Origin: Sphingosinicella humi
Lineage (GTDB): Bacteria; Pseudomonadota; Alphaproteobacteria; Sphingomonadales; Sphingomonadaceae
NCBI RefSeq assembly: GCF_003129465.1
Contig: NZ_QFFF01000001.1
Coordinates: 248,001-312,000 of the forward strand
Direction: 5' to 3'
DNA: 64,000 nucleotides
In this document: positions 1-64,000 of the stretch, one piece after another
Layout: each line of letters begins with the position of its first letter
Position numbering within the stretch: the stretch's first letter is position 1
Notes under the pieces: generated by a model
The model's database searches: none
What the model was told of the DNA's origin: nothing
Seen by the model: the letters and a program-made list of their open reading frames with translations, nothing else
Made by a program: the position numbers and the translations under genes

Positions 1-267
1 CTCGACCGGATGGGCGGCCTCGTCCACTCCCAGCGCGTCCTCCTCGCCCTCACCCAGGCCGGCGCCAGCCGCGAGGACGCCTATCGCCTCGTCCAGCGCA
101 ACGCGATGAAGGTGTGGGAGTCGGACGGCGAGCTTTCGCTGATGGAACTGCTCAAGGGCGATCCCGAAGTCTCCGCGCTCCTATCGGCGGAGGAGATCGA
201 GGAGCGATTCGACCTCGGCTATCATTTCAAGTACGTCGACTCGATCTTCGAGCGGGTATTCGGCTGA
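1..267 (+). CDS. purB: Adenylosuccinate lyase, C-terminal fragment (gene begins before the window)
   Basis: Only the last 88 codons are visible; the frame is open to base 1. The residues after the first Met read GGLVHSQRVLLALTQAG and later NAMKVWE, matching the C-terminal helical domain of PurB. The enzyme splits adenylosuccinate and SAICAR with release of fumarate in purine synthesis and acts in the cytoplasm. The stop is followed by a strong hairpin, so transcription probably ends there, facing the convergent dnaJ. The identification rests on the family-typical C-terminal region because the catalytic signature lies outside the window. Confidence 0.85.
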   Translation, partial: LDRMGGLVHSQRVLLALTQAGASREDAYRLVQRNAMKVWESDGELSLMELLKGDPEVSALLSAEEIEERFDLGYHFKYVDSIFERVFG

Positions 268-276
268 ACTTTCCCT

Positions 277-299
277 CCCCCTGAGCGGACCTCAGGGGG
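277..299. terminator. Bidirectional hairpin terminator between purB and dnaJ
   Basis: A perfect 9-bp stem (CCCCCTGAG / CTCAGGGGG) with a 5-base loop lies 10 bases after the purB stop and 8 bases before the 3' end of the convergent dnaJ. There is no long T tract, so termination efficiency is uncertain, but the position between converging genes supports the role. Confidence 0.7.
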
Positions 300-306
300 A
301 CGATGA

Positions 307-1431
307 TCAGCCGGTCACTTCCTCCCAGAAGCCCTTGATCTTCTTGAAGAAGCTGGAGCTTTCCGGGCATTCTTCGCCGGTCTCGGTGGCGCGGAACTCT
401 TCCAGCAGTTCCTTCTGACGCGCGGAGAGGCGCGTCGGCGTCTCCACCTCGACCTGGATGACCATGTCGCCATGGCCGCGGCCGTTGAGGACCGGCATGC
501 CGGCGCCGCGCTGGCGGATCTGCTTGCCGGACTGGATGCCGGCGGGAATCCTGATCTCGTGCCGGGTGCGGTCGAGGCCTGGCACCTCGATCACGCCGCC
601 GAGCGCCGCCGTGGTGAAGCTCACCGGGCACCTTGCGAACAGGGTCGTTCCCTCACGCTGGAACAGCGGATGACGGGCGACATGGACGAAGATGTAGAGG
701 TCGCCCGCGGGGCCGCCGCGAACGCCCGCCTCGCCTTCGCCGGAGAGACGGATGCGCGTGCCTTCGTCGACCCCGGCCGGAACGCGGACCTGGAGCATCT
801 TGCGCTTTTCGACGCGCCCCTCGCCCCGGCAGCTCGGGCAGGGATCGGCGATGACTTCGCCGACGCCCCGACAGCTGGGACAGGTGCGCTCGACCACGAA
901 AAAGCCTTGTGACGCCCGAACCTGGCCGCGGCCGCCGCACATCTGGCAAGTGCGCGCCGACGTGCCCGGCTTGGCGCCGCTGCCGCCGCAAGGCTCGCAG
1001 GCCGCGGTGCTGTCGACCTGAAGCTCTACTTCCTTGCCGCTGAACGCATCCTCCAGCGTGATCTCGAGATCGTAGCGCAAGTCCGATCCGCGCAGCACAT
1101 TGCCGCGACGGTCGGCGTGGGCGCCGTTCATGAACTCGCCGAAGATGTTCTCGAAAATGTCGGAGAAGCTGCCGAAGTCCTGCGCCGCGCCGCCGAAGCC
1201 GCCATTCTGGAAGGCGGCCTTGCCGAAGCGATCATAGGCGGCCCGCTTCTGTGGGTCCTTCAGGCAGTCATAGGCTTCGGTGATGGCCTTGAACTTGGCC
1301 TCCGAGTCCCGGCAGCCGCCGTTGCGGTCCGGATGGCACTCCATCGCGAGCCGGCGATAGGCGGACTTAATCGTCTTCTCGTCCGCGTCGCGCGAGACCT
1401 GGAGCAACTCGTAATAGTCGGTGTCAAGCAT
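307..1431 (-). CDS. dnaJ: Chaperone protein DnaJ (Hsp40)
   Basis: Co-chaperone that delivers unfolded clients to DnaK and stimulates its ATPase. The 374 residues have the full type I layout: a J domain at about 1-70 with the HPD motif at 33-35, a Gly/Phe-rich linker (NGGFGGAAQDFG), four CxxCxGxG zinc repeats at about 140-212 (CEPCGGSG, CQMCGGRG, CPSCRGVG, CPSCRGEG), and the two-lobed C-terminal substrate domain. It lies downstream of dnaK on the same strand, separated by about 125 bases that hold a palindromic repeat element. It is probably co-transcribed with dnaK. No clear Shine-Dalgarno is seen before the start. Confidence 0.97.
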   Translation of the reverse strand: MLDTDYYELLQVSRDADEKTIKSAYRRLAMECHPDRNGGCRDSEAKFKAITEAYDCLKDPQKRAAYDRFGKAAFQNGGFGGAAQDFGSFSDIFENIFGEFMNGAHADRRGNVLRGSDLRYDLEITLEDAFSGKEVELQVDSTAACEPCGGSGAKPGTSARTCQMCGGRGQVRASQGFFVVERTCPSCRGVGEVIADPCPSCRGEGRVEKRKMLQVRVPAGVDEGTRIRLSGEGEAGVRGGPAGDLYIFVHVARHPLFQREGTTLFARCPVSFTTAALGGVIEVPGLDRTRHEIRIPAGIQSGKQIRQRGAGMPVLNGRGHGDMVIQVEVETPTRLSARQKELLEEFRATETGEECPESSSFFKKIKGFWEEVTG

Positions 1432-1454
1432 GGCCCGCCCACAAACACCACGGA

Positions 1455-1547
1455 GTTACCCCGGCGCGAGCCGGGGCCCAAGAACACGGGTTCATCGAAT
1501 AATCTCTTTCATCGGTGTTCCTAGGCTCCGGCTTTCGCCGGAATGAC
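1455..1547. repeat. Family A palindromic intergenic repeat, dnaK-dnaJ spacer
   Basis: Two GC-rich hairpin arms face each other: CCCCGGCGCGAGCCGGGG followed by CCAAGAACAC, and later GTGTTCCTAGG followed by TCCGGCTTTCGCCGGA. The same pair of arms recurs at 7571, 15241, 25772, 28157, 29169 and, degenerate, 31219. This copy sits inside the dnaK-dnaJ transcription unit, where it could act as an mRNA-stabilising or partial-termination structure (inference). Confidence 0.85.
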
Positions 1548-1556
1548 CCCATCGGT

Positions 1557-3473
<1,917 letters not shown>

Positions 3474-3546
3474 ATGATCCTCTTGTGCCCCAATAAGATA
3501 CCTTCCCGCGCGCTCACGAACGGGCACGCGGGTATCACGCAGAGCG

Positions 3547-3574
3547 ATATAGGGGCGCTTTCATTTGCGACAAG
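3547..3574 (-). promoter_or_regulatory. Candidate sigma-32 (RpoH) heat-shock promoter of dnaK
   Basis: Read on the minus strand, CTTGTCG is followed after 12 bases by CCCCTATAT. This is close to the classic RpoH pattern (CTTGAAA, 11-14 bases, CCCCATNT). It lies 74 bases upstream of the dnaK start. No CIRCE inverted repeat (TTAGCACTC...GAGTGCTAA) is seen here although hrcA is present nearby, so dnaK control is more likely by RpoH than by HrcA. This is a sequence match only. Confidence 0.7.
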
Positions 3575-3600
3575 AAGTTGGTCCGCGCTAAGGGACGCCC

Positions 3601-4074
3601 ATGCGCACATCTCCCATCTTCATTCTCGCCGCGTCCCTTGCTCTTACCGCCTGCGACGCTCCGAAATCGCCGGTCACCGCCGCCGAACCGGCCGAACATG
3701 TGGTGACGATCACCGACGCCTGGATCAGGCTGCCCGCGGTGAGCGGCCGCCCGGCTTCGAGCTATTTCACCGCGGAGGCCGGCGCCATGCCGGAGGAGAT
3801 CACCAACGTCACCAGCCCATCCCCCGGCCGCGTCGAGATGCATGAAACCATGGAGAGCGGCGGCATGTCGTCGATGAAGGCGGTTGACGTGGTCCCCTTC
3901 ACCGCCGGCGAGCCACTCGTCTTCGAGCCCGGCGGCAAGCATCTGATGCTGTTCAGCCTCGATCCCGCCGTCAAGCCGGGCGACACCCTCGCCCTCACCT
4001 TCACCTTCTCCCGCGCCCAGCCGGTCACCGTCGACGCGCGCGTAATCGCCGCCGGCGACCCAGCTCCGGAGTGA
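3601..4074 (+). CDS. Periplasmic copper chaperone PCu(A)C-family lipoprotein
   Basis: 157-residue exported protein. A signal peptide ends in the lipobox LTAC (Cys18), so it is probably a membrane-anchored lipoprotein. The PCu(A)C domain shows the metal-binding pattern HETMESGGM with a following M, then HLMLF near residue 115. These His and Met residues bind Cu(I) in this family, which delivers copper to cytochrome oxidase or handles periplasmic copper. It is divergent from dnaK, and the spacer contains the dnaK promoter. No copper-oxidase partner gene is adjacent. Confidence 0.88.
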   Translation: MRTSPIFILAASLALTACDAPKSPVTAAEPAEHVVTITDAWIRLPAVSGRPASSYFTAEAGAMPEEITNVTSPSPGRVEMHETMESGGMSSMKAVDVVPFTAGEPLVFEPGGKHLMLFSLDPAVKPGDTLALTFTFSRAQPVTVDARVIAAGDPAPE

Positions 4075-4096
4075 TGGGAAGCGTCTGCACAGTGGC

Positions 4097-4173
4097 CGTT
4101 CGTCCCGAGCGAAGTCGAGGGGCGTGCGTGAAGCCTCAGTGCCAGCGCGCCTCGACTTCGCTCAGCACGAACG
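4097..4173. repeat. Family B inverted repeat
   Basis: A long imperfect palindrome: arm CGTTCGTCCCGAGCGAAGTC and the matching arm ending CTCAGCACGAACG, separated by about 20 bases. The same family occurs at 9090-9165. It ends 10 bases before the start of the next gene, so it may overlap that gene's leader. Confidence 0.85.
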
Positions 4174-4183
4174 AATATCGCGA

Positions 4184-4639
4184 ATGACATCGCGATCGCT
4201 AACCGAAGCCGAACGCAATCTCGCCGCTTCAGTCTTCGGGCGCGCGATCGACTATGACGCGGTCCGCATCCTCCACCGCAAATGGTGGCCCTTCCAGCCG
4301 CGGCGGGTCACCATGGCGCCGGACGGCCATATCTGGTTCCATCCGAAGGGCGGCCTCTGGTGCGAGGATTTCTGCGCGCGGCCGCTGCACGTCCAGGGCC
4401 TCTTCATCCATGAGATGGTCCATGTCTGGCAGCACCAGAAGGGCATCTGGCTCCCGCTCGCCCGCCATCCCTTCTGCCGCTACAGCTACAGCCTGAAGCC
4501 GGGCTGGCCGCTGAAGCGCTACGGCCTCGAGCAGCAGGCCGAGATCGTGCGCCACGCCTTTCTGCTGCGCGAAGGGGCGAACGTGCCCGGAGCGCCGCCG
4601 CTCGAACAGTATCGAAGCATCCTCCCTTTCACCGGCTGA
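4184..4639 (+). CDS. Putative HExxH zinc-peptidase-like protein ('vgr-related' family)
   Basis: 151 residues. A central HEMVHVWQHQ fits an HExxH metal-binding motif with extra His residues, as in small gluzincin-like domains. Similar sphingomonad proteins are often labelled 'vgr-related', a name that says nothing about function. The start at 4184 is chosen because the upstream in-frame codons (4124-4183) lie within the family B repeat. There is no signal peptide. The 3' end overlaps the convergent serine hydrolase by 11 bp. Peptidase activity is not established. Confidence 0.6.
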   Translation: MTSRSLTEAERNLAASVFGRAIDYDAVRILHRKWWPFQPRRVTMAPDGHIWFHPKGGLWCEDFCARPLHVQGLFIHEMVHVWQHQKGIWLPLARHPFCRYSYSLKPGWPLKRYGLEQQAEIVRHAFLLREGANVPGAPPLEQYRSILPFTG

Positions 4640-5834
4640 GTCGGCCGGCGAGTCGTTCCTCGATCGCGCGATAGGCGGTGCGTCCGTGCGGCGGATCGTC
4701 GCCATTGCCGGTCGCGAAATAGGCGATGCCGACGCCCCGCTCCGGGTCGATCCAGAGGCCCGAGCGAAGCCCATAGGCATCGCCCGCATGGCCGACCATC
4801 GCCCGCCCGTTGCCGAAAAGATCGTCCCGGCATCCCGCCTCCGCCACGGGCAGGGCCTGGCTGGCGAGACCATAGGCGCAGTAGAAGCCTTCCTGCGTGT
4901 CGCCATTGGCGCCGTCGAAGCGCCAATGGGGCGCCAGCATCTCGCGGATGCTCGCCTCGCTGAGGAAGGGCTGCCCCGCGTGCCGGCCCTCGTTCAGCAG
5001 CAGCCGGCCCACCGTTGCGAGATCGCGCGCCGAGATCCTGAGCCCGCCCTGGGGCGAAAAGAGCGCCCCGTTGGTGCCGGGCTTGTAGGCGGCGAGATTG
5101 CAGGTCCCGTCGGCGGCGGGAACGACAGGACAGTCCGGCCACTCGCCCCCGAGATCGTCGCGCAGGACGGAACCGTCCACATCATAAAGCACCACCGCCC
5201 GGTCGATCGCCCCGTCGCTGCACGTCGTCCAGTTGAAGCAGGCATCGAGCTCCAGCGGGTCCAGCACCAGCCGCTCCATCAGCCGATCGAACCGCTCCCC
5301 CGTCGCCGCCTCCATCACCGAGGCGACGACCGGAAAGTTGAGGTTGGAATAAGTGAAATATCCGCTTCCCGGCGGATGTTCGGCATCGAAGGCGGCGGGA
5401 TCGGCGAGCGCCTCGCGCACGGTCCTGCCAAGCGGAACCGCGTAATCGATCCCGTCCCTGAGGCTCGAGGTGTGCGAAAGCAGCAGCCTCAGCGTAATGG
5501 GCGTATCCGGAAAGGCGGGATTGCGGAGCCGCCACCCCAGCCAATCCGATACGTCGCGGTCCAGATCGAGCACGCCCTGCTCCACCAGCCGCATCGCCCC
5601 CAGCGCCACAACCAGCTTGGAAATGGACGCGATCCGCACCGGATCGTCGATCGTGAGCGAGCGCTCCGTCTCCCGGTCTGCCAGCCCCGAAGCGCCGCTG
5701 TTCCCAATTCCGGACTCGTCGAACGTCACCCAGGCGTAGGCCGGCGAAGACGCGGGCGAGGAAAGTTCGGGAGAATGGGCGCAGGAGGCGGTAAGGACGA
5801 GGGGGATCGACCAAACAACGCGCGTCCATCCCAT
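4629..5834 (-). CDS. Beta-lactamase-family serine hydrolase, lipoprotein
   Basis: 401 residues. The N-terminus carries a lipoprotein signal with lipobox LTASC. The penicillin-recognising fold is indicated by SISK (Ser-x-x-Lys nucleophile motif), a YSN motif (TYSNLNF) and a C-terminal HAG (MVGHAGDAYG), as in class C beta-lactamases, D-Ala-D-Ala carboxypeptidases and related esterases. The substrate cannot be told from sequence, so resistance should not be assumed. The 3' end overlaps the HEMVH gene by 11 bp; grpE lies upstream on the same strand 45 bases away. Confidence 0.85.
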   Translation of the reverse strand: MGWTRVVWSIPLVLTASCAHSPELSSPASSPAYAWVTFDESGIGNSGASGLADRETERSLTIDDPVRIASISKLVVALGAMRLVEQGVLDLDRDVSDWLGWRLRNPAFPDTPITLRLLLSHTSSLRDGIDYAVPLGRTVREALADPAAFDAEHPPGSGYFTYSNLNFPVVASVMEAATGERFDRLMERLVLDPLELDACFNWTTCSDGAIDRAVVLYDVDGSVLRDDLGGEWPDCPVVPAADGTCNLAAYKPGTNGALFSPQGGLRISARDLATVGRLLLNEGRHAGQPFLSEASIREMLAPHWRFDGANGDTQEGFYCAYGLASQALPVAEAGCRDDLFGNGRAMVGHAGDAYGLRSGLWIDPERGVGIAYFATGNGDDPPHGRTAYRAIEERLAGRLSR

Positions 5835-5879
5835 CGCCTGCTTCCCCCCGATTATGCGCGCCCTTCCCGGTGAAGGGGC

Positions 5880-6422
5880 TCAGCCGCCCTTTCTCGCGAC
5901 GCCGACCAGGGCCGGCCGCAGCAGCCGGTCCTTGATCATATAGCCCGCCTGCATTTCCTGCACGATGACGCCGGTCTCGGTATCCTCGGTCGGGACTTCG
6001 ATCATGGCCTGATGCTTGTTGGGGTCGAGCGGCTGGCCCATCGCCTCGACACGGGTGATGCCGTTGCGCTGGAACACGCTGTCGAGTTCGCGCGCCGTCG
6101 CCTCGATGCCAGTGATGAGGCCGTTGATCTTCTCGTCCTTGCGCAGCTCTTCGGGCACGGCCGCGAGAGCGCGGTCGAGATTGTCCTTCACGCTCAGCAT
6201 GTCGCGGGCGAAGCCGGTCGCAGCATAGGTGGATGCGGCCTGTTTCTCGGCCTCCAGGCGGCGGCGGACATTCTGCGTCTCCGCCTGCGCGTAGAGAACG
6301 TGCTGGCGGACTTCCTCCAGCTCCTTTTCAAGCTCTGCGAGGCGGTCGAGCTCCTTCGTCTCGCCGGCGACCTCGTCCCGAGCTTCTTCCGTTTCACCTT
6401 CAAACTTCTGTTCGTCGTTCAT
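5880..6422 (-). CDS. grpE: Nucleotide exchange factor GrpE
   Basis: Releases ADP from DnaK. 180 residues: an acidic N-terminus, a long coiled coil (RLAELEKELEEVRQHVLYAQAE onward), and the C-terminal beta domain with LDPNKHQAM and GYMIKDRLLRPA, both family hallmarks. The start overlaps the end of hrcA by 4 bases (ATGA type), so the two are translationally coupled. Expected length and residues are intact. Confidence 0.97.
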   Translation of the reverse strand: MNDEQKFEGETEEARDEVAGETKELDRLAELEKELEEVRQHVLYAQAETQNVRRRLEAEKQAASTYAATGFARDMLSVKDNLDRALAAVPEELRKDEKINGLITGIEATARELDSVFQRNGITRVEAMGQPLDPNKHQAMIEVPTEDTETGVIVQEMQAGYMIKDRLLRPALVGVARKGG

Positions 6423-7462
6423 GCCATCAATCTCGATAGTGCTTGTGCCGTGAAATCCACCATGGGCACGACGCGGGCATAGTTCAACCGCGTCGGACCG
6501 ATCACGCCCACCACCCCGACGACCTTGCCCTCATGGCCACGATAGGGCGCAGCGATCACGGACGAGCCGGACAGCGCGAAGAGCTTGTTTTCGGAGCCGA
6601 TGAAAATCTTCATGCCGTGGCCGGCGCGGGCGGAATCGAGCAGGCGCGCGATCTCTTCCTTACCCTCCAGCTCGTCGAGCAGCTGCCGGACCCGTTCCAG
6701 ATCGGCCGCGGCGTCGTTGTCGAGAAGGTTCGCCTGGCCGCGCACGATCAGCACCGGCCGCTCGGTCCCGTCGCGCGACCAGACGGCGAGGCCCCGCGCC
6801 ACCAGTTCCTGCGACGCCCGGTCGAGCGCCGCTTCATCCGCCCGGATTTCCGAATCCACCCGCGCCAGCGCCTCGGCAAGGGTCAGTCCGGAGAAGCGTG
6901 CGCTGACATAATTGCCCGCCTCGACCAGCGCCGACGCCGTGACGCCCCTGGGCAGCTCGATCACTCGATTCTCGACGCTGCCATCCTGCCCGACCATCAC
7001 CGCCAGCGCCTGGTGCGGCGATAGCGGCACGAAACCGAACTGCCTCATCACCGGCTCCCGCTTCGGCACCAGCACGATGCCGGCGCAGGCGGAGAGGCCC
7101 GACAGCGTGGCCGTCGCCGCCGCCAGCGCTTCCTCGATCGGACCGCCGCGCTCGAGGCGGCCTTCGATCGCCGCCTTCTCCGCGGGGCTGGGCATCGAGG
7201 CTTGCATCATGCCGTCGACGAACAGGCGAAGCCCGCCTTCCGTCGGCACGCGGCCGGCCGAAGTGTGGGGGTGGCTGAGCAGCCCCAGCTCCTCCAGATC
7301 CTGCATGACGTTGCGGATCGACGCGGGCGACAGGTTGACGCCCGGCAGCTTGGAGATGGTCCGCGAGCCCACCGGCAGGCCGGAATCGAGATAGCCCTCG
7401 ACCACCAGCCGAAACACGTCGCGGGCGCGGTCCGTCATTTCGCAGATAGGGGTGGTGGACAT
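6419..7462 (-). CDS. hrcA: Heat-inducible transcription repressor HrcA
   Basis: 347 residues. An N-terminal winged helix recognises CIRCE operators (SPASIRNVMQDLEELGLLSHPHTSAGRVPT region), followed by GAF-like and dimerisation domains with SSVIAAPY and GVVGVIGPTRLNYARVVP near the end. It is transcribed with grpE, the usual arrangement in this clade. The start at 7462 (MSTTPICEMTDRARDVF) could instead be the inner Met at 7438. No CIRCE sequence was recognised upstream of hrcA, dnaK or dnaJ, so its targets (commonly groESL) are probably outside the window. Confidence 0.95.
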   Translation of the reverse strand: MSTTPICEMTDRARDVFRLVVEGYLDSGLPVGSRTISKLPGVNLSPASIRNVMQDLEELGLLSHPHTSAGRVPTEGGLRLFVDGMMQASMPSPAEKAAIEGRLERGGPIEEALAAATATLSGLSACAGIVLVPKREPVMRQFGFVPLSPHQALAVMVGQDGSVENRVIELPRGVTASALVEAGNYVSARFSGLTLAEALARVDSEIRADEAALDRASQELVARGLAVWSRDGTERPVLIVRGQANLLDNDAAADLERVRQLLDELEGKEEIARLLDSARAGHGMKIFIGSENKLFALSGSSVIAAPYRGHEGKVVGVVGVIGPTRLNYARVVPMVDFTAQALSRLMA

Positions 7463-7486
7463 GAGGGACTATGTAGTCAGCCTCCA

Positions 7487-7577
7487 CACGCTCGTCACCC
7501 CGCCGCAACGTTCGCCACCCGCCGCACGCTCGTCACCCCAGCCGCACACCCGTCACCCAGCCGCACACTCGTCACCC
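7487..7577 (+). repeat. Short tandem array, about five copies of an 18-20 bp unit
   Basis: Variants of CCGCACRCTCGTCACCCC follow one another upstream of rph (GCACGCTCGTCACCCC, GCACACCCGTCACCC, GCACACTCGTCACCCC and two more diverged units). The array abuts a family A palindrome whose first arm starts with the same GTCACCCC, so the array may be an amplified end of that element. Confidence 0.7.
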
Positions 7578-7664
7578 CGGCGGGAGCCGGGGCCCAAGAA
7601 CACCGCGAGCGGTGATAATCCTCTATCCGCAGAGTTCTTGGGTCCCGGCTTTCGCCGGGATGAC
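7571..7664. repeat. Family A palindromic repeat upstream of rph
   Basis: Complete copy: GTCACCCCGGCGGGAGCCGG, then CCCAAGAACACC, a central AT-richer segment, and the return arm TTCTTGGGTCCCGGCTTTCG ending CGGGATGAC. It lies in the divergent hrcA-rph spacer (7463-7747), which otherwise shows only the tandem array and about 80 bases of leader before rph. Confidence 0.9.
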
Positions 7665-7747
7665 GATATAGGCGCACTTGCGCCGCGGAAGTGGACGCGA
7701 GTGCCCGGCGAAGCTAAGTCGCCGGCCAAACAATCGAAAGGAAACAC

Positions 7748-8460
<713 letters not shown>

Positions 8461-8464
<4 letters not shown>

Positions 8465-9066
8465 GCCGCCGCCTCGAGCCCGGCAAGCTGGTCATCGCCA
8501 GCCACAATCCCGGCAAGGTGCGCGAAATCGCCGACCTGCTCGGTCCCCATGGCATCGAGCCGGTCTCCGCCGCGGACCTCGACCTCCCCGAGCCGGAGGA
8601 GACGGGCAACAGCTTCATCGACAATGCCGAGCTGAAGGCGCGGCTCGCCGCCGATCTCTCGGGACTCCCCGCCCTCGCCGACGATAGCGGGCTTTGCGTC
8701 GACGCGCTGGATGGGCGCCCCGGCATCTACTCCGCCCGCTGGGCCGGCGAGGGCAAGGACTTCATGGTCGCGATGGAGCGGGTCGAGGAAGAGCTGCTCG
8801 CCAAGGGCCCGGAGGCGGGCCGCAATGGTCAGTTCGTCTGCGCCCTCTCGGTCTGCTGGCCGGACGGCCATATCGAGAGCTTCGAAGGCCGGGTCGACGG
8901 TCTTCTCGTCTGGCCGCCGCGCGGGGAGAATGGCTTCGGCTACGACCCCATGTTCCAGCCGATCGGGCGCGAGATGACCTTCGGCCAGATGGACCCGGTG
9001 GACAAATATGCGATGAGCCACCGGGCCGTGGCGTTCAGCAAGCTGGTGGCCGGCCTGATCAAATGA
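8461..9066 (+). CDS. rdgB: Non-canonical purine NTP pyrophosphatase (RdgB/HAM1)
   Basis: Hydrolyses XTP, dITP and ITP to keep deaminated purines out of nucleic acid. 201 residues. Hallmarks: [11 protein letters not shown] near the N-terminus, [37 protein letters not shown], and the C-terminal SHRAVAF motif. The ATG overlaps the rph stop (ATGA). hemW follows after 13 bases. Confidence 0.97.
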
Positions 9067-9079
9067 CGGGTGCAGAATC

Positions 9080-10315
9080 GTGACAGATTCGTTCGTCCCG
9101 AGCATAGTCGAGGGGCGCCCCTCAGCGGCCGTGCCCGCGCCCCTCGACTACGCTCGGGACGAACGTAGACCCGGGTGTGAAGACACGCTCGCCCTGTACA
9201 TCCATTGGCCCTTCTGCGTGTCGAAATGTCCCTATTGCGACTTCAACAGCCATGTCCGTTCCTCTGTGGATCAGGAGCTATGGCAAAAGGCGCTGCTCGC
9301 CGACCTCGCCCATGAAGCGACCGTAGAGCGCGGCCGCAAGCTCGGCTCCATCTTCTTCGGCGGCGGCACGCCCTCGCTGATGCCTCCCGGGACGGTGGCG
9401 GCGCTGATCGAGGCGGCCGGACGGCACTGGGGCTTCGCGCCTGACATCGAGATCACGCTCGAGGCCAATCCGTCCTCGGTCGAGGCCGCGCGCTTTGCGG
9501 ACCTCGCCGCGGCCGGCGTCAACCGGGTCTCTCTCGGCCTGCAATCGCTGGACGATAGGGCGCTGCGCTTCCTCGGCCGCGCGCATGACGTGACGGAAGG
9601 GCTGGCCGCGCTGGAGACTGCGCAAGAGGCCTTCCGCCGCGTCAGCTTCGACCTGATCTACGCGCTGCCGGACCAAAGCGAAGCCAAGTGGCGGGCTCAG
9701 CTGACGCGCGCCCTCGCCTTCGGCACCGGCCATCTGTCGCTGTACCAGCTCACCATCGAACCCGGCACGCGCTTCGCGGCGCTGGCCGCCAAAGGCGAGC
9801 TTGAGCCGGCGGACCCCGATCATGCCGCAGCCCTTTACGAGCTGACGCAGGAGATGACCGAGGCAGCGAACCTTCCGGCCTACGAAATCTCCAACCACGC
9901 CCGCCCCGGCGAGGAGAGCCGCCACAACCTCGCTTATTGGCTATACCAGAATTACTCGGGCGTCGGCCCCGGCGCGCATGGCCGGCGCGGCGGCGTCGCA
10001 ACGCAGCGGCACCGGAAACCCGAAAACTGGCTCTCCGCGCTCGACAGGAACGGCCACGGCATCGTCGAGGAAATGCCGATCGACGGCTCCGCCGCCGCGG
10101 TAGAGGCGCTGCTGATGGGCCTGAGACTGCGCGAAGGTGTCGAGATGGACCGCATCGCCGCCCTCGCCGATCGCGCCTTCGATACAATCGTCGATGGCCG
10201 CGCCGTGGCCCGGCTTGCTGACCAAGGCCTCGTCGCCCGCGACGAACACCGCTTGCGCGTCACGCCCGCAGGAATGCTCCTGCTCGACGCGATCCTGGCG
10301 GAGATCGTCCGCTAG
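9080..10315 (+). CDS. hemW: Radical SAM heme chaperone HemW (coproporphyrinogen III oxidase-like)
   Basis: 411 residues from a GTG start. The radical SAM motif CVSKCPYC binds the 4Fe-4S cluster, preceded by LALYIHWPF; FFGGGTPSL and ITLEANPSS follow, and the C-terminal HemN-type domain is present. The family normally begins within about 10 residues of LALYIHWPF; here roughly 35 extra residues are encoded by a family B inverted repeat (9090-9165). An in-frame GTG at 9131 is an alternative start, also inside the repeat. HemW transfers heme to targets and is often misnamed HemN. Confidence 0.92.
   Translation: MTDSFVPSIVEGRPSAAVPAPLDYARDERRPGCEDTLALYIHWPFCVSKCPYCDFNSHVRSSVDQELWQKALLADLAHEATVERGRKLGSIFFGGGTPSLMPPGTVAALIEAAGRHWGFAPDIEITLEANPSSVEAARFADLAAAGVNRVSLGLQSLDDRALRFLGRAHDVTEGLAALETAQEAFRRVSFDLIYALPDQSEAKWRAQLTRALAFGTGHLSLYQLTIEPGTRFAALAAKGELEPADPDHAAALYELTQEMTEAANLPAYEISNHARPGEESRHNLAYWLYQNYSGVGPGAHGRRGGVATQRHRKPENWLSALDRNGHGIVEEMPIDGSAAAVEALLMGLRLREGVEMDRIAALADRAFDTIVDGRAVARLADQGLVARDEHRLRVTPAGMLLLDAILAEIVR
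9090..9165. repeat. Family B inverted repeat overlapping the hemW 5' end
   Basis: Arms CGTTCGTCCCGAGCATAGTC and GACTACGCTCGGGACGAACG are near-perfect complements around a short centre. No stop occurs in the hemW frame, so the element is read as extra N-terminal codons or forms the leader of hemW if translation starts inside it. Confidence 0.9.
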
Positions 10316-10367
10316 GCTGGGCCTGTCAAAACCCTTCGCTTTAAAGCTCAGGACGAAGAGTGGATTC

Positions 10368-11558
10368 CTATTTGCCGCCGAAGCTCTTGGGCGCCGGGGA
10401 GACCGTGTTGAACCCGCTCGGCGTCACCTGCAGCACTTCCAGCGTGCGCTGGGCGATGCCGTTTTCGCCGAAACGAAAGGCGCCATCCACCCCCATGAAG
10501 CCTTCCGGGTTCCCGAGTTCCGCCGCAGGGAAGGGCCGACCCACGGGCCAGTCCTGCCCGATCCGGACCGCCAGCAGCACGGCGTCGTAGCCGAGGCTCG
10601 CCAGCCGATAGGGATTGCTGCTGTAGCGGGCGCGGTAGCGGGTGCGGAACTGGTTGAACATATTGTCGGGCACGCTCGCGAACCATGAGCCGCGCAGCGC
10701 CGGCGTGGTGCCGAGATTGCCCTCGCTCTTCCAAAGCTCCGTGCCGAGGATGCGGGCATCGCCGGAGGGGCCTTCCTTTATCATCGGCGCGGCGCCGATG
10801 CCGATACGCCCATTGTCGGCGATGAGCACCGCATCGTAGCCGGACTGTTCATTGAGCCGCGTCACTGCCGACCGAAGCGAGGGGGCGCTGCGATCATAAG
10901 TCTGCATGGCGACCATCCGCCCGCCCGCCTGCTCCACCGACGCGATCAGCGCCTGGCTGGCGCGGCGGCCATAATCGCCGTTGGGGATGAGGCCTGCGAA
11001 ACGCTCGAGGCCCTGCGAGCGGGCATAGTCGACGACGCGATCCACCGCCTGGGCCGGGTCGAAGCCCATCAGGTAGACGCCGTTTCCGGCGACGCTGGCG
11101 TCGTTGGAAAAGGCGATGACCGGCACGCCCGCGCGCGCCGCGATGGGGGCGACAATGCGGACATTTTCGGCCAGCAGCGGTCCGAGGAACAGGCGGTTTC
11201 CATCAGCCAGCGCTTCGTTGACGGCGGCTTGCGCACCCTTGCTCGTGTCGTAGACGGTGATGCGGACGTTCTTCCCGCCCGTGTCGAGAATCGCGAGGTT
11301 CGCCGCGTTGGCGATCGACTGGCCGACGCCGGCATTTTCGCCGGAGAGCGGCACCAGCACGGCCACGCGGTTGCGATCGGTGTCGGTGGGAAGGCCGGGC
11401 GTCGGTTCCGGCGCCGGCGCCGGCTCCACCGGCTGCGGCGGCGCGGGGCGCGGCCTCGGCACCATCTGGCAACCCGCCATCAACAGGCTCAGTCCCGCCA
11501 ACGCCGCCAGTCCGAGGAATGAGCGCCGCGCTTGCGGGCGAGTGATCCGGTCTGCCAT
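10368..11558 (-). CDS. Penicillin-binding protein activator (LpoA-like periplasmic lipoprotein)
   Basis: 396 residues. A lipoprotein signal with lipobox LMAGC is followed by a Pro-rich linker (about 34-55) and a type I periplasmic-binding fold (RNRVAVLVPLSGENAGVGQSIANAA; VPVIAFSNDASVAGNGVYLMG). In this clade such proteins are annotated as PBP activators, related to the C-terminal domain of LpoA, but the fold is shared with branched-chain amino-acid binding proteins. With no transporter genes next to it, the activator call is preferred. It is divergent from rsmI with only 11 bases between the starts, so their promoters must overlap coding sequence. Confidence 0.75.
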   Translation of the reverse strand: MADRITRPQARRSFLGLAALAGLSLLMAGCQMVPRPRPAPPQPVEPAPAPEPTPGLPTDTDRNRVAVLVPLSGENAGVGQSIANAANLAILDTGGKNVRITVYDTSKGAQAAVNEALADGNRLFLGPLLAENVRIVAPIAARAGVPVIAFSNDASVAGNGVYLMGFDPAQAVDRVVDYARSQGLERFAGLIPNGDYGRRASQALIASVEQAGGRMVAMQTYDRSAPSLRSAVTRLNEQSGYDAVLIADNGRIGIGAAPMIKEGPSGDARILGTELWKSEGNLGTTPALRGSWFASVPDNMFNQFRTRYRARYSSNPYRLASLGYDAVLLAVRIGQDWPVGRPFPAAELGNPEGFMGVDGAFRFGENGIAQRTLEVLQVTPSGFNTVSPAPKSFGGK

Positions 11559-11569
11559 GACTACCCCTT

Positions 11570-12394
11570 ATGTCCCTTCCCCCCGGCCTCTACATTGTCG
11601 CGACCCCGATCGGCAATCTCTCCGATCTCAGCCCGCACGCCGCCAGGATCCTGTCCGAGGCCGATGTGATCGCCGTCGAGGACAGCCGCGTGACGGCCAA
11701 GCTTCTCGCCCATATCGGCGTCAAGCGGCCGATGACTCCCTATCATGACCATAACGCCGACAAGGTGCGGCCGGACCTCATCGCGCAGATGGCGGAAAAG
11801 GCGGTGGCGCTGGTCTCGGATGCCGGGACCCCGCTGGTTTCCGATCCGGGCTACAAGCTGGTGCGCGACGCGCGGGCGGCCGGCATCGACGTGCACACCG
11901 CCGCCGGCCCCTGCGCCGCGATCGCCGCGCTGACCCTGGCGGGCCTGCCGACCGATCGTTTCCTGTTTCTCGGCTTCCTCCCTGCCAAGGCCGGCGCTCG
12001 CGCCGCCGCGATCGCCGAAGTCGCCCCGGTCCGGGCGACGCTCATCCTTTACGAAAGCGGCCCTCGCCTCTCCGCCGCGCTCCGAGCGCTTCACCAGGGT
12101 CTCGGCGACCGCGAGGCGGCCGTGGTCCGCGAGATCAGCAAGAAGTTCGAAGAAACCGTGACGGGCACGCTCGACGCCTTGGCGACACGCTATGAAGGAG
12201 CCCCGCCGAAGGGCGAGATCGTCTTGGTGGTCGGCCCGCCCGGCGAAGCGGAGGCGGCCAGCGAAGCCGACGTCGACGCGGCGCTGCGTGAGGCGATGAC
12301 CCGCCTCTCCCCTTCCCGCGCCGCCGCCGCAGTGGCCGAAGCGCTCGGCCTCCCCCGCCGCACCGTCTACGAACGGGCGCTGACGCTCAAATGA
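11570..12394 (+). CDS. rsmI: 16S rRNA (cytidine1402-2'-O)-methyltransferase RsmI
   Basis: 274 residues of the tetrapyrrole-methylase fold. Start GLYIVATPIGNLSDLS, then AEDSR-like VEDSRVTAKLL, VSDAGTPLVSDPGYKLV, and the SAM-pocket region AAGPCAAIAALTLAGLPTDRFLFLGFLP. It modifies C1402 in the ribosomal P site together with RsmH. It overlaps yraN by 4 bases, and gshB and dedA follow, giving a compact four-gene block. Confidence 0.96.
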   Translation: MSLPPGLYIVATPIGNLSDLSPHAARILSEADVIAVEDSRVTAKLLAHIGVKRPMTPYHDHNADKVRPDLIAQMAEKAVALVSDAGTPLVSDPGYKLVRDARAAGIDVHTAAGPCAAIAALTLAGLPTDRFLFLGFLPAKAGARAAAIAEVAPVRATLILYESGPRLSAALRALHQGLGDREAAVVREISKKFEETVTGTLDALATRYEGAPPKGEIVLVVGPPGEAEAASEADVDAALREAMTRLSPSRAAAAVAEALGLPRRTVYERALTLK

Positions 12395-12741
12395 AGCGGC
12401 AGCTGGCGGAGCGGGGCGGACGCCGAGCGGAAAGCTGGGCCGCGCTTTGGCTCCAGCTGAAGGGATGGGCCATCCTCGCCCGCCGGGTGCGGACCCCGCG
12501 CGGCGAGGTCGACCTCGTCGCCCGGCGCGGCCGCACCGTCGCGTTCGTCGAAGTGAAGGCCCGAGCCACCGAGGCCGACATCGCCCTGTCGCTCGATGAC
12601 TACCGTCTCCGCCGCGTCGCGGCCGCTGCCGAGGCGCTGGCGCCCCGTTTCATGCGCGAAGGCGACGACGTGCGCATCGACGCCATCTTCATCCTGCCCC
12701 GCAGACTGCCGCGTCATCTGGAGAATGTCTGGCACGGGTGA
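12391..12741 (+). CDS. YraN/UPF0102-family nuclease-like protein
   Basis: 116 residues. Restriction-endonuclease-like fold: GEVDLVARRGRTVAFVEVKARA contains the E-(9-20)-D...E-x-K pattern of this family. Molecular function is unresolved. The ATG overlaps the rsmI stop by 4 bases, an order widely conserved in proteobacteria. Confidence 0.93.
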   Translation: MKRQLAERGGRRAESWAALWLQLKGWAILARRVRTPRGEVDLVARRGRTVAFVEVKARATEADIALSLDDYRLRRVAAAAEALAPRFMREGDDVRIDAIFILPRRLPRHLENVWHG

Positions 12742-12792
12742 CATTCCCGTTCGCGCCCCCTAGTTCGAGGCACCGAATCAAAAGGAACAGCC

Positions 12793-13743
12793 ATGCCGCT
12801 CCGCGTCGCCGTCCAGATGGACCCGCTGGACAAGATCAACATCGCCGGCGATTCGACCTTCGCGATCATGCTCTCCGCTCGGCAACGCGGCCATCGCCTG
12901 TTCCATTACGCGCCGGAAGATCTGAGCTATGCCGACGGTCGGCTATGGACCATGGCCCATCCGGTCGACGTCCAGCCCGTCGCCGACGATCATTACCGGT
13001 TCGAGGAGCCGGTGCTGCTCGATCTCGGCCGGGACGTCGACGTCGTGCTGATGCGCCAGGACCCGCCGTTCGATCTCGGCTACATCACCGCCACCCACCT
13101 GCTCGAGCGCATCCAGGGGGAGACGCTGGTCGTCAATGACCCGGCGGCGGTGCGCGACGCGCCGGAAAAGCTGTGGGTGCTCGATTTCGCTGAGTTCATG
13201 CCGCCGACCGTGATCACGCGGTCGCTGGGCCTGGCGCGCAAGTTTCTGGCGGAGCATGGCGATATCGTCATCAAGCCCCTGCACGGCTTCGCCGGCGGAT
13301 CGGTGTTTCGCATCGGCCGCGACGGCACCAATCTCGCCTCGCTCATGGAGCTGTTCAACCGCGCCTATCGCGAGCCGCATGTCGTCCAGGCCTTCCTTCC
13401 CGAGATCGCCGAGGGCGACAAACGCATCGTGCTCGTCGACGGCGAGGTCGCGGGCGCCGTCAATCGGGTGCCCGGCGAAGGCGAGATCCGCTCGAACCTC
13501 GCCGTCGGCGGCACCGCGGCGAAAACAGAGCTCACCGACCGGGAGCGCGATATCTGCGCCGCGCTTGGCCCCGAGCTGAAGCGGCTCGGCCTCCTGTTCG
13601 TCGGCATCGACGTGATCGGCGGCAAATGGCTGACCGAGATCAACGTCACCTCGCCCACCGGCATCGTCGCCATCGACAGGTTCAACGGCACCGACACCGC
13701 GGCCCTCATCTGGGACGCCATCGAGAAGAAGGTCAAAGCATAA
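12793..13743 (+). CDS. gshB: Glutathione synthase
   Basis: ATP-grasp ligase joining gamma-glutamylcysteine and glycine. 316 residues, with VAVQMDPLDKINIAGDSTFA at the N-terminus, RQDPPFDLGYI, VIKPLHGFAGGSVF (nucleotide loop), and ITEINVTSPTG-like TEINVTSPTGI at the Mg site. It has AAAGGAAC upstream. The TAA stop shares its final A with the ATG of the following dedA gene, so the two are coupled. Confidence 0.97.
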   Translation: MPLRVAVQMDPLDKINIAGDSTFAIMLSARQRGHRLFHYAPEDLSYADGRLWTMAHPVDVQPVADDHYRFEEPVLLDLGRDVDVVLMRQDPPFDLGYITATHLLERIQGETLVVNDPAAVRDAPEKLWVLDFAEFMPPTVITRSLGLARKFLAEHGDIVIKPLHGFAGGSVFRIGRDGTNLASLMELFNRAYREPHVVQAFLPEIAEGDKRIVLVDGEVAGAVNRVPGEGEIRSNLAVGGTAAKTELTDRERDICAALGPELKRLGLLFVGIDVIGGKWLTEINVTSPTGIVAIDRFNGTDTAALIWDAIEKKVKA

Positions 13744-14363
13744 TGGGGGACTGGATCCGCGAGCTCATCGAGCAGTCGAGCTACCTTGGCGTGGCCCTGC
13801 TGATGCTGCTCGAAACCGTGTTTCCGCCGATCCCGTCCGAGATCATCATGTCCTTGTCCGGCCTTCAGGCGTCGCGGGGCACGATGACGCTCTGGGGTGT
13901 GATCCTGGCCGGCACCTTCGGGGCGATGGTCGGCAACATCTTCTGGTATGCCATCGCCCGCTGGCTCGGCATCGAGCGATTCCATCCCTTCATCGACAAG
14001 TTCGGCCGCTATCTCACCGTCGACTGGAAGGAAGTGAAGCGCGCCGACCATTTCTTCGACCGATATGAGCGCTGGTTCGTCTGCTTCGGTCGCATGGTGC
14101 CGACGATCCGCTCGCTGGTGTCGATCCCGGCCGGCGTATTCGGCATGCGCTGGAAGCCCTTCCTCATCTACTCCACGATCGGCACCTTCGGCTGGACCAC
14201 CGCCCTCGCCACCGCCGGCTATCTGCTCGGCCAGAACTACGCCGACGTCGACAAGTATCTCGGCCCGGTTTCGACGGGCGTCATCGCGATCCTGGTGCTC
14301 TGGTATCTGTTCCGGGTGATTACCTGGAAGCCCGCGGATGAGCGTTCCGATACACGTCCATGA
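13743..14363 (+). CDS. DedA-family inner-membrane protein
   Basis: 206 residues. The family signature ETVFPPIPSEIIM follows the first helix, then a SNARE-associated-type domain with FGRMVPTIRSLVSIPAGVFGM and several membrane helices. DedA proteins act in lipid scrambling/undecaprenyl-phosphate recycling and membrane-potential maintenance. The start at 13743 is picked over a longer frame because it begins at MGDWIREL and overlaps the gshB stop by one base (TAATG). Its last 44 bases overlap the convergent xerC. Confidence 0.93.
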   Translation: MGDWIRELIEQSSYLGVALLMLLETVFPPIPSEIIMSLSGLQASRGTMTLWGVILAGTFGAMVGNIFWYAIARWLGIERFHPFIDKFGRYLTVDWKEVKRADHFFDRYERWFVCFGRMVPTIRSLVSIPAGVFGMRWKPFLIYSTIGTFGWTTALATAGYLLGQNYADVDKYLGPVSTGVIAILVLWYLFRVITWKPADERSDTRP

Positions 14364-15339
14364 GATGGGCGGTGTCGACCGCCGTATAGATTTGGGTCGA
14401 GGACAGGCTGGCATGGCCCAGCAGCTCCTGGAGCGAGCGGAGGTCGGCGCCGCGCCCGAGCAGATGGGTGGCGAAGCTGTGCCGCAGCGCGTGCGGCGTC
14501 GTCCGCTCGGAGAGTCCCAGCCGCACACGCGCCCGGCGAACTGCACGGCGGACGATCTCGCCCCTGAGCGGTCCTCCCCGCGCGCCCCGGAACAGCGGCT
14601 GCTCCTTAGCGGTCGAATAGGGGCATAGCGCCAAATAACGTTCGATCGCGTCTCGCACGGGCGCCAGCAGTGGCACGATCCGCGTCTTGTTGCGCTTGCC
14701 CGTTACGGTCATCGCGTCGCCGAGCGGCAGCGCCGAGCCGGTAAGGCCCAGCGCCTCGGCCACGCGCAGGCCGGAGCCGTAGAGCAGCATCAGCACGGCG
14801 AAATCACGCGCCGCGATCCACTCCTCCGAGGCGTCCTCGGCGGCGTCCTCCGCCAGCGCCACCACTTCGTCGGGCGAGATCGGCCGCGGCACGCTGCGGG
14901 GTCTCTTCGGGCCCTTGAGCTTGGGCACTGCCGCCTCCCGCCCCGTCTCGCCCGCGGCGAAGGCGAGGAAGCCGCGCACCGCCGACAGCTCGCGCGCCGC
15001 CGAGCTGTTGCCGAGCCCGGCCGCACGGCGCTTGGTTAGGAAGGCGCGAAGGTCCGCCGCCTGGAGGCTCGTCAGCGTCTCGCCGGTCACCGCCTCGCCG
15101 CGATGGGAACCGAGAAAGTCGATCAGCCGATGCGCGGTCGCCGCATAGGCGCGCACCGTATGCTCGGAACGGCGACGATCGCGGGAAAGATGGTCCTGCC
15201 AGCTTGCCGCCAGCTCCCGCGCCGGATGGTCGTCCAAGTGCCCCGGCGAAGGCCGGGGTCCAGTCGATGTTGGTTGCTGGACTCCGGCTTTCGCCGGAGA
15301 ACGGGAACTGCCCTCATCGGGCCTCAGGGGATCAGCCAC
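14320..15339 (-). CDS. xerC: Tyrosine recombinase XerC
   Basis: Chromosome-dimer resolution recombinase acting at dif with XerD. The catalytic set is complete: Arg in SGLRVAEAL, Lys in GKRNKTR, HALRHSFATHLL, LLGHASLSSTQIYT with the Tyr nucleophile. The N-terminal SAM-like DNA-binding domain is present. The chosen GTG at 15339 gives 339 residues and overlaps the DUF484 stop by 16 bp. The first 30 or so residues come from a family A repeat (15241-15300), so a start after the repeat (for example TTG near 15240, giving about 305 residues) is also plausible. The 3' end overlaps dedA. Confidence 0.9.
   Translation of the reverse strand: MADPLRPDEGSSRSPAKAGVQQPTSTGPRPSPGHLDDHPARELAASWQDHLSRDRRRSEHTVRAYAATAHRLIDFLGSHRGEAVTGETLTSLQAADLRAFLTKRRAAGLGNSSAARELSAVRGFLAFAAGETGREAAVPKLKGPKRPRSVPRPISPDEVVALAEDAAEDASEEWIAARDFAVLMLLYGSGLRVAEALGLTGSALPLGDAMTVTGKRNKTRIVPLLAPVRDAIERYLALCPYSTAKEQPLFRGARGGPLRGEIVRRAVRRARVRLGLSERTTPHALRHSFATHLLGRGADLRSLQELLGHASLSSTQIYTAVDTAHLMDVYRNAHPRASR
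15241..15300. repeat. Short family A repeat inside the 5' end of xerC
   Basis: Two hairpins, CCCCGGCGAAGGCCGGGG and TCCGGCTTTCGCCGGA, with the shortened middle TCCAGTCGATGTTGGTTGCT. On the minus strand the arm encodes SPAKAGVQ, a peptide typical of such repeats when they are read through. It keeps the xerC frame open. Confidence 0.9.
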
Positions 15340-15884
15340 CGGCCTATGCAGCGCGCCAGCACGCGTCCCAGGAAAACGAGAAGCTCGGAGCCATGCCGCG
15401 TCTCGAAGCCTTGGGCGCCGCGCTGTCCGAGGGCGAGGAGACCGTTGGGGAGCGGCGGATCGCTGTCCAGCCTCACCAGCGCTTCGGCGCGGATCAGTTC
15501 GCAGGCCGGCCCGAACAATGGATGGCCCCGCTCGCAGCCGCGCAGCAGCACGCCGTCGAACTGCTCGATCGAACGCTCGATCACCCGCGGGTCGACGAAC
15601 TGCATACCCGAGGCATCCGCGCGCATGCCCTTGTCGCCGACGAACAGCGCCACGGCGACCGCATCGAGGCCCAATATCTGCGGCCATTCCTGCGTGACGA
15701 TATGGATGAGGTGGTCGAAGCCCTCGGCCTCGACGGCCGCGAGCACGGCCTCGTGAATCGAGGCGACCGCGCCCGAATGGCCGCGCGCGAAGGCGATGAG
15801 ATCCTGATTGGCCTCCTCCGCCGCCGCGACCCGGGCACGAAGATGCGCCACTGCCCGGTCCTCAAAGCTGATCACCGTACCCAT
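15324..15884 (-). CDS. DUF484-family (GAF-like) protein
   Basis: 186 residues, start MGTVISFEDRAVAHLRARV, then a GAF-like fold (DHLIHIVTQEWPQILGLDAVAVALFVGD) and near the end GLLALGQRGAQGFETRHGSELLVFLGRVLARCI, the typical DUF484 C-terminus. Function is unknown. DUF484 genes characteristically sit just upstream of xerC, as here, where it overlaps the proposed xerC start. A longer in-frame reading to 15971 lacks support. Confidence 0.9.
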   Translation of the reverse strand: MGTVISFEDRAVAHLRARVAAAEEANQDLIAFARGHSGAVASIHEAVLAAVEAEGFDHLIHIVTQEWPQILGLDAVAVALFVGDKGMRADASGMQFVDPRVIERSIEQFDGVLLRGCERGHPLFGPACELIRAEALVRLDSDPPLPNGLLALGQRGAQGFETRHGSELLVFLGRVLARCIGRWLIP

Positions 15885-15931
15885 GGACCGGAGCTTAGCG
15901 GCAATTTGGTTAATAGGCGATGGTCGACTGA

Positions 15932-16852
15932 TTACGTAATCGAGGCGTCGCCCAGATACGCCTTCTCGCACGCCGCGAAGATGCTCGTCGAAGGGCCAAG
16001 GGCACCCACTTTCTTCTCGATTTCCTGCTCCAACAGCCTGAGCTCGGCGGGAGAAATCCCCTCCCCGGCCCTGCCGAGGGGCACTGCAAGCCGCTCCACG
16101 CGGGGCAGATATTCACCCCGCAGCGGGTTGTCGGCGCCACCGCCGATCAAGGCCCCTGATACGTAAGAGCAGATTCCCGCACGCAGCGGCTCCTCCTCCG
16201 GCAGCTGAACCGGGTGATCCAGGGCGGCGGTCGGATGTTCCTCGACGCAGCGATCGACGAAGCTATCCACCGCGCCTTGCAGCAGAATCCGCCCTCCCGC
16301 TCGATGGACGTCCGTCATCCGGCTCGCCAGGCGGTCCACGCCCTCCCGTCCAACCAGCATGTGGGCAAAGTGAAAGCCCTGCGGATCATGCTGGAGAATG
16401 ATGGGCCTGCTGACGTCGGACCCCCGCGCCTTGATCGCGCTGGCCATCGCGCAGACGAACAGCCGATCGCCCTCATCCTCCGGCAGCGACGGCAACGGCT
16501 CCGGCTCGCCGATCCCGTAGCCGATCTTGCAGCGGTTGAGATCCAGCAACCAGTTACCGGTGTTGAGCTGCCGATTCGCTTCGACGTCAAATGCTTCCCA
16601 CGCGCCCGCTGGGACGAAATCGTCGATCAGCGTCGCCTCGCGCATTTCACTCTCGATCGACTGGCGGCGCGCCAGCTCAGCCGCGTCGACACCCGCGTCC
16701 GCACCCGCTTTCCTGAACGTTTGCGCGGCACCGAAGCAGAGCTTCGCGCGCTCCGCCGCGTCTCCCGGAAGATCGCTGAAATCCGTGCTGCGCGTTCCGC
16801 AACCGACGAGCAGAAGGCTCGCACCCAGGACGACAGACAGAACCGGCCGCAT
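15932..16852 (-). CDS. Hypothetical lipoprotein
   Basis: 306 residues. The signal peptide MRPVLSVVLGASLLLVGC has a lipobox ending at Cys18. The mature part has several Cys residues (LCFGAAQ, NRCKIGYG, FVCAMAS, DRCVEEH, GICSYVSG, ACEKAY) that could form disulfides in the periplasm. I recognise no domain. It lies between the DUF484 gene and the transaldolase gene on the same strand. Confidence 0.7.
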   Translation of the reverse strand: MRPVLSVVLGASLLLVGCGTRSTDFSDLPGDAAERAKLCFGAAQTFRKAGADAGVDAAELARRQSIESEMREATLIDDFVPAGAWEAFDVEANRQLNTGNWLLDLNRCKIGYGIGEPEPLPSLPEDEGDRLFVCAMASAIKARGSDVSRPIILQHDPQGFHFAHMLVGREGVDRLASRMTDVHRAGGRILLQGAVDSFVDRCVEEHPTAALDHPVQLPEEEPLRAGICSYVSGALIGGGADNPLRGEYLPRVERLAVPLGRAGEGISPAELRLLEQEIEKKVGALGPSTSIFAACEKAYLGDASIT

Positions 16853-16918
16853 GCGCGCCTCCCGCTCGGAAGGTCAGGCCGTAGCATAAAAACGCTCCGG
16901 ATACGAAACGATGGAGTC

Positions 16919-17572
16919 TCAGCCGATCTTCTGGCCGGTCTTCTCCCAGTCCGCGAGGAACGCCTTAAGTCCATTGTCGGTCAGCGGATGATTGAAGAGC
17001 TGGCGGATCACCTTGGGCGGAGCGGTCATCACGTCGGCGCCGATCTTCGCGGCCTCAAGGACATGGACGGGGTGGCGCACGCTCGCCACCAATATTTGTG
17101 TCTCGAAGTCGTAATTGTCGTAGATCATCCGGATCTCGGAGATGATCTGCATGCCGTCGAAGCCGATATCGTCGTGGCGGCCGACGAAGGGCGAGATGAA
17201 GGTCGCCCCCGCCTTGGCCGCGAGCAGCGCCTGGTTGGCGGTGAAGCAGAGGGTGACATTCACCATCGTGCCGTCGGCGGTGAGCTTCTTGCAGGTCTTG
17301 AGGCCGTCGATGGTGAGCGGCACCTTCACCGCGATATTGCCGGCGATCTTCCGCAGGATCTCCGCCTCACGCATCATCTCGTCATGGTCGGTGGCGACGA
17401 CTTCGGCCGAGACCGGCCCCGGCACGATCCCGCAAATCTCCTTCACCACCTCGAGGAAGTCTTTGCCGGACTTATGGACCAGCGACGGATTGGTCGTGAC
17501 GCCGTCCAGCAGGCCGGTTTCTGCGAGGTCCCGGATTTCGGCGGTGTCGGCGGTGTCGACGAAGAATTTCAT
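16919..17572 (-). CDS. Transaldolase / fructose-6-phosphate aldolase (FSA-type)
   Basis: 217 residues starting [16 protein letters not shown]. The Schiff-base Lys is in NIAVKVPLT, preceded by [28 protein letters not shown] and [15 protein letters not shown] complete the family pattern. The short TalC/MipB type transfers dihydroxyacetone units or cleaves fructose 6-phosphate. The start at 17572 was chosen because the family begins MKFFxDTA; the upstream in-frame extension is non-conserved and crosses the divergent MATE start. Confidence 0.92.
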
Positions 17573-17653
17573 TTGAGGCATGCCTTTGAAGGATTGAGGA
17601 TTCGCGCGCCCTTCTAGCCACACGGGCCGGCAGGCGCGAGTCATGAGGGCGCG

Positions 17654-18973
17654 ATGGCGACGGCTTTGGACAAGGGCGACGCTCTTCACCGGGCGATCTG
17701 GGCGATCGCGCTCCCCGCCATGCTGACCAATGTCGCGACCGCCCTGTTCGGCCTCGCCGACCTATGGGTGATCGGGCAACTCGGCATCCCGGCCGCCCAG
17801 GCCGGCGTCGAGCTCGGCGCCAAGTTCATGATGGGCCTGCTGGTCGTCTTCAACTTCCTGAAGACCGGCACCATCGCGCTCACCGCGCAGGCGGCGGGTC
17901 GGGGCGACGAGGCCGCCCAGGCCGCCGCCCTCGCCCGCGCCAGCGGCGTCGCCTTGCTGATCGCACTCATGCCGCTCGCCATCCCGTTGGGGCTCGATTT
18001 CCTCAATGCCCGCGGCGCCTTCGCCGAGGAGGCTCGCACCTATGTCTCGATACGCTATTGGGGCGGCCCGCTCTGGCTGGTGAACGCCGTCCTGGTCGGC
18101 TGGCTGGTCGGGCGCAAGAAGGTGCGGGCGGTGCTGGTGGTCGAGGTCGCCGCCAATATAGGCCATATCGTCCTCGACCTGCTGTTCGTCCTCGGCTTCG
18201 GCTGGGGCGTCGCCGGCGTGGCGACGGCAACCTTGCTCTCGGAAGGCCTCAAGCTCGCCGTCCTGGTCGGGGTCGTCGCCCGGGAGGCGCCCGCCGCGAT
18301 GGCGCTACGCGCCGCCTTCCGCCGCGCCACCTGGGACAAGGCGTCCCTCGGCGCCCTCTTCCGCATCAACCGCGATCTTTTCCTGCGCACTCTGCTGCTG
18401 ACCGGCGCGATCCTGCTCATGGCCCGCGACGGCGCCCGTGAAGGCCCGCTGGTGCTCGCCGCCAACGGCATCCTCTATCAGCTGTTCATCCTCTCCGCGC
18501 TGATCCTCGACGGGTTCGAAGCCTCGGCCCAGGTGCTGTGCGGCGAGGCGGTGGGCGGCAAGGATCGTCGCCGCTTCGACCGGCTGATCCGTGCGCTCCT
18601 CCTCTGGGGTCTAGGCTTCGGCGCGCTGGTGACCGGCGCCTACATCCTCTTCGGCGCGCCCTTCGCGGCAAGCTTCAGCACCGATCCGGCCGTGACCGCG
18701 ACGACGCTCGCCTATTTGCCCTGGGCCGTATGGCTGCCGCTGATCGGCGTCACCTCCTACGTCTATGACGGCATCTATGTCGGCGCGACCTGGACGCGGG
18801 CCCTGCTGGTGACGATGGTGGCCGCGTTCACGACCTATGCCCTGGTGCTCTGGGCCGCCGGCTCCCTCGGCAACCACGGCCTGTGGCTGGCCTTCACCCT
18901 GTTCTTCATCGCCCGTGCGGCCGGCCAGGCGCTGCTGCTGCCGAGGCTGCGGCGGGCGACCTTCGAAGCCTAG
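17654..18973 (+). CDS. MATE-family efflux transporter
   Basis: 439 residues with about 12 hydrophobic segments. The N-terminus [30 protein letters not shown] is the MATE/DinF pattern, repeated in the second half ([30 protein letters not shown]). It probably exports organic cations using Na+ or H+. The substrate is not predictable. The stop overlaps the convergent DUF4197 gene by 4 bases. Confidence 0.93.
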
Positions 18974-19674
18974 CGCAGCACGCCGAACACGCGCGTCAGC
19001 ACCGGATCGTTGGTCGAGGAGGGATCGGCGCGGATCGCCGCTTCCTCCCGGCCGATGGCCCGCCAGATGCCCTCGGCCGTCTTTTGAGTCACGTCGCGCT
19101 GCAGGCCTGCGAAGTCGATGCCCGTGGCGGCGCCGAGCGCCTGGCTGAGCAGGCCGCTGTCGAGCACCCTCAATGCCGAGCCGACTCCGGGGAACAGCGC
19201 CTCCACGATCCGCTCCCCGATCTGACGCTCGAGATATTGAGTCGCCGCGGTCGGTCCGCCTCGCACGATCGAAAGGGCGTCGGGGATCGTCATGCTCCGG
19301 ATAGAATCATAGACGATCGGAGCCGCATTATCCGCCGCCTCGGCCGCCGCGGCATTCACCAGCCGCAGCAACCGGTCCTGCACCGCCGGCTGGCGCAGCA
19401 GTGCCGCGGCCACGGCGGTCGCGCCGCTACCGCCCCATTGCGGCGGCAGGCTGACCCGCGCCAGTTCGTCCTCGAAAAAGCCATTCTCCTGCAGCAGTCC
19501 CGCAAAAGCCCTTTGCGACGAGACGGTGAGAAGACGCCGTATCGCGTCCTCCAATCCGAACCCGCCCAGTTCGCCGAGCGTGCAGGACGGGAGGGCCAGC
19601 GCGGGAGTAACCAGGGCCAGGCTGAGCAGGCGCCTGCGGCTCAGCGGCCGTTCAATACCGAAACAATCGTTCAT
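18970..19674 (-). CDS. DUF4197-domain exported protein
   Basis: 234 residues. The N-terminus MNDCFGIERPLSRRRLLSLAL has twin Arg before a hydrophobic stretch and ends in ALPSC, so it is a probable lipoprotein, possibly Tat-exported. The DUF4197 body is recognisable from GGATAATQYLERQ-type GPTAATQYLERQIGERI and the C-terminal DPSSTNDPVLTRVFG. Function is unknown. The start at 19674 is preferred; the ORF extends further upstream to 19884 without support and would overlap the leader of priA. Confidence 0.85.
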   Translation of the reverse strand: MNDCFGIERPLSRRRLLSLALVTPALALPSCTLGELGGFGLEDAIRRLLTVSSQRAFAGLLQENGFFEDELARVSLPPQWGGSGATAVAAALLRQPAVQDRLLRLVNAAAAEAADNAAPIVYDSIRSMTIPDALSIVRGGPTAATQYLERQIGERIVEALFPGVGSALRVLDSGLLSQALGAATGIDFAGLQRDVTQKTAEGIWRAIGREEAAIRADPSSTNDPVLTRVFGVLR

Positions 19675-19855
19675 AGTTCGGCGGAACGACCGGCGAGCAG
19701 CTATGTTGCACGCAGCCCTTCCAACCGAGACCGACTCCGCCACGGGGCGAGCGCGGCGTCCCTTCCGCTGGAAATCGAAACCGACGCGCGCCCGATCGGC
19801 GCCACTTATATGGCGGCTTTCGCCCGCCGCGCGATTGGCGATATGGCGGGGGCTC

Positions 19856-22021
19856 ATGAACCGTGTCCGCGTCATCCTCCTCAATGCCGCCTTGGGTCCG
19901 CTCGACTATCGTGCCTCGAAGGACACGATCGTCGAGCCGGGCTCGATCGTGCTGGCGCCATTGGGACCGAGGCAGATCGTCGGCGTCGCCTGGGAACCCG
20001 AGCGGCTGCAGGCGGGCGAGGTGGAGGCCGCGCGGCTTCGCTCCCTCCTCCACGTCTATGACGTCCCTCCCCTCGCCGAGCCGCTCAGGCGTCTGATCGA
20101 GTGGACCGCCGACTATTATCTGGCGCCGCTCGCCTCCGTGCTTCGGATGACGCTGCCCTCGTCGAGCGCGCTCGACGGCGCCCGGACGATCGTCGAGTAT
20201 CGCGCCACCGGCCTCGTCCCCGATCGGATGACGCCGCAGCGCGCGCAGGCGCTGGAGCGGATCGGCGAGCGGCAGGGGCTGGTCCGCGAGCTCGCGCTGG
20301 CCGCCGACGTCTCGGACGGCGTCATCCGGGGCCTCATCAAGGCAGGGGCGATCGAGGCGGTCGAGGTCTCGGTCGACGACCCCTTCCCCATGCCGGACCC
20401 CGATCATGGCCCGCCGGTCCTCGAAGCGGCACAGCGGGAGGCGGCGCGGCAATTCGTCGACGCCGTCCGCGCGCGGGAATTCGCGCCCTTCCTGCTCGAC
20501 GGAGTCACCGGCTCGGGCAAGACCGAGGTCTATTTCGAGGCGGTGGCCGAGGCGATCCGCCAGGGGCGGCAGACGCTCGTCCTCCTCCCCGAGATCGCGC
20601 TCACCGAGCCGTTCCTGAAGCGCTTCGCCGCCCGCTTCGGCTGCGAGCCGGTCGCCTGGCATTCGGGCCTGCGCCAATCCCAGCGCCGCCGCGCCTGGCG
20701 GGCGATCGCCAGCGGCGACGCGCGAGTGGTGGTCGGCGCCCGCTCCGCCCTCTTCCTCCCCTATCGCAATCTCGGCCTCATCGTCGTCGACGAAGCCCAC
20801 GAGACGAGCTTCAAGCAGGAGGACGGCGTCCAGTATCACGCCCGCGACGTGGCCGTGATGCGGGCCAAGCTGGAGAAGGTGCCAGCGATCCTCGCCTCCG
20901 CCACCCCGGCCATCGAGACCCGGCAGATGGCCGAGATCGGCGTGTACAAGGAGGTGAAGCTTCCCGGCCGCTACGGCACCGCCGAGATGCCGGACATCGC
21001 CGCCATCGACCTCCTCGCCGATCCGCCGCCCCGCGGCCGCTGGCTCGCGCCGACTCTGGTGAAGGAGATGGAGGTCAATCTGGAACGGGGGGAGCAGACC
21101 CTCCTCTTCCTCAACCGGCGCGGCTATGCTCCGCTGACCCTCTGCCGCCATTGCGGGCATCGCTTCCAGTGCCCCAACTGCACCGCCTGGATGGTCGAGC
21201 ACCGGCTGGTCTCGCGCCTTGCCTGCCACCATTGCGGCCATGTCATGCCGCCACCCCGCGCCTGCCCCGAATGCCATGAGGAGGACAGCCTCGTCGCCTG
21301 CGGCCCGGGCGTGGAGCGCATCGCCGACGAGGTTGCCGCCCTCTTCCCCGACGCGCGCACCGCCATCGTCACCTCCGACACCATCTGGTCCCCCGCCAAG
21401 GCGGCCGAGTTCGTCGGCCGCATGGAAGCCGGCGACATCGACATCGTCATCGGCACCCAACTGGTGACGAAAGGCTATCACTTCCCCAATCTCACCCTGG
21501 TGGGCGTGGTCGACGCCGACCTCGGCCTCTCCGGCGGAGACCTTCGCGCCGCGGAGCGCAGCTTCCAGCAGATCATGCAGGTCTCCGGCCGGGCGGGGCG
21601 AGGCGAGAAGCCGGGCCGCGTCCTCGTCCAGACCCACGAACCCGCCGCACCCGTCATCAGTGCCCTCATCAGCGGCGACGCCGAAGGCTTCTACGCCGCG
21701 GAGACCGAGGCGCGACGCGACGCCGCCATGCCCCCCTTCGGCCGCCTGGCCGGCATCATCATCTCCTCCGAAGACCTGACCGAAGCCACCGAAACCGCCC
21801 GCCTCATCGGCCGCACCGCGCCGCGCGTGGAGAATATGGCCGTCTTCGGCCCCGCCCCGGCGCCCCTCGCTATGCTGCGCGGCCGTCACCGCCAACGCCT
21901 CCTCGTCCACGCCGCCCGCAGCCTCGACGTCCAGGACGTCATCCGCGACTGGCTGGGAAAACTCGACTGGCCCCGCGGCGTGCGGGTCGCCGTAGACGTG
22001 GACCCCTACAGCTTCTTGTAG
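19856..22021 (+). CDS. priA: Primosomal replication-restart helicase PriA
   Basis: 721 residues. The 3'-end-binding domain (MNRVRVILLNAALGPLDY) is followed by the SF2 helicase core with TGSGKTEVY near residue 220, VDEAHETSFKQED near 312, and a zinc region with four CxxC pairs (CRHCGHRFQCPNC, CHHCGH, CPEC) at about 428-480. It reloads the replisome at collapsed forks. The start at 19856 has the usual family N-terminus; the in-frame extension to 19526 overlaps the divergent DUF4197 gene and is rejected. Confidence 0.96.
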   Translation: MNRVRVILLNAALGPLDYRASKDTIVEPGSIVLAPLGPRQIVGVAWEPERLQAGEVEAARLRSLLHVYDVPPLAEPLRRLIEWTADYYLAPLASVLRMTLPSSSALDGARTIVEYRATGLVPDRMTPQRAQALERIGERQGLVRELALAADVSDGVIRGLIKAGAIEAVEVSVDDPFPMPDPDHGPPVLEAAQREAARQFVDAVRAREFAPFLLDGVTGSGKTEVYFEAVAEAIRQGRQTLVLLPEIALTEPFLKRFAARFGCEPVAWHSGLRQSQRRRAWRAIASGDARVVVGARSALFLPYRNLGLIVVDEAHETSFKQEDGVQYHARDVAVMRAKLEKVPAILASATPAIETRQMAEIGVYKEVKLPGRYGTAEMPDIAAIDLLADPPPRGRWLAPTLVKEMEVNLERGEQTLLFLNRRGYAPLTLCRHCGHRFQCPNCTAWMVEHRLVSRLACHHCGHVMPPPRACPECHEEDSLVACGPGVERIADEVAALFPDARTAIVTSDTIWSPAKAAEFVGRMEAGDIDIVIGTQLVTKGYHFPNLTLVGVVDADLGLSGGDLRAAERSFQQIMQVSGRAGRGEKPGRVLVQTHEPAAPVISALISGDAEGFYAAETEARRDAAMPPFGRLAGIIISSEDLTEATETARLIGRTAPRVENMAVFGPAPAPLAMLRGRHRQRLLVHAARSLDVQDVIRDWLGKLDWPRGVRVAVDVDPYSFL

Positions 22022-22087
22022 ACCAGCCCAACGAACGACAGTCGAACGTCCGGAAACAACTCATTGCAGAAATTCCAAGAAATCATC

Positions 22088-22396
22088 ATGCTGCGGGAAA
22101 TGACGGGGGCAGGAGTGATCCTGAAGGCTGTGGCAGTTGCAGCGTGGTTGATCGTCAGCCTGATGCTTTGGGGCACTCTTGCTGCAACGGTCTACCTGGG
22201 CTCGGCTATGGCTGAGCCGCCTCCACCAGAGGCTGATTTCACCATTCTCTATGTCAGCACGGCGATTGTTGGCCTGGTCTTCTGCGCGTGGATTATGGGG
22301 ACTTGGGTGGCTTTTAGGAAGATGGAAGCGGGCGCTGTTCTGATTGGACTTGCGTCCCTATTCGCTTTGCCAATCGTTGCGCTGATATTCGCTTAG
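22088..22396 (+). CDS. Small membrane protein of unknown function
   Basis: 102 residues from ATG 22088 (or TTG 22064). Three hydrophobic segments are seen (VAAWLIVSLMLWGTLAATVYL; ILYVSTAIVGLVFCAWIMGT; VLIGLASLFALPIVALIFA), separated by PPPPEADF and a basic RKME loop. Base composition is lower in GC than priA upstream. No known domain is recognised. The following 250 bases to 22649 show nothing clear. Confidence 0.6.
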   Translation: MLREMTGAGVILKAVAVAAWLIVSLMLWGTLAATVYLGSAMAEPPPPEADFTILYVSTAIVGLVFCAWIMGTWVAFRKMEAGAVLIGLASLFALPIVALIFA

Positions 22397-22649
22397 CGGA
22401 ATGTCCGATTTCCATCCTTAGCGGACCTGCTCGCAACGTCCTGTCCCTCTCAGGCGTGCTCACCTCCGCCGCGTCTGCGTTAGCGTTTACGTTCCCGCTA
22501 CAGATTCCACTAAAGCGCCTGATCCTTTGCGGGTCCTCTTCGTTTCCTGACCCGAAGCCTTGGGAGGTTGCGTCCGAGCCGCCGGGACTGGTAGGCTGCG
22601 ACGTTACGAAACGTTGGCTTTGCTGCTTCGCGCGAAACAGGGGCAGGCG

Positions 22650-24191
22650 ATGCGTCTTGTGGCGATAATGCTCGCGATATTGATCTGGGCCAGCCCGGCC
22701 TCGGCCGAATGGCGCCAGGCGCAGACCAGCCATTTCATCATCTATTCCGAGGACGGCGAGGTGGGGCTGAGGGCGTTCGCGACCCGCCTCGAGCGCTATG
22801 ACGCCGCGATGCGGGTCTTGCACGGCCTGCCCGATCCCGATCTCGGCCCGGCCAACCGCGTCACCATCTTCGCGGTCGAGGATACCGCCGCCGTTCAGCG
22901 CCTGGGCCGGATGGGCAGCGACCTGATGGGCTTCTACGTCCCGCGCGCCGGCGGATCCGTGGCCTTCGTCCCGCGCAATGTCGAGGAGGCGTATCAGGAA
23001 ATGAGCGCCGAGTCAGTGCTGCTCCACGAATATGCCCATCATTTTCTCTATCGAAACCAGCCGGCGGCCTACCCCACCTGGTTCGTCGAAGGATCGGCGG
23101 AATTCTATTCCACCGCCCGCTTCGACGAGGATGGCGGCATCACCTTCGGTCTTCCGCCCGAGCATCGGGCCATGGAGCTGTTCGTCTGGGGCAACGGCCT
23201 GACCCTGAAGGAGATGCTCAACAAGCTGCCCTCCGAGCTCAACAGCCGCGAGGTGGTGCGTCTCTACGGCAAGGCTTGGCTGCTCACCCATTATCTGCGC
23301 CTCGAGCCGGACAGGGAGGGGCAGCTCACCGAATATCTTGCGGAGATCAACCGCGGACGCCCCAGCCTCGATGCGGCGAAAGCCGCCTTCGGCGATCTCG
23401 GCAGGCTGGAAGGCGCCATTCGGCGATACAAGAAGCGGGAGCATTTCGCCGGACTGAGGGTCGATCCCGCCATGCTCGAAGTCGGCGAGATCGAGATTCG
23501 CAAGCTCGGGCCCGGCGAGGCGGCGATGATGGACATCCGCATGGTGTCGCGCCGCGGCGTCACCGACAAGGTGGCGAAGGAGCTGGCGCCCGATGCCCGC
23601 CGCGTCGCCGCCGGTTTCCCGAACGATCCGGTCGTGCAGGCCTGGCTCGCCGAAGCCGAGTTCGACGCGGGCAATTTCGCGGAGGCCGAGGTGGCGGCGG
23701 ACAGGGCGCTTGCCGCCAATCCCAAGCAGATCGAGGCGCTGATCTACAAAGGCCGGGCGATGATGGCGGCGGCCAGGGAAAGCAAGTCGAAAGAGCCGGC
23801 TCGCTGGGACGAGGTGCGAAAGGTGCTGTCGGCCGCCAATCGGCTCGATCCCGACCATCCCGAACCGTTGATCCTCTTCTTCAGCAGCTTCCGTGCCCAG
23901 GGCATCGATGCCACCGACAATGCGATCACCGGGCTGAAATATGCCTACGCCCTCGCGCCCTACGATCGCAGCCTCAGGCTTCTGCTCGCCGACGAGCTGT
24001 TGACCGATGGGAGGGCCCAGGAAGCCCGGGCCGTGCTCGCGTCAGTGGCCTACGACCCGCATGGCGGCGAGACCGGCAGGATCGCGGCCGACGTCATGCG
24101 CAAAATCGATGCCGGCGACATGACGGCTGCGCGCGAGGCCTGGAAGGGCGCAACCGCCACCGTCGAAGACGCGTTCGAGACCACGATCTGA
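22650..24191 (+). CDS. Exported HExxH metallopeptidase-like protein with TPR-like C-terminal half
   Basis: 513 residues. The signal peptide is MRLVAIMLAILIWASPASAEW. Residues about 20-230 resemble DUF1570-type domains: QTSHFIIYSE, then LLHEYAHHFLYR with the HExxH zinc motif near residue 126 and a downstream Glu in FVEGSAEFY, the gluzincin arrangement. The C-terminal half is helical repeats (AEAEFDAGNFAEAEVAADRALAANPKQIEALIYKGRA), TPR-like. It probably acts in the periplasm. The substrate is unknown. The start at 22650 was chosen for the signal peptide; the ORF is open further up. Confidence 0.75.
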   Translation: MRLVAIMLAILIWASPASAEWRQAQTSHFIIYSEDGEVGLRAFATRLERYDAAMRVLHGLPDPDLGPANRVTIFAVEDTAAVQRLGRMGSDLMGFYVPRAGGSVAFVPRNVEEAYQEMSAESVLLHEYAHHFLYRNQPAAYPTWFVEGSAEFYSTARFDEDGGITFGLPPEHRAMELFVWGNGLTLKEMLNKLPSELNSREVVRLYGKAWLLTHYLRLEPDREGQLTEYLAEINRGRPSLDAAKAAFGDLGRLEGAIRRYKKREHFAGLRVDPAMLEVGEIEIRKLGPGEAAMMDIRMVSRRGVTDKVAKELAPDARRVAAGFPNDPVVQAWLAEAEFDAGNFAEAEVAADRALAANPKQIEALIYKGRAMMAAARESKSKEPARWDEVRKVLSAANRLDPDHPEPLILFFSSFRAQGIDATDNAITGLKYAYALAPYDRSLRLLLADELLTDGRAQEARAVLASVAYDPHGGETGRIAADVMRKIDAGDMTAAREAWKGATATVEDAFETTI

Positions 24192-24204
24192 CCGGGCGGC
24201 GATT

Positions 24205-24678
24205 CTACTCCAGCCGGTCCACGCGCGCCGCAAAGCAGCCACGCTTGGCATTGTGGACGTGGAGATAGGCCGTGCGGGAATCGCCGAACAGCCGTTCGAT
24301 CGCCGGCTCCAATTCCGAACCTTGGAGGCAGTCTGCGTCGACCATCATTCCGTCCGCGTCGAAGGCGCGCACCGACAGGAGCCGCTCGCTGAGCAGCGGC
24401 GGAACCTCGTTCTCGAACACCGCTTCCACTCTTGCTCCTTCGCGGACAAAGATGGCGTGGCTCGAGCGATAGGGCGTGGCGGCCGCCTGGTGCTCATAGT
24501 TGAGGAGAAGCAGCGTCTCGCCGGGCTCGGCATCCTCCAGCGTCACCCGGCACGGATATCCCGGCTTCGCGTCGGCCGTAACCCGGACGATGTTCCGGGC
24601 CTTCAGCGCCCCCTCGTCGAGGCCGAACAGGGGCTCGAAATCGGCAAGCGGCAGGCCGCTGATGCGATAGCCCGTCAT
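24205..24678 (-). CDS. DUF1203-domain protein
   Basis: 157 residues, start MTGYRISGLPLADFEPLFGL. Characteristic segments are PGYPCRVTLEDAEPGETLLLLNYEHQ, TPYRSSHAIFVREGA, and the C-terminal YLHVHNAKRGCFAARVDR. Function is unknown. It overlaps the ada stop by 4 bases, so it is co-translated with ada; that hints at a link with methylation damage or is only a compact operon. Confidence 0.85.
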   Translation of the reverse strand: MTGYRISGLPLADFEPLFGLDEGALKARNIVRVTADAKPGYPCRVTLEDAEPGETLLLLNYEHQAAATPYRSSHAIFVREGARVEAVFENEVPPLLSERLLSVRAFDADGMMVDADCLQGSELEPAIERLFGDSRTAYLHVHNAKRGCFAARVDRLE

Positions 24679-25721
24679 CGCGATCCTTCCTTGGCCAGCA
24701 GCTTCGCCTTGCGCTCGAGGCCATAGGCATAGCCGCCGAGCGCGCCGCCGGTGCGGATGACGCGATGGCAGGGGATCAGCACCGCGACATTGTTGGCGCC
24801 GTTCGCGGAACCCGCCGCGCGCACCGCGCCCGGTTTGCCGACCGCCGCGGCGATCTGCGCATAGGTGCGCGTTTCGCCCGGCGGGATGCGCTGGAGTTCC
24901 CTCCACACGGCTTGCTGAAAGGCGGTGCCGCGAACGTCGAGCGGTAGGTCGTGCGGCTTTTCGGGCGCGTTCACCGCCGCCACGGTCCGCCGCACGAGAT
25001 CGGCCATCGCCTCGCCGCCTTTTTCGATCGTCGCCTTGGGGAAGCGGCGATGCAGCTCCTCTTCGTCTTCGTCGAACGACAAGCGGCAGATGCCCTTGTC
25101 CGTCGCCGCCACCAGCATGGTGCCGAGGTCCGTCTCGGCCGTCGCCCAGCGGATGGTCTCGCCGCGTCCGCCGTCGCGCCACGCCGATGGCGTCATGCCG
25201 AGCCGCTGCCTCGCGTCGGCATAGAATCGGCCGGGCCCCGAATAGCCGGCATCGTAAATGGCGTCGGTGACGCGGCCGTTGGCCTGCAAGCTCTCGGTCA
25301 TGTTCTGGGCTCTCTTTCCGCGCGCGTAATCGGCCGGGGTGACGCCGGTCGCGCGCTTGAACAGTCGGTGGAAGTGATGCGGCGAATAGCCGGCGGCGCT
25401 TGCCAGCTCATCGAGGGAGGGCGGCGATTCCGCCTGCTCCAGCAGCCGATACACCCTCTCCAGCGCCACGGCCTCGCGAGTGACTTCGTCCGGCTTGCAG
25501 CGGAGGCATGGCCGGAGGCCGATCTCCCGCGCCTCCTCGCCGGTGGCGAAGAAGCGCACATTCTCCCGCCGGGGATGGCGCGCGGCGCAACTCGGCCGGC
25601 AATAGATGCCGGTGGTGAGGACGCCGGTGACGAACGTCCCGTCCGCCGTTCGGTCCCTCGCCATCACGGCGCCCCAGGCGGCTTCGTCGTCGATGAGCTT
25701 TTGCGGTTTCATGAGGTCCAT
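24675..25721 (-). CDS. ada: Bifunctional DNA-repair methyltransferase / regulator Ada
   Basis: 348 residues. The N-terminal AdaA zinc domain shows GIYCRPSCAARHP and CLRCKPDE; the first Cys of the former accepts methyl from phosphotriesters. An AraC-type helix-turn-helix follows (DELASAAGYSPHHFHRLFKRATG), and then the O6-methylguanine methyltransferase domain with the active-site LIPCHRVIRTGG. Methylated Ada activates its own regulon. The start could be Met1 or Met4. The 3' end is coupled to the DUF1203 gene. Confidence 0.95.
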   Translation of the reverse strand: MDLMKPQKLIDDEAAWGAVMARDRTADGTFVTGVLTTGIYCRPSCAARHPRRENVRFFATGEEAREIGLRPCLRCKPDEVTREAVALERVYRLLEQAESPPSLDELASAAGYSPHHFHRLFKRATGVTPADYARGKRAQNMTESLQANGRVTDAIYDAGYSGPGRFYADARQRLGMTPSAWRDGGRGETIRWATAETDLGTMLVAATDKGICRLSFDEDEEELHRRFPKATIEKGGEAMADLVRRTVAAVNAPEKPHDLPLDVRGTAFQQAVWRELQRIPPGETRTYAQIAAAVGKPGAVRAAGSANGANNVAVLIPCHRVIRTGGALGGYAYGLERKAKLLAKEGSR

Positions 25722-25771
25722 ATACGCCTCCGCGAAGAGGCCCGCACCCCGAAGCTTGCTGTCAAACCACC

Positions 25772-25886
25772 GTCATCCCGGCGAAAGCCGGGACCCAAGA
25801 ACACAGGTGTGAATCGATGAATGGAGAAGCCGATCGCCTATCCTCTTCCCTCAGTGTTCTTGGGCCCCGGCTTGCGCCGGGGTGAC
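25772..25886. repeat. Family A palindromic repeat upstream of atpH
   Basis: Arms GTCATCCCGGCGAAAGCCGG with GACCCAAGAACAC and the return GTGTTCTTGGGCCCCGGCTT ending GGTGAC, about 115 bases in all with a longer middle than other copies. It separates ada from the atp operon; the remaining 160 bases (25887-26046) hold the atpH leader. Confidence 0.9.
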
Positions 25887-26046
25887 GCCGTCTGCTCATC
25901 CGTCGCCCCCCATCCCGACGACAAGCAAACGCCCGTCTTGCATCCCCGTTAAGCCCCTGCTACGGCCCGCCGCGACCCATCAGGAGGCGCCCTCGGCAGC
26001 CTCCTTTTCGCATGGGATGAAATCACCTTGGGGAGTTTTGGCGCGC

Positions 26047-28133
<2,087 letters not shown>

Positions 28134-28156
28134 GGCGCGGTCGCGGGACCTTGGGC

Positions 28157-28247
28157 GTCATCCCGGCGAAAGCCGGGACCCAAGAACACCGGCGGCGCAG
28201 GACGAGAAACGACAATGTTCTTGGGTTCCGGCTTTCGCCGGAATGAC
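28157..28247. repeat. Family A palindromic repeat between atpA and atpG
   Basis: Complete copy (GTCATCCCGGCGAAAGCCGG ... TCCGGCTTTCGCCGGAATGA) entirely within the atpA-atpG spacer. As mRNA it would fold into two strong stems inside the operon, possibly tuning subunit stoichiometry by stabilising upstream RNA (inference). Confidence 0.9.
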
Positions 28248-28271
28248 GAGAAGGAACTGAAGTAGGTAGCA

Positions 28272-29153
28272 ATGGCCAGCCTCAAGGCACTCAAAGGGCG
28301 GATCGCCTCGGTCAAGTCGACCCAGAAGATCACCAAGGCGATGAAGATGGTCGCCGCGGCCAAGCTGCGCCGGGCGCAGCAGGCGGCGGAGGCGGGGCGC
28401 CCCTATGCCTCGCGCCTCGAGGCGGTGATGACCAGCCTCGCCTCCAAGGTGACGGTGGGTCCGGAAAGCCCGAAGCTTCTCGCCGGCACCGGCTCGGACC
28501 AGACGCACCTGCTCGTCGTCTGCACATCCGACCGCGGCCTTGCCGGCGCGTTCAACTCGAACATCGTTCGCGCCGCCCGCAAGAAGGCCGACGAGCTCAC
28601 CGCCCAGGGCAAGACCGTCTATTTCTACCTGGTCGGCCGCAAGGGTCGGGCCGTCATCGCCCGCCTGTTCCCGAAGCAGATCGTCCATCAGTACGACACG
28701 ACCACCTTCAAGCAGGTGAGCTTCGAGGTTGCCCAGGCGATCGCCGGCGACATCGTCGAGCGTTTCGAGAATGGCCGCTTCGACGTCGCCCACCTCTTCT
28801 ACGCCCGCTTCCAGTCGGCCCTCGTCCAGGAGCCGATCGAGCAGCAGATCATCCCCGTGCCGATGCCCGACAAGGCCGAGGCGGCCGAGGGTGTCACCGC
28901 TGCCGTCGAATATGAGCCGGACGAGGAGGAAATCCTCGCCGAGCTGCTGCCGCGCAACGTCGCCGTCCAGATTTTCCGCGCGATGCTGGAAAATGCTGCG
29001 TCCGAGCAGGGCAGCCGCATGACCGCAATGGACAATGCGACCCGCAACGCCGGCGACATGATCAACCGCCTGTCGATCGAATATAACCGCACCCGTCAGG
29101 CCGCGATCACCACCGAACTCGTTGAAATCATTTCGGGCGCCGAAGCGCTGTAG
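28272..29153 (+). CDS. atpG: ATP synthase F1 subunit gamma
   Basis: 293 residues, start [36 protein letters not shown], and the C-terminal signature [39 protein letters not shown]. It forms the rotating central stalk. It is separated from its neighbours by palindromic repeats on both sides. Confidence 0.98.
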
Positions 29154-29168
29154 GAACAACCCCTCACC

Positions 29169-29259
29169 GTCACCCCGGCGAAGGCCGGGGCCCAGGAACA
29201 CCGGCGGTGCAGGATCAAGAAAGACGGTGTTCTTGGGTTCCGGCTTTCGCCGGAATGAC
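29169..29259. repeat. Family A palindromic repeat between atpG and atpD
   Basis: Complete copy: GTCACCCCGGCGAAGGCCGG, CCCAGGAACACC, return arm TTCTTGGGTTCCGGCTTTCG, end AATGAC. It nearly fills the 136-base spacer and is highly similar to the copy at 28157, so recombination between them could delete atpG. Confidence 0.9.
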
Positions 29260-29271
29260 GACAAAGATTAG

Positions 29272-30753
<1,482 letters not shown>

Positions 30754-30760
30754 CTTACTT

Positions 30761-30935
30761 CCCTCTCCCATCGATGGGAGAGGGTTGCGAAGACTTGGCG
30801 GCTCCGCCGCCTAGTCGTAGCTGGGTGAGGGTGACAGAGTCCGATATATGTTCTCAATCGGTGTCACCCTCACCAACTTCGCCTAAGCTCCTTCGTCGCT
30901 AAGGCTTCGTATCCTCTCCCATCGAAGGGAGAGGG
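30761..30935. repeat. Family C composite inverted repeat between atpD and atpC
   Basis: Short hairpins CCCTCTCCCATCGATGGGAG and CCTCTCCCATCGAAGGGAG mark the two ends, with internal complementary segments (GGGTGAGGGTGACA / GTGTCACCCTCACC). The 197-base spacer is therefore almost wholly one palindromic element. A related element (CCCTCCCGCTCGCGGGAGGG type) is at 35071. Confidence 0.85.
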
Positions 30936-30950
30936 AACAGGAACAGAAAA

Positions 30951-31217
30951 ATGGCCGATCTTCACTTCGAACTCGTCACCCCCGAACGCCTGATCCGCAG
31001 CGAGGACGTCCACATGGTCGTCGTCCCCGGCAGCGAGGGCGAGTTCGGCGTGCTCGCCGGCCACGCCCCCTTCATGTCCACGATCCGCGACGGCGAAGTC
31101 GCCATCTACAAGACCGCCGGCTCGAGCCCCGAGCGCATCGCGATCGAAGGCGGCTTCGCAGAAGTGAACGACAAGGGCCTCACCGTCCTCGCCGAAAAGG
31201 CCGACGTGCCGGCCTGA
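30951..31217 (+). CDS. atpC: ATP synthase F1 subunit epsilon
   Basis: 88 residues, start [15 protein letters not shown], then [25 protein letters not shown], the epsilon beta-sandwich. It is shorter than the 130-140 residues of many bacteria because the C-terminal helical hairpin is missing, which is usual in alphaproteobacteria. It is the last gene of the operon. Confidence 0.95.
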
Positions 31218-31218
31218 T

Positions 31219-31284
31219 CGTTTCCCGGCGAAAGCCGGGACCCAGAACGGCGTCTGCGACTGGCCCCGGCGTCCGCCGGGGAAC
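31219..31284. repeat. Degenerate family A repeat after atpC
   Basis: Shortened copy: TTTCCCGGCGAAAGCCGGGA, CCCAGAAC, then CCCCGGCGTCCGCCGGGG. The second arm has diverged from the family pattern but still forms a stem. It lies at the convergent end of atpC and the DUF6265-type gene and could act as a terminator. Confidence 0.75.
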
Positions 31285-31285
31285 G

Positions 31286-31732
31286 CTACTCCATCCGCCG
31301 ATAGATCCACCTCTGCTCTCGGCTGCCGTCCATCAGCGACGTCGTCGCGACCAGCGTCTCCCCTTCCAGCCGGTATCGGATCCGCTGCGGATAATCGTGG
31401 GCGGGGTTCTCGAACACCGCTTCCCCCTCCCCGCCGTTCACCAGCGGGAATCGCACCGTCGCCGCGCCGCCGGGCATGCCGTAGAAGGCGATGGCGCCAT
31501 CCTCCCCGGCCATGATCCGCATATGCTCGAAGCTCGTCGCTTTCGCCCCGCGCCCGGAAAAGCCGGCGCCGATCATGATCCCGCCCCTCGGCGGCGTCCA
31601 CCATTCCTCCGTCCATCTGTCGCCGTCGCGGCTCACCCATGAGCCGCTCAGCCACTGGAGGTCGCCTACCTCGACCGCCGGAGCAGCCGCTAGGCTGAGC
31701 AGCGCCGCCAGGGCCATCGCCGCCATCCGCAT
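31286..31732 (-). CDS. DUF6265-family exported protein
   Basis: 148 residues. A signal peptide (MRMAAMALAALLSLAAAPA) is followed by VGDLQWLSGSWVSRDGDRWTEEWWTPPRGG, FEHMRI and FENPAHDYPQRIRYRLEG, the pattern of DUF6265 proteins, a lipocalin-like fold. Function is unknown. It is convergent with atpC and divergent from cpaF. Confidence 0.85.
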   Translation of the reverse strand: MRMAAMALAALLSLAAAPAVEVGDLQWLSGSWVSRDGDRWTEEWWTPPRGGIMIGAGFSGRGAKATSFEHMRIMAGEDGAIAFYGMPGGAATVRFPLVNGGEGEAVFENPAHDYPQRIRYRLEGETLVATTSLMDGSREQRWIYRRME

Positions 31733-31852
31733 CCGCGCCTCCTCTCACGTCCCGCGCGATCATCCGCCGCAGCCCGGGGTTAGGCAATTGTCAAAGTTTC
31801 CCGCCTATTCACCAGCTTTGCGGACAGGGATTCATCGAAGAGGTCGCACGGC

Positions 31853-33376
31853 ATGAGTGCATTTGGACGGCGAAGCGGCGGACCGGGACAGCGGCCCACT
31901 TTCGGCGTCGCCCGGCCGATGAAGGGCGGCGGACCCGCGCCGGCCCCCGCTCCGGCTCCGCCCGAGCATGGCGGCGACCAGTTTCCTCCGCTCGAATCGC
32001 TCCCGATCTCCGACGAGGGCGCACCGATCGAAGCGACCAAGAGCGACGCCATGTCGCGCCTCGCCGACCGCGTTGCGGCCTCGGGCGAATCCGCTTCGTC
32101 GAAGATCGAGGGTTTCGAAGCCTCCATCCACCGGATCAAGGAGCAGGTCCTCCCCCGCCTCCTCGAGCGCGTCGATCCCGAAGCCGCCGCCACGCTCAGC
32201 AAGGATGAGTTGGCCGAGGAGTTCCGTCCGATCATCGGCGAGGTGTTGGCCGAGCTCAAGATAAACCTCAACCGCCGCGAGCAGTTCGCGCTGGAGAAGG
32301 TACTGGTCGACGAACTGCTCGGCCTCGGCCCCTTGGAGGAGCTGCTGAACGACCCGGATGTCTCCGACATCATGGTCAACGGCCCCAATCAGACCTTCAT
32401 CGAGAAGAAGGGCAAGCTCCAGCTCGCGACCATCCAGTTCCGCGACGAGGAGCATCTCTTCCAGATCGCCCAGCGGATCGTGAACAAGGTTGGCCGCCGC
32501 GTCGACCAGACTACGCCGCTCGCCGACGCCCGCCTCCAGGACGGTAGCCGCGTCAACGTCATCGTGCCGCCGCTGTCCCTCAAGGGCACGGCGATCTCGA
32601 TCCGTAAATTCTCCGAAAAGCCGATCACCATCGACATGATGAAGGGCTTCGGCTCCATGTCGGACAAGATGGCGACCGTGCTGAAGATCGCCGGCGCATC
32701 CCGCATGAACATCGTCGTCTCGGGCGGCACCGGCTCGGGCAAGACGACGATGCTGAACGCGCTCTCCAAGCTCATCGACCCCGGCGAGCGCGTCATCACC
32801 ATCGAGGACGCGGCCGAGCTTCGGCTTCAGCAGCCGCACTGGCTCCCGCTCGAGACCCGTCCGCCGAACCTCGAAGGTCAGGGCGCGATCACCATCCGCG
32901 ACCTCGTCATCAACGCGCTCCGCATGCGCCCCGACCGCATCATCCTCGGCGAAATCCGCGGGTCGGAGTGCTTCGACCTGCTCGCCGCCATGAACACCGG
33001 CCACGACGGCTCCATGTGTACGCTCCACTCCAACTCCCCGCGCGAGTGCCTGGCGCGTATGGAGAACATGGTGATGATGTCGGACATCAAGGTGCCGAAG
33101 GAAGCTATCAGCCGCCAGATCGCGGACTCGGTCGACCTCATCGTCCAGGTGAAGCGCCTCCGCGACGGCTCCCGCCGCACCACCAACATCACCGAGGTGA
33201 TCGGCATGGAAGGCGACGTCATCGTCACGCAGGAGCTGTTCAAGTTCGAATATCTGGACGAGTCGCCCGACGGCAAGATCATCGGCGAATATCGCTCCAT
33301 GGGCCTCCGCCCCTACACGCTGGAAAAGGCCAAGCAGTTCGGGTTCGATCAACCTTATTTGGAAGCGTGTTTGTAG
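31853..33376 (+). CDS. cpaF: CpaF-family type II/IV secretion ATPase
   Basis: 507 residues. The N-terminal tail is Pro/Gly-rich (about 1-40) and is followed by a helical domain. The secretion ATPase core carries Walker A GGTGSGKTTMLNAL, the acidic box TIEDAAELRLQQPHW, Walker B-type ILGEIRGSECFD and the His box MNTGHDGSMCTLHSNSPRE. It powers Tad/Flp pilus assembly. No other tad/cpa genes are adjacent in the window, so this may be a solitary copy or the cluster may lie elsewhere. Confidence 0.93.
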   Translation: MSAFGRRSGGPGQRPTFGVARPMKGGGPAPAPAPAPPEHGGDQFPPLESLPISDEGAPIEATKSDAMSRLADRVAASGESASSKIEGFEASIHRIKEQVLPRLLERVDPEAAATLSKDELAEEFRPIIGEVLAELKINLNRREQFALEKVLVDELLGLGPLEELLNDPDVSDIMVNGPNQTFIEKKGKLQLATIQFRDEEHLFQIAQRIVNKVGRRVDQTTPLADARLQDGSRVNVIVPPLSLKGTAISIRKFSEKPITIDMMKGFGSMSDKMATVLKIAGASRMNIVVSGGTGSGKTTMLNALSKLIDPGERVITIEDAAELRLQQPHWLPLETRPPNLEGQGAITIRDLVINALRMRPDRIILGEIRGSECFDLLAAMNTGHDGSMCTLHSNSPRECLARMENMVMMSDIKVPKEAISRQIADSVDLIVQVKRLRDGSRRTTNITEVIGMEGDVIVTQELFKFEYLDESPDGKIIGEYRSMGLRPYTLEKAKQFGFDQPYLEACL

Positions 33377-33386
33377 CGCATAGGCT

Positions 33387-33415
33387 GTCACCCCGGACTT
33401 GATCCGGGGTCCACC
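33387..33415 (+). repeat. Family D terminal repeat, left end of the GIY-YIG unit
   Basis: GTCACCCCGGACTTGATCCG, then GGGTCCAC, a hairpin-forming element. It is the inverted partner of 33761-33788; both lie just outside the GIY-YIG pseudogene. It also supplies the last codons and stop (PGSSPG*) of that gene on the minus strand. Confidence 0.85.
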
Positions 33416-33725
33416 TTCCTTCCGATCAGTGGCTCAAACCCGAAGTCCTCCGCGAGGTCGCGCCAGGTCGGATTACCTTCTTCGATCAACGCCAGCTTCC
33501 ACTCCCGCCGCATTTCTTGATCTGCTTCTCGCGCAGGATGGCGTGCTCCATCGTGCCGTGCATCTCGAACTAGACGAGGCGCTTCACGCAATATTCCGCC
33601 GTGAACCCGCCGAACGCGCCGAGCCTGTGCTGCGCCACCCGCTGAAGGAGGTTGGAGGTCACGCCGGTATAGAGCGTCCCGTGAAAGCCGCTCGCCATGA
33701 TGTAGACGGCCGGGTTACGCTCCAT
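33388..33725 (-). pseudogene. Degraded GIY-YIG nuclease family gene
   Basis: The minus-strand reading starts MERNPAVYIMASGFHGTLYT then GVTSNLLQRVAQH, the GIY-YIG (UPF0213-like) N-terminus. Codon 52 (33570-33572) is TAG where related proteins have Trp (KRLV-stop-FEMHGT). Reading past it gives MEHAILREKQIKK, and near 33509-33513 one base is missing, shifting the frame; the downstream frame then continues RREWKLALIEEGNPTWRDL to a stop at 33388. With one nonsense and one frameshift change it is dead. It is enclosed by an inverted repeat pair, suggesting a mobile unit. Confidence 0.85.
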
Positions 33726-33760
33726 ACCCCCAGCCTAGCCGCGAGCGCCGAAAAGGAAAG

Positions 33761-33788
33761 GTGGATGCCGGATCAAGTCCGGCATGAC
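33761..33788 (-). repeat. Family D terminal repeat, right end of the GIY-YIG unit
   Basis: Read on the minus strand: GTCATGCCGGACTTGATCCG, then GCATCCAC, matching the left copy except at a few paired positions that keep the hairpin. The next 190 bases (33789-33976) show no gene. Confidence 0.85.
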
Positions 33789-33976
33789 GAACCCAGCGGC
33801 AAAGCCTCTTCTAATTAGGATTCGTCTGTCGCTCTCTCGGCAGGCTCTTTCTCACATCCGTCAAGACCCACGCCTGTGCCCCATGGCCCCGTTCGCGCCC
33901 GCGCAAACAAAATGCGCGCGCGCTTTGCAGGCTTGCCGACCTGTTCTTGGCCTAGCCATTGCCTAACATTTGCGGC

Positions 33977-34168
33977 TCACGCCTTCAGCGCCAGCGCCGC
34001 CGCGATGATCGCGGCGAGGCCGGCGAGGACCTGGATCAGGGTCCAGGGCATGCAGCCCGGCCGGTCGAGGTTGCGCCGTTTCGAGCGGCGCCATTCGGCC
34101 AGGCCCGAGCCCACCGCCAGCGCGGCCGCCGCGCCGGCCAGAGTCCAGAGTATCGCTTGCGTCGTCAT
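33977..34168 (-). CDS. Small two-helix membrane protein (twin-transmembrane type)
   Basis: 63 residues, start MTTQAILWTLAGAAAALAVGSGLAEWRRSKRRNLDRPG. Two hydrophobic helices flank a basic loop (EWRRSKRRNLDRPG), and the end is LAGLAAIIAAALALKA. Such short proteins are common near other genes in sphingomonads; function is unknown. The start was chosen at the first Met before the helix. It is divergent from the exported methyltransferase-like gene. Confidence 0.6.
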   Translation of the reverse strand: MTTQAILWTLAGAAAALAVGSGLAEWRRSKRRNLDRPGCMPWTLIQVLAGLAAIIAAALALKA

Positions 34169-34215
34169 TTCCGGTCCGTCATGAGATGGGCACCCGATAA
34201 GAGGAGAGATGCCCG

Positions 34216-35070
34216 ATGCGCCAGTCTCCAATCAAAGCGTCCCTGATCCGCGCCGCCCTGCTCGGCGCGCTTGTCATTCCCGCCGGCGCCTGCAACGCGC
34301 AGGCCGATCAGGGAACGAGCGAGCCCGCCGCGGCCGCCGACTCGAGCAGCGCGCTCGCCGCCGCCCTTGCCGCGCCGACGCGCACGCCCGCCAACGTCGC
34401 CCGCGATCGCTATCGCCACCCGGCCGAGACGCTCGCCTTCTTCGGCGTCGATCCCGGCGACACCGTCGTGGAGCTGTGGCCCGGCGGCGGCTGGTATACC
34501 GAGGTGCTGGCGCCTTATCTCGCCGCCTCCGGCAAGCTCTACGTAGTGCCGTCGCTCGGCCGCTCAGCGGAGACCATCGCCAAGAAGATCGCGAGCGCAC
34601 CCGTCTATTCGCAGGTTACTGTCGCGCCACTCGACCCGGGCAAGCAGCCGAGCCCCGTCCCCGCCGGCAGCGCCGACGCGGTCCTCACCTTCCGCAACGT
34701 CCACAATTGGCTGGGCTCGGAAAACAATACGCCGATCGCGGACGCCGTCTTCGCCGAGGCATTCCGCGTACTGAAGCCCGGCGGCACCCTGGGTGTCGTC
34801 GAGCATCGTCTGCCCGAGGACGCGGACGCCGCCCGCGAGAAGCAGAGCGGCTATGTGAAGGCCTCGACCGTCAAGGCATTGGCGGAGAAGGCCGGCTTCC
34901 GCTTCGTCGAAGCGTCCGAGATCAACGCCAACCCGAAGGACACGCACGACCATCCCGGCGGCGTCTGGGCCTTGCCGCCGACCTACACCAACAAGGACGC
35001 CGATCGCGCGAAATACGAAGCCATCGGCGAGAGCGACCGAATGACCTTGAAGTTCGTGAAGCCGGAGTAG
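34216..35070 (+). CDS. Exported class I SAM-methyltransferase-like protein
   Basis: 284 residues. The signal peptide MRQSPIKASLIRAALLGALVIPAGAC ends in a possible lipobox. After an Ala-rich linker comes a Rossmann methyltransferase core: DTVVELWPGGGWYTEVLAPY (motif I), DAVLTFRNVHNWL, AFRVLKPGGTLGVVEHR. This matches the 'predicted methyltransferase' group of secreted proteins. An enzyme that needs SAM in the periplasm is odd, so the real ligand or activity is uncertain. Confidence 0.8.
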   Translation: MRQSPIKASLIRAALLGALVIPAGACNAQADQGTSEPAAAADSSSALAAALAAPTRTPANVARDRYRHPAETLAFFGVDPGDTVVELWPGGGWYTEVLAPYLAASGKLYVVPSLGRSAETIAKKIASAPVYSQVTVAPLDPGKQPSPVPAGSADAVLTFRNVHNWLGSENNTPIADAVFAEAFRVLKPGGTLGVVEHRLPEDADAAREKQSGYVKASTVKALAEKAGFRFVEASEINANPKDTHDHPGGVWALPPTYTNKDADRAKYEAIGESDRMTLKFVKPE

Positions 35071-35174
35071 CCTCCCCTCCCGCTCGCGGGAGGGGGCCGG
35101 GGGAGGGCCTGTGAGCGGAGACCCTAGGCCCGACAGGCCCTCACCCCAACCCTCTCCCGCGAGCGGGAGAGGGA
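35071..35174. repeat. Family C inverted repeat between the methyltransferase-like gene and phaR
   Basis: Ends CCTCCCCTCCCGCTCGCGGG and CCCGCGAGCGGGAGAGGGAG form a long imperfect stem, with an internal CCCTAGGCCCGAC segment. It sits between convergent genes and may also serve as a terminator. Confidence 0.85.
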
Positions 35175-35175
35175 G

Positions 35176-35709
35176 TCAGCCCCCCAGCTTGTCGAGCTTG
35201 CGCTGGAGCGCGGCCATCTGCTCCTTGAGCTCGGCCAGCTCGGCCTTGGTATCCGACTCCGGCTCGGGCGTCTTCTCCGACTTCGCGCCGGTGGCCGCGG
35301 CGAGCATCTCCATGTTGCGCTTGGCCATCTCCGTGAAGGGATTGGCGAAGGCGCCGGTCATGGCGTCGCGGAACTGAGACTGGTTGCGCTGGAACGCCTC
35401 CATCGAGGCCTCCAGATATTGCGGCACCAAGCCCTGCATGGAATCGCCGTACATGGCGATCAGCTGGCGCAGGAAATTGGCGGGCAGCATCGTCTTGCCG
35501 CTGGCCTCCTGCTCCATGATGATCTGGGTCAGGACATTGTGGGTGATGTCCTCGCCGGTCTTGGCGTCGACCACTTTGAACTCGCGCTTGGCCCGCACCA
35601 TCTCGGCGAGATGCTCGAGCGTGATGTAGGACGAGCTTTCGGTGTTATAGAGGCGCCGATTGGCGTATTTCTTGATGATGACCGTATCACCGGGCGCCGA
35701 AGCCGCCAT
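35176..35709 (-). CDS. phaR: Polyhydroxyalkanoate synthesis repressor PhaR
   Basis: 177 residues. The PHB/PHA accumulation regulator DNA-binding domain is plain: VIIKKYANRRLYNTESSSYITLEHLAEMV, then the second domain (ITHNVLTQIIMEQEASGKTMLP), and a C-terminal coiled coil (KAELAELKEQMAALQRKL). It senses PHA granules and represses phasin and its own gene. The start at 35709 is the Met closest to the conserved domain. It is divergent from the PhaC-like hydrolase with overlapping 5' ends. Confidence 0.95.
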   Translation of the reverse strand: MAASAPGDTVIIKKYANRRLYNTESSSYITLEHLAEMVRAKREFKVVDAKTGEDITHNVLTQIIMEQEASGKTMLPANFLRQLIAMYGDSMQGLVPQYLEASMEAFQRNQSQFRDAMTGAFANPFTEMAKRNMEMLAAATGAKSEKTPEPESDTKAELAELKEQMAALQRKLDKLGG

Positions 35710-36796
35710 GCCATGTCCCCAAAATCGAGAGGATTCAGCCCTAACACCAAAGCTTGCCGCACCGCAACACAAGCCCCGCCCGTTGCCGCTCTTCCTCGAA
35801 ATGCTGCGCAGCGAGACCGCAGCAAGGCCGGAGCGGATGGCGAAGGCGCTGGAGGGGCTCCGCCGCTACCAGGAGGCGCGGAGGGACGCCCTGCCGGCGC
35901 CGATGCCGGCGATCACCTCCATCTCAGGCGCCACGCTTCGCGACTATGGCGGCAGCGGGCCTCCCATCCTGTTCGTCCCCTCGCTGATCAACCCGCCCAG
36001 CGTGCTCGATCTCGGCGAGGAGAAGTCGCTGCTCCGCTGGCTCGCCACCCAGGGCTTCCGGCCGCTACTCGCCGACTGGGGCTGGGACGTGGGCCAGCGC
36101 CGCTCCCTCTCGGTCGCCGGCCATGTCGAGCAGGTCATCCTTCCCTTCCTTGACGCATTGGGCGAGCCGCCCGTGCTGGTCGGCTACTGCCTCGGCGGTA
36201 CCATGGCGATTGCCGCCGCCGCCCGAACCGAGGTGAGCGGCGTCGCCGCCATCGCCTCTCCATGGCGCTTCTCCGGTTTCCCGGACGAGGCACGCGCTCA
36301 GCTCACCCGTCTCTGGCGCGAGGCCGACCCAGCCGTCCAAGCGCTGGGGCTGCTGCCGATGGAGGTGCTGCAAAGCGCCTTCTGGAGCCTCGATCCGGCG
36401 CGGACCGTGGCCAAGTTCGAGGCCTTCGCCGACATGCCTGCCGGGAGCGCCGAGGCCCGCGCCTTCGTGCGGCTGGAGGATTGGGCCAACGACGGCCCGC
36501 CGCTCCCCGAAGCCGCCGCGCGCGAGCTGTTCGAGGGGTTCGTCGAGACCGACGCGATCGGCCGGGGCGCATGGCAGGTCGGCGGCGGACGGGTCGATCC
36601 GGGCGCGCTCCGCTGCCCCCTGCTGAACATCGTCTCGACGACCGATCGGATCGTGCCGGCGGCGAGCGCGTTTCCGGGAGGGGAGCGGATCGACCTGGCG
36701 CTGGGCCATGTCGGTATGATCGTCGGCAGCCGCGCCGAGGCCCAGCTGTGGCAGCCGCTCGCCGCCTGGCTTTCACGCACCGCTGCCGAGTGCTAG
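35708..36796 (+). CDS. PhaC-like alpha/beta hydrolase with Cys nucleophile
   Basis: 362 residues from ATG 35708; a start at ATG 35801 ([13 protein letters not shown]) is equally plausible because 35708 collides with the phaR start. The nucleophile elbow is [13 protein letters not shown], a G-x-C-x-G lipase box as in PHA synthases rather than a Ser hydrolase. The catalytic Asp is likely in STTDRIVPA and the His in [14 protein letters not shown]. The size is close to class III PhaC (about 360) rather than class I (about 590). With phaR and a thiolase as neighbours, a role in PHA metabolism is likely; synthase versus hydrolase is unresolved. Confidence 0.75.
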
Positions 36797-36827
36797 GTGC
36801 GCCGCAACATCGTTCGAGGAGATTCCC

Positions 36828-38003
36828 ATGACCGAAGTCGTCATCACCGCCGCCAAGCGGACCCCCGTCGGCTCCTTCCTCGGCGCTTTCGCTTCGACCC
36901 CGGCGCATGAGCTCGGCCGGGTCGCCATCGAGGCGGCGCTCGGCCAGGCCGGGGTCAAGCCGGAGGAAGTGTCTGAGGTGATCCTGGGCCAGGTGCTGAC
37001 CGCAGCCCAAGGCCAGAACCCGGCCCGGCAGGCCTCGATGGCGGCGGGCGTGCCGAAGGAGGTCCCGGCGTGGGGCCTCAACCAGGTCTGCGGCTCGGGC
37101 CTCCGCGCCGTCGCCGTCGCCGCGCAATCGATCATGACCGGTGACGCCGCCATCGTTGTCGCGGGAGGACAGGAGAGTATGAGCCTTTCCGCCCACGCCC
37201 AGAACATTCGCGGCGGCCAGAAGATGGGCGGGCTCGAGCTGGTCGACACGATGATCAAGGACGGCCTCACCGACGTCTTCAACGGCTATCACATGGGAAT
37301 CACCGCCGAGAACCTGGCGGAGCAGTATCAGATCACCCGCGCCGAGCAGGACGAGTTCGCTTGCGCCTCCCAGAACAAGGCCGAGCGGGCGCGCCGCGAG
37401 GGGCGCTTCAAGGACGAGATCGCGCCCGTGACCGTGAAGGCCCGCAAGGGCGAGACGGTGATCGAGCAGGACGAGTTCATTCGCGAAGGGGTGGAGGTGG
37501 CCAGCCTCGCCGGCCTCCGCGCCGCCTTCAAGAAGGAAGGCACGGTGACGGCCGGCAACGCGTCGGGCCTCAACGACGGCGCCGCGGCGCTGGTGCTGAT
37601 GAGCCGCGAGGAAGCCGAGCGGCGCGGCACGCCCATTCTCGCCCGCATCAAGAGCTTCGCCTCGACCGGAGTCGATCCTTCGATCATGGGCATTGGGCCC
37701 GTTCCCTCGACCCGCCGGGCGCTCGAGAAAGCCGGCTGGACCATCGCCGATCTCGACCTCATCGAAGCCAATGAGGCCTTCGCCGCCCAGGCGCTTGCCG
37801 TCGGCAAGGAGCTCGGCTGGGAAGAAGACCGGGTGAACGTCAATGGCGGCGCCATTTCGATCGGCCACCCGATCGGGGCCTCGGGCGCACGCGTGCTCAC
37901 CACATTGCTCTACGAGATGCAGAAACGCGACGCGAAGAAGGGCCTCGCCACCCTCTGCATCGGCGGCGGAATGGGTATCGCCATGTGCGTCGAGCGCGAC
38001 TGA
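36828..38003 (+). CDS. Acetyl-CoA C-acetyltransferase (thiolase)
   Basis: 391 residues. The nucleophilic Cys is in [11 protein letters not shown] (about residue 88); [12 protein letters not shown] carries the catalytic His and [13 protein letters not shown] the second Cys. Condenses two acetyl-CoA to acetoacetyl-CoA (PhaA role) or works in degradation (AtoB). GAGGAG is found ahead of the start. It lies 31 bases after the PhaC-like gene, which supports a PHA-synthesis role. Confidence 0.93.
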
Positions 38004-38035
38004 TCGGACCTAGAAGCCGCGCTGGCGGCAGGGGC

Positions 38036-38060
38036 GGAACGACGACCCCTCCGAGCCGTT
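38036..38060 (+). promoter_or_regulatory. Candidate EcfG (general stress sigma factor) promoter
   Basis: GGAAC at 38036-38040 and CGTT at 38057-38060 are separated by 16 bases, an exact match to the alphaproteobacterial EcfG consensus. It lies 40 bases upstream of the PRC-barrel gene start, a sensible position for transcription start and RBS. It predicts that the gene belongs to the PhyR-NepR-EcfG stress regulon. Confidence 0.75.
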
Positions 38061-38099
38061 GGTCGAGCATCCCATAAACGCAATGAAAGGAGATGCTTG

Positions 38100-38477
38100 A
38101 TGGCTTTCGATACGAACAGCGATACGATGGCGCGGGACGAGACCTATGATCTCATCTCATCCGAAAAGGTCGACGGCACGGCCGTCTACAATCGCGATGG
38201 CGAGCGGCTTGGCACCGTCCATCATTTCATGGTCGGCAAGCGCGACGGCCGCGTCCGCTACGCGGTGATGAGCTTCGGCGGCCTGTTCGGCATGGGCGAG
38301 CGCTATCACCCGCTGCCCTGGGACGTGCTCACCTATCACACGGACAAGGGCGGCTATATGGTCGATCTCGACAAGGACAGGCTGAAGGAAGCGCCGTCCT
38401 ACGAGCGTGGCCAGGAGCCAACCTACGACCGCACCTATGGCGAGCGGGTTCACGGCTATTATGGCGTTCCCTACTAG
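38100..38477 (+). CDS. PRC-barrel domain protein
   Basis: 125 residues from ATG 38100, with AAAGGAG 8-9 bases upstream (a TTG at 38097 is less likely). The PRC-barrel core reads VYNRDGERLGTVHHFMVGKRDGRVRYAVMSFGGLFGMGERYHPLPW. Such small stress proteins are common in general-stress regulons. A paralogue with the same domain, RGGYTIAVDK variant, lies at 53700. The gene is followed by a clear terminator. Confidence 0.88.
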   Translation: MAFDTNSDTMARDETYDLISSEKVDGTAVYNRDGERLGTVHHFMVGKRDGRVRYAVMSFGGLFGMGERYHPLPWDVLTYHTDKGGYMVDLDKDRLKEAPSYERGQEPTYDRTYGERVHGYYGVPY

Positions 38478-38497
38478 ACGCCAGCCTTAGCAAACTG

Positions 38498-38520
38498 AGG
38501 GCGGCTCCGGCCGCCCTTAT
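38498..38520 (+). terminator. Intrinsic terminator after the PRC-barrel gene
   Basis: Stem AGGGCGG / CCGCCCT with a 6-base loop, followed by TATT, 21 bases after the stop codon. It faces the 3' end of the convergent phosphoesterase gene. Confidence 0.75.
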
Positions 38521-38532
38521 TCGTGCGCGCCC

Positions 38533-39378
38533 TCATTCCTGCACAGGTGCCGGCGCCCGCGAGTGCCAGCGTTCGCCGTCGAAGCTGTAGCGCGCATGAC
38601 TGCCGCCGGCGAAGGCCGAGCCATCCCAGCCGAAGACCTGCAAATCGATCTCGTCGTTGCGGTGGGCGTGGATCCAATTGAGGCTCTGCACCTCATCGGC
38701 GCGAAGCCGGTTCGAAGTCGCCGTCCCCGCCTGGATGACGAGCGCGGGGCCCGCATTCTCCACCATGTCCCGCGCGGAGCGGACATAGCTGCGGTGGAAA
38801 TGCCCGGCGAGGAGGATGTGCACCCCGGCATCCGCAACGGCGAGCAATGCATCTTCATGTCGTCCGACGCGCTTGGTCAGCTCCGCCTCATCGCCGATCG
38901 GCATCGCGAACAGCGGGTGGTGAGTGACGAGGATCCGGGTCTTCTCCTCCGGCACGGCGCGGAAACGCTCGCGGATCGTCCGCATCTGCTCATGGTTGAT
39001 CCGCCCGTCCTTGATGGTGAGCGAACGGGCCGTATTGATGCCGAGGACGGCGAGCCGATCGCTTTCGAACCAGGGACACAGATCCTCGTCGATATAGCGG
39101 CGATACCGGTTGAGCGGTCGAGCGAAGCGGCGGAAGACGTCGTAGAGCGGCACATCGTGATTTCCGGGCACGCCGAGCACGTCCAGCCCGCCCGCCTCCA
39201 GCCGATCGACGAAGCGGCACGCTGCCTTATACTGCTCGATCCGCGCACGCTGGGTGAAGTCGCCGCTGATCACCACCAGCTCGGGCCGCCGCTCCAGCAG
39301 CCAGGTCTCCAGCGCCGCGACGATGTCTGGTTCGTGGCGGCCGAAATGGACATCCGAAATATGGGCGATGGTGGCCAT
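38533..39378 (-). CDS. Calcineurin-like metallophosphoesterase (CpdA-like)
   Basis: 281 residues with the full binuclear metal set: SDVHFGRH, SGDFTQRA, PGNHDVPL, ILVTHHPLF and LLAGHFHRS. The nearest familiar group is the cyclic-nucleotide phosphodiesterase CpdA/Icc type, but the substrate cannot be fixed from sequence. It lies downstream of mlaF on the same strand, 30 bases away. Confidence 0.85.
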   Translation of the reverse strand: MATIAHISDVHFGRHEPDIVAALETWLLERRPELVVISGDFTQRARIEQYKAACRFVDRLEAGGLDVLGVPGNHDVPLYDVFRRFARPLNRYRRYIDEDLCPWFESDRLAVLGINTARSLTIKDGRINHEQMRTIRERFRAVPEEKTRILVTHHPLFAMPIGDEAELTKRVGRHEDALLAVADAGVHILLAGHFHRSYVRSARDMVENAGPALVIQAGTATSNRLRADEVQSLNWIHAHRNDEIDLQVFGWDGSAFAGGSHARYSFDGERWHSRAPAPVQE

Positions 39379-39408
39379 GAGTCTCCCGGCATGCCGGGGA
39401 CATCCTAC

Positions 39409-40164
39409 CTACTGGATCGGCCCCTCGGCATTTCCCTGAACGAACTGATCCACATAAGGGTTGCCGCTGTCGTAGAGCCGGTCGCGCGGACCCTGCCAGA
39501 TGATGCGGCCGCCGTAGAGCATTGCGACCCGATGGGCGACCTTGCGGGCGCTCGCCATGTCGTGGGTGATGGTGACGGCGGTGATACCAGCCTCCTCGAC
39601 AAGGCTGACGATAAGGTCGTTGATCACGTCGGCGCGGATCGGGTCGAGACCGGTAGTGGGCTCGTCGAAAAAGAGGATTTCGGGGCGGGGCGCGATGGCC
39701 CGCGCGAGGGCGACGCGCTTCTGCATGCCCCCGGAGAGCTCCGACGGGCGCAGGTAGAGCACGTCGCGGCTAAGCCCGACCCGCTCCAGATTCTCCTCGG
39801 CGATGGCGCGCATCCTGGCCGAATTCTGGAACCGTCCCTGGGTCAGGCCGAAGGTGACGTTGCGCCAGACGGGCAGGGAGTCGAACAAAGCCCCGCCCTG
39901 GAACAGCATGCCGAACTTCTTGCGAATACGCGCCAGCTTGCCCTCGCTCGCCCCCACTACCTCGTCGCCATCGACGAGAATGGAGCCGCGCTCCGGCCGA
40001 AAGAGGCCGAGGACGCACTTGATCAGCACCGACTTCCCAGTGCCCGATTGGCCGATGACGGCGAGGGACTCGCCGCTCTCGACCTCGAGGCTGACGCCGT
40101 CGAGCACGACGTTGTCGCCGAAGCTCTTGGCAACGTCGGCGAGGATGATCTTCGCCCCGCTCAT
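39409..40164 (-). CDS. mlaF: ABC transporter ATP-binding protein, MlaF type
   Basis: 251 residues. Walker A GQSGTGKSVLIKCVLGLF, signature LSGGMQKRVALARAIA, Walker B ILFFDEPTTGLDP. It powers the Mla-type phospholipid transport between inner and outer membranes. It overlaps mlaE by 4 bases, so the two are co-translated. The MCE substrate-binding subunit (MlaD) is not next to it. Confidence 0.92.
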   Translation of the reverse strand: MSGAKIILADVAKSFGDNVVLDGVSLEVESGESLAVIGQSGTGKSVLIKCVLGLFRPERGSILVDGDEVVGASEGKLARIRKKFGMLFQGGALFDSLPVWRNVTFGLTQGRFQNSARMRAIAEENLERVGLSRDVLYLRPSELSGGMQKRVALARAIAPRPEILFFDEPTTGLDPIRADVINDLIVSLVEEAGITAVTITHDMASARKVAHRVAMLYGGRIIWQGPRDRLYDSGNPYVDQFVQGNAEGPIQ

Positions 40165-40958
40165 CCGAAAGCCATGATGGTGATGAGCAGGTTGGCTAGC
40201 AGGATGAGGACCAGAGCCGAGACGACGGCGTTGGTCGTCGCCTTGCCGACGCCCGCGGCGCCGCCTTCGGAGCGGAAGCCGTGATAGCAGCCCATCAAGG
40301 CGACGAAGAAGCCGAACACGGCCGCTTTCACCAGCGACATGATGAGGTCGTTTCCTTCCAGAAATTCGCGCGACGTCTCAAGATAGGAGGTGGCCTTGAA
40401 GCCGAGCTTATACACCGCCAGCAGATAGCCGCCGAAAATGCCGACCGCGTTGGCGATGAGTACGAGCAGGGGCAGCGCGATGACCGAGGCGAAAAGCCGC
40501 GGCGCGATAAGAAAGCGATAGGGGTCGGTCCGCAGGGTCGCCAGGGCGTCGAGTTGCTCGGTGACCCGCATCGTCCCGAGCTCGGCGGCCATGGAGGAAG
40601 AGACGCGGCCGGCCACCATCAGGCCGACCAGCACCGGGCCCAGCTCGCGCACGATGCCGATGACGACGATCGCCGGCACCGCAGACTGGGCGTTGAGGCG
40701 CGAGCCGCCGACATAGATTTGCTGGGCAAGGGCCGCCCCGGTGAAGAGGGCCGTGAGGCCGACCACCGGCAGCGAGAACCAGCCGATGAGCATCAGCTGT
40801 TCGAGCAGGCGGATCGGATAATATGGGGGCGCCAGCGCCCGGACGATCGTCCGGAACGCGAAGATCGTGACACGGCCGACGGTGGCGAACAGCCCGATGG
40901 CGAACGCCCCTATGCCCACGAAGAATGCCACTATCGGGTTCAGAGCGCCTTCCGTCAT
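40161..40958 (-). CDS. mlaE: ABC transporter permease, MlaE type
   Basis: 265 residues of the MlaE/YrbE family: LIGWFSLPVVGLTALFTGAALAQQIY, IVRELGPVLVGLMVAGRVSSSMAAELGTMRVTEQLDAL and the C-terminal GVGKATTNAVVSALVLILLANLLIT. It is an inner-membrane protein with about five helices. It overlaps alr upstream and mlaF downstream by 4 bases each. Confidence 0.94.
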   Translation of the reverse strand: MTEGALNPIVAFFVGIGAFAIGLFATVGRVTIFAFRTIVRALAPPYYPIRLLEQLMLIGWFSLPVVGLTALFTGAALAQQIYVGGSRLNAQSAVPAIVVIGIVRELGPVLVGLMVAGRVSSSMAAELGTMRVTEQLDALATLRTDPYRFLIAPRLFASVIALPLLVLIANAVGIFGGYLLAVYKLGFKATSYLETSREFLEGNDLIMSLVKAAVFGFFVALMGCYHGFRSEGGAAGVGKATTNAVVSALVLILLANLLITIMAFG

Positions 40959-42001
40959 GACCAGACGCGTTGATAGCGGGCGCCCAGCGTCGTCAGCAAC
41001 TCATATTGGGAAAGGCCGGACTGGGCCGCCGCGCTCGGCAGGTCAAAATCGAGCTCCACCCAATCGCCCTCCGCCAGATCCGGCGCCGCGTCGACCGAGA
41101 TGGCGGTGAGGTCCATCGAGACACGGCCGATCACCGGACCGAAGCCGCTGGCGAGCCTGGCCCGCCCCCTATTGGAAAAGCCGCGCAGATAGCCGTCCGC
41201 GTAGCCGACATTGAGGATGGCGAGCTCCATGTCTCGATCGGAGGTGAAGGTCGCGTTGTAGCCGACCGTGTCGCCCGGCCCGATCCGCCGCCGCTGCACG
41301 ATCTGGGCCTCGGCCCGCATCACCTGCCGGACATGCCCCTCCCCCTCACGCCGCGGGATGCCGCCATAGAGGGCGAGTCCCGGCCGGGTAAGGTCGAAGG
41401 CATAGTCGGCGCCAAGGCAGATGCCGGCGCTGTTGGCGAGGCTGAGCCGCCTCGCCGGCACCGTCGCCGCCGCGGCCAGGAAGGCCGCGCGCTGGCGGGC
41501 ATTCATCGGGCTGTCCTCGTCGGCCGAGGCGAGATGGCTGTACAGTGTATCAATGGGAAGGCCGTCGACCAGCCCCTCGGCGAGGTCGGCGACGGAAAGG
41601 CCGAGGCGGTTCATGCCCGTGTCGACCATCACATCGCACGGCCGTCCCTGGCCCAGCTCGCGCCAACGCTTCACCTGGAGCGGGGTGTTGAGCACGGGGC
41701 GCGCGCGCGACGCGGCGGCGTGGGCGACATCTTCCTCCGCCACGCCGTGGAGGACGGAAAGCGATGCCTCGCCGACATGGGGCAGCACCTGCTCGGCCTC
41801 GGCCCAGGTGGCGACGAAGAAATCGCGGCACCCCTCCTCCACCAGATGCCGGACGGCCTGGCGTGCGCCGATGCCATAGGCGTCCGCCTTCACGGCCGCG
41901 CCGCAGGCGGCGCTTCCGCTCATGCGGGCAAGCCAGCGCCAGTTTGAAACCAGGGCGCTGCTGTCGATCCTGAGGCGAAGCGGGCTGTGGGGCTGGATCA
42001 C
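40955..42001 (-). CDS. alr: Alanine racemase
   Basis: 348 residues. The PLP Lys is in AVKADAYGIGARQA, the family box; the catalytic Tyr is in the GDTVGYNATF region, and GYADGYLRGFSNRG and VIGRVSMDLTAI are conserved. It makes D-alanine for peptidoglycan. Coupled by 4 bases to mlaE, it links wall precursor and envelope lipid functions in one transcript. Confidence 0.95.
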   Translation of the reverse strand: MIQPHSPLRLRIDSSALVSNWRWLARMSGSAACGAAVKADAYGIGARQAVRHLVEEGCRDFFVATWAEAEQVLPHVGEASLSVLHGVAEEDVAHAAASRARPVLNTPLQVKRWRELGQGRPCDVMVDTGMNRLGLSVADLAEGLVDGLPIDTLYSHLASADEDSPMNARQRAAFLAAAATVPARRLSLANSAGICLGADYAFDLTRPGLALYGGIPRREGEGHVRQVMRAEAQIVQRRRIGPGDTVGYNATFTSDRDMELAILNVGYADGYLRGFSNRGRARLASGFGPVIGRVSMDLTAISVDAAPDLAEGDWVELDFDLPSAAAQSGLSQYELLTTLGARYQRVWS

Positions 42002-42029
42002 CTTCGCGCCGATAGCGATCCTTCGGCCC

Positions 42030-43619
42030 CTAGTCCAACGTCTTCCCGGCCGTCTCCGGCAGCCAGATGAAGGTCACGACCAGCGCCATCGCCACGACGG
42101 CAATGGTGTACCAGAGACCCGAAAAGGGATCACCGGTCCGTGCGATGATGGTCTGGCTGATGAACGGCAGGAAGCCCCCGAAATAGCCCGTGCCGACATG
42201 ATAGGGAATCGACATGGAGCTGTAGCGGATGCGGCTGGGGAACAGCTCGGTCAACAGAGCCGCCACGGGGCCGAAGGTGGCGCCCGACAGCGCGCTCAGC
42301 CCCAATATGGCCAGCAGGATGATGAGGATGTCGCCAGCGGCGGGCTCCACCTTCTCGAAGCTGTAGCCGGCCCGCGCGAGGGCCGCGTCCAGCGTGGCCG
42401 GGCTGGTTCCGGCCACCGGCACGCCGCCAATGCTAACGCCAGTCCTCGGCGCGTCGGCCTTGGTGTAGTGCACGCCCTTCTTGGAGAAGTAATCGAGCAG
42501 CTGGCCGCAGGTGGTGGCCTGCCCCTTTGTGGCGAAGGGATTGTAGCTGCAGTCCGGCCCGGCGACGACGATAGGCGCCCGCCGCGACGCCTCCGCCAGC
42601 GCCGGATTGGCCGCATCGGCAATGATATGGAACAGCGGGAAGAGCAACAGCAGGGTCGCGGCATAGCCGATCACGATCGGCTTTCTCCGCCCGATCCTGT
42701 CCGACAGCTTGCCGAAGAAGACGAACCAGAACAGCCCGGTCGCAGCGCCCGCGCCGACCAGAAGCTGCGCGGTCGTGTCCTCCACCTTCAGCGAATTCTG
42801 GAGGAAGTAGAGCACCTGGAACATCGCCGTGTACCAGATGACGGTGAGCCCCGCGGCGATGCCGAGCATGGCAACCAGGATCAGCTTCACGTTGCGGCGG
42901 GTGGAGAAGCTTTCCTTCAGCGGATTGCGGGCGAGCGCTCCCTTCGCCTTCATCGCCTGGAAGACCGGACTCTCATTGAGCTTCATCCGCATCCAAAGGG
43001 AAATGGCGAGGAGCAGCAGCGAGAAGAGGAACGGTATCCGCCAGCCCCACTCCGCCCATTGCGCGTCGGTGACGAACAGCTTGGAGCCGAGCACCACTAT
43101 CAGGCTGAGCACGAAGCCGCCTGCGACGCTGGCCTGGATATAGCCGGTATAGTGGCCGCGCTTGTTCCGCGGCGCGTGCTCGGCGACGTAGATGGCGGCG
43201 CCGCCATATTCGCCCCCCAGCGCCAGTCCCTGGCATATTCGAAGCAGGATGAGGATGATCGGCGCCGCCGCCCCGATCGTGGCGTAGCTCGGCACCAGAC
43301 CGACGCCCGCGGTGGCGAGCCCCATCAAGGTGATCGTGATAAGGAATGTATATTTGCGGCCCATCCGGTCGCCCAGATAACCGAACAATACAGCGCCCAG
43401 CGGCCGAAAACCGAAGCCCACGGCGAAGGAGGCCAGCGCCAGCAGGAACTGGAGCGTCTCGTTCCCCGCCGGGAAGAACAGCCGCCCGATGATCGCGGCG
43501 AGCGTGCCGTAGATGAAGAAATCATACCATTCGAAGACGGTGCCGAGCGAAGAGGCGGCAATGACCAGCCGGTCTCGCTTGGGATCCACGACAAAGTCGT
43601 CCGCCACCGCCGTCGCCAT
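42030..43619 (-). CDS. MFS transporter, metabolite:H+ symporter (MHS/ProP-like) family
   Basis: 529 residues. MHS hallmarks: SSLGTVFEWYDFFIYGTLAA, RPLGAVLFGYLGDRMGRKYTF, ALGGEYGGAAIYVAEHAP. About 12 helices are present, with an unusual soluble insertion of roughly 90 residues in the second half (GPDCSYNPFATKGQATTCGQ through AAGDI) that contains two Cys. The start at 43619 has GGGGAGG 5 bases before it; an upstream in-frame start is weaker. Substrate unknown (dicarboxylate, betaine or similar). Confidence 0.9.
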   Translation of the reverse strand: MATAVADDFVVDPKRDRLVIAASSLGTVFEWYDFFIYGTLAAIIGRLFFPAGNETLQFLLALASFAVGFGFRPLGAVLFGYLGDRMGRKYTFLITITLMGLATAGVGLVPSYATIGAAAPIILILLRICQGLALGGEYGGAAIYVAEHAPRNKRGHYTGYIQASVAGGFVLSLIVVLGSKLFVTDAQWAEWGWRIPFLFSLLLLAISLWMRMKLNESPVFQAMKAKGALARNPLKESFSTRRNVKLILVAMLGIAAGLTVIWYTAMFQVLYFLQNSLKVEDTTAQLLVGAGAATGLFWFVFFGKLSDRIGRRKPIVIGYAATLLLLFPLFHIIADAANPALAEASRRAPIVVAGPDCSYNPFATKGQATTCGQLLDYFSKKGVHYTKADAPRTGVSIGGVPVAGTSPATLDAALARAGYSFEKVEPAAGDILIILLAILGLSALSGATFGPVAALLTELFPSRIRYSSMSIPYHVGTGYFGGFLPFISQTIIARTGDPFSGLWYTIAVVAMALVVTFIWLPETAGKTLD

Positions 43620-43685
43620 CGCACCTCCCCCGACCACCCTTTTTGAGCGGGTGTGTCGCAGGGGAAATACGGCAGGAACAGGGTG

Positions 43686-44078
43686 TCAGTCCAGCGCGGC
43701 TTGCGCCCGCTCCCAATCGCGACCGTCGAACGGCTGCGCGATGATCGTCAGCGCCTCGATATCGTCGAGCGTGTTCAGATTGACGCTCCACGCGTCGGGG
43801 TGCGAGCGGGGCTGATAGAAGCTCTTTACGCCGCAGGTGCCGCAGAAGAGATGCTCCGCAGTGCCCGTTCCGAAGCGATAGCGGACCAGCGCATCCTCGC
43901 CGGACAACAGGCGGAAATCGCCGTGCGGGACCATCAGATGGCGAAAGCCCGTCATCGAACAGATGGAACAGTTGCAGTCGAGTATCCGCGCCTCGCGTTC
44001 CACCTCCGCCTCGAAGCGTACCGAGCGGCAGTGGCAGCCGCCTCTGATCCGCACCCGTTCAGAAGAGTCGGGCGCCAT
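43686..44078 (-). CDS. GFA-domain (CENP-V/GFA) zinc protein
   Basis: 130 residues with the GFA zinc ligands GGCHCRSVRFEAE, CNCSICS and CGTCGVKSFYQPRSHPD. The family includes glutathione-dependent formaldehyde-activating enzyme, but most members have unknown activity. It overlaps csaA upstream by 20 bases. Confidence 0.9.
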   Translation of the reverse strand: MAPDSSERVRIRGGCHCRSVRFEAEVEREARILDCNCSICSMTGFRHLMVPHGDFRLLSGEDALVRYRFGTGTAEHLFCGTCGVKSFYQPRSHPDAWSVNLNTLDDIEALTIIAQPFDGRDWERAQAALD

Positions 44079-44433
44079 TGGGCACGTCCTTGTCTGGCCG
44101 GATCAGCACGACGGCACCCTGCTCGTCCGCAAAGCCGACGGTCAGCACTTCCGACATGAAGGGGCCAATCTGGCGCGGCGGGAAATTGACGACGGCGGCG
44201 ACCTGCCGGCCGATCAGATCGTGGGCGCCATAATGGTCGGTGATCTGCGCGCTCGATTTCCTGACGCCGATGCCGGGGCCGAAATCGATACGCAGCTTCC
44301 AGCTCGGCTTGCGGGCTTCCGGAAAGGGCTCGACCGCCACGACCGTCCCGACGCGGATGTCGACGGCGAGAAACTGATCGAAGGTGATCGTCGCGGCGGC
44401 CGGAGCCGCGGGGTCGGTCAGCATATGGGCCAT
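44059..44433 (-). CDS. csaA: tRNA-binding domain protein CsaA-like
   Basis: 124 residues of the OB-fold tRNA-binding family: FLAVDIRVGTVVAVEPFPEARKPSWKLRIDFG, then ITDHYGAHDLIGRQVAAVVNFPPRQIGPFMSEVLTVGF. CsaA has export-chaperone-like activity in Bacillus; the role here is undetermined. It overlaps the GFA gene by 20 bases. Confidence 0.9.
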   Translation of the reverse strand: MAHMLTDPAAPAAATITFDQFLAVDIRVGTVVAVEPFPEARKPSWKLRIDFGPGIGVRKSSAQITDHYGAHDLIGRQVAAVVNFPPRQIGPFMSEVLTVGFADEQGAVVLIRPDKDVPNGARLF

Positions 44434-44519
44434 GGCGCCCTCTTAGCGCGCGCTCGCCGCGCCGGTCCACTTTTCCACCGGCATTGGCGTTTTGCCGACG
44501 AGCCGCTATCGGGGCCGCG

Positions 44520-45698
44520 ATGGAAGCAGCCGAACTGCGCGTTGCCCTCTTCAGCGGCAACTACAACTATGTCCGAGATGGGGCGAATCAGGCGCTGAAC
44601 CGCCTGGTTGAATATCTGCTGCGCCAAAAGGCGGCGGTGCGCATCTATTCACCGACGGTGGAGAAGCCCGCCTTCCCGCCCAATGGCGATTTGATCAGCA
44701 TCCCGTCGGTGCCGGTGCCGGGCCGATCGGAATATCATGCGCCGATCCTGATTCCTCCCTCGGTGAAACGCGACATCAAGGCTTTCAGGCCGAACATCTT
44801 CCACGTCGCCAGCCCGGAGATGCTGGGCCATCGCGCCGTCACGCTCGCGCGCAAGATGGACCTGCCGGTGATCGCCTCGGTTCATACCCGCTTCGAGACC
44901 TATCCCCGCTATTACGGCCTCGCCTTCCTCGAGCCGTTGGTCGAGGCGGGCCTGCGCCGTTTCTACCGGCGCTGCGACGCCATATTCGCGCCGTCCGAAT
45001 CGATGGCACAGCTGCTGCGCGAGCAGCGCATGAACTACGATGTCGGCATCTGGACGCGCGGCATCGATCGCGATGTCTTCAACCCCGGCCGACGCGACCT
45101 CGCCTGGCGTCGGAGCCTGGGCATCGATGACGACATGCCGGCGATCGGCTTCGTCGGCCGGCTGGTGATGGAAAAAGGGCTCGACGTCTTTTCCGACACG
45201 ATCGAGCATCTCGAAAGGCGGCAGGTCAGGCACAAGGTGCTGGTCGTCGGCGAGGGGCCAGCCCGTACCTGGTTCGAGCAGAGGCTGCCGCAAGCGACGT
45301 TCGTCGGCTTTCAGAAAGGCCCCGACCTCGGCCGCGCCGTCGCCTCGATGGACATGTTGTTCAACCCATCGGTTACGGAAACGTTCGGCAATGTGACATT
45401 GGAAGCCATGGCGGCGGGCCTACCCGTCGTCGCCGCCATCGCCACCGGCAGCGAAAGCCTCGTCACCGACGGCGTCACCGGCCGGCTGATCCGCCCCGGT
45501 GCCATCGACGCCTTCGCCGACGCGCTGGCCCATTATTGCACCGACAAGGAGGCCCGGCTGGCCGCGGGGCGGGCCGGCGCGGGGGTCAGCAGCCATTATG
45601 GCTGGGACGAGGTCAACCAGGCGCTGGTCGACGCCTATCTGCGCATCGTCCGTCAGCGCGCCGGCGGGGGCCGCCAGCGGCCCAGCCCGGTGCCCTGA
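44520..45698 (+). CDS. Glycosyltransferase family 4 (GT-B), mannosyltransferase-like
   Basis: 392 residues. The N-terminal Rossmann domain begins RVALFSGNYNYVRDGANQAL; HVASPEMLGHRAVTLARKMDLPVIASVHTRFETYP precedes the GT4 C-terminal half with FVGRLVMEKGLDVF, and ESx7E-like NPSVTETFGNVTLEAMAAGLPVVA. It resembles MgtA/SQD2-type glycolipid glycosyltransferases. The acceptor is unknown. It is divergent from csaA and convergent with the padR gene. Confidence 0.88.
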   Translation: MEAAELRVALFSGNYNYVRDGANQALNRLVEYLLRQKAAVRIYSPTVEKPAFPPNGDLISIPSVPVPGRSEYHAPILIPPSVKRDIKAFRPNIFHVASPEMLGHRAVTLARKMDLPVIASVHTRFETYPRYYGLAFLEPLVEAGLRRFYRRCDAIFAPSESMAQLLREQRMNYDVGIWTRGIDRDVFNPGRRDLAWRRSLGIDDDMPAIGFVGRLVMEKGLDVFSDTIEHLERRQVRHKVLVVGEGPARTWFEQRLPQATFVGFQKGPDLGRAVASMDMLFNPSVTETFGNVTLEAMAAGLPVVAAIATGSESLVTDGVTGRLIRPGAIDAFADALAHYCTDKEARLAAGRAGAGVSSHYGWDEVNQALVDAYLRIVRQRAGGGRQRPSPVP

Positions 45699-45700
45699 CT

Positions 45701-46339
45701 CTATTTCAGCCGTTCGATCTTCTGCGCCGCCTCATCCAGGATGGCGGCGATCCGGTGCAGCGTCTCGTCGTCCATCTCCTCCTCGGCCACGCGATGCCAG
45801 ATGGCCGAAAGAAGATTGCCGACGGCCCGCTTGATCGGCGCCCGGCCATGATGCTCCCGGTCGGGTTTGAGGTCCGCGAGCCGCTCGAACAGCGCCTCCA
45901 CTTCCTCGGCCTTCTCCGCCAGCTCGGCCTTCCCGTCGGGGGTGATAGAAAAGGCCTTGCGCGCGCCTTCGGCCTCCGCCTCCTCAATGAGGCCCATGTC
46001 CAGCAGCATGGTCAACGTCGGATAGACGACGCCGGGGCTCGGCGCATATTCGCCGCCGGTCATCTCCTCGACGGCGCGGATGAGGTCGTAGCCGTGGCGC
46101 GGCTGCTCGGCGATCAGCTTCAACAGCACCAAGCGCAATTCGCCGGATTCGAACATCCGCCGGGCGCGACCGCGCCGCCCGTGGCGTCCGCCGCGGCCTC
46201 CGCCGCCGCCCCATTCGAAGCTCCAGGGGCCCCAGGACCCCTGCCATCCGCGGCCGGCCGCGGCGAGGCCGATCAGCGCCTCCGGGATTCCGCTGCCGCC
46301 CCGAGGCCCGCATCCGCCCCAGTTTACACGCATGCTCAT
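45701..46339 (-). CDS. PadR-family transcriptional regulator
   Basis: 212 residues. A Gly/Arg-rich N-terminal tail (about 1-60) is followed by the PadR winged helix: FESGELRLVLLKLIAEQPRHGYDLIRAVEEMTGGEYAPSPGVVYPTLTMLLDMGLI. The C-terminal coil reads AELAEKAEEVEALFERL. It usually represses an adjacent exporter; none is adjacent here. An AT-rich stretch with TATAGCTGAGATATATCTTA upstream could contain its operator. Confidence 0.9.
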   Translation of the reverse strand: MSMRVNWGGCGPRGGSGIPEALIGLAAAGRGWQGSWGPWSFEWGGGGGRGGRHGRRGRARRMFESGELRLVLLKLIAEQPRHGYDLIRAVEEMTGGEYAPSPGVVYPTLTMLLDMGLIEEAEAEGARKAFSITPDGKAELAEKAEEVEALFERLADLKPDREHHGRAPIKRAVGNLLSAIWHRVAEEEMDDETLHRIAAILDEAAQKIERLK

Positions 46340-46449
46340 CGCACGACTCCTGCCAGTGTAATATAGCTGAGATATATCTTAGACACATCTTCGTCAATCC
46401 TTCGGCTCAAGCGTTTCCCCGCCGTGAAATTCGACGCTAGAGGGTGGAT

Positions 46450-47238
46450 GTGGCCGATCTTTTTGCCGACGAACCTGAGCAATCCCGCGAGTCCGTGTCG
46501 CCGCCCGCCGGCGCGCCGCTGGCCGACCGGCTGCGTCCGCGCTCGCTGGACGAGGTGGTCGGGCAGGATCACCTGACCGGGCCCGGCGGCGCGATCGGGC
46601 GAATGGTGGCGGCGGGCAAGCTCGCCTCCATGATCCTGTGGGGACCGCCCGGCACCGGCAAGACGACGATCGCCCGATTGCTGGCCGACGCCGTCGGCAT
46701 GCGCTTCGTCGCGATCTCGGCGGTCTTCTCGGGCGTCGCCGATCTCAAGAAGGTCTTCGCCGAGGCGCGCGAACATGCCCGCATGGGCCGGCAGACTTTG
46801 CTCTTCGTAGACGAGATCCACCGCTTCAACCGCGCCCAGCGGGACGGCTTTCTCCCCTATGTCGAGGACGGCACGGTCGTTCTGGTCGGCGCCACGACGG
46901 AGAACCCGTCCTTCGAGCTCAACGCCGCCCTCCTCTCCCGCGCGCAAGTGCTGATCCTGAACCGGCTGGACGCGTCGGCGCTGGGGCAGTTGCTGGACCG
47001 TGCCGAGGCGCTGATGGAGCGCCCCCTGCCCCTGACGCCCGAGGCGCGCAATGCCCTGATCGCCACCGCAGACGGCGACGGCCGCTTCCTACTCAATCAG
47101 GCCGAAACGCTCTTCTCGATCGAGGTCACCGAACCGCTCGATCCCGCCGGCCTGTCGGCTCTCCTGCACCGCCGCGTCGCCGTCTACGACAAGAGTAACC
47201 CCCAATCGGCAACTCTTCCTTCCTTTCTCGTCGCTTAG
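46450..47238 (+). pseudogene. rarA: Replication-associated recombination ATPase RarA/MgsA, truncated
   Basis: The GTG start gives MADLFADEPEQ, then AAA+ motifs GPPGTGKTTIARLLADAV and LLFVDEIHRFNRAQ, all intact. Homology stops at RRVAVYDK (about 47193), where the complete paralogue at 48574 continues with GHYDLLSAFHKSLRGSD. Instead 14 unrelated residues follow to a stop at 47238, so the C-terminal third (oligomerisation/MgsA domain) is missing. This is best explained by insertion of the accessory DNA to the right. Confidence 0.85.
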
Positions 47239-47693
47239 GTAAGGTTATATACTCGAACTGATATACTCATCCCCTTCTCGCCATCCTTTCAGCCGGTCGT
47301 GAAGCATATCGCCGCAAGAGGCGCCTCAGGTGCTTTCGCTGGACATATTCGAGATCAGCCGGGTCACCTCCTCAGCACCTGCGTCCCCATGCCACAGCCG
47401 GAACAAGCGGTGACACGCCGCCGCCTAGTGCCCGATGTTTGGTTCTCAGAAATGTCTCGGCGGCCAGGGAGTCTCCGTTGTAAGCTTGACGGCGAGAGGC
47501 CCGCACTTCGGGCGCGCGCCTATTTTTCCTGGTCAGCGTAAGCAGCGGCTCGTCTGAATGCAGCGGTCACGTAGACCACGTAGATTCTTCCGCTGCCGGT
47601 GCGTTTGATGTCGCACACGTTTGCAGGTCTCGGCTAAGCGAGTAGCCATTGTTCAAGTTCGATGCGCGCGTCCTCCTCGCTCACAGCGGTTCC
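47239..47693. other. Non-coding stretch at the left edge of the accessory region
   Basis: No convincing gene, tRNA or terminator is visible in these 455 bases. Short open frames exist (for example 47299-47541), but their products look random. If an integration site exists it should be at or just left of 47194. Confidence 0.5.
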
Positions 47694-48260
47694 CTAGGGC
47701 TGTTCCGAACGAAGGGGGTCCAGGCATCTAACTACTGCTCGGTGCGCCCTATGGAGTTCGATGAATGCGATCGCTTGTGCATGCACAGCCTCGCGACCTC
47801 CGGCGCCATAAGGAAGACGGCACCTGAAGTTGATAACCGAGTGCCGACCAAGCATCACATCAAGGTGCTTCAACGGGAAAAACCAGTCGTCATAGGTCCA
47901 TGTTTGGCGAACGTTGGCCGCGCGATACAGATTGCTGATAGCGGTGATGTGGACCTGGTTGATCGCCACAGCTCCACCACCGAAAAGTCGATTAAGTTCA
48001 TGTGCTGCTTCTTTTGGCTCCAATGCCAGCCCGTTGAATTGCTCCTCGGACAAGCCGGGTCCGAAGTCGGGGGAACCTCTAGTCGGCCAGTCAGCTGGCG
48101 GCCGGACCAGTATCGAACGAACCGTCAATTCGTAATCGGAGGCCACCGTCGCGCAGTCGAGCCGAAATGGCCACCTTTCCCATACGCGCAAGCCACGCCA
48201 GTGTAGCGCGCCGTACAAGGCTGCTGGTTGCTGAAACTCGTTCTTCTGAACGCAAGTCAT
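47694..48260 (-). CDS. Hypothetical protein in the island
   Basis: 188 residues from ATG 48260 (MTCVQKNEFQQPAALYGALHWRGLRVWERWPF). The composition is protein-like, with VASDYELTVRSILVRPPADWP and GLSEEQFNGLALEPKEAAHELNRLFGGGAV. No domain is recognised and there is no signal peptide or membrane segment. The in-frame extension to 48506 is Arg/Ser-rich and probably spurious. It lies between the truncated rarA and the second rarA, opposite to both. Confidence 0.5.
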   Translation of the reverse strand: MTCVQKNEFQQPAALYGALHWRGLRVWERWPFRLDCATVASDYELTVRSILVRPPADWPTRGSPDFGPGLSEEQFNGLALEPKEAAHELNRLFGGGAVAINQVHITAISNLYRAANVRQTWTYDDWFFPLKHLDVMLGRHSVINFRCRLPYGAGGREAVHAQAIAFIELHRAHRAVVRCLDPLRSEQP

Positions 48261-48573
48261 GCTCTGCTCCCGGCTCCAGAGGCGAGCCGGCAAAGCCGGG
48301 TGTTGAGAACCCTGTGCAGTACACCAGGCGCCGCCGCCTTTAGACGCAGAGCGCCTTGGACATACGCGACGGCCACCCGGCCGAGATGCTCTCGACCGGC
48401 GTACTGCTATTGAGGTTCTCACGCCTCGCCCCCGTGCTGCGGAGGCTGCTCTGCTGTCGCAAAATTTAGCTGCCAGCGCAACGAGCCTATGACTCAGTGG
48501 CGGCAACCGCCATCAGCTTCTACGTGGCAGGAAACGGCTATGGCCACGGACAAGACGGCTCTACAAGAATCCC
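48261..48573. other. Spacer upstream of the second rarA
   Basis: About 310 bases with no convincing gene. It must contain the promoter of the second rarA and of the minus-strand hypothetical gene; no consensus promoter is obvious. Confidence 0.4.
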
Positions 48574-49881
48574 ATGTCGATGCAGACCCTTTTTGAGGAT
48601 GAAGCACCTCGCCCGCTTGCGGATCTTCTTCGACCCGCAAGCCTCGCCGACGTCGTCGGTCAGGATCATTTGCTCGCCCCGGATGCTCCGATCGGTCGCA
48701 TCGTTGCGAGTGGAATGATGGTCTCCATGATCCTCTACGGCCCGCCTGGAACGGGCAAAACAACGATAGCTCGCCTGCTCGCGGATGCGAGCAAGCTGAG
48801 GTTTGAGGCGATCTCGGCGATCCAGAGTGGGGTCGCAGACCTCCGCCGCGTGTTCGAAGCCGCTCGCGACCAGCGCAAGGCAGGACGTGGGACGCTGCTC
48901 TTCTGCGATGAGATCCATCGCTTCAACCGCGCGCAGCAGGACGCCTTCCTCCCTGTAGTCGAGGACGGCACTATTACCCTGGTAGGCGCGACGACCGAAA
49001 ACCCCTCCTTCGAGCTAAACGGCGCTTTATTGTCTCGCTGCCAAGTTTTCGTCCTTCGTCCGCTCGACCCGGCGGCGCTTGAGGGTCTTCTGCAACGAGC
49101 TGAAGCCCACATGCGAAGGCGGCTTCCACTCACCTCTGAAGCTCGCACGGCAATGATTGATCTTGCAGGGGGCGACGGTCGGTACCTGCTCAATCTCGCT
49201 GAGCAGATATTCCGCCTCCAACGAGATGAGACGCTCGACACGGCTGCCATGGGCCGGGTTGTTCAACGCCGTGTAGCTACGCACGACAAAGCAGGTGACG
49301 GGCATTACGACCTCCTTAGCGCGTTCCACAAATCTCTGAGAGGTTCAGATGCCGACGCCGCGTTATACTACGCCGCGCGCATGATGGCAGCAGGCGAGGA
49401 TGGCAATACCGTCTTCCGGCGTTTGGTGTGCGCCGCTTCGGAAGACGTGGGAACCGCTGATCCAGAAGCGCTGGTGCAGGTGATCGCGGCGTGGCAGGCT
49501 TTTGAACGTGTAGGCTGGCCCGAAGGTAAACTCTTCCTGGCGCAAGCCATCTGCTATGTCGCTACCGCACCGAAATCGAACGCGGCATATCTCGCGTTCT
49601 CAGCGGCGCTCGATGTTGCCGAAAAAACCTCCCATCTTCCTCCTCCGCTAAACGTGCTGAATGCTCCAACCGAGCTGATGAAGGAACTCGGGTATAGCCA
49701 CGGTTACCGGTATGACCACGATGAGCCGGATGCATATGGTGGGCAGGAATTCCTGCCCGACCAGTTGCAAGGCACTCGCCGGGGCCGCTTCTTCAGCCCG
49801 AATGAACGGGGGTTCGAGCGAGAGCTCCGCAAGCGATTAGATTACTGGTCCAACCTTAAGCAGCGGCGGGAGGGCAAGTAG
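48574..49881 (+). CDS. Second, complete RarA/MgsA-type AAA+ ATPase
   Basis: 435 residues (start Met1 or Met3, MQTLFEDEAPRPLADLLRP). It has Walker A GPPGTGKTTIARLLADA, Walker B LLFCDEIHRFNRAQ, sensor VGATTENPSFELN and the complete C-terminal part (GHYDLLSAFHKSLRGSDADAALYYAARM, ICYVATAPKSNAAYLAF). It is clearly divergent from the truncated copy 1.3 kb to the left in sequence and codon choice, so it is not a recent duplicate. It probably came with the island and may substitute for the broken copy in fork processing. Confidence 0.93.
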   Translation: MSMQTLFEDEAPRPLADLLRPASLADVVGQDHLLAPDAPIGRIVASGMMVSMILYGPPGTGKTTIARLLADASKLRFEAISAIQSGVADLRRVFEAARDQRKAGRGTLLFCDEIHRFNRAQQDAFLPVVEDGTITLVGATTENPSFELNGALLSRCQVFVLRPLDPAALEGLLQRAEAHMRRRLPLTSEARTAMIDLAGGDGRYLLNLAEQIFRLQRDETLDTAAMGRVVQRRVATHDKAGDGHYDLLSAFHKSLRGSDADAALYYAARMMAAGEDGNTVFRRLVCAASEDVGTADPEALVQVIAAWQAFERVGWPEGKLFLAQAICYVATAPKSNAAYLAFSAALDVAEKTSHLPPPLNVLNAPTELMKELGYSHGYRYDHDEPDAYGGQEFLPDQLQGTRRGRFFSPNERGFERELRKRLDYWSNLKQRREGK

Positions 49882-50017
49882 GAATACGCCGCGCTATGCG
49901 CCGGCGAGGGGACCATCAATGACGCAGAATGGCCGCTTGTTGATGTTCCGCTATCGGCGAATTCTGTTTCGCTTTCATCCCACACCAGCTTCGGCGATAA
50001 GCAAGGAGATGGAAGAT

Positions 50018-50212
50018 ATGACAGCTGACGCAGCGGCCATTCTTGCTTTGGTCGAACCACGCTTCGGCTCAGTCGAGAGAGCCCGACACTGGTTCGAAAA
50101 GGAGCCGCTTCCAGGCTTCAGCGGGCGGACGGCTGAGCAATTGGTGATGGCAGGGCGAACGGCGGAAGTCCGGGACCTCCTCGCGGCCGTCGACGCTGGC
50201 ATTCACTGGTAA
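50018..50212 (+). CDS. Orphan antitoxin-type protein (MbcA/ParS/Xre toxin-binding domain)
   Basis: 64 residues from ATG 50018, with AAGGAG 9 bases upstream. It consists almost only of the toxin-binding domain: RFGSVERARHWFEKEPLPGF, then SGRTAEQLVMAGRTAEVRDLLAAVDAG. It lacks the usual Xre helix-turn-helix, and no RES-type toxin gene lies beside it. It may be an orphan, or a truncated antitoxin whose partner was lost. Confidence 0.7.
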   Translation: MTADAAAILALVEPRFGSVERARHWFEKEPLPGFSGRTAEQLVMAGRTAEVRDLLAAVDAGIHW

Positions 50213-50388
50213 GACTGCAACGCTCGGGACCGGTACTGGCCGGATACTGACCGTCCGCTTTTTGCCAGTCACCAGGCGAAGGCGGACATGTGTCAGAGCT
50301 TGGGGGCGCTCGCGACAGTAGTCGGCATTCACCTCAAGATCCTACCGCAGCTCATTTGAATACGCGAGTTTGCGTGTGTTCTGCCGAT

Positions 50389-50480
50389 CAATCTGTGTTA
50401 AAAGGCGTCATCACCTGAACCACTTCGCAAGCATCCTGTGACTGAGAGACACATGTGCTCCCGCTTGCCACAGGAGAGGT
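50389..50480 (+). promoter_or_regulatory. Conserved leader motif, copy 1 (upstream of a decayed gene)
   Basis: GACTGAGAGAC at 50440-50450, GTGCTCCCGCTTGCC at 50455-50469 and the RBS-like GGAGAGG at 50473-50479. It is near-identical over about 75 bases to the copy at 57578. CTCC can pair with the downstream GGAG or the upstream GAG, giving exclusive hairpins. The sequence that follows (to about 50560) resembles the start of the 57673 gene but has AAG in place of ATG and an early stop, so the gene is dead here. Confidence 0.7.
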
Positions 50481-50579
50481 CATTCCAAGGGTAAATGTCG
50501 GCTCATTAGGAGCAGCGGCGCATCCACGCGCCCGGATCGAAGCTGAAGCAGCGCCGAGCCATTGTCGAGGAGTGGTTCA

Positions 50580-50834
50580 ATGAACGATACCTTCAATAGA
50601 GTGGGCGCGATAGCCGGGTGGGAGAATGAAGGGGGGGCGCTGGAGCCGATTATTTCAGGGGACCGCCACTCGGCGGCCTATTTTCGGGATCGCGAGGCCC
50701 TTTGCCGCTCACGGGCAAACGAATGTCGCCGGCCTGAGATGCGGAGCACCTATTTAGGCTTCGCTGCGCGATATGCTGCGTTAGCGCGATACCTGGATGC
50801 AGCGGAGATTCGGGCTGAGATGACAATCGCCTGA
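50580..50834 (+). CDS. Small hypothetical helical protein
   Basis: 84 residues from ATG 50580, with GAGGAG ahead. The C-terminal half (DREALCRSRANECRRPEMRS, then TYLGFAARYAALARYLDAAE) has the same A-x-E...R-x-x-Y/H-x-x-x-A-x-R-Y layout as the 57673 gene product. This suggests a paralogous family of tiny Ala/Arg-rich helical proteins in the island. No known domain is recognised. Confidence 0.6.
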   Translation: MNDTFNRVGAIAGWENEGGALEPIISGDRHSAAYFRDREALCRSRANECRRPEMRSTYLGFAARYAALARYLDAAEIRAEMTIA

Positions 50835-50852
50835 CAGGTAGAGCTGCAGGGC

Positions 50853-51278
50853 ATGAGAAATATCGGCACCGCTCGCGATGGTTCTACGGCCAGGTCGGAG
50901 ATTGCCGCGCTGCGCTTGCGCGCATTTAAATGCCGCGAATATGCACGCGAGTATCATGCCGACGTCGGGTCCTCCCTTTCCGAACTAGCCGTGGAGCTAG
51001 AAAAGAGGCTGATCGCATGGAGCGCGCAAGAGCCCTCCGGCGCTAGTACCCTTCCTGGAGCCACCGGAATTCCAATTTCCGGCCGGCAGATGGCGCGCAT
51101 CGGTAGGCCAGGCGCTGCTATTGTTGAGGCTATTTTCTGCCGGTGGGAACGATCATGCTTGTCAGCCATTGACCCTCATCGCCGAGCAAGAATGAGGCCT
51201 CGGCGGCTGAGACGCCTCCGCGCTCCCGCCTCGTTCGCAGGAAGCGAGATGGCTCTGATTTTCACATGCACGCGCTGA
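50853..51278 (+). CDS. Hypothetical protein, possibly frameshifted
   Basis: 141 codons. The first 60 residues (SEIAALRLRAFKCREYAREYH, ADVGSSLSELAVELEKRLIAW) look like a real helical protein. The rest (from about GATGIPISGRQ) becomes Arg-rich and overlaps the start of the response regulator by 13 bases. The real gene may end earlier, with a frameshift near 51050. Weak AGGG precedes the ATG. Confidence 0.35.
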   Translation: MRNIGTARDGSTARSEIAALRLRAFKCREYAREYHADVGSSLSELAVELEKRLIAWSAQEPSGASTLPGATGIPISGRQMARIGRPGAAIVEAIFCRWERSCLSAIDPHRRARMRPRRLRRLRAPASFAGSEMALIFTCTR

Positions 51279-51616
51279 TCATCGAGGACGAGTTCCTCAC
51301 AGCCCAGCTGATCGAGGACCGCCTTCGGGATCTCGGGTTCACATCGTTTTCATTTGCCGAGGACGAGGACGGAGCAGTAGCCGCCGCTCGCGCGCGCTAC
51401 CCTGACCTCATCACATCGGATGTTCAGCTCGCGTCCGGGTGTGGCATTGATGCTGTCCAACGCATCTGTGATGAGAACCCAACGCCATTCCTCTATATCA
51501 CCGGCACAGCCGTAATGGTGCAGGAGCGGTGCCCACGCGCCGTGATCGTTCAAAAGCCCTTCGGCATGGCCGACTTGCGCGCGGCCGTGCGCGAAGTCAG
51601 CAAGACTGCCGAATAG
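51266..51616 (+). CDS. Single-domain response regulator
   Basis: 116 residues that are only a receiver domain: acidic pair E7/D8 in LIIEDEFLTAQL, phospho-acceptor Asp52 in LITSDVQLASGCG, Thr in YITGTA, Lys97 in VIVQKPFG. No output domain is present, so it must act by binding a partner or as a phosphate relay. No histidine kinase is adjacent. Confidence 0.88.
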   Translation: MHALIIEDEFLTAQLIEDRLRDLGFTSFSFAEDEDGAVAAARARYPDLITSDVQLASGCGIDAVQRICDENPTPFLYITGTAVMVQERCPRAVIVQKPFGMADLRAAVREVSKTAE

Positions 51617-51631
51617 CGCCGGAGGTGCGCC

Positions 51632-51787
51632 GTGTCCCATCCGACCCATTACGAAGCTCGCGCCGTCCCAACAGAAATGTCCGCACCGCGTATCATTGCC
51701 TACCCGGGGGAAAGATGCGCCGATTCCCAAAATCCGTGGGGGGCGATGGGGGTCCATGTCGAGATGACCTCCTACGACCTCTCGTAG
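51632..51787 (+). CDS. Tiny hypothetical protein, 51 residues
   Basis: GTG start with GGAGG 7 bases upstream, 15 bases after the response-regulator stop. The product begins MSHPTHYEARAVPTEMSAPR and ends VHVEMTSYDLS. The good RBS and tight spacing suggest it belongs to the response-regulator operon. No homology is recognised. Confidence 0.45.
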   Translation: MSHPTHYEARAVPTEMSAPRIIAYPGERCADSQNPWGAMGVHVEMTSYDLS

Positions 51788-51872
51788 GGCCGGATCGTGT
51801 TCAGCGAGCTTGGCCCGGGCAAGCCCGGCTCCCAGGCGTACGCTCGGCGGGCGCAGGAAAAGGAGAATAGAG

Positions 51873-51989
51873 ATGGCCAAGGGTCAGGTCCGCAGCAACA
51901 AGGAAGCGCGAAAGCCGAAGAAGGAGATCAAGAAGACGATTGCCGCCAAGCCATCGCAGAAGGGCGCAACGGTGAAGCCGAATGGCTGA
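51873..51989 (+). CDS. Tiny basic protein, 38 residues
   Basis: MAKGQVRSNKEARKPKKEIK followed by KTIAAKPSQKGATVKPNG; about a third of the residues are Lys/Arg. AAAGGAG lies 7-8 bases before the ATG. Short Lys-rich proteins of this look (MAKGQxRSNKEx) occur across alphaproteobacteria and may bind nucleic acid. Its stop overlaps the next start by 8 bases. Confidence 0.65.
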   Translation: MAKGQVRSNKEARKPKKEIKKTIAAKPSQKGATVKPNG

Positions 51990-52161
51990 AAGGTTCGTCC
52001 GGCATCGGCAGCCCTGGACGGGGGACGAGGTTGCCAAGCTCAAACTTCTGGCCGGCAAGGGCATGGGCCTCAAGGCGATCGCCAAGGCGCTGACGCGGAG
52101 CGAGGAATCCGTCCAGGACCGCGCCAAGCAGGACGGGGTGAAGATCGCCAAATTGCGGTAA
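51982..52161 (+). CDS. Small SANT/Myb-like helical protein, 59 residues
   Basis: The reading begins MAERFVRHRQPWTGDEVAKL and continues GMGLKAIAKALTRSEESVQDRAKQDG. W-T-x-x-E...L...G...I-A-x-x-L-x-R-x-x-x-S-V is the pattern of SANT/Myb or GcrA-like helix-turn-helix segments. The start lies inside the preceding gene (8-base overlap), so translation is coupled. It may bind DNA. Confidence 0.6.
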   Translation: MAERFVRHRQPWTGDEVAKLKLLAGKGMGLKAIAKALTRSEESVQDRAKQDGVKIAKLR

Positions 52162-52259
52162 CGTCAGGACAACAACCGCAGTGCCTCGTCAACGGCTGCA
52201 GCCTGTCCCCCCGATATTGCATTCAGCCCTAAACCGAAAACCGGTCCGGCATCTTGCCA

Positions 52260-52439
52260 CTATGCGTCGGGGTCGCCGCCTTCCATTTCGATCATGGATT
52301 CCACCCGTTCCATGTGTTCCTTGAACTCGTCGGCTTCCCGCTGATCTCCGCGCCTCTGGGCTTCGTCCATGAAGGCGCGGCAATCGCGCTTCATCCGATA
52401 CAGGTTGCTCAGGACCTGTTTATTAGTGGGAAGGGGCAT
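52260..52439 (-). CDS. Small hypothetical coiled protein, 59 residues
   Basis: Start MPLPTNKQVLSNLYRMKRDC with AGGAGG 5 bases upstream, followed by helical charged sequence (EAQRRGDQREADEFKEHMERVESMIEMEGG). A soluble helical protein; no domain is recognised. The RBS is among the best in this part of the window. Confidence 0.6.
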   Translation of the reverse strand: MPLPTNKQVLSNLYRMKRDCRAFMDEAQRRGDQREADEFKEHMERVESMIEMEGGDPDA

Positions 52440-52631
52440 TTCGCCTCCTCTGCCTTGCTCTAAGGATATAGGAAGCGGCGGCTGGATGCGACAGACGCAG
52501 CGCCCAAATAAAGACGGAGCGGTGCCACGATCAGGCTTCGCAGCCTCCCGGCAGAACATGGCTCGGGCTGGAGCGCTGGGCTTCGATTGCGGCACGGAGC
52601 AGGCGTTCGGTGCGACGGCCCCTCTTGGGGT

Positions 52632-52892
52632 TCAGCCACGCTCCATGAGCAGCGCGAATAGCTGATCGAGATTCTGCTGGGCATCCTGAACGACCGGATT
52701 GTTCGCATTGCCCGGCAGCGCGAGCGGCTTGCTCATGATGTCGTGCAGGCTCTTAGTCTCCGCATCGGCGAGGAGGTTTCGCTTTCGTAGAATGATAGCG
52801 AGGCTCAAGATGCCGTTGAAGGCCGCGACATCGAGGGCTTGCTGAGCCTCCAGCATCTGCTGCGCCGTCAGATCATGTTCCCGCTCGTTCAT
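52632..52892 (-). CDS. Hypothetical protein, 86 residues
   Basis: MNEREHDLTAQQMLEAQQAL and ILSLAIILRKRNLLADAETKSLHDI, ending NLDQLFALLMERG. It is mostly helical and soluble. AAGGAGCTT lies just upstream of the start. No known domain. Confidence 0.6.
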   Translation of the reverse strand: MNEREHDLTAQQMLEAQQALDVAAFNGILSLAIILRKRNLLADAETKSLHDIMSKPLALPGNANNPVVQDAQQNLDQLFALLMERG

Positions 52893-53221
52893 GCAAGCTC
52901 CTTGGCGACGCTACTTGGACGCGAACTGCCCAGCCTCAGCGCCGAACTCAAGCTTGGCATGCGCACGATCAGCCATCGCGCTCTTGAATGTCTCCGGCTG
53001 CAGCCTCGACGTCACGATCGGGTAGTTTTGGGAGTTGAAGCGTGTGTCGCGTGATCCGGAACGATCAGGAACGGGGCGACGGGAGCTGTGGACATGACGA
53101 CCTTTTAGGATCGGGCGGATCATTGGGTCGGGAAGGCACGACCCGCCGAGTAGCCCAGGAAATGCGGGGATCCTGCTCTCGAACAGGCAATTGGCGGACG
53201 CCTTGGCGTCCGCCACTCACA
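52893..53221. other. Spacer with an uncertain minus-strand reading
   Basis: A minus-strand frame at 52911-53216 ends in protein-like sequence (RFNSQNYPIVTSRLQPETFK onward to AGQFASK), but its N-terminal half looks random and lacks a good start. A different frame gives MSTAPVAPFLIVPDHATHAS. It may be a small gene with a frameshift. Nothing else is evident except the hairpin at 53193. Confidence 0.3.
53193..53214 (-). terminator. Terminator hairpin after the cold-shock gene
   Basis: Perfect 10-bp stem GGCGGACGCC / GGCGTCCGCC with a 2-base TT centre, 7 bases beyond the cold-shock stop codon. The downstream T run is weak. Confidence 0.7.
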
Positions 53222-53428
53222 TTAGGCGTCCTGCAGGTTCACGGCAGACGTCTTGCCGCGCTGGTCGGTCTCGAGCTCATAGGACACGCGTTGGTCCTTG
53301 TTGAGGGTTACCATGCCAGCGCGCTCGACGGCCGAGATGTGGACGAAAGCATCGCTGCTGCCATCTTCCGGCGCAATGAAGCCATAGCCCTTGTCGTTGT
53401 TGAAGAATTTTACGGTTCCGGTGATCAT
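53222..53428 (-). CDS. Cold-shock domain protein (CspA family)
   Basis: 68 residues: MITGTVKFFNNDKGYGFIAP carries RNP1, and DAFVHISAVERAGM carries RNP2. Single-strand nucleic-acid chaperone. The start at 53428 is fixed by the family N-terminus. AAGGAT precedes it, and about 150 bases of apparent leader up to 53580 are typical of temperature-regulated csp mRNAs. Confidence 0.95.
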   Translation of the reverse strand: MITGTVKFFNNDKGYGFIAPEDGSSDAFVHISAVERAGMVTLNKDQRVSYELETDQRGKTSAVNLQDA

Positions 53429-53699
53429 GAGGATATCCTTGTCCCATGTATGACGGGCATGCGCCAACAGCGGCACATCCCGGCGTCTTGAAGCTCGAAA
53501 GGGACAAAGGGGGAGCCGGAGCGGCCCGTTATCCGTCGCAGGCGACGTTCAGCGATTCCCATATAGCGGCTTTTTCGCAGAAAGATAGCTCACGCTGGAA
53601 AGTGGCTTGATGATTAGACTTGGCCGTAAGCTGAATTTCCGCTTTCGGATGACGTCACGCGAAAGCGGCACACTCAAGCGAGGTGATAGTCCCTTTAGC

Positions 53700-54065
53700 T
53701 CACAGGCGTTCCGCGTAATAATTGTCGATGCGGCGGGCGTAACCATTATCCCATTGAGGGGCGGTGTCAGGGCGATAACTCGGCCCGCCGTCTAGGACTG
53801 TCTTGTCAACTGCGATGGTGTAGCCCCCCCTGTCTTGGTTCACCTGAAGGAGGCCGAAGGGGATCGGATGGTAGCTCTGACCGAGCCCGAGCAAGCCGCC
53901 GAACGAGATGACAGCATATTCCACCTTTCCGTGATGGCGTTCGATATGAAAGCTGTACAGGGTCCCCAGCTTGCGCCCGCGACGGTCGAAAACCGGGGTG
54001 TCGTCCACACGAGCGCTGATCAGCCGCATCATGCCAGTCGCTTGGCTCGCTCCTACCATTCCCAA
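53700..54065 (-). CDS. PRC-barrel domain protein, second copy
   Basis: 121 residues. VFDRRGRKLGTLYSFHIERH, then YAVISFGGLLGLGQSYHPIPFGLLQV aligns closely with the core-genome PRC-barrel protein at 38100, and both end in a Tyr-rich tail (IDNYYAERL). Unlike that gene, no EcfG promoter was found upstream. Start Met1 or Met3. Confidence 0.85.
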   Translation of the reverse strand: MGMVGASQATGMMRLISARVDDTPVFDRRGRKLGTLYSFHIERHHGKVEYAVISFGGLLGLGQSYHPIPFGLLQVNQDRGGYTIAVDKTVLDGGPSYRPDTAPQWDNGYARRIDNYYAERL

Positions 54066-54158
54066 CCTCCTGGCCTCGCGAGCTTACGTTCGGACAGCCG
54101 CGAAACTAACGCTTCGGGGTGCGAAAGGTGGCCGAGGGTGCACTCGATCAGTCACAGG

Positions 54159-54395
54159 CTAGTTTGATAGAGGCGTAGGCAACTGATGAAGCGAGATGTT
54201 CACACCGGCGATCCGCGCTGGAGAGTTCAACTTTGCCGTCATCTGCCTCAGCACCCTCAAGCGATGCTGATAGGTGTTATGATGCGCTCCGACGACGCCA
54301 TTCGCAACGTCGGCTGATAACGCCCTGCCCATGCGGTCGACGGAAGCCTTGAATGACCTTTGCACGTCCGAGGAAGTCTGGGGAAGAGTATTCAT
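54159..54395 (-). CDS. Small hypothetical protein under leader motif copy 4
   Basis: 78 residues from the second of two adjacent ATGs (54395; the first is 54398): MNTLPQTSSDVQRSFKASVD, ... VVGAHHNTYQHRLRVLRQMT. AAGGAAGGAG precedes it with 5-base spacing. The gene directly follows the conserved leader at 54399-54440. Function unknown. Confidence 0.55.
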   Translation of the reverse strand: MNTLPQTSSDVQRSFKASVDRMGRALSADVANGVVGAHHNTYQHRLRVLRQMTAKLNSPARIAGVNISLHQLPTPLSN

Positions 54396-54398
54396 CAT

Positions 54399-54440
54399 GG
54401 CTCCTTCCTTGAGCGGGAGCACGGAATATCTCTCAGTCGC
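54399..54440 (-). promoter_or_regulatory. Conserved leader motif, copy 4
   Basis: On the minus strand: GCGACTGAGAGATA, then GTGCTCCCGCTC, then AAGGAAGGAG just before the ATG. It has the same order of boxes and spacing as copies 1-3 but precedes a different gene, so the leader itself is conserved rather than the gene. Confidence 0.65.
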
Positions 54441-54597
54441 CCTGTGCCCAAGACATGGGAGCGATATCATGCATATGAGGTCTCCTTCCGCGATTACCAG
54501 GCGCAGGTCGCCTTCGAGTAGGCGCCGCATACTGCCATGCTTTCGCGCAGTGGAAGATCGTTGAGTACAATCTGCACTTGCACGATGCCGGAGCTGG

Positions 54598-55866
54598 TCA
54601 CCCGGTGGGCCGCCCCTGCGGGTCGTTCTTGGTAGCCCAGTCTACGAGAGCGCCAGCCGTCAGACCGTGAACGATTGTCGACGCGAGAATGGTGAAGGCG
54701 ACGGTCGCCCACAGTCTTCCCTCATTGGTAAATTCTAGATGTCCCGTGGCGTAGCTGACATAGTAGATCGATCCGATGCCCCGGACGCCGTAGAAAGCTA
54801 TCACGGCCCGTTCCCGCCTGGGCAAACCCGCGCCCGCGAGGGCCAGCCATCCACCAAGTGGGCGTATCACAAGGATCAGAGCCAGGCCGATTGCCACGTA
54901 GGGCCATTCGAGTTCGGGCCACAGCGCCGGGAGGGCGCCGCCGATCATGATCAGGAGCAAGGCTGTCAGCGCCTGCTCAATCGATTCATTAAAGTCGTGC
55001 AATCGGGAATGGAATTTGTGCTGCAGCTCGGTACGGCGGAGGGTAAGCCCCGCCACGAAGGCGGCAATGAAGCCGTAGCCTTCAACCAGTTCGGTCAAAC
55101 CGTAGCAGAAGAGAACTCCCGCAAGCGCGATCACCCCCGACCCTGTGTCCGCAAGAACATTTCCTCGCGGCACAATGAACATGACCCTTCCAAGCACCCA
55201 TCCGATTGCGGCACCCGAGGCTATTCCCACAGCAGTTCGGTAAAGCAGATCCCTCGCCACCCAATCATAGCCCCAAGTGTGAGGGGCGAACCCTTCGGCT
55301 GCGATGATGAGGCCCAAATAGACGAAGGGAAAAGTGAGGCCGTCGTTAAGTCCCGCCTCGGCGGTGAGCGAAAACCGAACCGGGTGCTCGCCCCCCTCGG
55401 CTGGCCTACCGACCTGTACGTTACCTGCAAGGACGGGATCGGTGGGAGCCAGAGCTGCGCCGAGGAGGAGCGCCCCGGCCAAGGTCATGCCGGCCAGCCA
55501 CCAGCCAAGGAGCGCCACGGCTGCGATTGTGAGAGGCATCAAGATTGCGAGTAGTCTAATCGTCGGTCGCCAGCGGTGATAACTTGAGAGGTCGTCGATC
55601 TTGAGTCCCGTTCCGAACAGAGCGACGATCACAGTTAATTCACTGGCCAGTTCCCAGAGGCGGGGCGCAGAACGGGGATCAAGCCGCGCCGGCATCCCAG
55701 GTACCAGCACAAAGGAGAGCAGGCCCCCAAGTATCAAAAGCGCCGATGCTGCAGGTTCGCGACCAGAAAATAGGCGCGGAATCCAGAAGGCGAGAATAGT
55801 CGCGGCACCCAGCACCGCCATTCCCATGTGATGAGGGGACAGGCTGAAAAATGGCTCCCCGGCCAT
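54598..55866 (-). CDS. NhaP-type cation:proton antiporter (CPA1)
   Basis: 422 residues with about 12 hydrophobic segments. The ion-binding region is LAPTDPVLAGNVQVG, followed by FSLTAEAGLNDGLTFPFVYLGL, typical of NhaP/K+:H+ antiporters. No C-terminal RCK domain is seen. It probably exchanges Na+ or K+ for H+ at the inner membrane. Confidence 0.92.
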   Translation of the reverse strand: MAGEPFFSLSPHHMGMAVLGAATILAFWIPRLFSGREPAASALLILGGLLSFVLVPGMPARLDPRSAPRLWELASELTVIVALFGTGLKIDDLSSYHRWRPTIRLLAILMPLTIAAVALLGWWLAGMTLAGALLLGAALAPTDPVLAGNVQVGRPAEGGEHPVRFSLTAEAGLNDGLTFPFVYLGLIIAAEGFAPHTWGYDWVARDLLYRTAVGIASGAAIGWVLGRVMFIVPRGNVLADTGSGVIALAGVLFCYGLTELVEGYGFIAAFVAGLTLRRTELQHKFHSRLHDFNESIEQALTALLLIMIGGALPALWPELEWPYVAIGLALILVIRPLGGWLALAGAGLPRRERAVIAFYGVRGIGSIYYVSYATGHLEFTNEGRLWATVAFTILASTIVHGLTAGALVDWATKNDPQGRPTG

Positions 55867-56247
55867 GCGGTTAGATGCGTTTCAGTGGTGGATCGGCGTG
55901 AGCCGCCAGGCGCTCAAAACCGAGACGTATTTTGATATGGCCATTAGCAGGCTCCTTGGCCAGCGTATGCGGCCCCAACATCGAGGCCTTTTGAAGGCTT
56001 GTCTCCGACTCGCTAGCCGGCCTCCGTCGCAAGGTAACCGCCGTTGAGCACTGCCAGTTCCTGCGTCATCTCTGCCACTCAGCTGAAAAAGGTTCGCCGA
56101 TCCCGGTGATGCAAGCTCCCTCTCCAGGCGACTATAACAGATCCCTCAGTCGCCCCGCACCCGAAGTACGGAACGCGTTACAGCAACAGGGTCGAGGAGA
56201 AACGCCGTCATATTGGTTGTCGAGCCGGCCAAGGTCCGGGGCGTATT
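55867..56247. other. Spacer between antiporter and broken esterase
   Basis: About 380 bases without a convincing gene. A minus-strand GCGACTGAGGGAT segment near 56135-56150 weakly recalls the leader motif, but the CTCCC box is missing. Confidence 0.4.
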
Positions 56248-57389
56248 CTATTTGTCCGGTCCGGCGGCGCTCAATAGTCCGGCAGAGCGCAGGGCATCCT
56301 CAATGGTCTTCTGGACCCCGGCGACTGGCACAGGACGCTCTGGGTGCTCCTTCGGCGCGAAGTCCGTCCGTATAGACGTCCCGCCATTTGGCGTAGATCG
56401 CCGCTCCGCCCGACCACCTTGAATCGTTCGCACTGCCCCTTCGGGCGCGATGCCGAAAAAGGCGGCAATCCGGTCGGTTGAACTCAGCCCGACATCGAGC
56501 ATGTGCGGGCCAGCTTCTCCGGATTGACCCTGTCCAGAGCCGGGCATCAACGGGGTGCCGTGGTCCATGCCTCTTACGGCAAAATGCTCTATCAAGTCCT
56601 GGCCCTCCGGTCCCTGCCACACCCGGCGGACATGCCCGTCGACGATCTCTCGGCGGTGGGGACTCTCACTCACTCCATGCAGGCTGGTCCACTGCGTCAC
56701 CAGTGCGTCCGCGTTGGCCGGGGACACGACGCGATCCGCGCTACCCTGCCAGATCGACACTCGCGGCCATGGATCGGAATGAGGCGACGCAGCGCGAACC
56801 TTGTTCGCGAGTTCGGCCCCATTTGCGAAACCACGTCCGGCCATGAGCTCGAACGCTTCAGCCAGATTCGAGGCGCAGCCGGAGCGGCGAACAGTTCCGG
56901 ATATGTGGCCAGCATCACCGATGTCATGGCCCCGCCGGCCGAGAGGCCGGTGACGAACACTCGTTCGCCGTCGATCGGAAAGCGCGACTTCATGGCCTCG
57001 ATCATGCCGGCGATCGAAGCGGCTTCCCCGCTGCCGCGCGTCGTGTCGCCCCGCTGATACCAGTTGAAACACAGATTCGGATTGTTCTCGCGCTTCTGCT
57101 CCGGATAGAGCAGTGCAAAACCATGCCGGTCAGCCAGCCGCGACCAGCCAGCTCCCCGATCGTAGCTCCTCGCGCTTTGGGTGCAGCCATGCAAAACCAC
57201 CAGCAGTGGCGCCTGCGCCTCGAGAGCCTCCGGCACGTAGAAGAGACTTCTTAAATTGCCGGGATTCCTGAAGCCTGCGAGCTCCCGAAGCCCGCCGCTG
57301 TTTACCTCTTCCACCGGCGAGACGGGATGCGCGAACGCGAAGGCTGCTCGGCCTCGCTTCAAGCGGGCCAGGGTTTTCGCCAGCGACAT
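56248..57389 (-). pseudogene. PHB-depolymerase-type esterase, disrupted by an internal deletion
   Basis: The upstream frame (57389 down to about 56900) reads SLFYVPEALEAQAPLLVVLHGCTQSA, FNWYQRGDTTRGSGEAASI and the nucleophile GLSAGGAMTSVMLATYPELFA. It then leaves homology. The other frame resumes with GCASNLAEAFELMAGRG, VSIWQGSADRVV (catalytic Asp) and GMDHGTPLMPG (His). About 26 bases, not a multiple of three, seem to be missing at the junction, so about nine residues are lost and the frame is shifted. The parent is an extracellular-type short-chain PHA depolymerase family member. Likely non-functional. Confidence 0.82.
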
Positions 57390-57577
57390 TGTTTCTTCTC
57401 CAAAGAGGTCCGGGACCTGCTCAGCCGCTTCAACGCTTCTTTATCAGTGATTGTTGCTGCACCGCAGCAAAATTGCTGCGCAGACGCTCCGATCGCCACC
57501 ACATGCGTTCGCCATCCCGTCCTCTGCCTAGCCGGACGCGACAATCGGCGAGGCATCACGTGCTACCTACGTTTGGA

Positions 57578-57672
57578 TGTGTTATAAGGTCTTTATCACC
57601 TGAACCGCTTTGCAAGCATCCTGTGACTGAGAGACCCGCTGGTGCTCCCGCTTGCCCAGGAAAGGTCCTCCC
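57578..57672 (+). promoter_or_regulatory. Conserved leader motif, copy 2
   Basis: GACTGAGAGAC at 57625-57635, GTGCTCCCGCTTGCC at 57642-57656, RBS AGGAAAGG at 57658-57665 and ATG at 57673. It shares about 75 bases with copy 1, including CTTTATCACCTGAACC-like and GCAAGCATCCTGT segments upstream. GACC/GGTG-type pairing could close a hairpin between the two boxes, and CTCC could alternatively contact the RBS. Confidence 0.75.
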
Positions 57673-57915
57673 ATGGACAGGAATTATTGGCTCCGCAGGA
57701 GCAGTGTCGCATCGATGATGGCGCGCGAGGCAACGAGCGCCGAAGCCCGCCTGATCCACTACGAGCTGGCCGGGCGCTACAGCGCCAAGGCCTCGTCGGG
57801 CGGGCTAGGTCCATCGCGGTCCCAGAATATCTGGCGTCCGTCTGAGCCTGGGGACATACCCAAGACGGGTGAGGAGAGCCCCCGGTCAAGCCGCGCAACC
57901 GAGTGGCGGACATGA
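57673..57915 (+). CDS. Small hypothetical helical protein behind leader copy 2
   Basis: 80 residues, start MDRNYWLRRSSVASMMAREA, then ARLIHYELAGRYSAKAS. The middle matches the A-x-E...R...H/Y-x-x-x-A-x-R-Y layout of the 50580 product. AGGAAAGG lies 7 bases before the ATG. The stop overlaps the next start (ATGA). The second half (GLGPSRSQNIWRPSEPGD) is less ordered. Unknown function. Confidence 0.6.
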   Translation: MDRNYWLRRSSVASMMAREATSAEARLIHYELAGRYSAKASSGGLGPSRSQNIWRPSEPGDIPKTGEESPRSSRATEWRT

Positions 57916-58085
57916 GCCGGGCGCGCGAAAGATCGTCGGTAGATGCTGCGGCTGCGATGGCTCGTCACCACATCGAATGTGTTCCGGTCGACTATTTCCA
58001 TTGGAACGGCTTTAGATACACCAGTCTCGATGACGCCGTGGCCGCCGCCGAACGCGCCGCGTCCGCAGGCCGAAGCGGCGGCTGA
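57912..58085 (+). CDS. Small hypothetical protein, translationally coupled
   Basis: 57 residues from ATG 57912, overlapping the previous stop by 4 bases: MSRARERSSVDAAAAMARHH, then VPVDYFHWNGFRYTSLDDAV and AAAERA. The YFHWNGFRYTSLDDAVAAA segment is compact and resembles short sphingomonad proteins with a Y-x-x-x-G-F/Y-R-Y-x-x-L-D-D-A pattern. No function is known. Confidence 0.6.
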   Translation: MSRARERSSVDAAAAMARHHIECVPVDYFHWNGFRYTSLDDAVAAAERAASAGRSGG

Positions 58086-58086
58086 G

Positions 58087-58293
58087 ATGTTCCATCGCTT
58101 TTTCGGTAGGCACGTCGCCGACCCGGAATGCAGCCACTTGGACCGAGGCTATTTTCGGGAGCCCGGCGTTTTTGATCTTCTCGTCAGGCAGAAGCGTGAT
58201 GAGAAGTCGTCAGCCAGATTGCGACAATCGGCAGACCGCTCTCTGCGCGTAAGCCGACGCAGGCCTGCTGGACCCCAAACGAACCCCGGATAG
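58087..58293 (+). CDS. Small hypothetical protein, low confidence
   Basis: 68 residues from ATG 58087, one base after the preceding stop: MFHRFFGRHVADPECSHLDR then GYFREPGVFDLLVRQKRDEK. The tail becomes Arg/Pro-rich and may not be real. The position right after two coupled genes gives some support. Confidence 0.3.
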   Translation: MFHRFFGRHVADPECSHLDRGYFREPGVFDLLVRQKRDEKSSARLRQSADRSLRVSRRRPAGPQTNPG

Positions 58294-58320
58294 CGAGGGT
58301 CTGTAGGAAGGGAGAGATAA

Positions 58321-58494
58321 ATGACTGAGCAGGACCTCCATCACCTCGCCGACAGATGCGAGGACACGGCCGCTGAATGGACCTCCCGGTATTTTCTCGA
58401 ACTCGACGGCGGCAAGAAAGCTGATCCGGAACTCATTAAAGGCGCCCAGATTATGATGCGCCTGAGCGCTGGCTTCCGCGATGTCAGACGCTAG
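58321..58494 (+). CDS. Small hypothetical protein, 57 residues
   Basis: MTEQDLHHLADRCEDTAAEW, then TSRYFLELDGGKKADPELIK and AQIMMRLSAGFRDV. AGGGAGA precedes the ATG by 5-6 bases and the composition is strongly protein-like and helical. No domain is recognised. Gene order with 57673-58293 suggests a run of tiny genes read rightwards. Confidence 0.6.
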   Translation: MTEQDLHHLADRCEDTAAEWTSRYFLELDGGKKADPELIKGAQIMMRLSAGFRDVRR

Positions 58495-58507
58495 CGGCGT
58501 GATATGG

Positions 58508-58609
58508 ATGCGCCCGAAGAAGATCGATGAAGCGCTACGGCACCGCCTGTCGAGACTTTGCGCTTCGCTCGGCGCCGTGGCGCGCGTATTGAACGAACGC
58601 AAAGGGTGA
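58508..58609 (+). CDS. Very small open reading frame, 33 residues
   Basis: MRPKKIDEALRHRLSRLCAS, then LGAVARVLNERKG. It is 13 bases after the previous stop, basic and helical. No RBS of note; could be spurious. Confidence 0.25.
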   Translation: MRPKKIDEALRHRLSRLCASLGAVARVLNERKG

Positions 58610-58710
58610 ACCCCGGACACGAAGGCCAATCTTTATCTTGGTCTGGCATAGCCTTCGGCAAGGATGAGTCCCATATAATAAGCATCGCACCATCTTTCTG
58701 AGCTAGATGC

Positions 58711-58750
58711 GACTGAGAGACCGTTCGTTCTCCCGCTCTAGTGGAGACAG
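58711..58750 (+). promoter_or_regulatory. Conserved leader motif, copy 3
   Basis: GACTGAGAGACC at 58711, TCTCCCGCT at 58729-58737 and GGAGA at 58743-58747, with ATG at 58751. TCTCC and GGAGA are perfectly complementary over 5 bases, and GAGA upstream can also pair with TCTC. It is shorter than copies 1 and 2 but keeps both boxes and the RBS in the same order. Confidence 0.65.
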
Positions 58751-59062
58751 ATGATTCGCCCATCCCCTACATCCAGAACCAGGCATTTTACGGCCTTTCG
58801 CTCAGCGGCGGAGGAGGTCGGTAATGCGTCCGCTAATCGAGATCGGGCATGCGAAGGCGATCACAAGCACGCCCGCAGTGGCCATATCGTTCAGACTGGC
58901 GATGCCGATCAACCTTACAAGGTCGTTTTCGAGCATGAGGATGGTCGGAACTCCGAGCAAACTTGCGCGACCATGCGCGAGGGGGAGGCAATTATCCGCC
59001 GGAATACGCCGACCCCGCCGTCAAGAGATACCTCCCGCGATCAGAAGGCGACTGCTCTATGA
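58751..59062 (+). CDS. Small hypothetical protein behind leader copy 3
   Basis: 103 codons from ATG 58751. The C-terminal half (HIVQTGDADQPYKVVFEHED then GRNSEQTCATMREGEAIIRR) is clearly protein-like; the first 40 residues are not. Another frame from GTG 58742 gives DSPIPYIQNQAFYGLSLSGG and stops at 58813, so there may be a short gene followed by a second gene whose start is internal, or a frameshift. Confidence 0.4.
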   Translation: MIRPSPTSRTRHFTAFRSAAEEVGNASANRDRACEGDHKHARSGHIVQTGDADQPYKVVFEHEDGRNSEQTCATMREGEAIIRRNTPTPPSRDTSRDQKATAL

Positions 59063-59604
59063 CACTAAGGACCTGCACCGTGCACACTTAGGAACCACTG
59101 ATTGACCCTACGTTCGCCTCCGATTGGCGACATGTCGCCGGCCAACTCACGCTAACGGCGATGGTAATCGTCATCGCCACGACGATGGCGTTCGCCTACT
59201 AGGTCAAGTTAGAATCGACCGAACGCCAAAGAGCGGCTCGCCCAATCGGTCGGGCCGCTTGCTCTCGGACAGACACGCTGGGACACCACACGCTTCGCTG
59301 ACGTTCCGCGTTGGTCGGAAGCGGAACTGTGACCGGTTCACAACGTCTGCTTTTCGGCGTCAGCGACCCGTATCCGAGCGGCCGCTATGGGCGCAAAGCG
59401 GGCATTCCTGCCCAAAGTTTGGCTATGGCCGAAACGGGCCTGTCCGGTCGAGGCGGCTAGAAGCGACGACGAACAGTAGCGTTGAGAAGGGGAGACTCGA
59501 AACTCACCAAGAGGCCCCTGCATGATCAACGTAACTGAAAAAGGATGTCGCCCGGGGATCATGGCCGACAGCAAGCGCGACTCCACTGAAAGCGATGCGA
59601 GGTT
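59063..59604. other. Long stretch without a convincing gene
   Basis: About 540 bases. Open frames on both strands (59124-59525 plus, 59338-59586 minus) give random-looking, Arg-rich products; the minus one contains GRNARFAPIAAARIRVADAE, a peptide type that often arises from intergenic repeats. Probably decayed DNA. Confidence 0.45.
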
Positions 59605-60540
59605 CTAAGGCGATCTCAGGCTCACCTTAGTGCCAACATGCTCCCGCCAAAGGCCAAGCCTTTTGATTCGATATTCGACCAACTCTGGTGAGGTGCCATA
59701 GAAAGACGCGATTTCTGCGGCGCTCTTGCCTTGTCTCACCATGCGCTTGACAGCATCTCGCGGAAGGAGCGTAGCTGAGGCTAGAAAATACGCGTCGTGC
59801 TCTTCAGAACTGTCATACGTGCGACCGAATGAACCCGCGATTTTTGCGATCTTCGTAAGCTTGTGGCCGGACAGTATGTGCCAATATTCTTCCAACAGCG
59901 TCACGCGCTGTCTCTCCAGCGTGTGACAATCATTCAGGAATACCACCCACCTGTCCTGCGCCGCGTTTAGTGGCACACTCATGGCGGACCATTCATTGCA
60001 AGCCGGTCCGGCCAGCGTCTCGCGGGTCTTGGAATCCACACAAGTTGACGACCGCAGCCGCTCGACCGTGACAGGCGCGACGATGAGGCAGAACGGATCC
60101 AAGGGGTCATTCTTCCCTAAGCCCAGGTCTCTGCGGAAGTCCTCGGCAGTCGCCTCAAGCTCCTCCTTCGACATCGGGACTACATCACCGTCAATCAGCG
60201 GATTGCTCGGCTCCGAAGGGTCACCGTCCGCGTAGTGCTCCCGAAGGCATACTGCAGCGCGCAGCAATGTCTGGACCGTTCCTGAGGAGGCATTCTTTCC
60301 CGCTCGAAAATGGACGAAAGCCACACGATCGAAGCCAAGCTCATGCTCCTCTGCATCGGGACCAAGCCACTCTAGCAACCTAATCTTAGAGTTGTTGTCG
60401 GGCGAGCCTTCCCCACGCTCGATGCGAGCTAAGGTCGAGAAGCTGATCCCTACGATTCCCGATAACGCCCTGATGCTGAGACCTTCGCGGTCGCGCTTAG
60501 CGCGGACCGCTTTGACGAGCTTTTCCTCAAATTTGTCCAT
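59605..60540 (-). CDS. XRE-type regulator with ImmA/IrrE-like peptidase domain
   Basis: 311 residues from ATG 60540. An N-terminal helix-turn-helix (LSIRALSGIVGISFSTLARIERGEG) is followed by a linker and an ImmA/IrrE-like domain where the metal motif reads EEYWHILSGH at about 217-226 instead of HExxH; the first His is Glu, so activity may be lost or altered. A C-terminal helix-turn-helix-like segment follows (GKSAAEIASFYGTSPELVEYRI). It is divergent from the E2-like gene with nested inverted repeats between, so it is a likely regulator of that locus. Confidence 0.85.
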   Translation of the reverse strand: MDKFEEKLVKAVRAKRDREGLSIRALSGIVGISFSTLARIERGEGSPDNNSKIRLLEWLGPDAEEHELGFDRVAFVHFRAGKNASSGTVQTLLRAAVCLREHYADGDPSEPSNPLIDGDVVPMSKEELEATAEDFRRDLGLGKNDPLDPFCLIVAPVTVERLRSSTCVDSKTRETLAGPACNEWSAMSVPLNAAQDRWVVFLNDCHTLERQRVTLLEEYWHILSGHKLTKIAKIAGSFGRTYDSSEEHDAYFLASATLLPRDAVKRMVRQGKSAAEIASFYGTSPELVEYRIKRLGLWREHVGTKVSLRSP

Positions 60541-60551
60541 TTTCACCCAGT

Positions 60552-60623
60552 TGTGCGATCAGCACGCGTTGACACATCGCCTTCTAACATGCATCATCCG
60601 TGCTGGTGACACAGATTCGCACA
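60552..60623. promoter_or_regulatory. Nested inverted repeats in the divergent regulator/E2-like spacer
   Basis: Outer arms TGTGCGA (60552-60558) and TCGCACA (60617-60623); inner arms AGCACG (60561-60566) and CGTGCT (60599-60604). TTGACACA and GTGACACA also form a direct repeat. A symmetric site exactly between a helix-turn-helix gene and its divergent neighbour is a candidate autoregulatory operator. Confidence 0.5.
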
Positions 60624-60783
60624 TCGACAGACAGAATGGAAGTGTTGTTGAGCGACGATGCACGGTCTGAGTTGCGACGGGTCGGCGACGGTTTGGACGC
60701 GCGTCAGCCCGTTCGGGTGAAAGACGGGGGCATTGTGATCCTCGATCCAGGACCCGCTTCAACGGCAGTCCAGGAGAAAAGTG

Positions 60784-60927
60784 ATGAGCAACGACAAGGA
60801 GCGGGAAGACCCGCAGCCCGGTCACGGCAAGGGTCCGCCCGACGGCAAGGGCCGTCCGGTCGATCACGGCCGCCCGGTGCCGGACCACGGGTCGTCGGCC
60901 TCGCCGGCGAGTACGCCCGGCAACTAG
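60784..60927 (+). CDS. Tiny Pro/Gly/His-rich protein, 47 residues
   Basis: MSNDKEREDPQPGHGKGPPD, then GKGRPVDHGRPVPDHG and SSASPASTPGN. Third codon positions are almost all G or C, as in real genes here, and CAGGAGAAA stands ahead of the ATG. It overlaps, in another frame, the long open frame leading into the E2-like gene. It appears disordered; whether it is a modifier, substrate or unrelated is unknown. Confidence 0.5.
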   Translation: MSNDKEREDPQPGHGKGPPDGKGRPVDHGRPVPDHGSSASPASTPGN

Positions 60928-60932
60928 AGGAT

Positions 60933-61604
60933 GTGCAGCGGGCCTACCCCAATGCATCTCTCCTCCCCGACGACGACGGGGTATGGCTTCTCGCGCGAAG
61001 CCGCATTTTGGACGGACTGGCGCGGGAAGCCATATTCCTTATCGCTCTACCCGATACTCCGGACGTTGAGCCGCGAGGATGGGCGTTCTGGGAACAAGCT
61101 GGACAGGTCGAATGGATCGGGCCTCGACACACCAACATGGGCGATGGCTCGGTTTGCGCCTACCACCCCGAGTTTGACAAAGCTTGGGCACCAGGCGGCG
61201 ACCTCCGGACCCTGCTAGATCTCTACAGCGTTTGGGCGCTACGGCACCTGCACTTAGCGGTGTTTGACCGCTGGGCGGGGCGCCAATACGCGATGCCGGA
61301 CGAAGCTGGCAGATGCGACCCCTACTACCGGCTGGTCCAGTTCAAGCCCGACGAGCTATGCAGCTGTGGGTCCGACAGGCGGTATGGCCAGTGCTGCCGC
61401 CCGCGCGACCTGGAATTGCCGTTTCTAGGCATCAGGCGGGCGTTTGCGGCCCGCAACGGCGGCCAAAACATTCTAGACCGCGCGCCGCCGAATGCAGTGT
61501 TGGACGGAATGGCCGGAGGCCGGAATGCTCCGCCTGCGATCGTTGACGTCCACGCGCCTCTCCGACTTCACCACGCAGCCAAGCAGCGGAAAAATCGGCC
61601 GTAA
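60933..61604 (+). CDS. Ubiquitin-E2-like protein with C-terminal SEC-C zinc motif
   Basis: 223 residues from GTG 60933; the frame is open back to 60600 (ATG 60636 is an alternative). The core looks like a prokaryotic E2: IFLIALPDTP strand region, then GPRHTNMGDGSVCAYHP, equivalent to the HPN...G..CL active site with Cys75 and His66, then a Trp (W85) and LLDLYSVWALRHLHLAVFDRW. A SEC-C motif follows: LCSCGSDRRYGQCC (Cys143, 145, 154, 155). The family is found in bacterial ubiquitin-like and antiphage operons. No E1, ubiquitin-like or JAB gene lies in the window. Confidence 0.6.
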   Translation: MQRAYPNASLLPDDDGVWLLARSRILDGLAREAIFLIALPDTPDVEPRGWAFWEQAGQVEWIGPRHTNMGDGSVCAYHPEFDKAWAPGGDLRTLLDLYSVWALRHLHLAVFDRWAGRQYAMPDEAGRCDPYYRLVQFKPDELCSCGSDRRYGQCCRPRDLELPFLGIRRAFAARNGGQNILDRAPPNAVLDGMAGGRNAPPAIVDVHAPLRLHHAAKQRKNRP

Positions 61605-61820
61605 TCGCAGAAGTCGGCCCGCAATGCTGCGGACGTCGCAATGTCCGTTTGCAGCTCGTTCGCCCACCCCGCTGAACGACCCCAAGTGACGCTCACCGGA
61701 GCGGCATGAGCTGGCGGGTTCCGGCCGCTCGTTACGCTCATGATGACATCGCCGGCGATGGGCGATACCTCCCAAGCTAATGCCGCACCTCGAAGCTCAC
61801 ATCTATCAGGAACCTACTCT
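61605..61820. other. Spacer before the restriction-methyltransferase gene
   Basis: 216 bases, no gene seen. It contains several short inverted segments (GAGCGGCATGAGC region) and the RBS-like CAGGAACC before the next ATG. Confidence 0.4.
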
Positions 61821-64000
61821 ATGAGTCTTGCGGACGATCTCGCACGCACCCGGACAGAAGAGGATGTCAAGGACGCCTACATAAAGGCGCTCGGGCTAAA
61901 GTCCTATTTCAAGGGGCTGGTCGATATTCAGACCGAGGAGGTGTGGTTCGAGGCGAAGGCGGTTTCCACGCCGCCTATCGTAATGTTCGCGCAGCTGTTC
62001 TTCTACGTCCGTGCGGCGCGCAAGCGGGGCGAAGCCATCCCTGCCTTTTTGGCGGTGATAGACCGCGACAAGGCGGCGATCATGCCGACGGAGAAAGCGC
62101 TGGCGCTGCTCAATGATAAGAGCATCGTCTGGCCCAGATCGGGGTCCGGCGCGGGCAAAGAACTGGCCGCGCAGGTCGCTCCCTATGTCCAGGCGCATAT
62201 CGTCGAATATGAGATCACGCATGATGAGGCCGCCTTCATCAAGGCGGTGAAGGACGCGATCCGCGAACGCCGGATTATACGCACGCCGATCACGCCGGAC
62301 AATCTGCGCCAGGTTTTCGATCGCTGGGTGGACATGGTCGGCAGCGAATTGGGCGCGGTCGATCCCGCCGATTACGCGGTGCTGTTCTTCGCCGACATCA
62401 TGCACGATGGCGCGCACGAGGCGATGAGCAACCTGCCCGCGCGGCTGCTGATGACGGCCGCCGGTCCGACGTTCCTGCTGGGGGGCAAGACTTACGAGCT
62501 GGCTTCCCAGCGCGGATACCGCAACTTCTGGGCGATCTATCACCGTCCGCCGGAAGCCAAACACCGCCACTATTTGCTTGAACGGCGCGACAGCCTGCTC
62601 CCCACCGACGAGCAGAAGTTCAAAGGCGCCTATTACACTCCGCTCCACATCGTCGACAAAGCCTATGACGAATTGAAGGCGACGCTGGGGGACAATTGGC
62701 AAGACCGCTACATCGTCTGGGACATGTGCGCCGGCGTCGGCAATCTGGAGGCCAAGCACAGCAACCTGCGCAACGTGTTCATGTCTACGCTGGACCAGGC
62801 GGACGTGACGATCATGAAGTCCAATCCGGCCTTCGCCGGGGCGGAGATATTCCAGTACGATTACCTCAACGACGACATCACCGATTTCGGAGAGATCGAC
62901 TACAGCCTGTCCAACAAGCTGCCGCCCTCGCTGCGCCAAGCGATCGCCGAGGCGAAGGAGGGCAAGAAGGGCGCGAAGCCGATCTTAGTACTGATCAACC
63001 CGCCGTACGCGGAGGCAACCGGGGGTGGATTGGCGGTCCCACTGGCAGTTAGCCAGAACAAGCTTGGAGTCGCCAATACGCTCTTTGCCCGGGCCGGCAT
63101 GGCGGCCTACGGCAAAGCGACCAATGAGCTGTTTATGCAGTTCATCGCGCGGATCGACCGAGAGCTACCGAACTGCAAGCTCGCGATCTTTAGCAAGGTA
63201 AAATATATTAGCACGCCGACACTCAATGAGTTTCGGCAGGTATGGAGAGCCGAGTATCTGGGTGGCTTCGCAGTTCACAGCCGTTCATTTGAGGGCCTCA
63301 AGGGCGACTTTCCTATCGGTTTTCTAATCTGGGATACGAGCAAGGACGTTCCTATCGGTCATGTCACGGCGAACATGCTCGACAAAATGGGCAACCTTGT
63401 CGGCGAGAAGACATTCCTCAACTACGACGGCCTTCGATTGCTGACGGATTGGGTGCCAAGGCCTCCCTCGAACTCGCTCAAGGTTCTCCCGCTGAAGAGC
63501 GCCATTACGCCAGCTACAGCCACCAAGGATTTGCGTGGAGATCGCTGGTCGGATGGAGCCATCGGCTGGCTAAATTGCGCAGGCAATGATCTTCAGAACG
63601 CCACGGCCAAAACCATGCTGTTCTCGTCCGGCTATGGCAGCGCTCGCGGGTACTTCGTCACTCCCGAAAACCTTTGGCAAGCCGCCGTCGTCTTTGCCGT
63701 CCGGCGTCTCATCAAGCCGACGTGGCTCAACGACCGCGACCAATTTCTCCAGCCGTCGCGGCCGCTGAGCGAGGAGTTCAAGTCCGATTGCCTCGTCTGG
63801 ATGCTGTTCAATAACAGCAATCTCACCGCCGGGGCGGACGGACTCCAGTGGAACGGGTGCGACTGGTCGCTGGTGAATCATTTCATCCCTTTCACCGAGG
63901 CTGAGGTAGGGGCGAGCGGGCGCTTCGAGTCGGACTTCATGGTCCGATACATCGCGAACCTCACCTTCACGCCAGAGGCTAAGGCCGTTCTCGCCGAGGG
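61821..64000 (+). CDS. Restriction-methyltransferase, type IIG-like (runs off the window)
   Basis: 726 codons are open from ATG 61821 to the right edge. The N-terminal domain has VDIQTEEVWFEAKA, a PD-(D/E)xK-type nuclease motif with D35, E44 and K46. Then FKGAYYTP near residue 269, the SAM motif WDMCAGVGNLEAKH near 300 and VLINPPYAEAT at 391-401, the N6-adenine methyltransferase tetrapeptide NPPY. Nuclease plus methylase in one chain suggests an Eco57I/type IIG-like system; a BREX/DISARM-type methylase is less likely because of the nuclease-like N-terminus. The C-terminal recognition part lies outside. Confidence 0.8.
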   Translation, partial: MSLADDLARTRTEEDVKDAYIKALGLKSYFKGLVDIQTEEVWFEAKAVSTPPIVMFAQLFFYVRAARKRGEAIPAFLAVIDRDKAAIMPTEKALALLNDKSIVWPRSGSGAGKELAAQVAPYVQAHIVEYEITHDEAAFIKAVKDAIRERRIIRTPITPDNLRQVFDRWVDMVGSELGAVDPADYAVLFFADIMHDGAHEAMSNLPARLLMTAAGPTFLLGGKTYELASQRGYRNFWAIYHRPPEAKHRHYLLERRDSLLPTDEQKFKGAYYTPLHIVDKAYDELKATLGDNWQDRYIVWDMCAGVGNLEAKHSNLRNVFMSTLDQADVTIMKSNPAFAGAEIFQYDYLNDDITDFGEIDYSLSNKLPPSLRQAIAEAKEGKKGAKPILVLINPPYAEATGGGLAVPLAVSQNKLGVANTLFARAGMAAYGKATNELFMQFIARIDRELPNCKLAIFSKVKYISTPTLNEFRQVWRAEYLGGFAVHSRSFEGLKGDFPIGFLIWDTSKDVPIGHVTANMLDKMGNLVGEKTFLNYDGLRLLTDWVPRPPSNSLKVLPLKSAITPATATKDLRGDRWSDGAIGWLNCAGNDLQNATAKTMLFSSGYGSARGYFVTPENLWQAAVVFAVRRLIKPTWLNDRDQFLQPSRPLSEEFKSDCLVWMLFNNSNLTAGADGLQWNGCDWSLVNHFIPFTEAEVGASGRFESDFMVRYIANLTFTPEAKAVLAE

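Follow-up and report, generated by a model that had tools for sequence, protein, structure and literature searches.

Five copies of a leader of about 60 nt lie in the window, the stretch of 64,000 nucleotides analysed here. The sequence-only reading had reported four shared copies, and these carry the exact decamer GACTGAGAGA (50440-50449, 57625-57634 and 58711-58720 on the forward strand; 54429-54438 on the reverse strand), each followed by the downstream box that it had described, CTCCCGCT (at 50458, 57645 and 58730, and at 54412 on the reverse strand). A fifth, diverged copy, in which CTGAGACG replaces CTGAGAGA, had been missed. The features are given below, where S1 and P1 are the two helices of the leader and E values are those of model matches.

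50410..50469, forward strand: leader copy 1; core 50440-50465; E 1.3e-12; S1 5' strand from 50411, 6/8 pairs; P1 50427-50432 (GCAAGC) with 50463-50468 (GCTTGC)
50580..50834, forward strand: first intact ORF seen past copy 1, about 110 nt downstream; 84 aa, WENEGG type
51178..51239, forward strand: leader copy 2 (diverged), preceding the response regulator at 51266; E 0.012, model R2; S1 51179-51186 with 51199-51206, 8/8 pairs; P1 51190-51198 with 51228-51236, 9 bp; conserved boxes CTGAGA 51207-51212 and CTCCC 51223-51227
51266..51616, forward strand: response-regulator receiver-domain protein behind copy 2; Pfam Response_reg 1.9e-11
54159..54398, reverse strand: HHNTYQHR-type small protein that follows copy 3; no Pfam match
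54408..54465, reverse strand: leader copy 3; S1 6/8 pairs, P1 8 bp; E 2.2e-10
57595..57656, forward strand: leader copy 4; S1 6/8 pairs, P1 6 bp (GCAAGC/GCTTGC); E 1.3e-11
57673..57915, forward strand: MDRNYW-type protein of 80 aa that follows copy 4; no Pfam match
58684..58741, forward strand: leader copy 5; S1 6/8 pairs, P1 4 bp (GAGC/GCTC); E 1.2e-9
58751..59062, forward strand: ORF of 103 aa that follows copy 5; no Pfam match

The genes that follow the copies differ from one another, as had been claimed, and unrelated families stand behind the leader in other genomes too. These include Crp/Fnr, DUF6894, response-regulator and PAS-kinase families and unnamed small proteins, in a Pfam tally of 84 of 141 downstream proteins that were picked for variety and omit most of the MDLN type. 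No intact gene follows copy 1 directly, and the locus of this copy looks like a decayed duplicate of that at 57625; other leaders also precede WENEGG-type proteins. The response regulator behind copy 2 has 52% identity to the protein at leader locus L166, and at both L166 and L323 the leader precedes the same type of regulator. The protein behind copy 3 is 56% identical over 43 aa to that of L022, which stands behind the same leader. A gene with a cold-shock domain is found nearby.

Taken alone, the decamer is not above chance (6 occurrences against 3.74 expected, with one mismatch allowed). Across the whole genome the joint pattern of decamer and box matched 5 times, against none in the reversed control; a sixth copy of the leader is on a different contig from the window, and the five exact copies separate from the remaining model matches in this genome. 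The four window copies are 5' leaders carrying a single RNA element, and the motif is larger than the one first described: the conserved unit begins about 30 nt farther upstream, at ATCRC. The leader has a fixed position between promoter and ribosome-binding site. The upstream promoter consensus is CTTG at -35 and CCCCATAT at -10, which resembles the heat-shock sigma-32 consensus, and a general stress (EcfG) promoter was not seen in it. The promoter spacing places +1 at the A of ATC, the probable transcription start, where the leader begins.

Further copies were sought outside the locus, and many were found, including in distant genera. Of 26 genomes of the same genus, 23 carry the element (1-8 copies each), as do 28 of 30 from a distant genus of Alphaproteobacteria (1-15 copies each). 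A class-wide search of 385 genomes with the joint pattern returned 20 matches against 1 in the control, at least 4 of the 20 resembling chance. The first leader set was drawn from 126 distinct pattern matches. Seventeen without an ATC-like start were set aside, mostly chance matches from outside the Alphaproteobacteria, although L075 and L100 seem genuine; a further two, L045 and L057, were taken out by hand, and the resulting 107 leaders were dereplicated to 90. An alignment of 61 leaders, hand-picked from 83, was made with plain MAFFT. A second set comprises 127 leaders, after those more than 75% alike to the first 90 had been filtered out.

Sequence covariation shows the leader to be an H-type pseudoknot with two crossing helices, in the strand order S1-P1-S1'-P1'. 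S1 pairs mRNA nucleotides 2-9 with the bases immediately 5' of GACTGAG together with its GA, over up to 8 bp. The strand that follows the S1 5' strand forms P1, commonly of 4-6 bp, with the bases directly 3' of CTCCC; 0-3 bases separate the P1 5' strand from the S1 3' strand, and the third loop of the pseudoknot holds the near-invariant CUGAGAGA-loop-GYGCUCCC.

Compensatory changes had been proposed as a check, and both helices covary in both leader sets. In the 61-leader alignment, 80.7% of S1 cells are paired against 66.0 when shuffled, and S1 covariation is 0.408 against 0.179, a value reached in 0 of 500 shuffles; slid controls gave at most 0.118. The 90 dereplicated leaders form 593 of 720 S1 pairs, compared with a null of 468 (sd 9.6, max 499), and 78 of them have at least 6 of the 8; the P1 extension scores 191 against 121.9 (sd 7.9, max 150). 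For the 127 leaders of the second set the values are 884 against 759.5 (sd 7.9) for S1 and 264 against 139.9 (sd 10.3) for P1. These shuffle controls leave the relatedness among leaders in place. Double changes at otherwise fixed positions can be seen by eye, for example in L171 and L152 for S1 and in L163 and L174 for P1. A weak point is that the four exact window copies pair at only 6 of 8 positions in S1, and P1 has 3 bp or fewer in 52 of the 127 second-set leaders. The earlier reading is thereby supported in part: selection acts on this leader, which recurs well beyond the locus, precedes unrelated genes and shows compensatory changes. A lack of further copies and a lack of covariation had been named as refuting results, and neither was obtained. 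The fold then drawn lacked both pseudoknot helices.

A ribosome-binding site had been placed 0-11 bases after the box; the distance from GCT to GGAG is 5-11 nt in 68 of the 69 leaders, out of 90, that have GGAG. Pairing of CTCC with this GGAG, also part of the earlier proposal, is supported, not proven. In nested folds CTCCC lies on the Shine-Dalgarno (SD) side for 66 of the 90 leaders. GGAGC occurs in 35 of 69 leaders against 59 of 184 background sites whose start codons are uncertain (P = 0.008), and the second set has it in 53 of 95. The complementarity of CUCCC to the SD is in part that of an ordinary SD, and covariation of the loop and CUCCC with the SD region does not go beyond the fixed bases (436 against a null of 436.6). 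Competition between the 5' strand and the SD reached significance for the first 88-90 leaders (z 4.8, with flat controls) and was absent from a further 120, a few of the first set included (z -0.3), and was therefore dropped as a general claim; a matching GGUGA is kept only by the AUCACC subtype (5/14 against 0/76).

The alternative inner hairpin, GAG(A) with CTCC, is invariant across leaders, so covariation cannot speak for or against it. Its mean probability in nested folding is 0.04 over the 90 leaders, with higher values in two window copies (0.37 at 50440 and 0.77 at 58711), and GAGAG with CUCCC includes an A-C mismatch and shows no covariation. No covariation signal beyond composition was found between opposed positions of the loop (1 with -1 onward), apart from 11/15 for the pair 4 and -4 where loops are longest.

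With somewhat better than even confidence, we propose that the leader is a cis-regulatory pseudoknot RNA at the mRNA 5' end that switches translation through CUCCC and the SD. The element probably decides whether the downstream genes are translated, and a translational switch is likely. The conserved loop segment would be the recognition site for a trans factor or a small ligand. With the site engaged, CUCCC would be kept within the pseudoknot, possibly with GAGAG, leaving GGAG free and translation on; with the site unengaged, CUCCC (often GCUCCC) would pair with GGGAG(C) and block initiation. The on/off direction is assumed in this proposal. One signal would then set the translation of small proteins and of a group of signalling proteins made up of Crp/Fnr, response regulators and a PAS kinase.

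More tentatively, and at rather less than even confidence, the leader may represent a new class of riboswitches, widespread among Alphaproteobacteria, in which the knotted 5' end would sense a single shared stress or signalling molecule. It has the conserved, covarying 5'-UTR structure expected of a riboswitch, with a putative aptamer function. If so, dozens of small proteins without a name, together with Crp/Fnr, response regulators and the PAS kinase, would be co-ordinated in a translation-level regulon governed by RNA and not by a transcription factor. The result opens a way into a regulon whose members are signalling genes and otherwise unnamed small proteins of environmentally important alphaproteobacteria, and supplies precise bases for mutation, a search consensus and a defined hunt for the ligand or factor.

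The pseudoknot-presented CUGAGAGA and GYGCUCCC could instead be bound by a protein or a small RNA acting in trans, and this factor, not a metabolite, would then control translation or mRNA decay of the regulon. The many unrelated genes, at 1-15 copies per genome, the regulators among them and the location of the conserved sequence in a loop all agree with this, but two covarying helices exceed the needs of a simple antisense site; we regard it as possible, on the doubtful side. It is improbable that the pseudoknot is simply a stabiliser that shields the first nucleotides from 5'-dependent decay and senses nothing: S1 does take up mRNA nucleotides 2-9, provided that transcription begins at the A of ATC, yet this would explain neither the SD context nor why CUGAGAGA and GYGCUCCC are nearly invariant.

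The SD hairpin that 66 of the 90 leaders form in nested folding agrees with an RNA thermometer, in which warmth would melt CUCCC:GGAG, as do the sigma-32-like promoter and the cold-shock-domain gene close by. Neither an invariant loop sequence nor a covarying pseudoknot would be needed for a thermometer, none of the leaders listed was recognised as preceding a chaperone or small heat-shock gene, and no Rfam thermometer, ROSE included, matched at the leaders tested. A thermosensor had been among the earlier suggestions, and the evidence gathered contains nothing specific to temperature; we consider it very unlikely. A DNA-level element, a repeat or chance similarity is scarcely credible. The near-chance frequency of the decamer alone and the chance-like class-wide matches, at least 4 of 20, speak for it, but the joint pattern exceeds its control, the position between promoter and RBS is fixed and base-pair covariation is strand-specific; it is the covariation that strongly disfavours it.

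The pseudoknot leader is an RNA unrecognised in Rfam at the leaders tested. The 4227 families of Rfam 15 gave no leader match in the window at the gathering threshold, nor at 8 leader loci and 7 distant loci at E<=5, and ROSE models were unmatched in the window and at the leader loci tested; copy 1 at E<=10 gave one chance-level snoRNA match on the opposite strand (E 7.4). A description of the element was not found in the literature searched, which covers few subscription journals.

The SAM-II, SAM/SAH and preQ1-II riboswitches are likewise compact 5'-UTR H-type pseudoknots right before the RBS, and in preQ1-II the long loop carries a hairpin. The leader differs from them in its conserved sequence, in having no Rfam match at the leaders tested and in its targets, many unrelated small and signalling genes among which no biosynthesis pathway was recognised. 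ROSE thermometers are alphaproteobacterial leaders with a paired SD and heat-shock targets, and are not known to contain a pseudoknot; the present leader shares the taxon and, if CUCCC pairs as proposed, the paired SD, and differs in its pseudoknot, in its targets and in the absence of a ROSE match in Rfam at the leaders tested. The serC element and other alphaproteobacterial elements also have a putative start site directly upstream and an RBS near the last helix; serC consists of two stems and serves one pathway (PMC1273637), and its family, RF00517, was unmatched at the leaders tested. The odc1 motif is an alphaproteobacterial leader with a 5'-end pseudoknot and translational control, assayed in a Sphingomonas example. 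It takes its name from the ornithine decarboxylase genes that it precedes, and it has an 11-aa uORF and a pair of adjacent UUG starts (PMC8632094). The present leaders have other genes downstream and mostly ATG or GTG starts, and ornithine decarboxylase, paired UUG codons and the uORF were not found among their genes and starts. What the two appear to have in common is an alphaproteobacterial leader with a pseudoknot involving the 5' end, for which translational control is proposed here as well.

Comparison of leaders from many genomes establishes a conserved, pseudoknotted unit located directly upstream of the ribosome-binding site (SD). In Sphingosinicella humi, the leader's decamer by itself occurs at about chance level. 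The pattern GACTGAGAGA-gap-CTCCCGCT has five sites in the 3.03-Mb genome against none in the reversed control: one on another contig (C2), preceding a Crp/Fnr-type gene, and four in the window, exactly where the sequence-only reading had located its copies. A further site is a diverged fifth leader of the window.

Leader copies of the window (S1 and P1, the two crossing leader helices)
Copy 1: 50440, + strand; S1 6/8, P1 6 bp
Copy 2: 51178-51239, + strand; S1 8/8, P1 9 bp, core CTGAGACGCCTCCGCGCTCCC; the diverged leader
Copy 3: 54440, - strand; S1 6/8, P1 8 bp
Copy 4: 57625, + strand; S1 6/8, P1 6 bp
Copy 5: 58711, + strand; S1 6/8, P1 4 bp

A structure finder with a threshold of S1 ≥7/8 recovered copy 2, copy 4 (in another S1 register) and a doubtful site at 10664 in the window, and no site in the reversed window; copies 1, 3 and 5, with an S1 of 6/8, were passed over. 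Of two search models built from leaders, R2 scored copy 2 at E 0.012 and found nothing in this genome besides the six copies at E up to 1; R1 scored it at only E 0.9, behind four other weak matches. Copies 1 (50410-50520) and 4 (57595-57720) have promoter, leader and part of the downstream sequence in common, and copy 1 appears to be a duplicate that has decayed while its leader stayed intact, since the ORF start matching that of copy 4 is gone. Copy 2 precedes a response regulator at 51266 (Pfam, 1.9e-11); a 9-codon ORF (51250-51279) after the leader overlaps the start of this gene, possibly an arrangement for coupled translation. A sodium/hydrogen exchanger gene (54598-55866) adjoins copy 3.

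The alignment of matches showed that the conserved unit is longer than the decamer and box pair. ATC, mostly as ATCRC and in a few cases replaced by ATT, lies 26-35 nt upstream of GACTGAG in 109 of 126 distinct matches, and a pyrimidine directly precedes its A in 93%. The promoter consensus has two parts, numbered from this A: CTTGnnA (-36 to -30) and CCCCATAT (-15 to -8). Together they resemble the sigma-32 consensus. Given this spacing, the mRNA probably starts at the A of ATC. By eye, a subset of leader promoters carries GATTAGG and TGTTA instead.

Helix S1 pairs mRNA bases 2-9 with the bases preceding GACTGAG plus its GA. Helix P1 pairs the strand just upstream of the S1 3′ strand (GCAAGC, GTAGGC, GAGC, CGGGC and others) with the bases directly after CTCCC (GCTTGC, GCTTAC, GCTC, GCTCG). 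Since S1 crosses P1, the two helices make an H-type pseudoknot whose third loop holds the core segment.

Covariation argues for both helices. A plain MAFFT alignment of 61 leaders put S1 above 500/500 shuffles in percentage paired, two-sided changed cells, pair types and covariation score, and above every slid control as well; the number of S1 pairs with a double change was unremarkable (257 of 500 shuffles). Among 90 dereplicated leaders, S1 formed 593/720 pairs (expectation 468, sd 9.6); the P1 extension gave 191, where 121.9 (sd 7.9) were expected. A second set of 127 leaders, collected by sequence pattern from later-fetched loci and filtered against the first 90, gave 884 against 759.5 (sd 7.9) for S1 and 264 against 139.9 (sd 10.3) for P1; 112 dereplicated model matches, overlapping the other sets, gave 289 against 170.1 (sd 9.7) for P1. 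These nulls leave relatedness in, and the signal is still far beyond them and repeated. By eye, otherwise fixed bases are altered on both strands of S1 in loci L171 and L152, and of P1 in L163 and L174.

The core elements C(U)GAGAGA, GYG and CUCCCGC hardly vary across 124 model matches. Part of this invariance comes from the search, as many loci were found by patterns demanding part of the core; the model searches, tolerant of change, gave few departures (CCGAGAG, CUGAGAGU, CUGAGAC). Two core-pattern matches, L261 and L301, have a longer, different inner repeat, a P1 of 2 bp only and a 10-aa ORF behind, and are probably another element.

The sequence-only reading had proposed a switch or thermosensor, in which CTCC pairs either with GAG(A) or with the GGAG of the SD. 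Because the bases of the GAG(A):CTCC hairpin are nearly invariant, covariation cannot test it; its fuller form contains an A-C mismatch. The other half, CUCCC:SD, is in general supported. GGAG is present in 69/90 leaders against 142/437 SD-bearing background ORFs. The base after it is C in 35/69 against 59/184 (P = 0.008), and the base before it is G in 28/69 against 47/184 (P = 0.03), so that the context of the SD matches CUCCC. The second set had GGAGC in 53/95 and GGGAG in 30/95. In nested folding of the 90 leaders, without pseudoknot, CUCCC pairs on the SD side with a mean probability of 0.68 (>0.5 in 66/90) and on the GAGAG side with 0.04. Among the own-genome copies listed, 54440 (0.80) and C2 (0.70) prefer the SD side, 50440 (0.37) and 58711 (0.77) the GAGAG side, and 57625 neither (SD side 0.20). 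The loop with CUCCC showed no additional covariation with the SD region (436 vs 436.6). Competition between the 5′ strand and the SD region gave a strong signal in the first set, where the controls were flat, and no signal in the other set; it is not claimed.

We suggest that the core segment may bind a ligand or factor, and that the pseudoknot state would hold CUCCC off the SD; the bound state would then be the on state, the reverse direction being possible. The main alternative is that the partner is a protein or a small RNA. An RNA thermometer is possible and less likely, given the invariance of the loop and the lack of any recognisable heat-shock gene behind the leaders listed.

The 84 downstream ORFs scanned with Pfam, picked for variety out of 141 found by script, included Crp-type HTH (13), cNMP-binding (12), DUF6894 (8), response regulator (3), DUF1508 (2), Xre/MbcA/ParS (2) and one HisKA_2 kinase with PAS (L329). 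Proteins starting with MDLN are the most frequent unnamed family among the downstream ORFs listed; in ten-protein scans, the MDLN, ISAIE, WENEGG and HHNTYQHR types had no Pfam match. Two window protein families reappear behind the leader in other genomes; relatives of regulator 51266 follow a leader in L166 (52% identical) and L323 (by eye). Back-to-back leaders are frequent, and in L325 a Crp/Fnr-like and a DUF6894-like gene have one leader each, as apparently do similar genes in L327. Divergent pairs with coordinates starting about 150-200 bp apart were seen in L325, L327, L296, L308, L085 and L161. The L110 leader stands ahead of an apparent P-type ATPase. Cold-shock-domain genes lie within a few kb of leaders at three loci (window 53222-53476, by Pfam CSD; L244 and L245, by eye), with no leader of their own seen.

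The GACTGAGAGA-gap-CTCCCGCT pattern occurs in 11/60 genomes, the own genome included, and in at least 120 stretches across named genomes. Among the 80 stretches listed with titles, most are from Sphingomonadales (Sphingomonas, Novosphingobium, Sphingobium, Sphingopyxis, Qipengyuania and others). Azospirillum canadense (L020) and Microvirga (L056, L072) are also represented, along with a scatter of chance matches. Model R1, trained on Sphingomonadales-rich sequences, matched 24/118 genomes from the order (E 0.05), every one belonging to the window's family; in the class it matched 18/289 (E 0.02), with doubt about the weakest, and in the phylum 19/299 (E 0.001; nine of the family, nine elsewhere in the class, one outside it). 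In 385 class genomes the pattern gave 20 matches in 13 genomes against one in the control, at least four being chance-like (L195, L200, L201, L208). A looser pattern matched 114/249 family genomes; its control was above zero in about 51. Model R2 found 1-8 copies in each of 23/26 genomes of the own genus and, at E 0.001, 1-15 copies in 28/30 genomes (5-10 Mb) of a distant genus, some of whose leaders were in its training set. The core pattern also occurs in 51 stretches of viral-collection contigs (L260-L310), many with a full leader ahead of DUF6894-like, Crp/Fnr-like or small-protein genes; these are probably bacterial or prophage-flanking DNA.

Rfam 15 at gathering scores placed no family at the leaders of the window. 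It gave no match at E up to 5 in eight loci and seven distant ones. With the cutoff relaxed to E 10, one copy drew only a chance-level snoRNA match, on the opposite strand. A literature search, with most subscription journals outside its reach, found no description of the element. We classify it as an apparently new form of translational pseudoknot leader and do not count it as a proven riboswitch. Among described pseudoknot leaders of alphaproteobacteria, the closest one found is odc1, which differs in its genes and in having paired UUG starts (PMC8632094).
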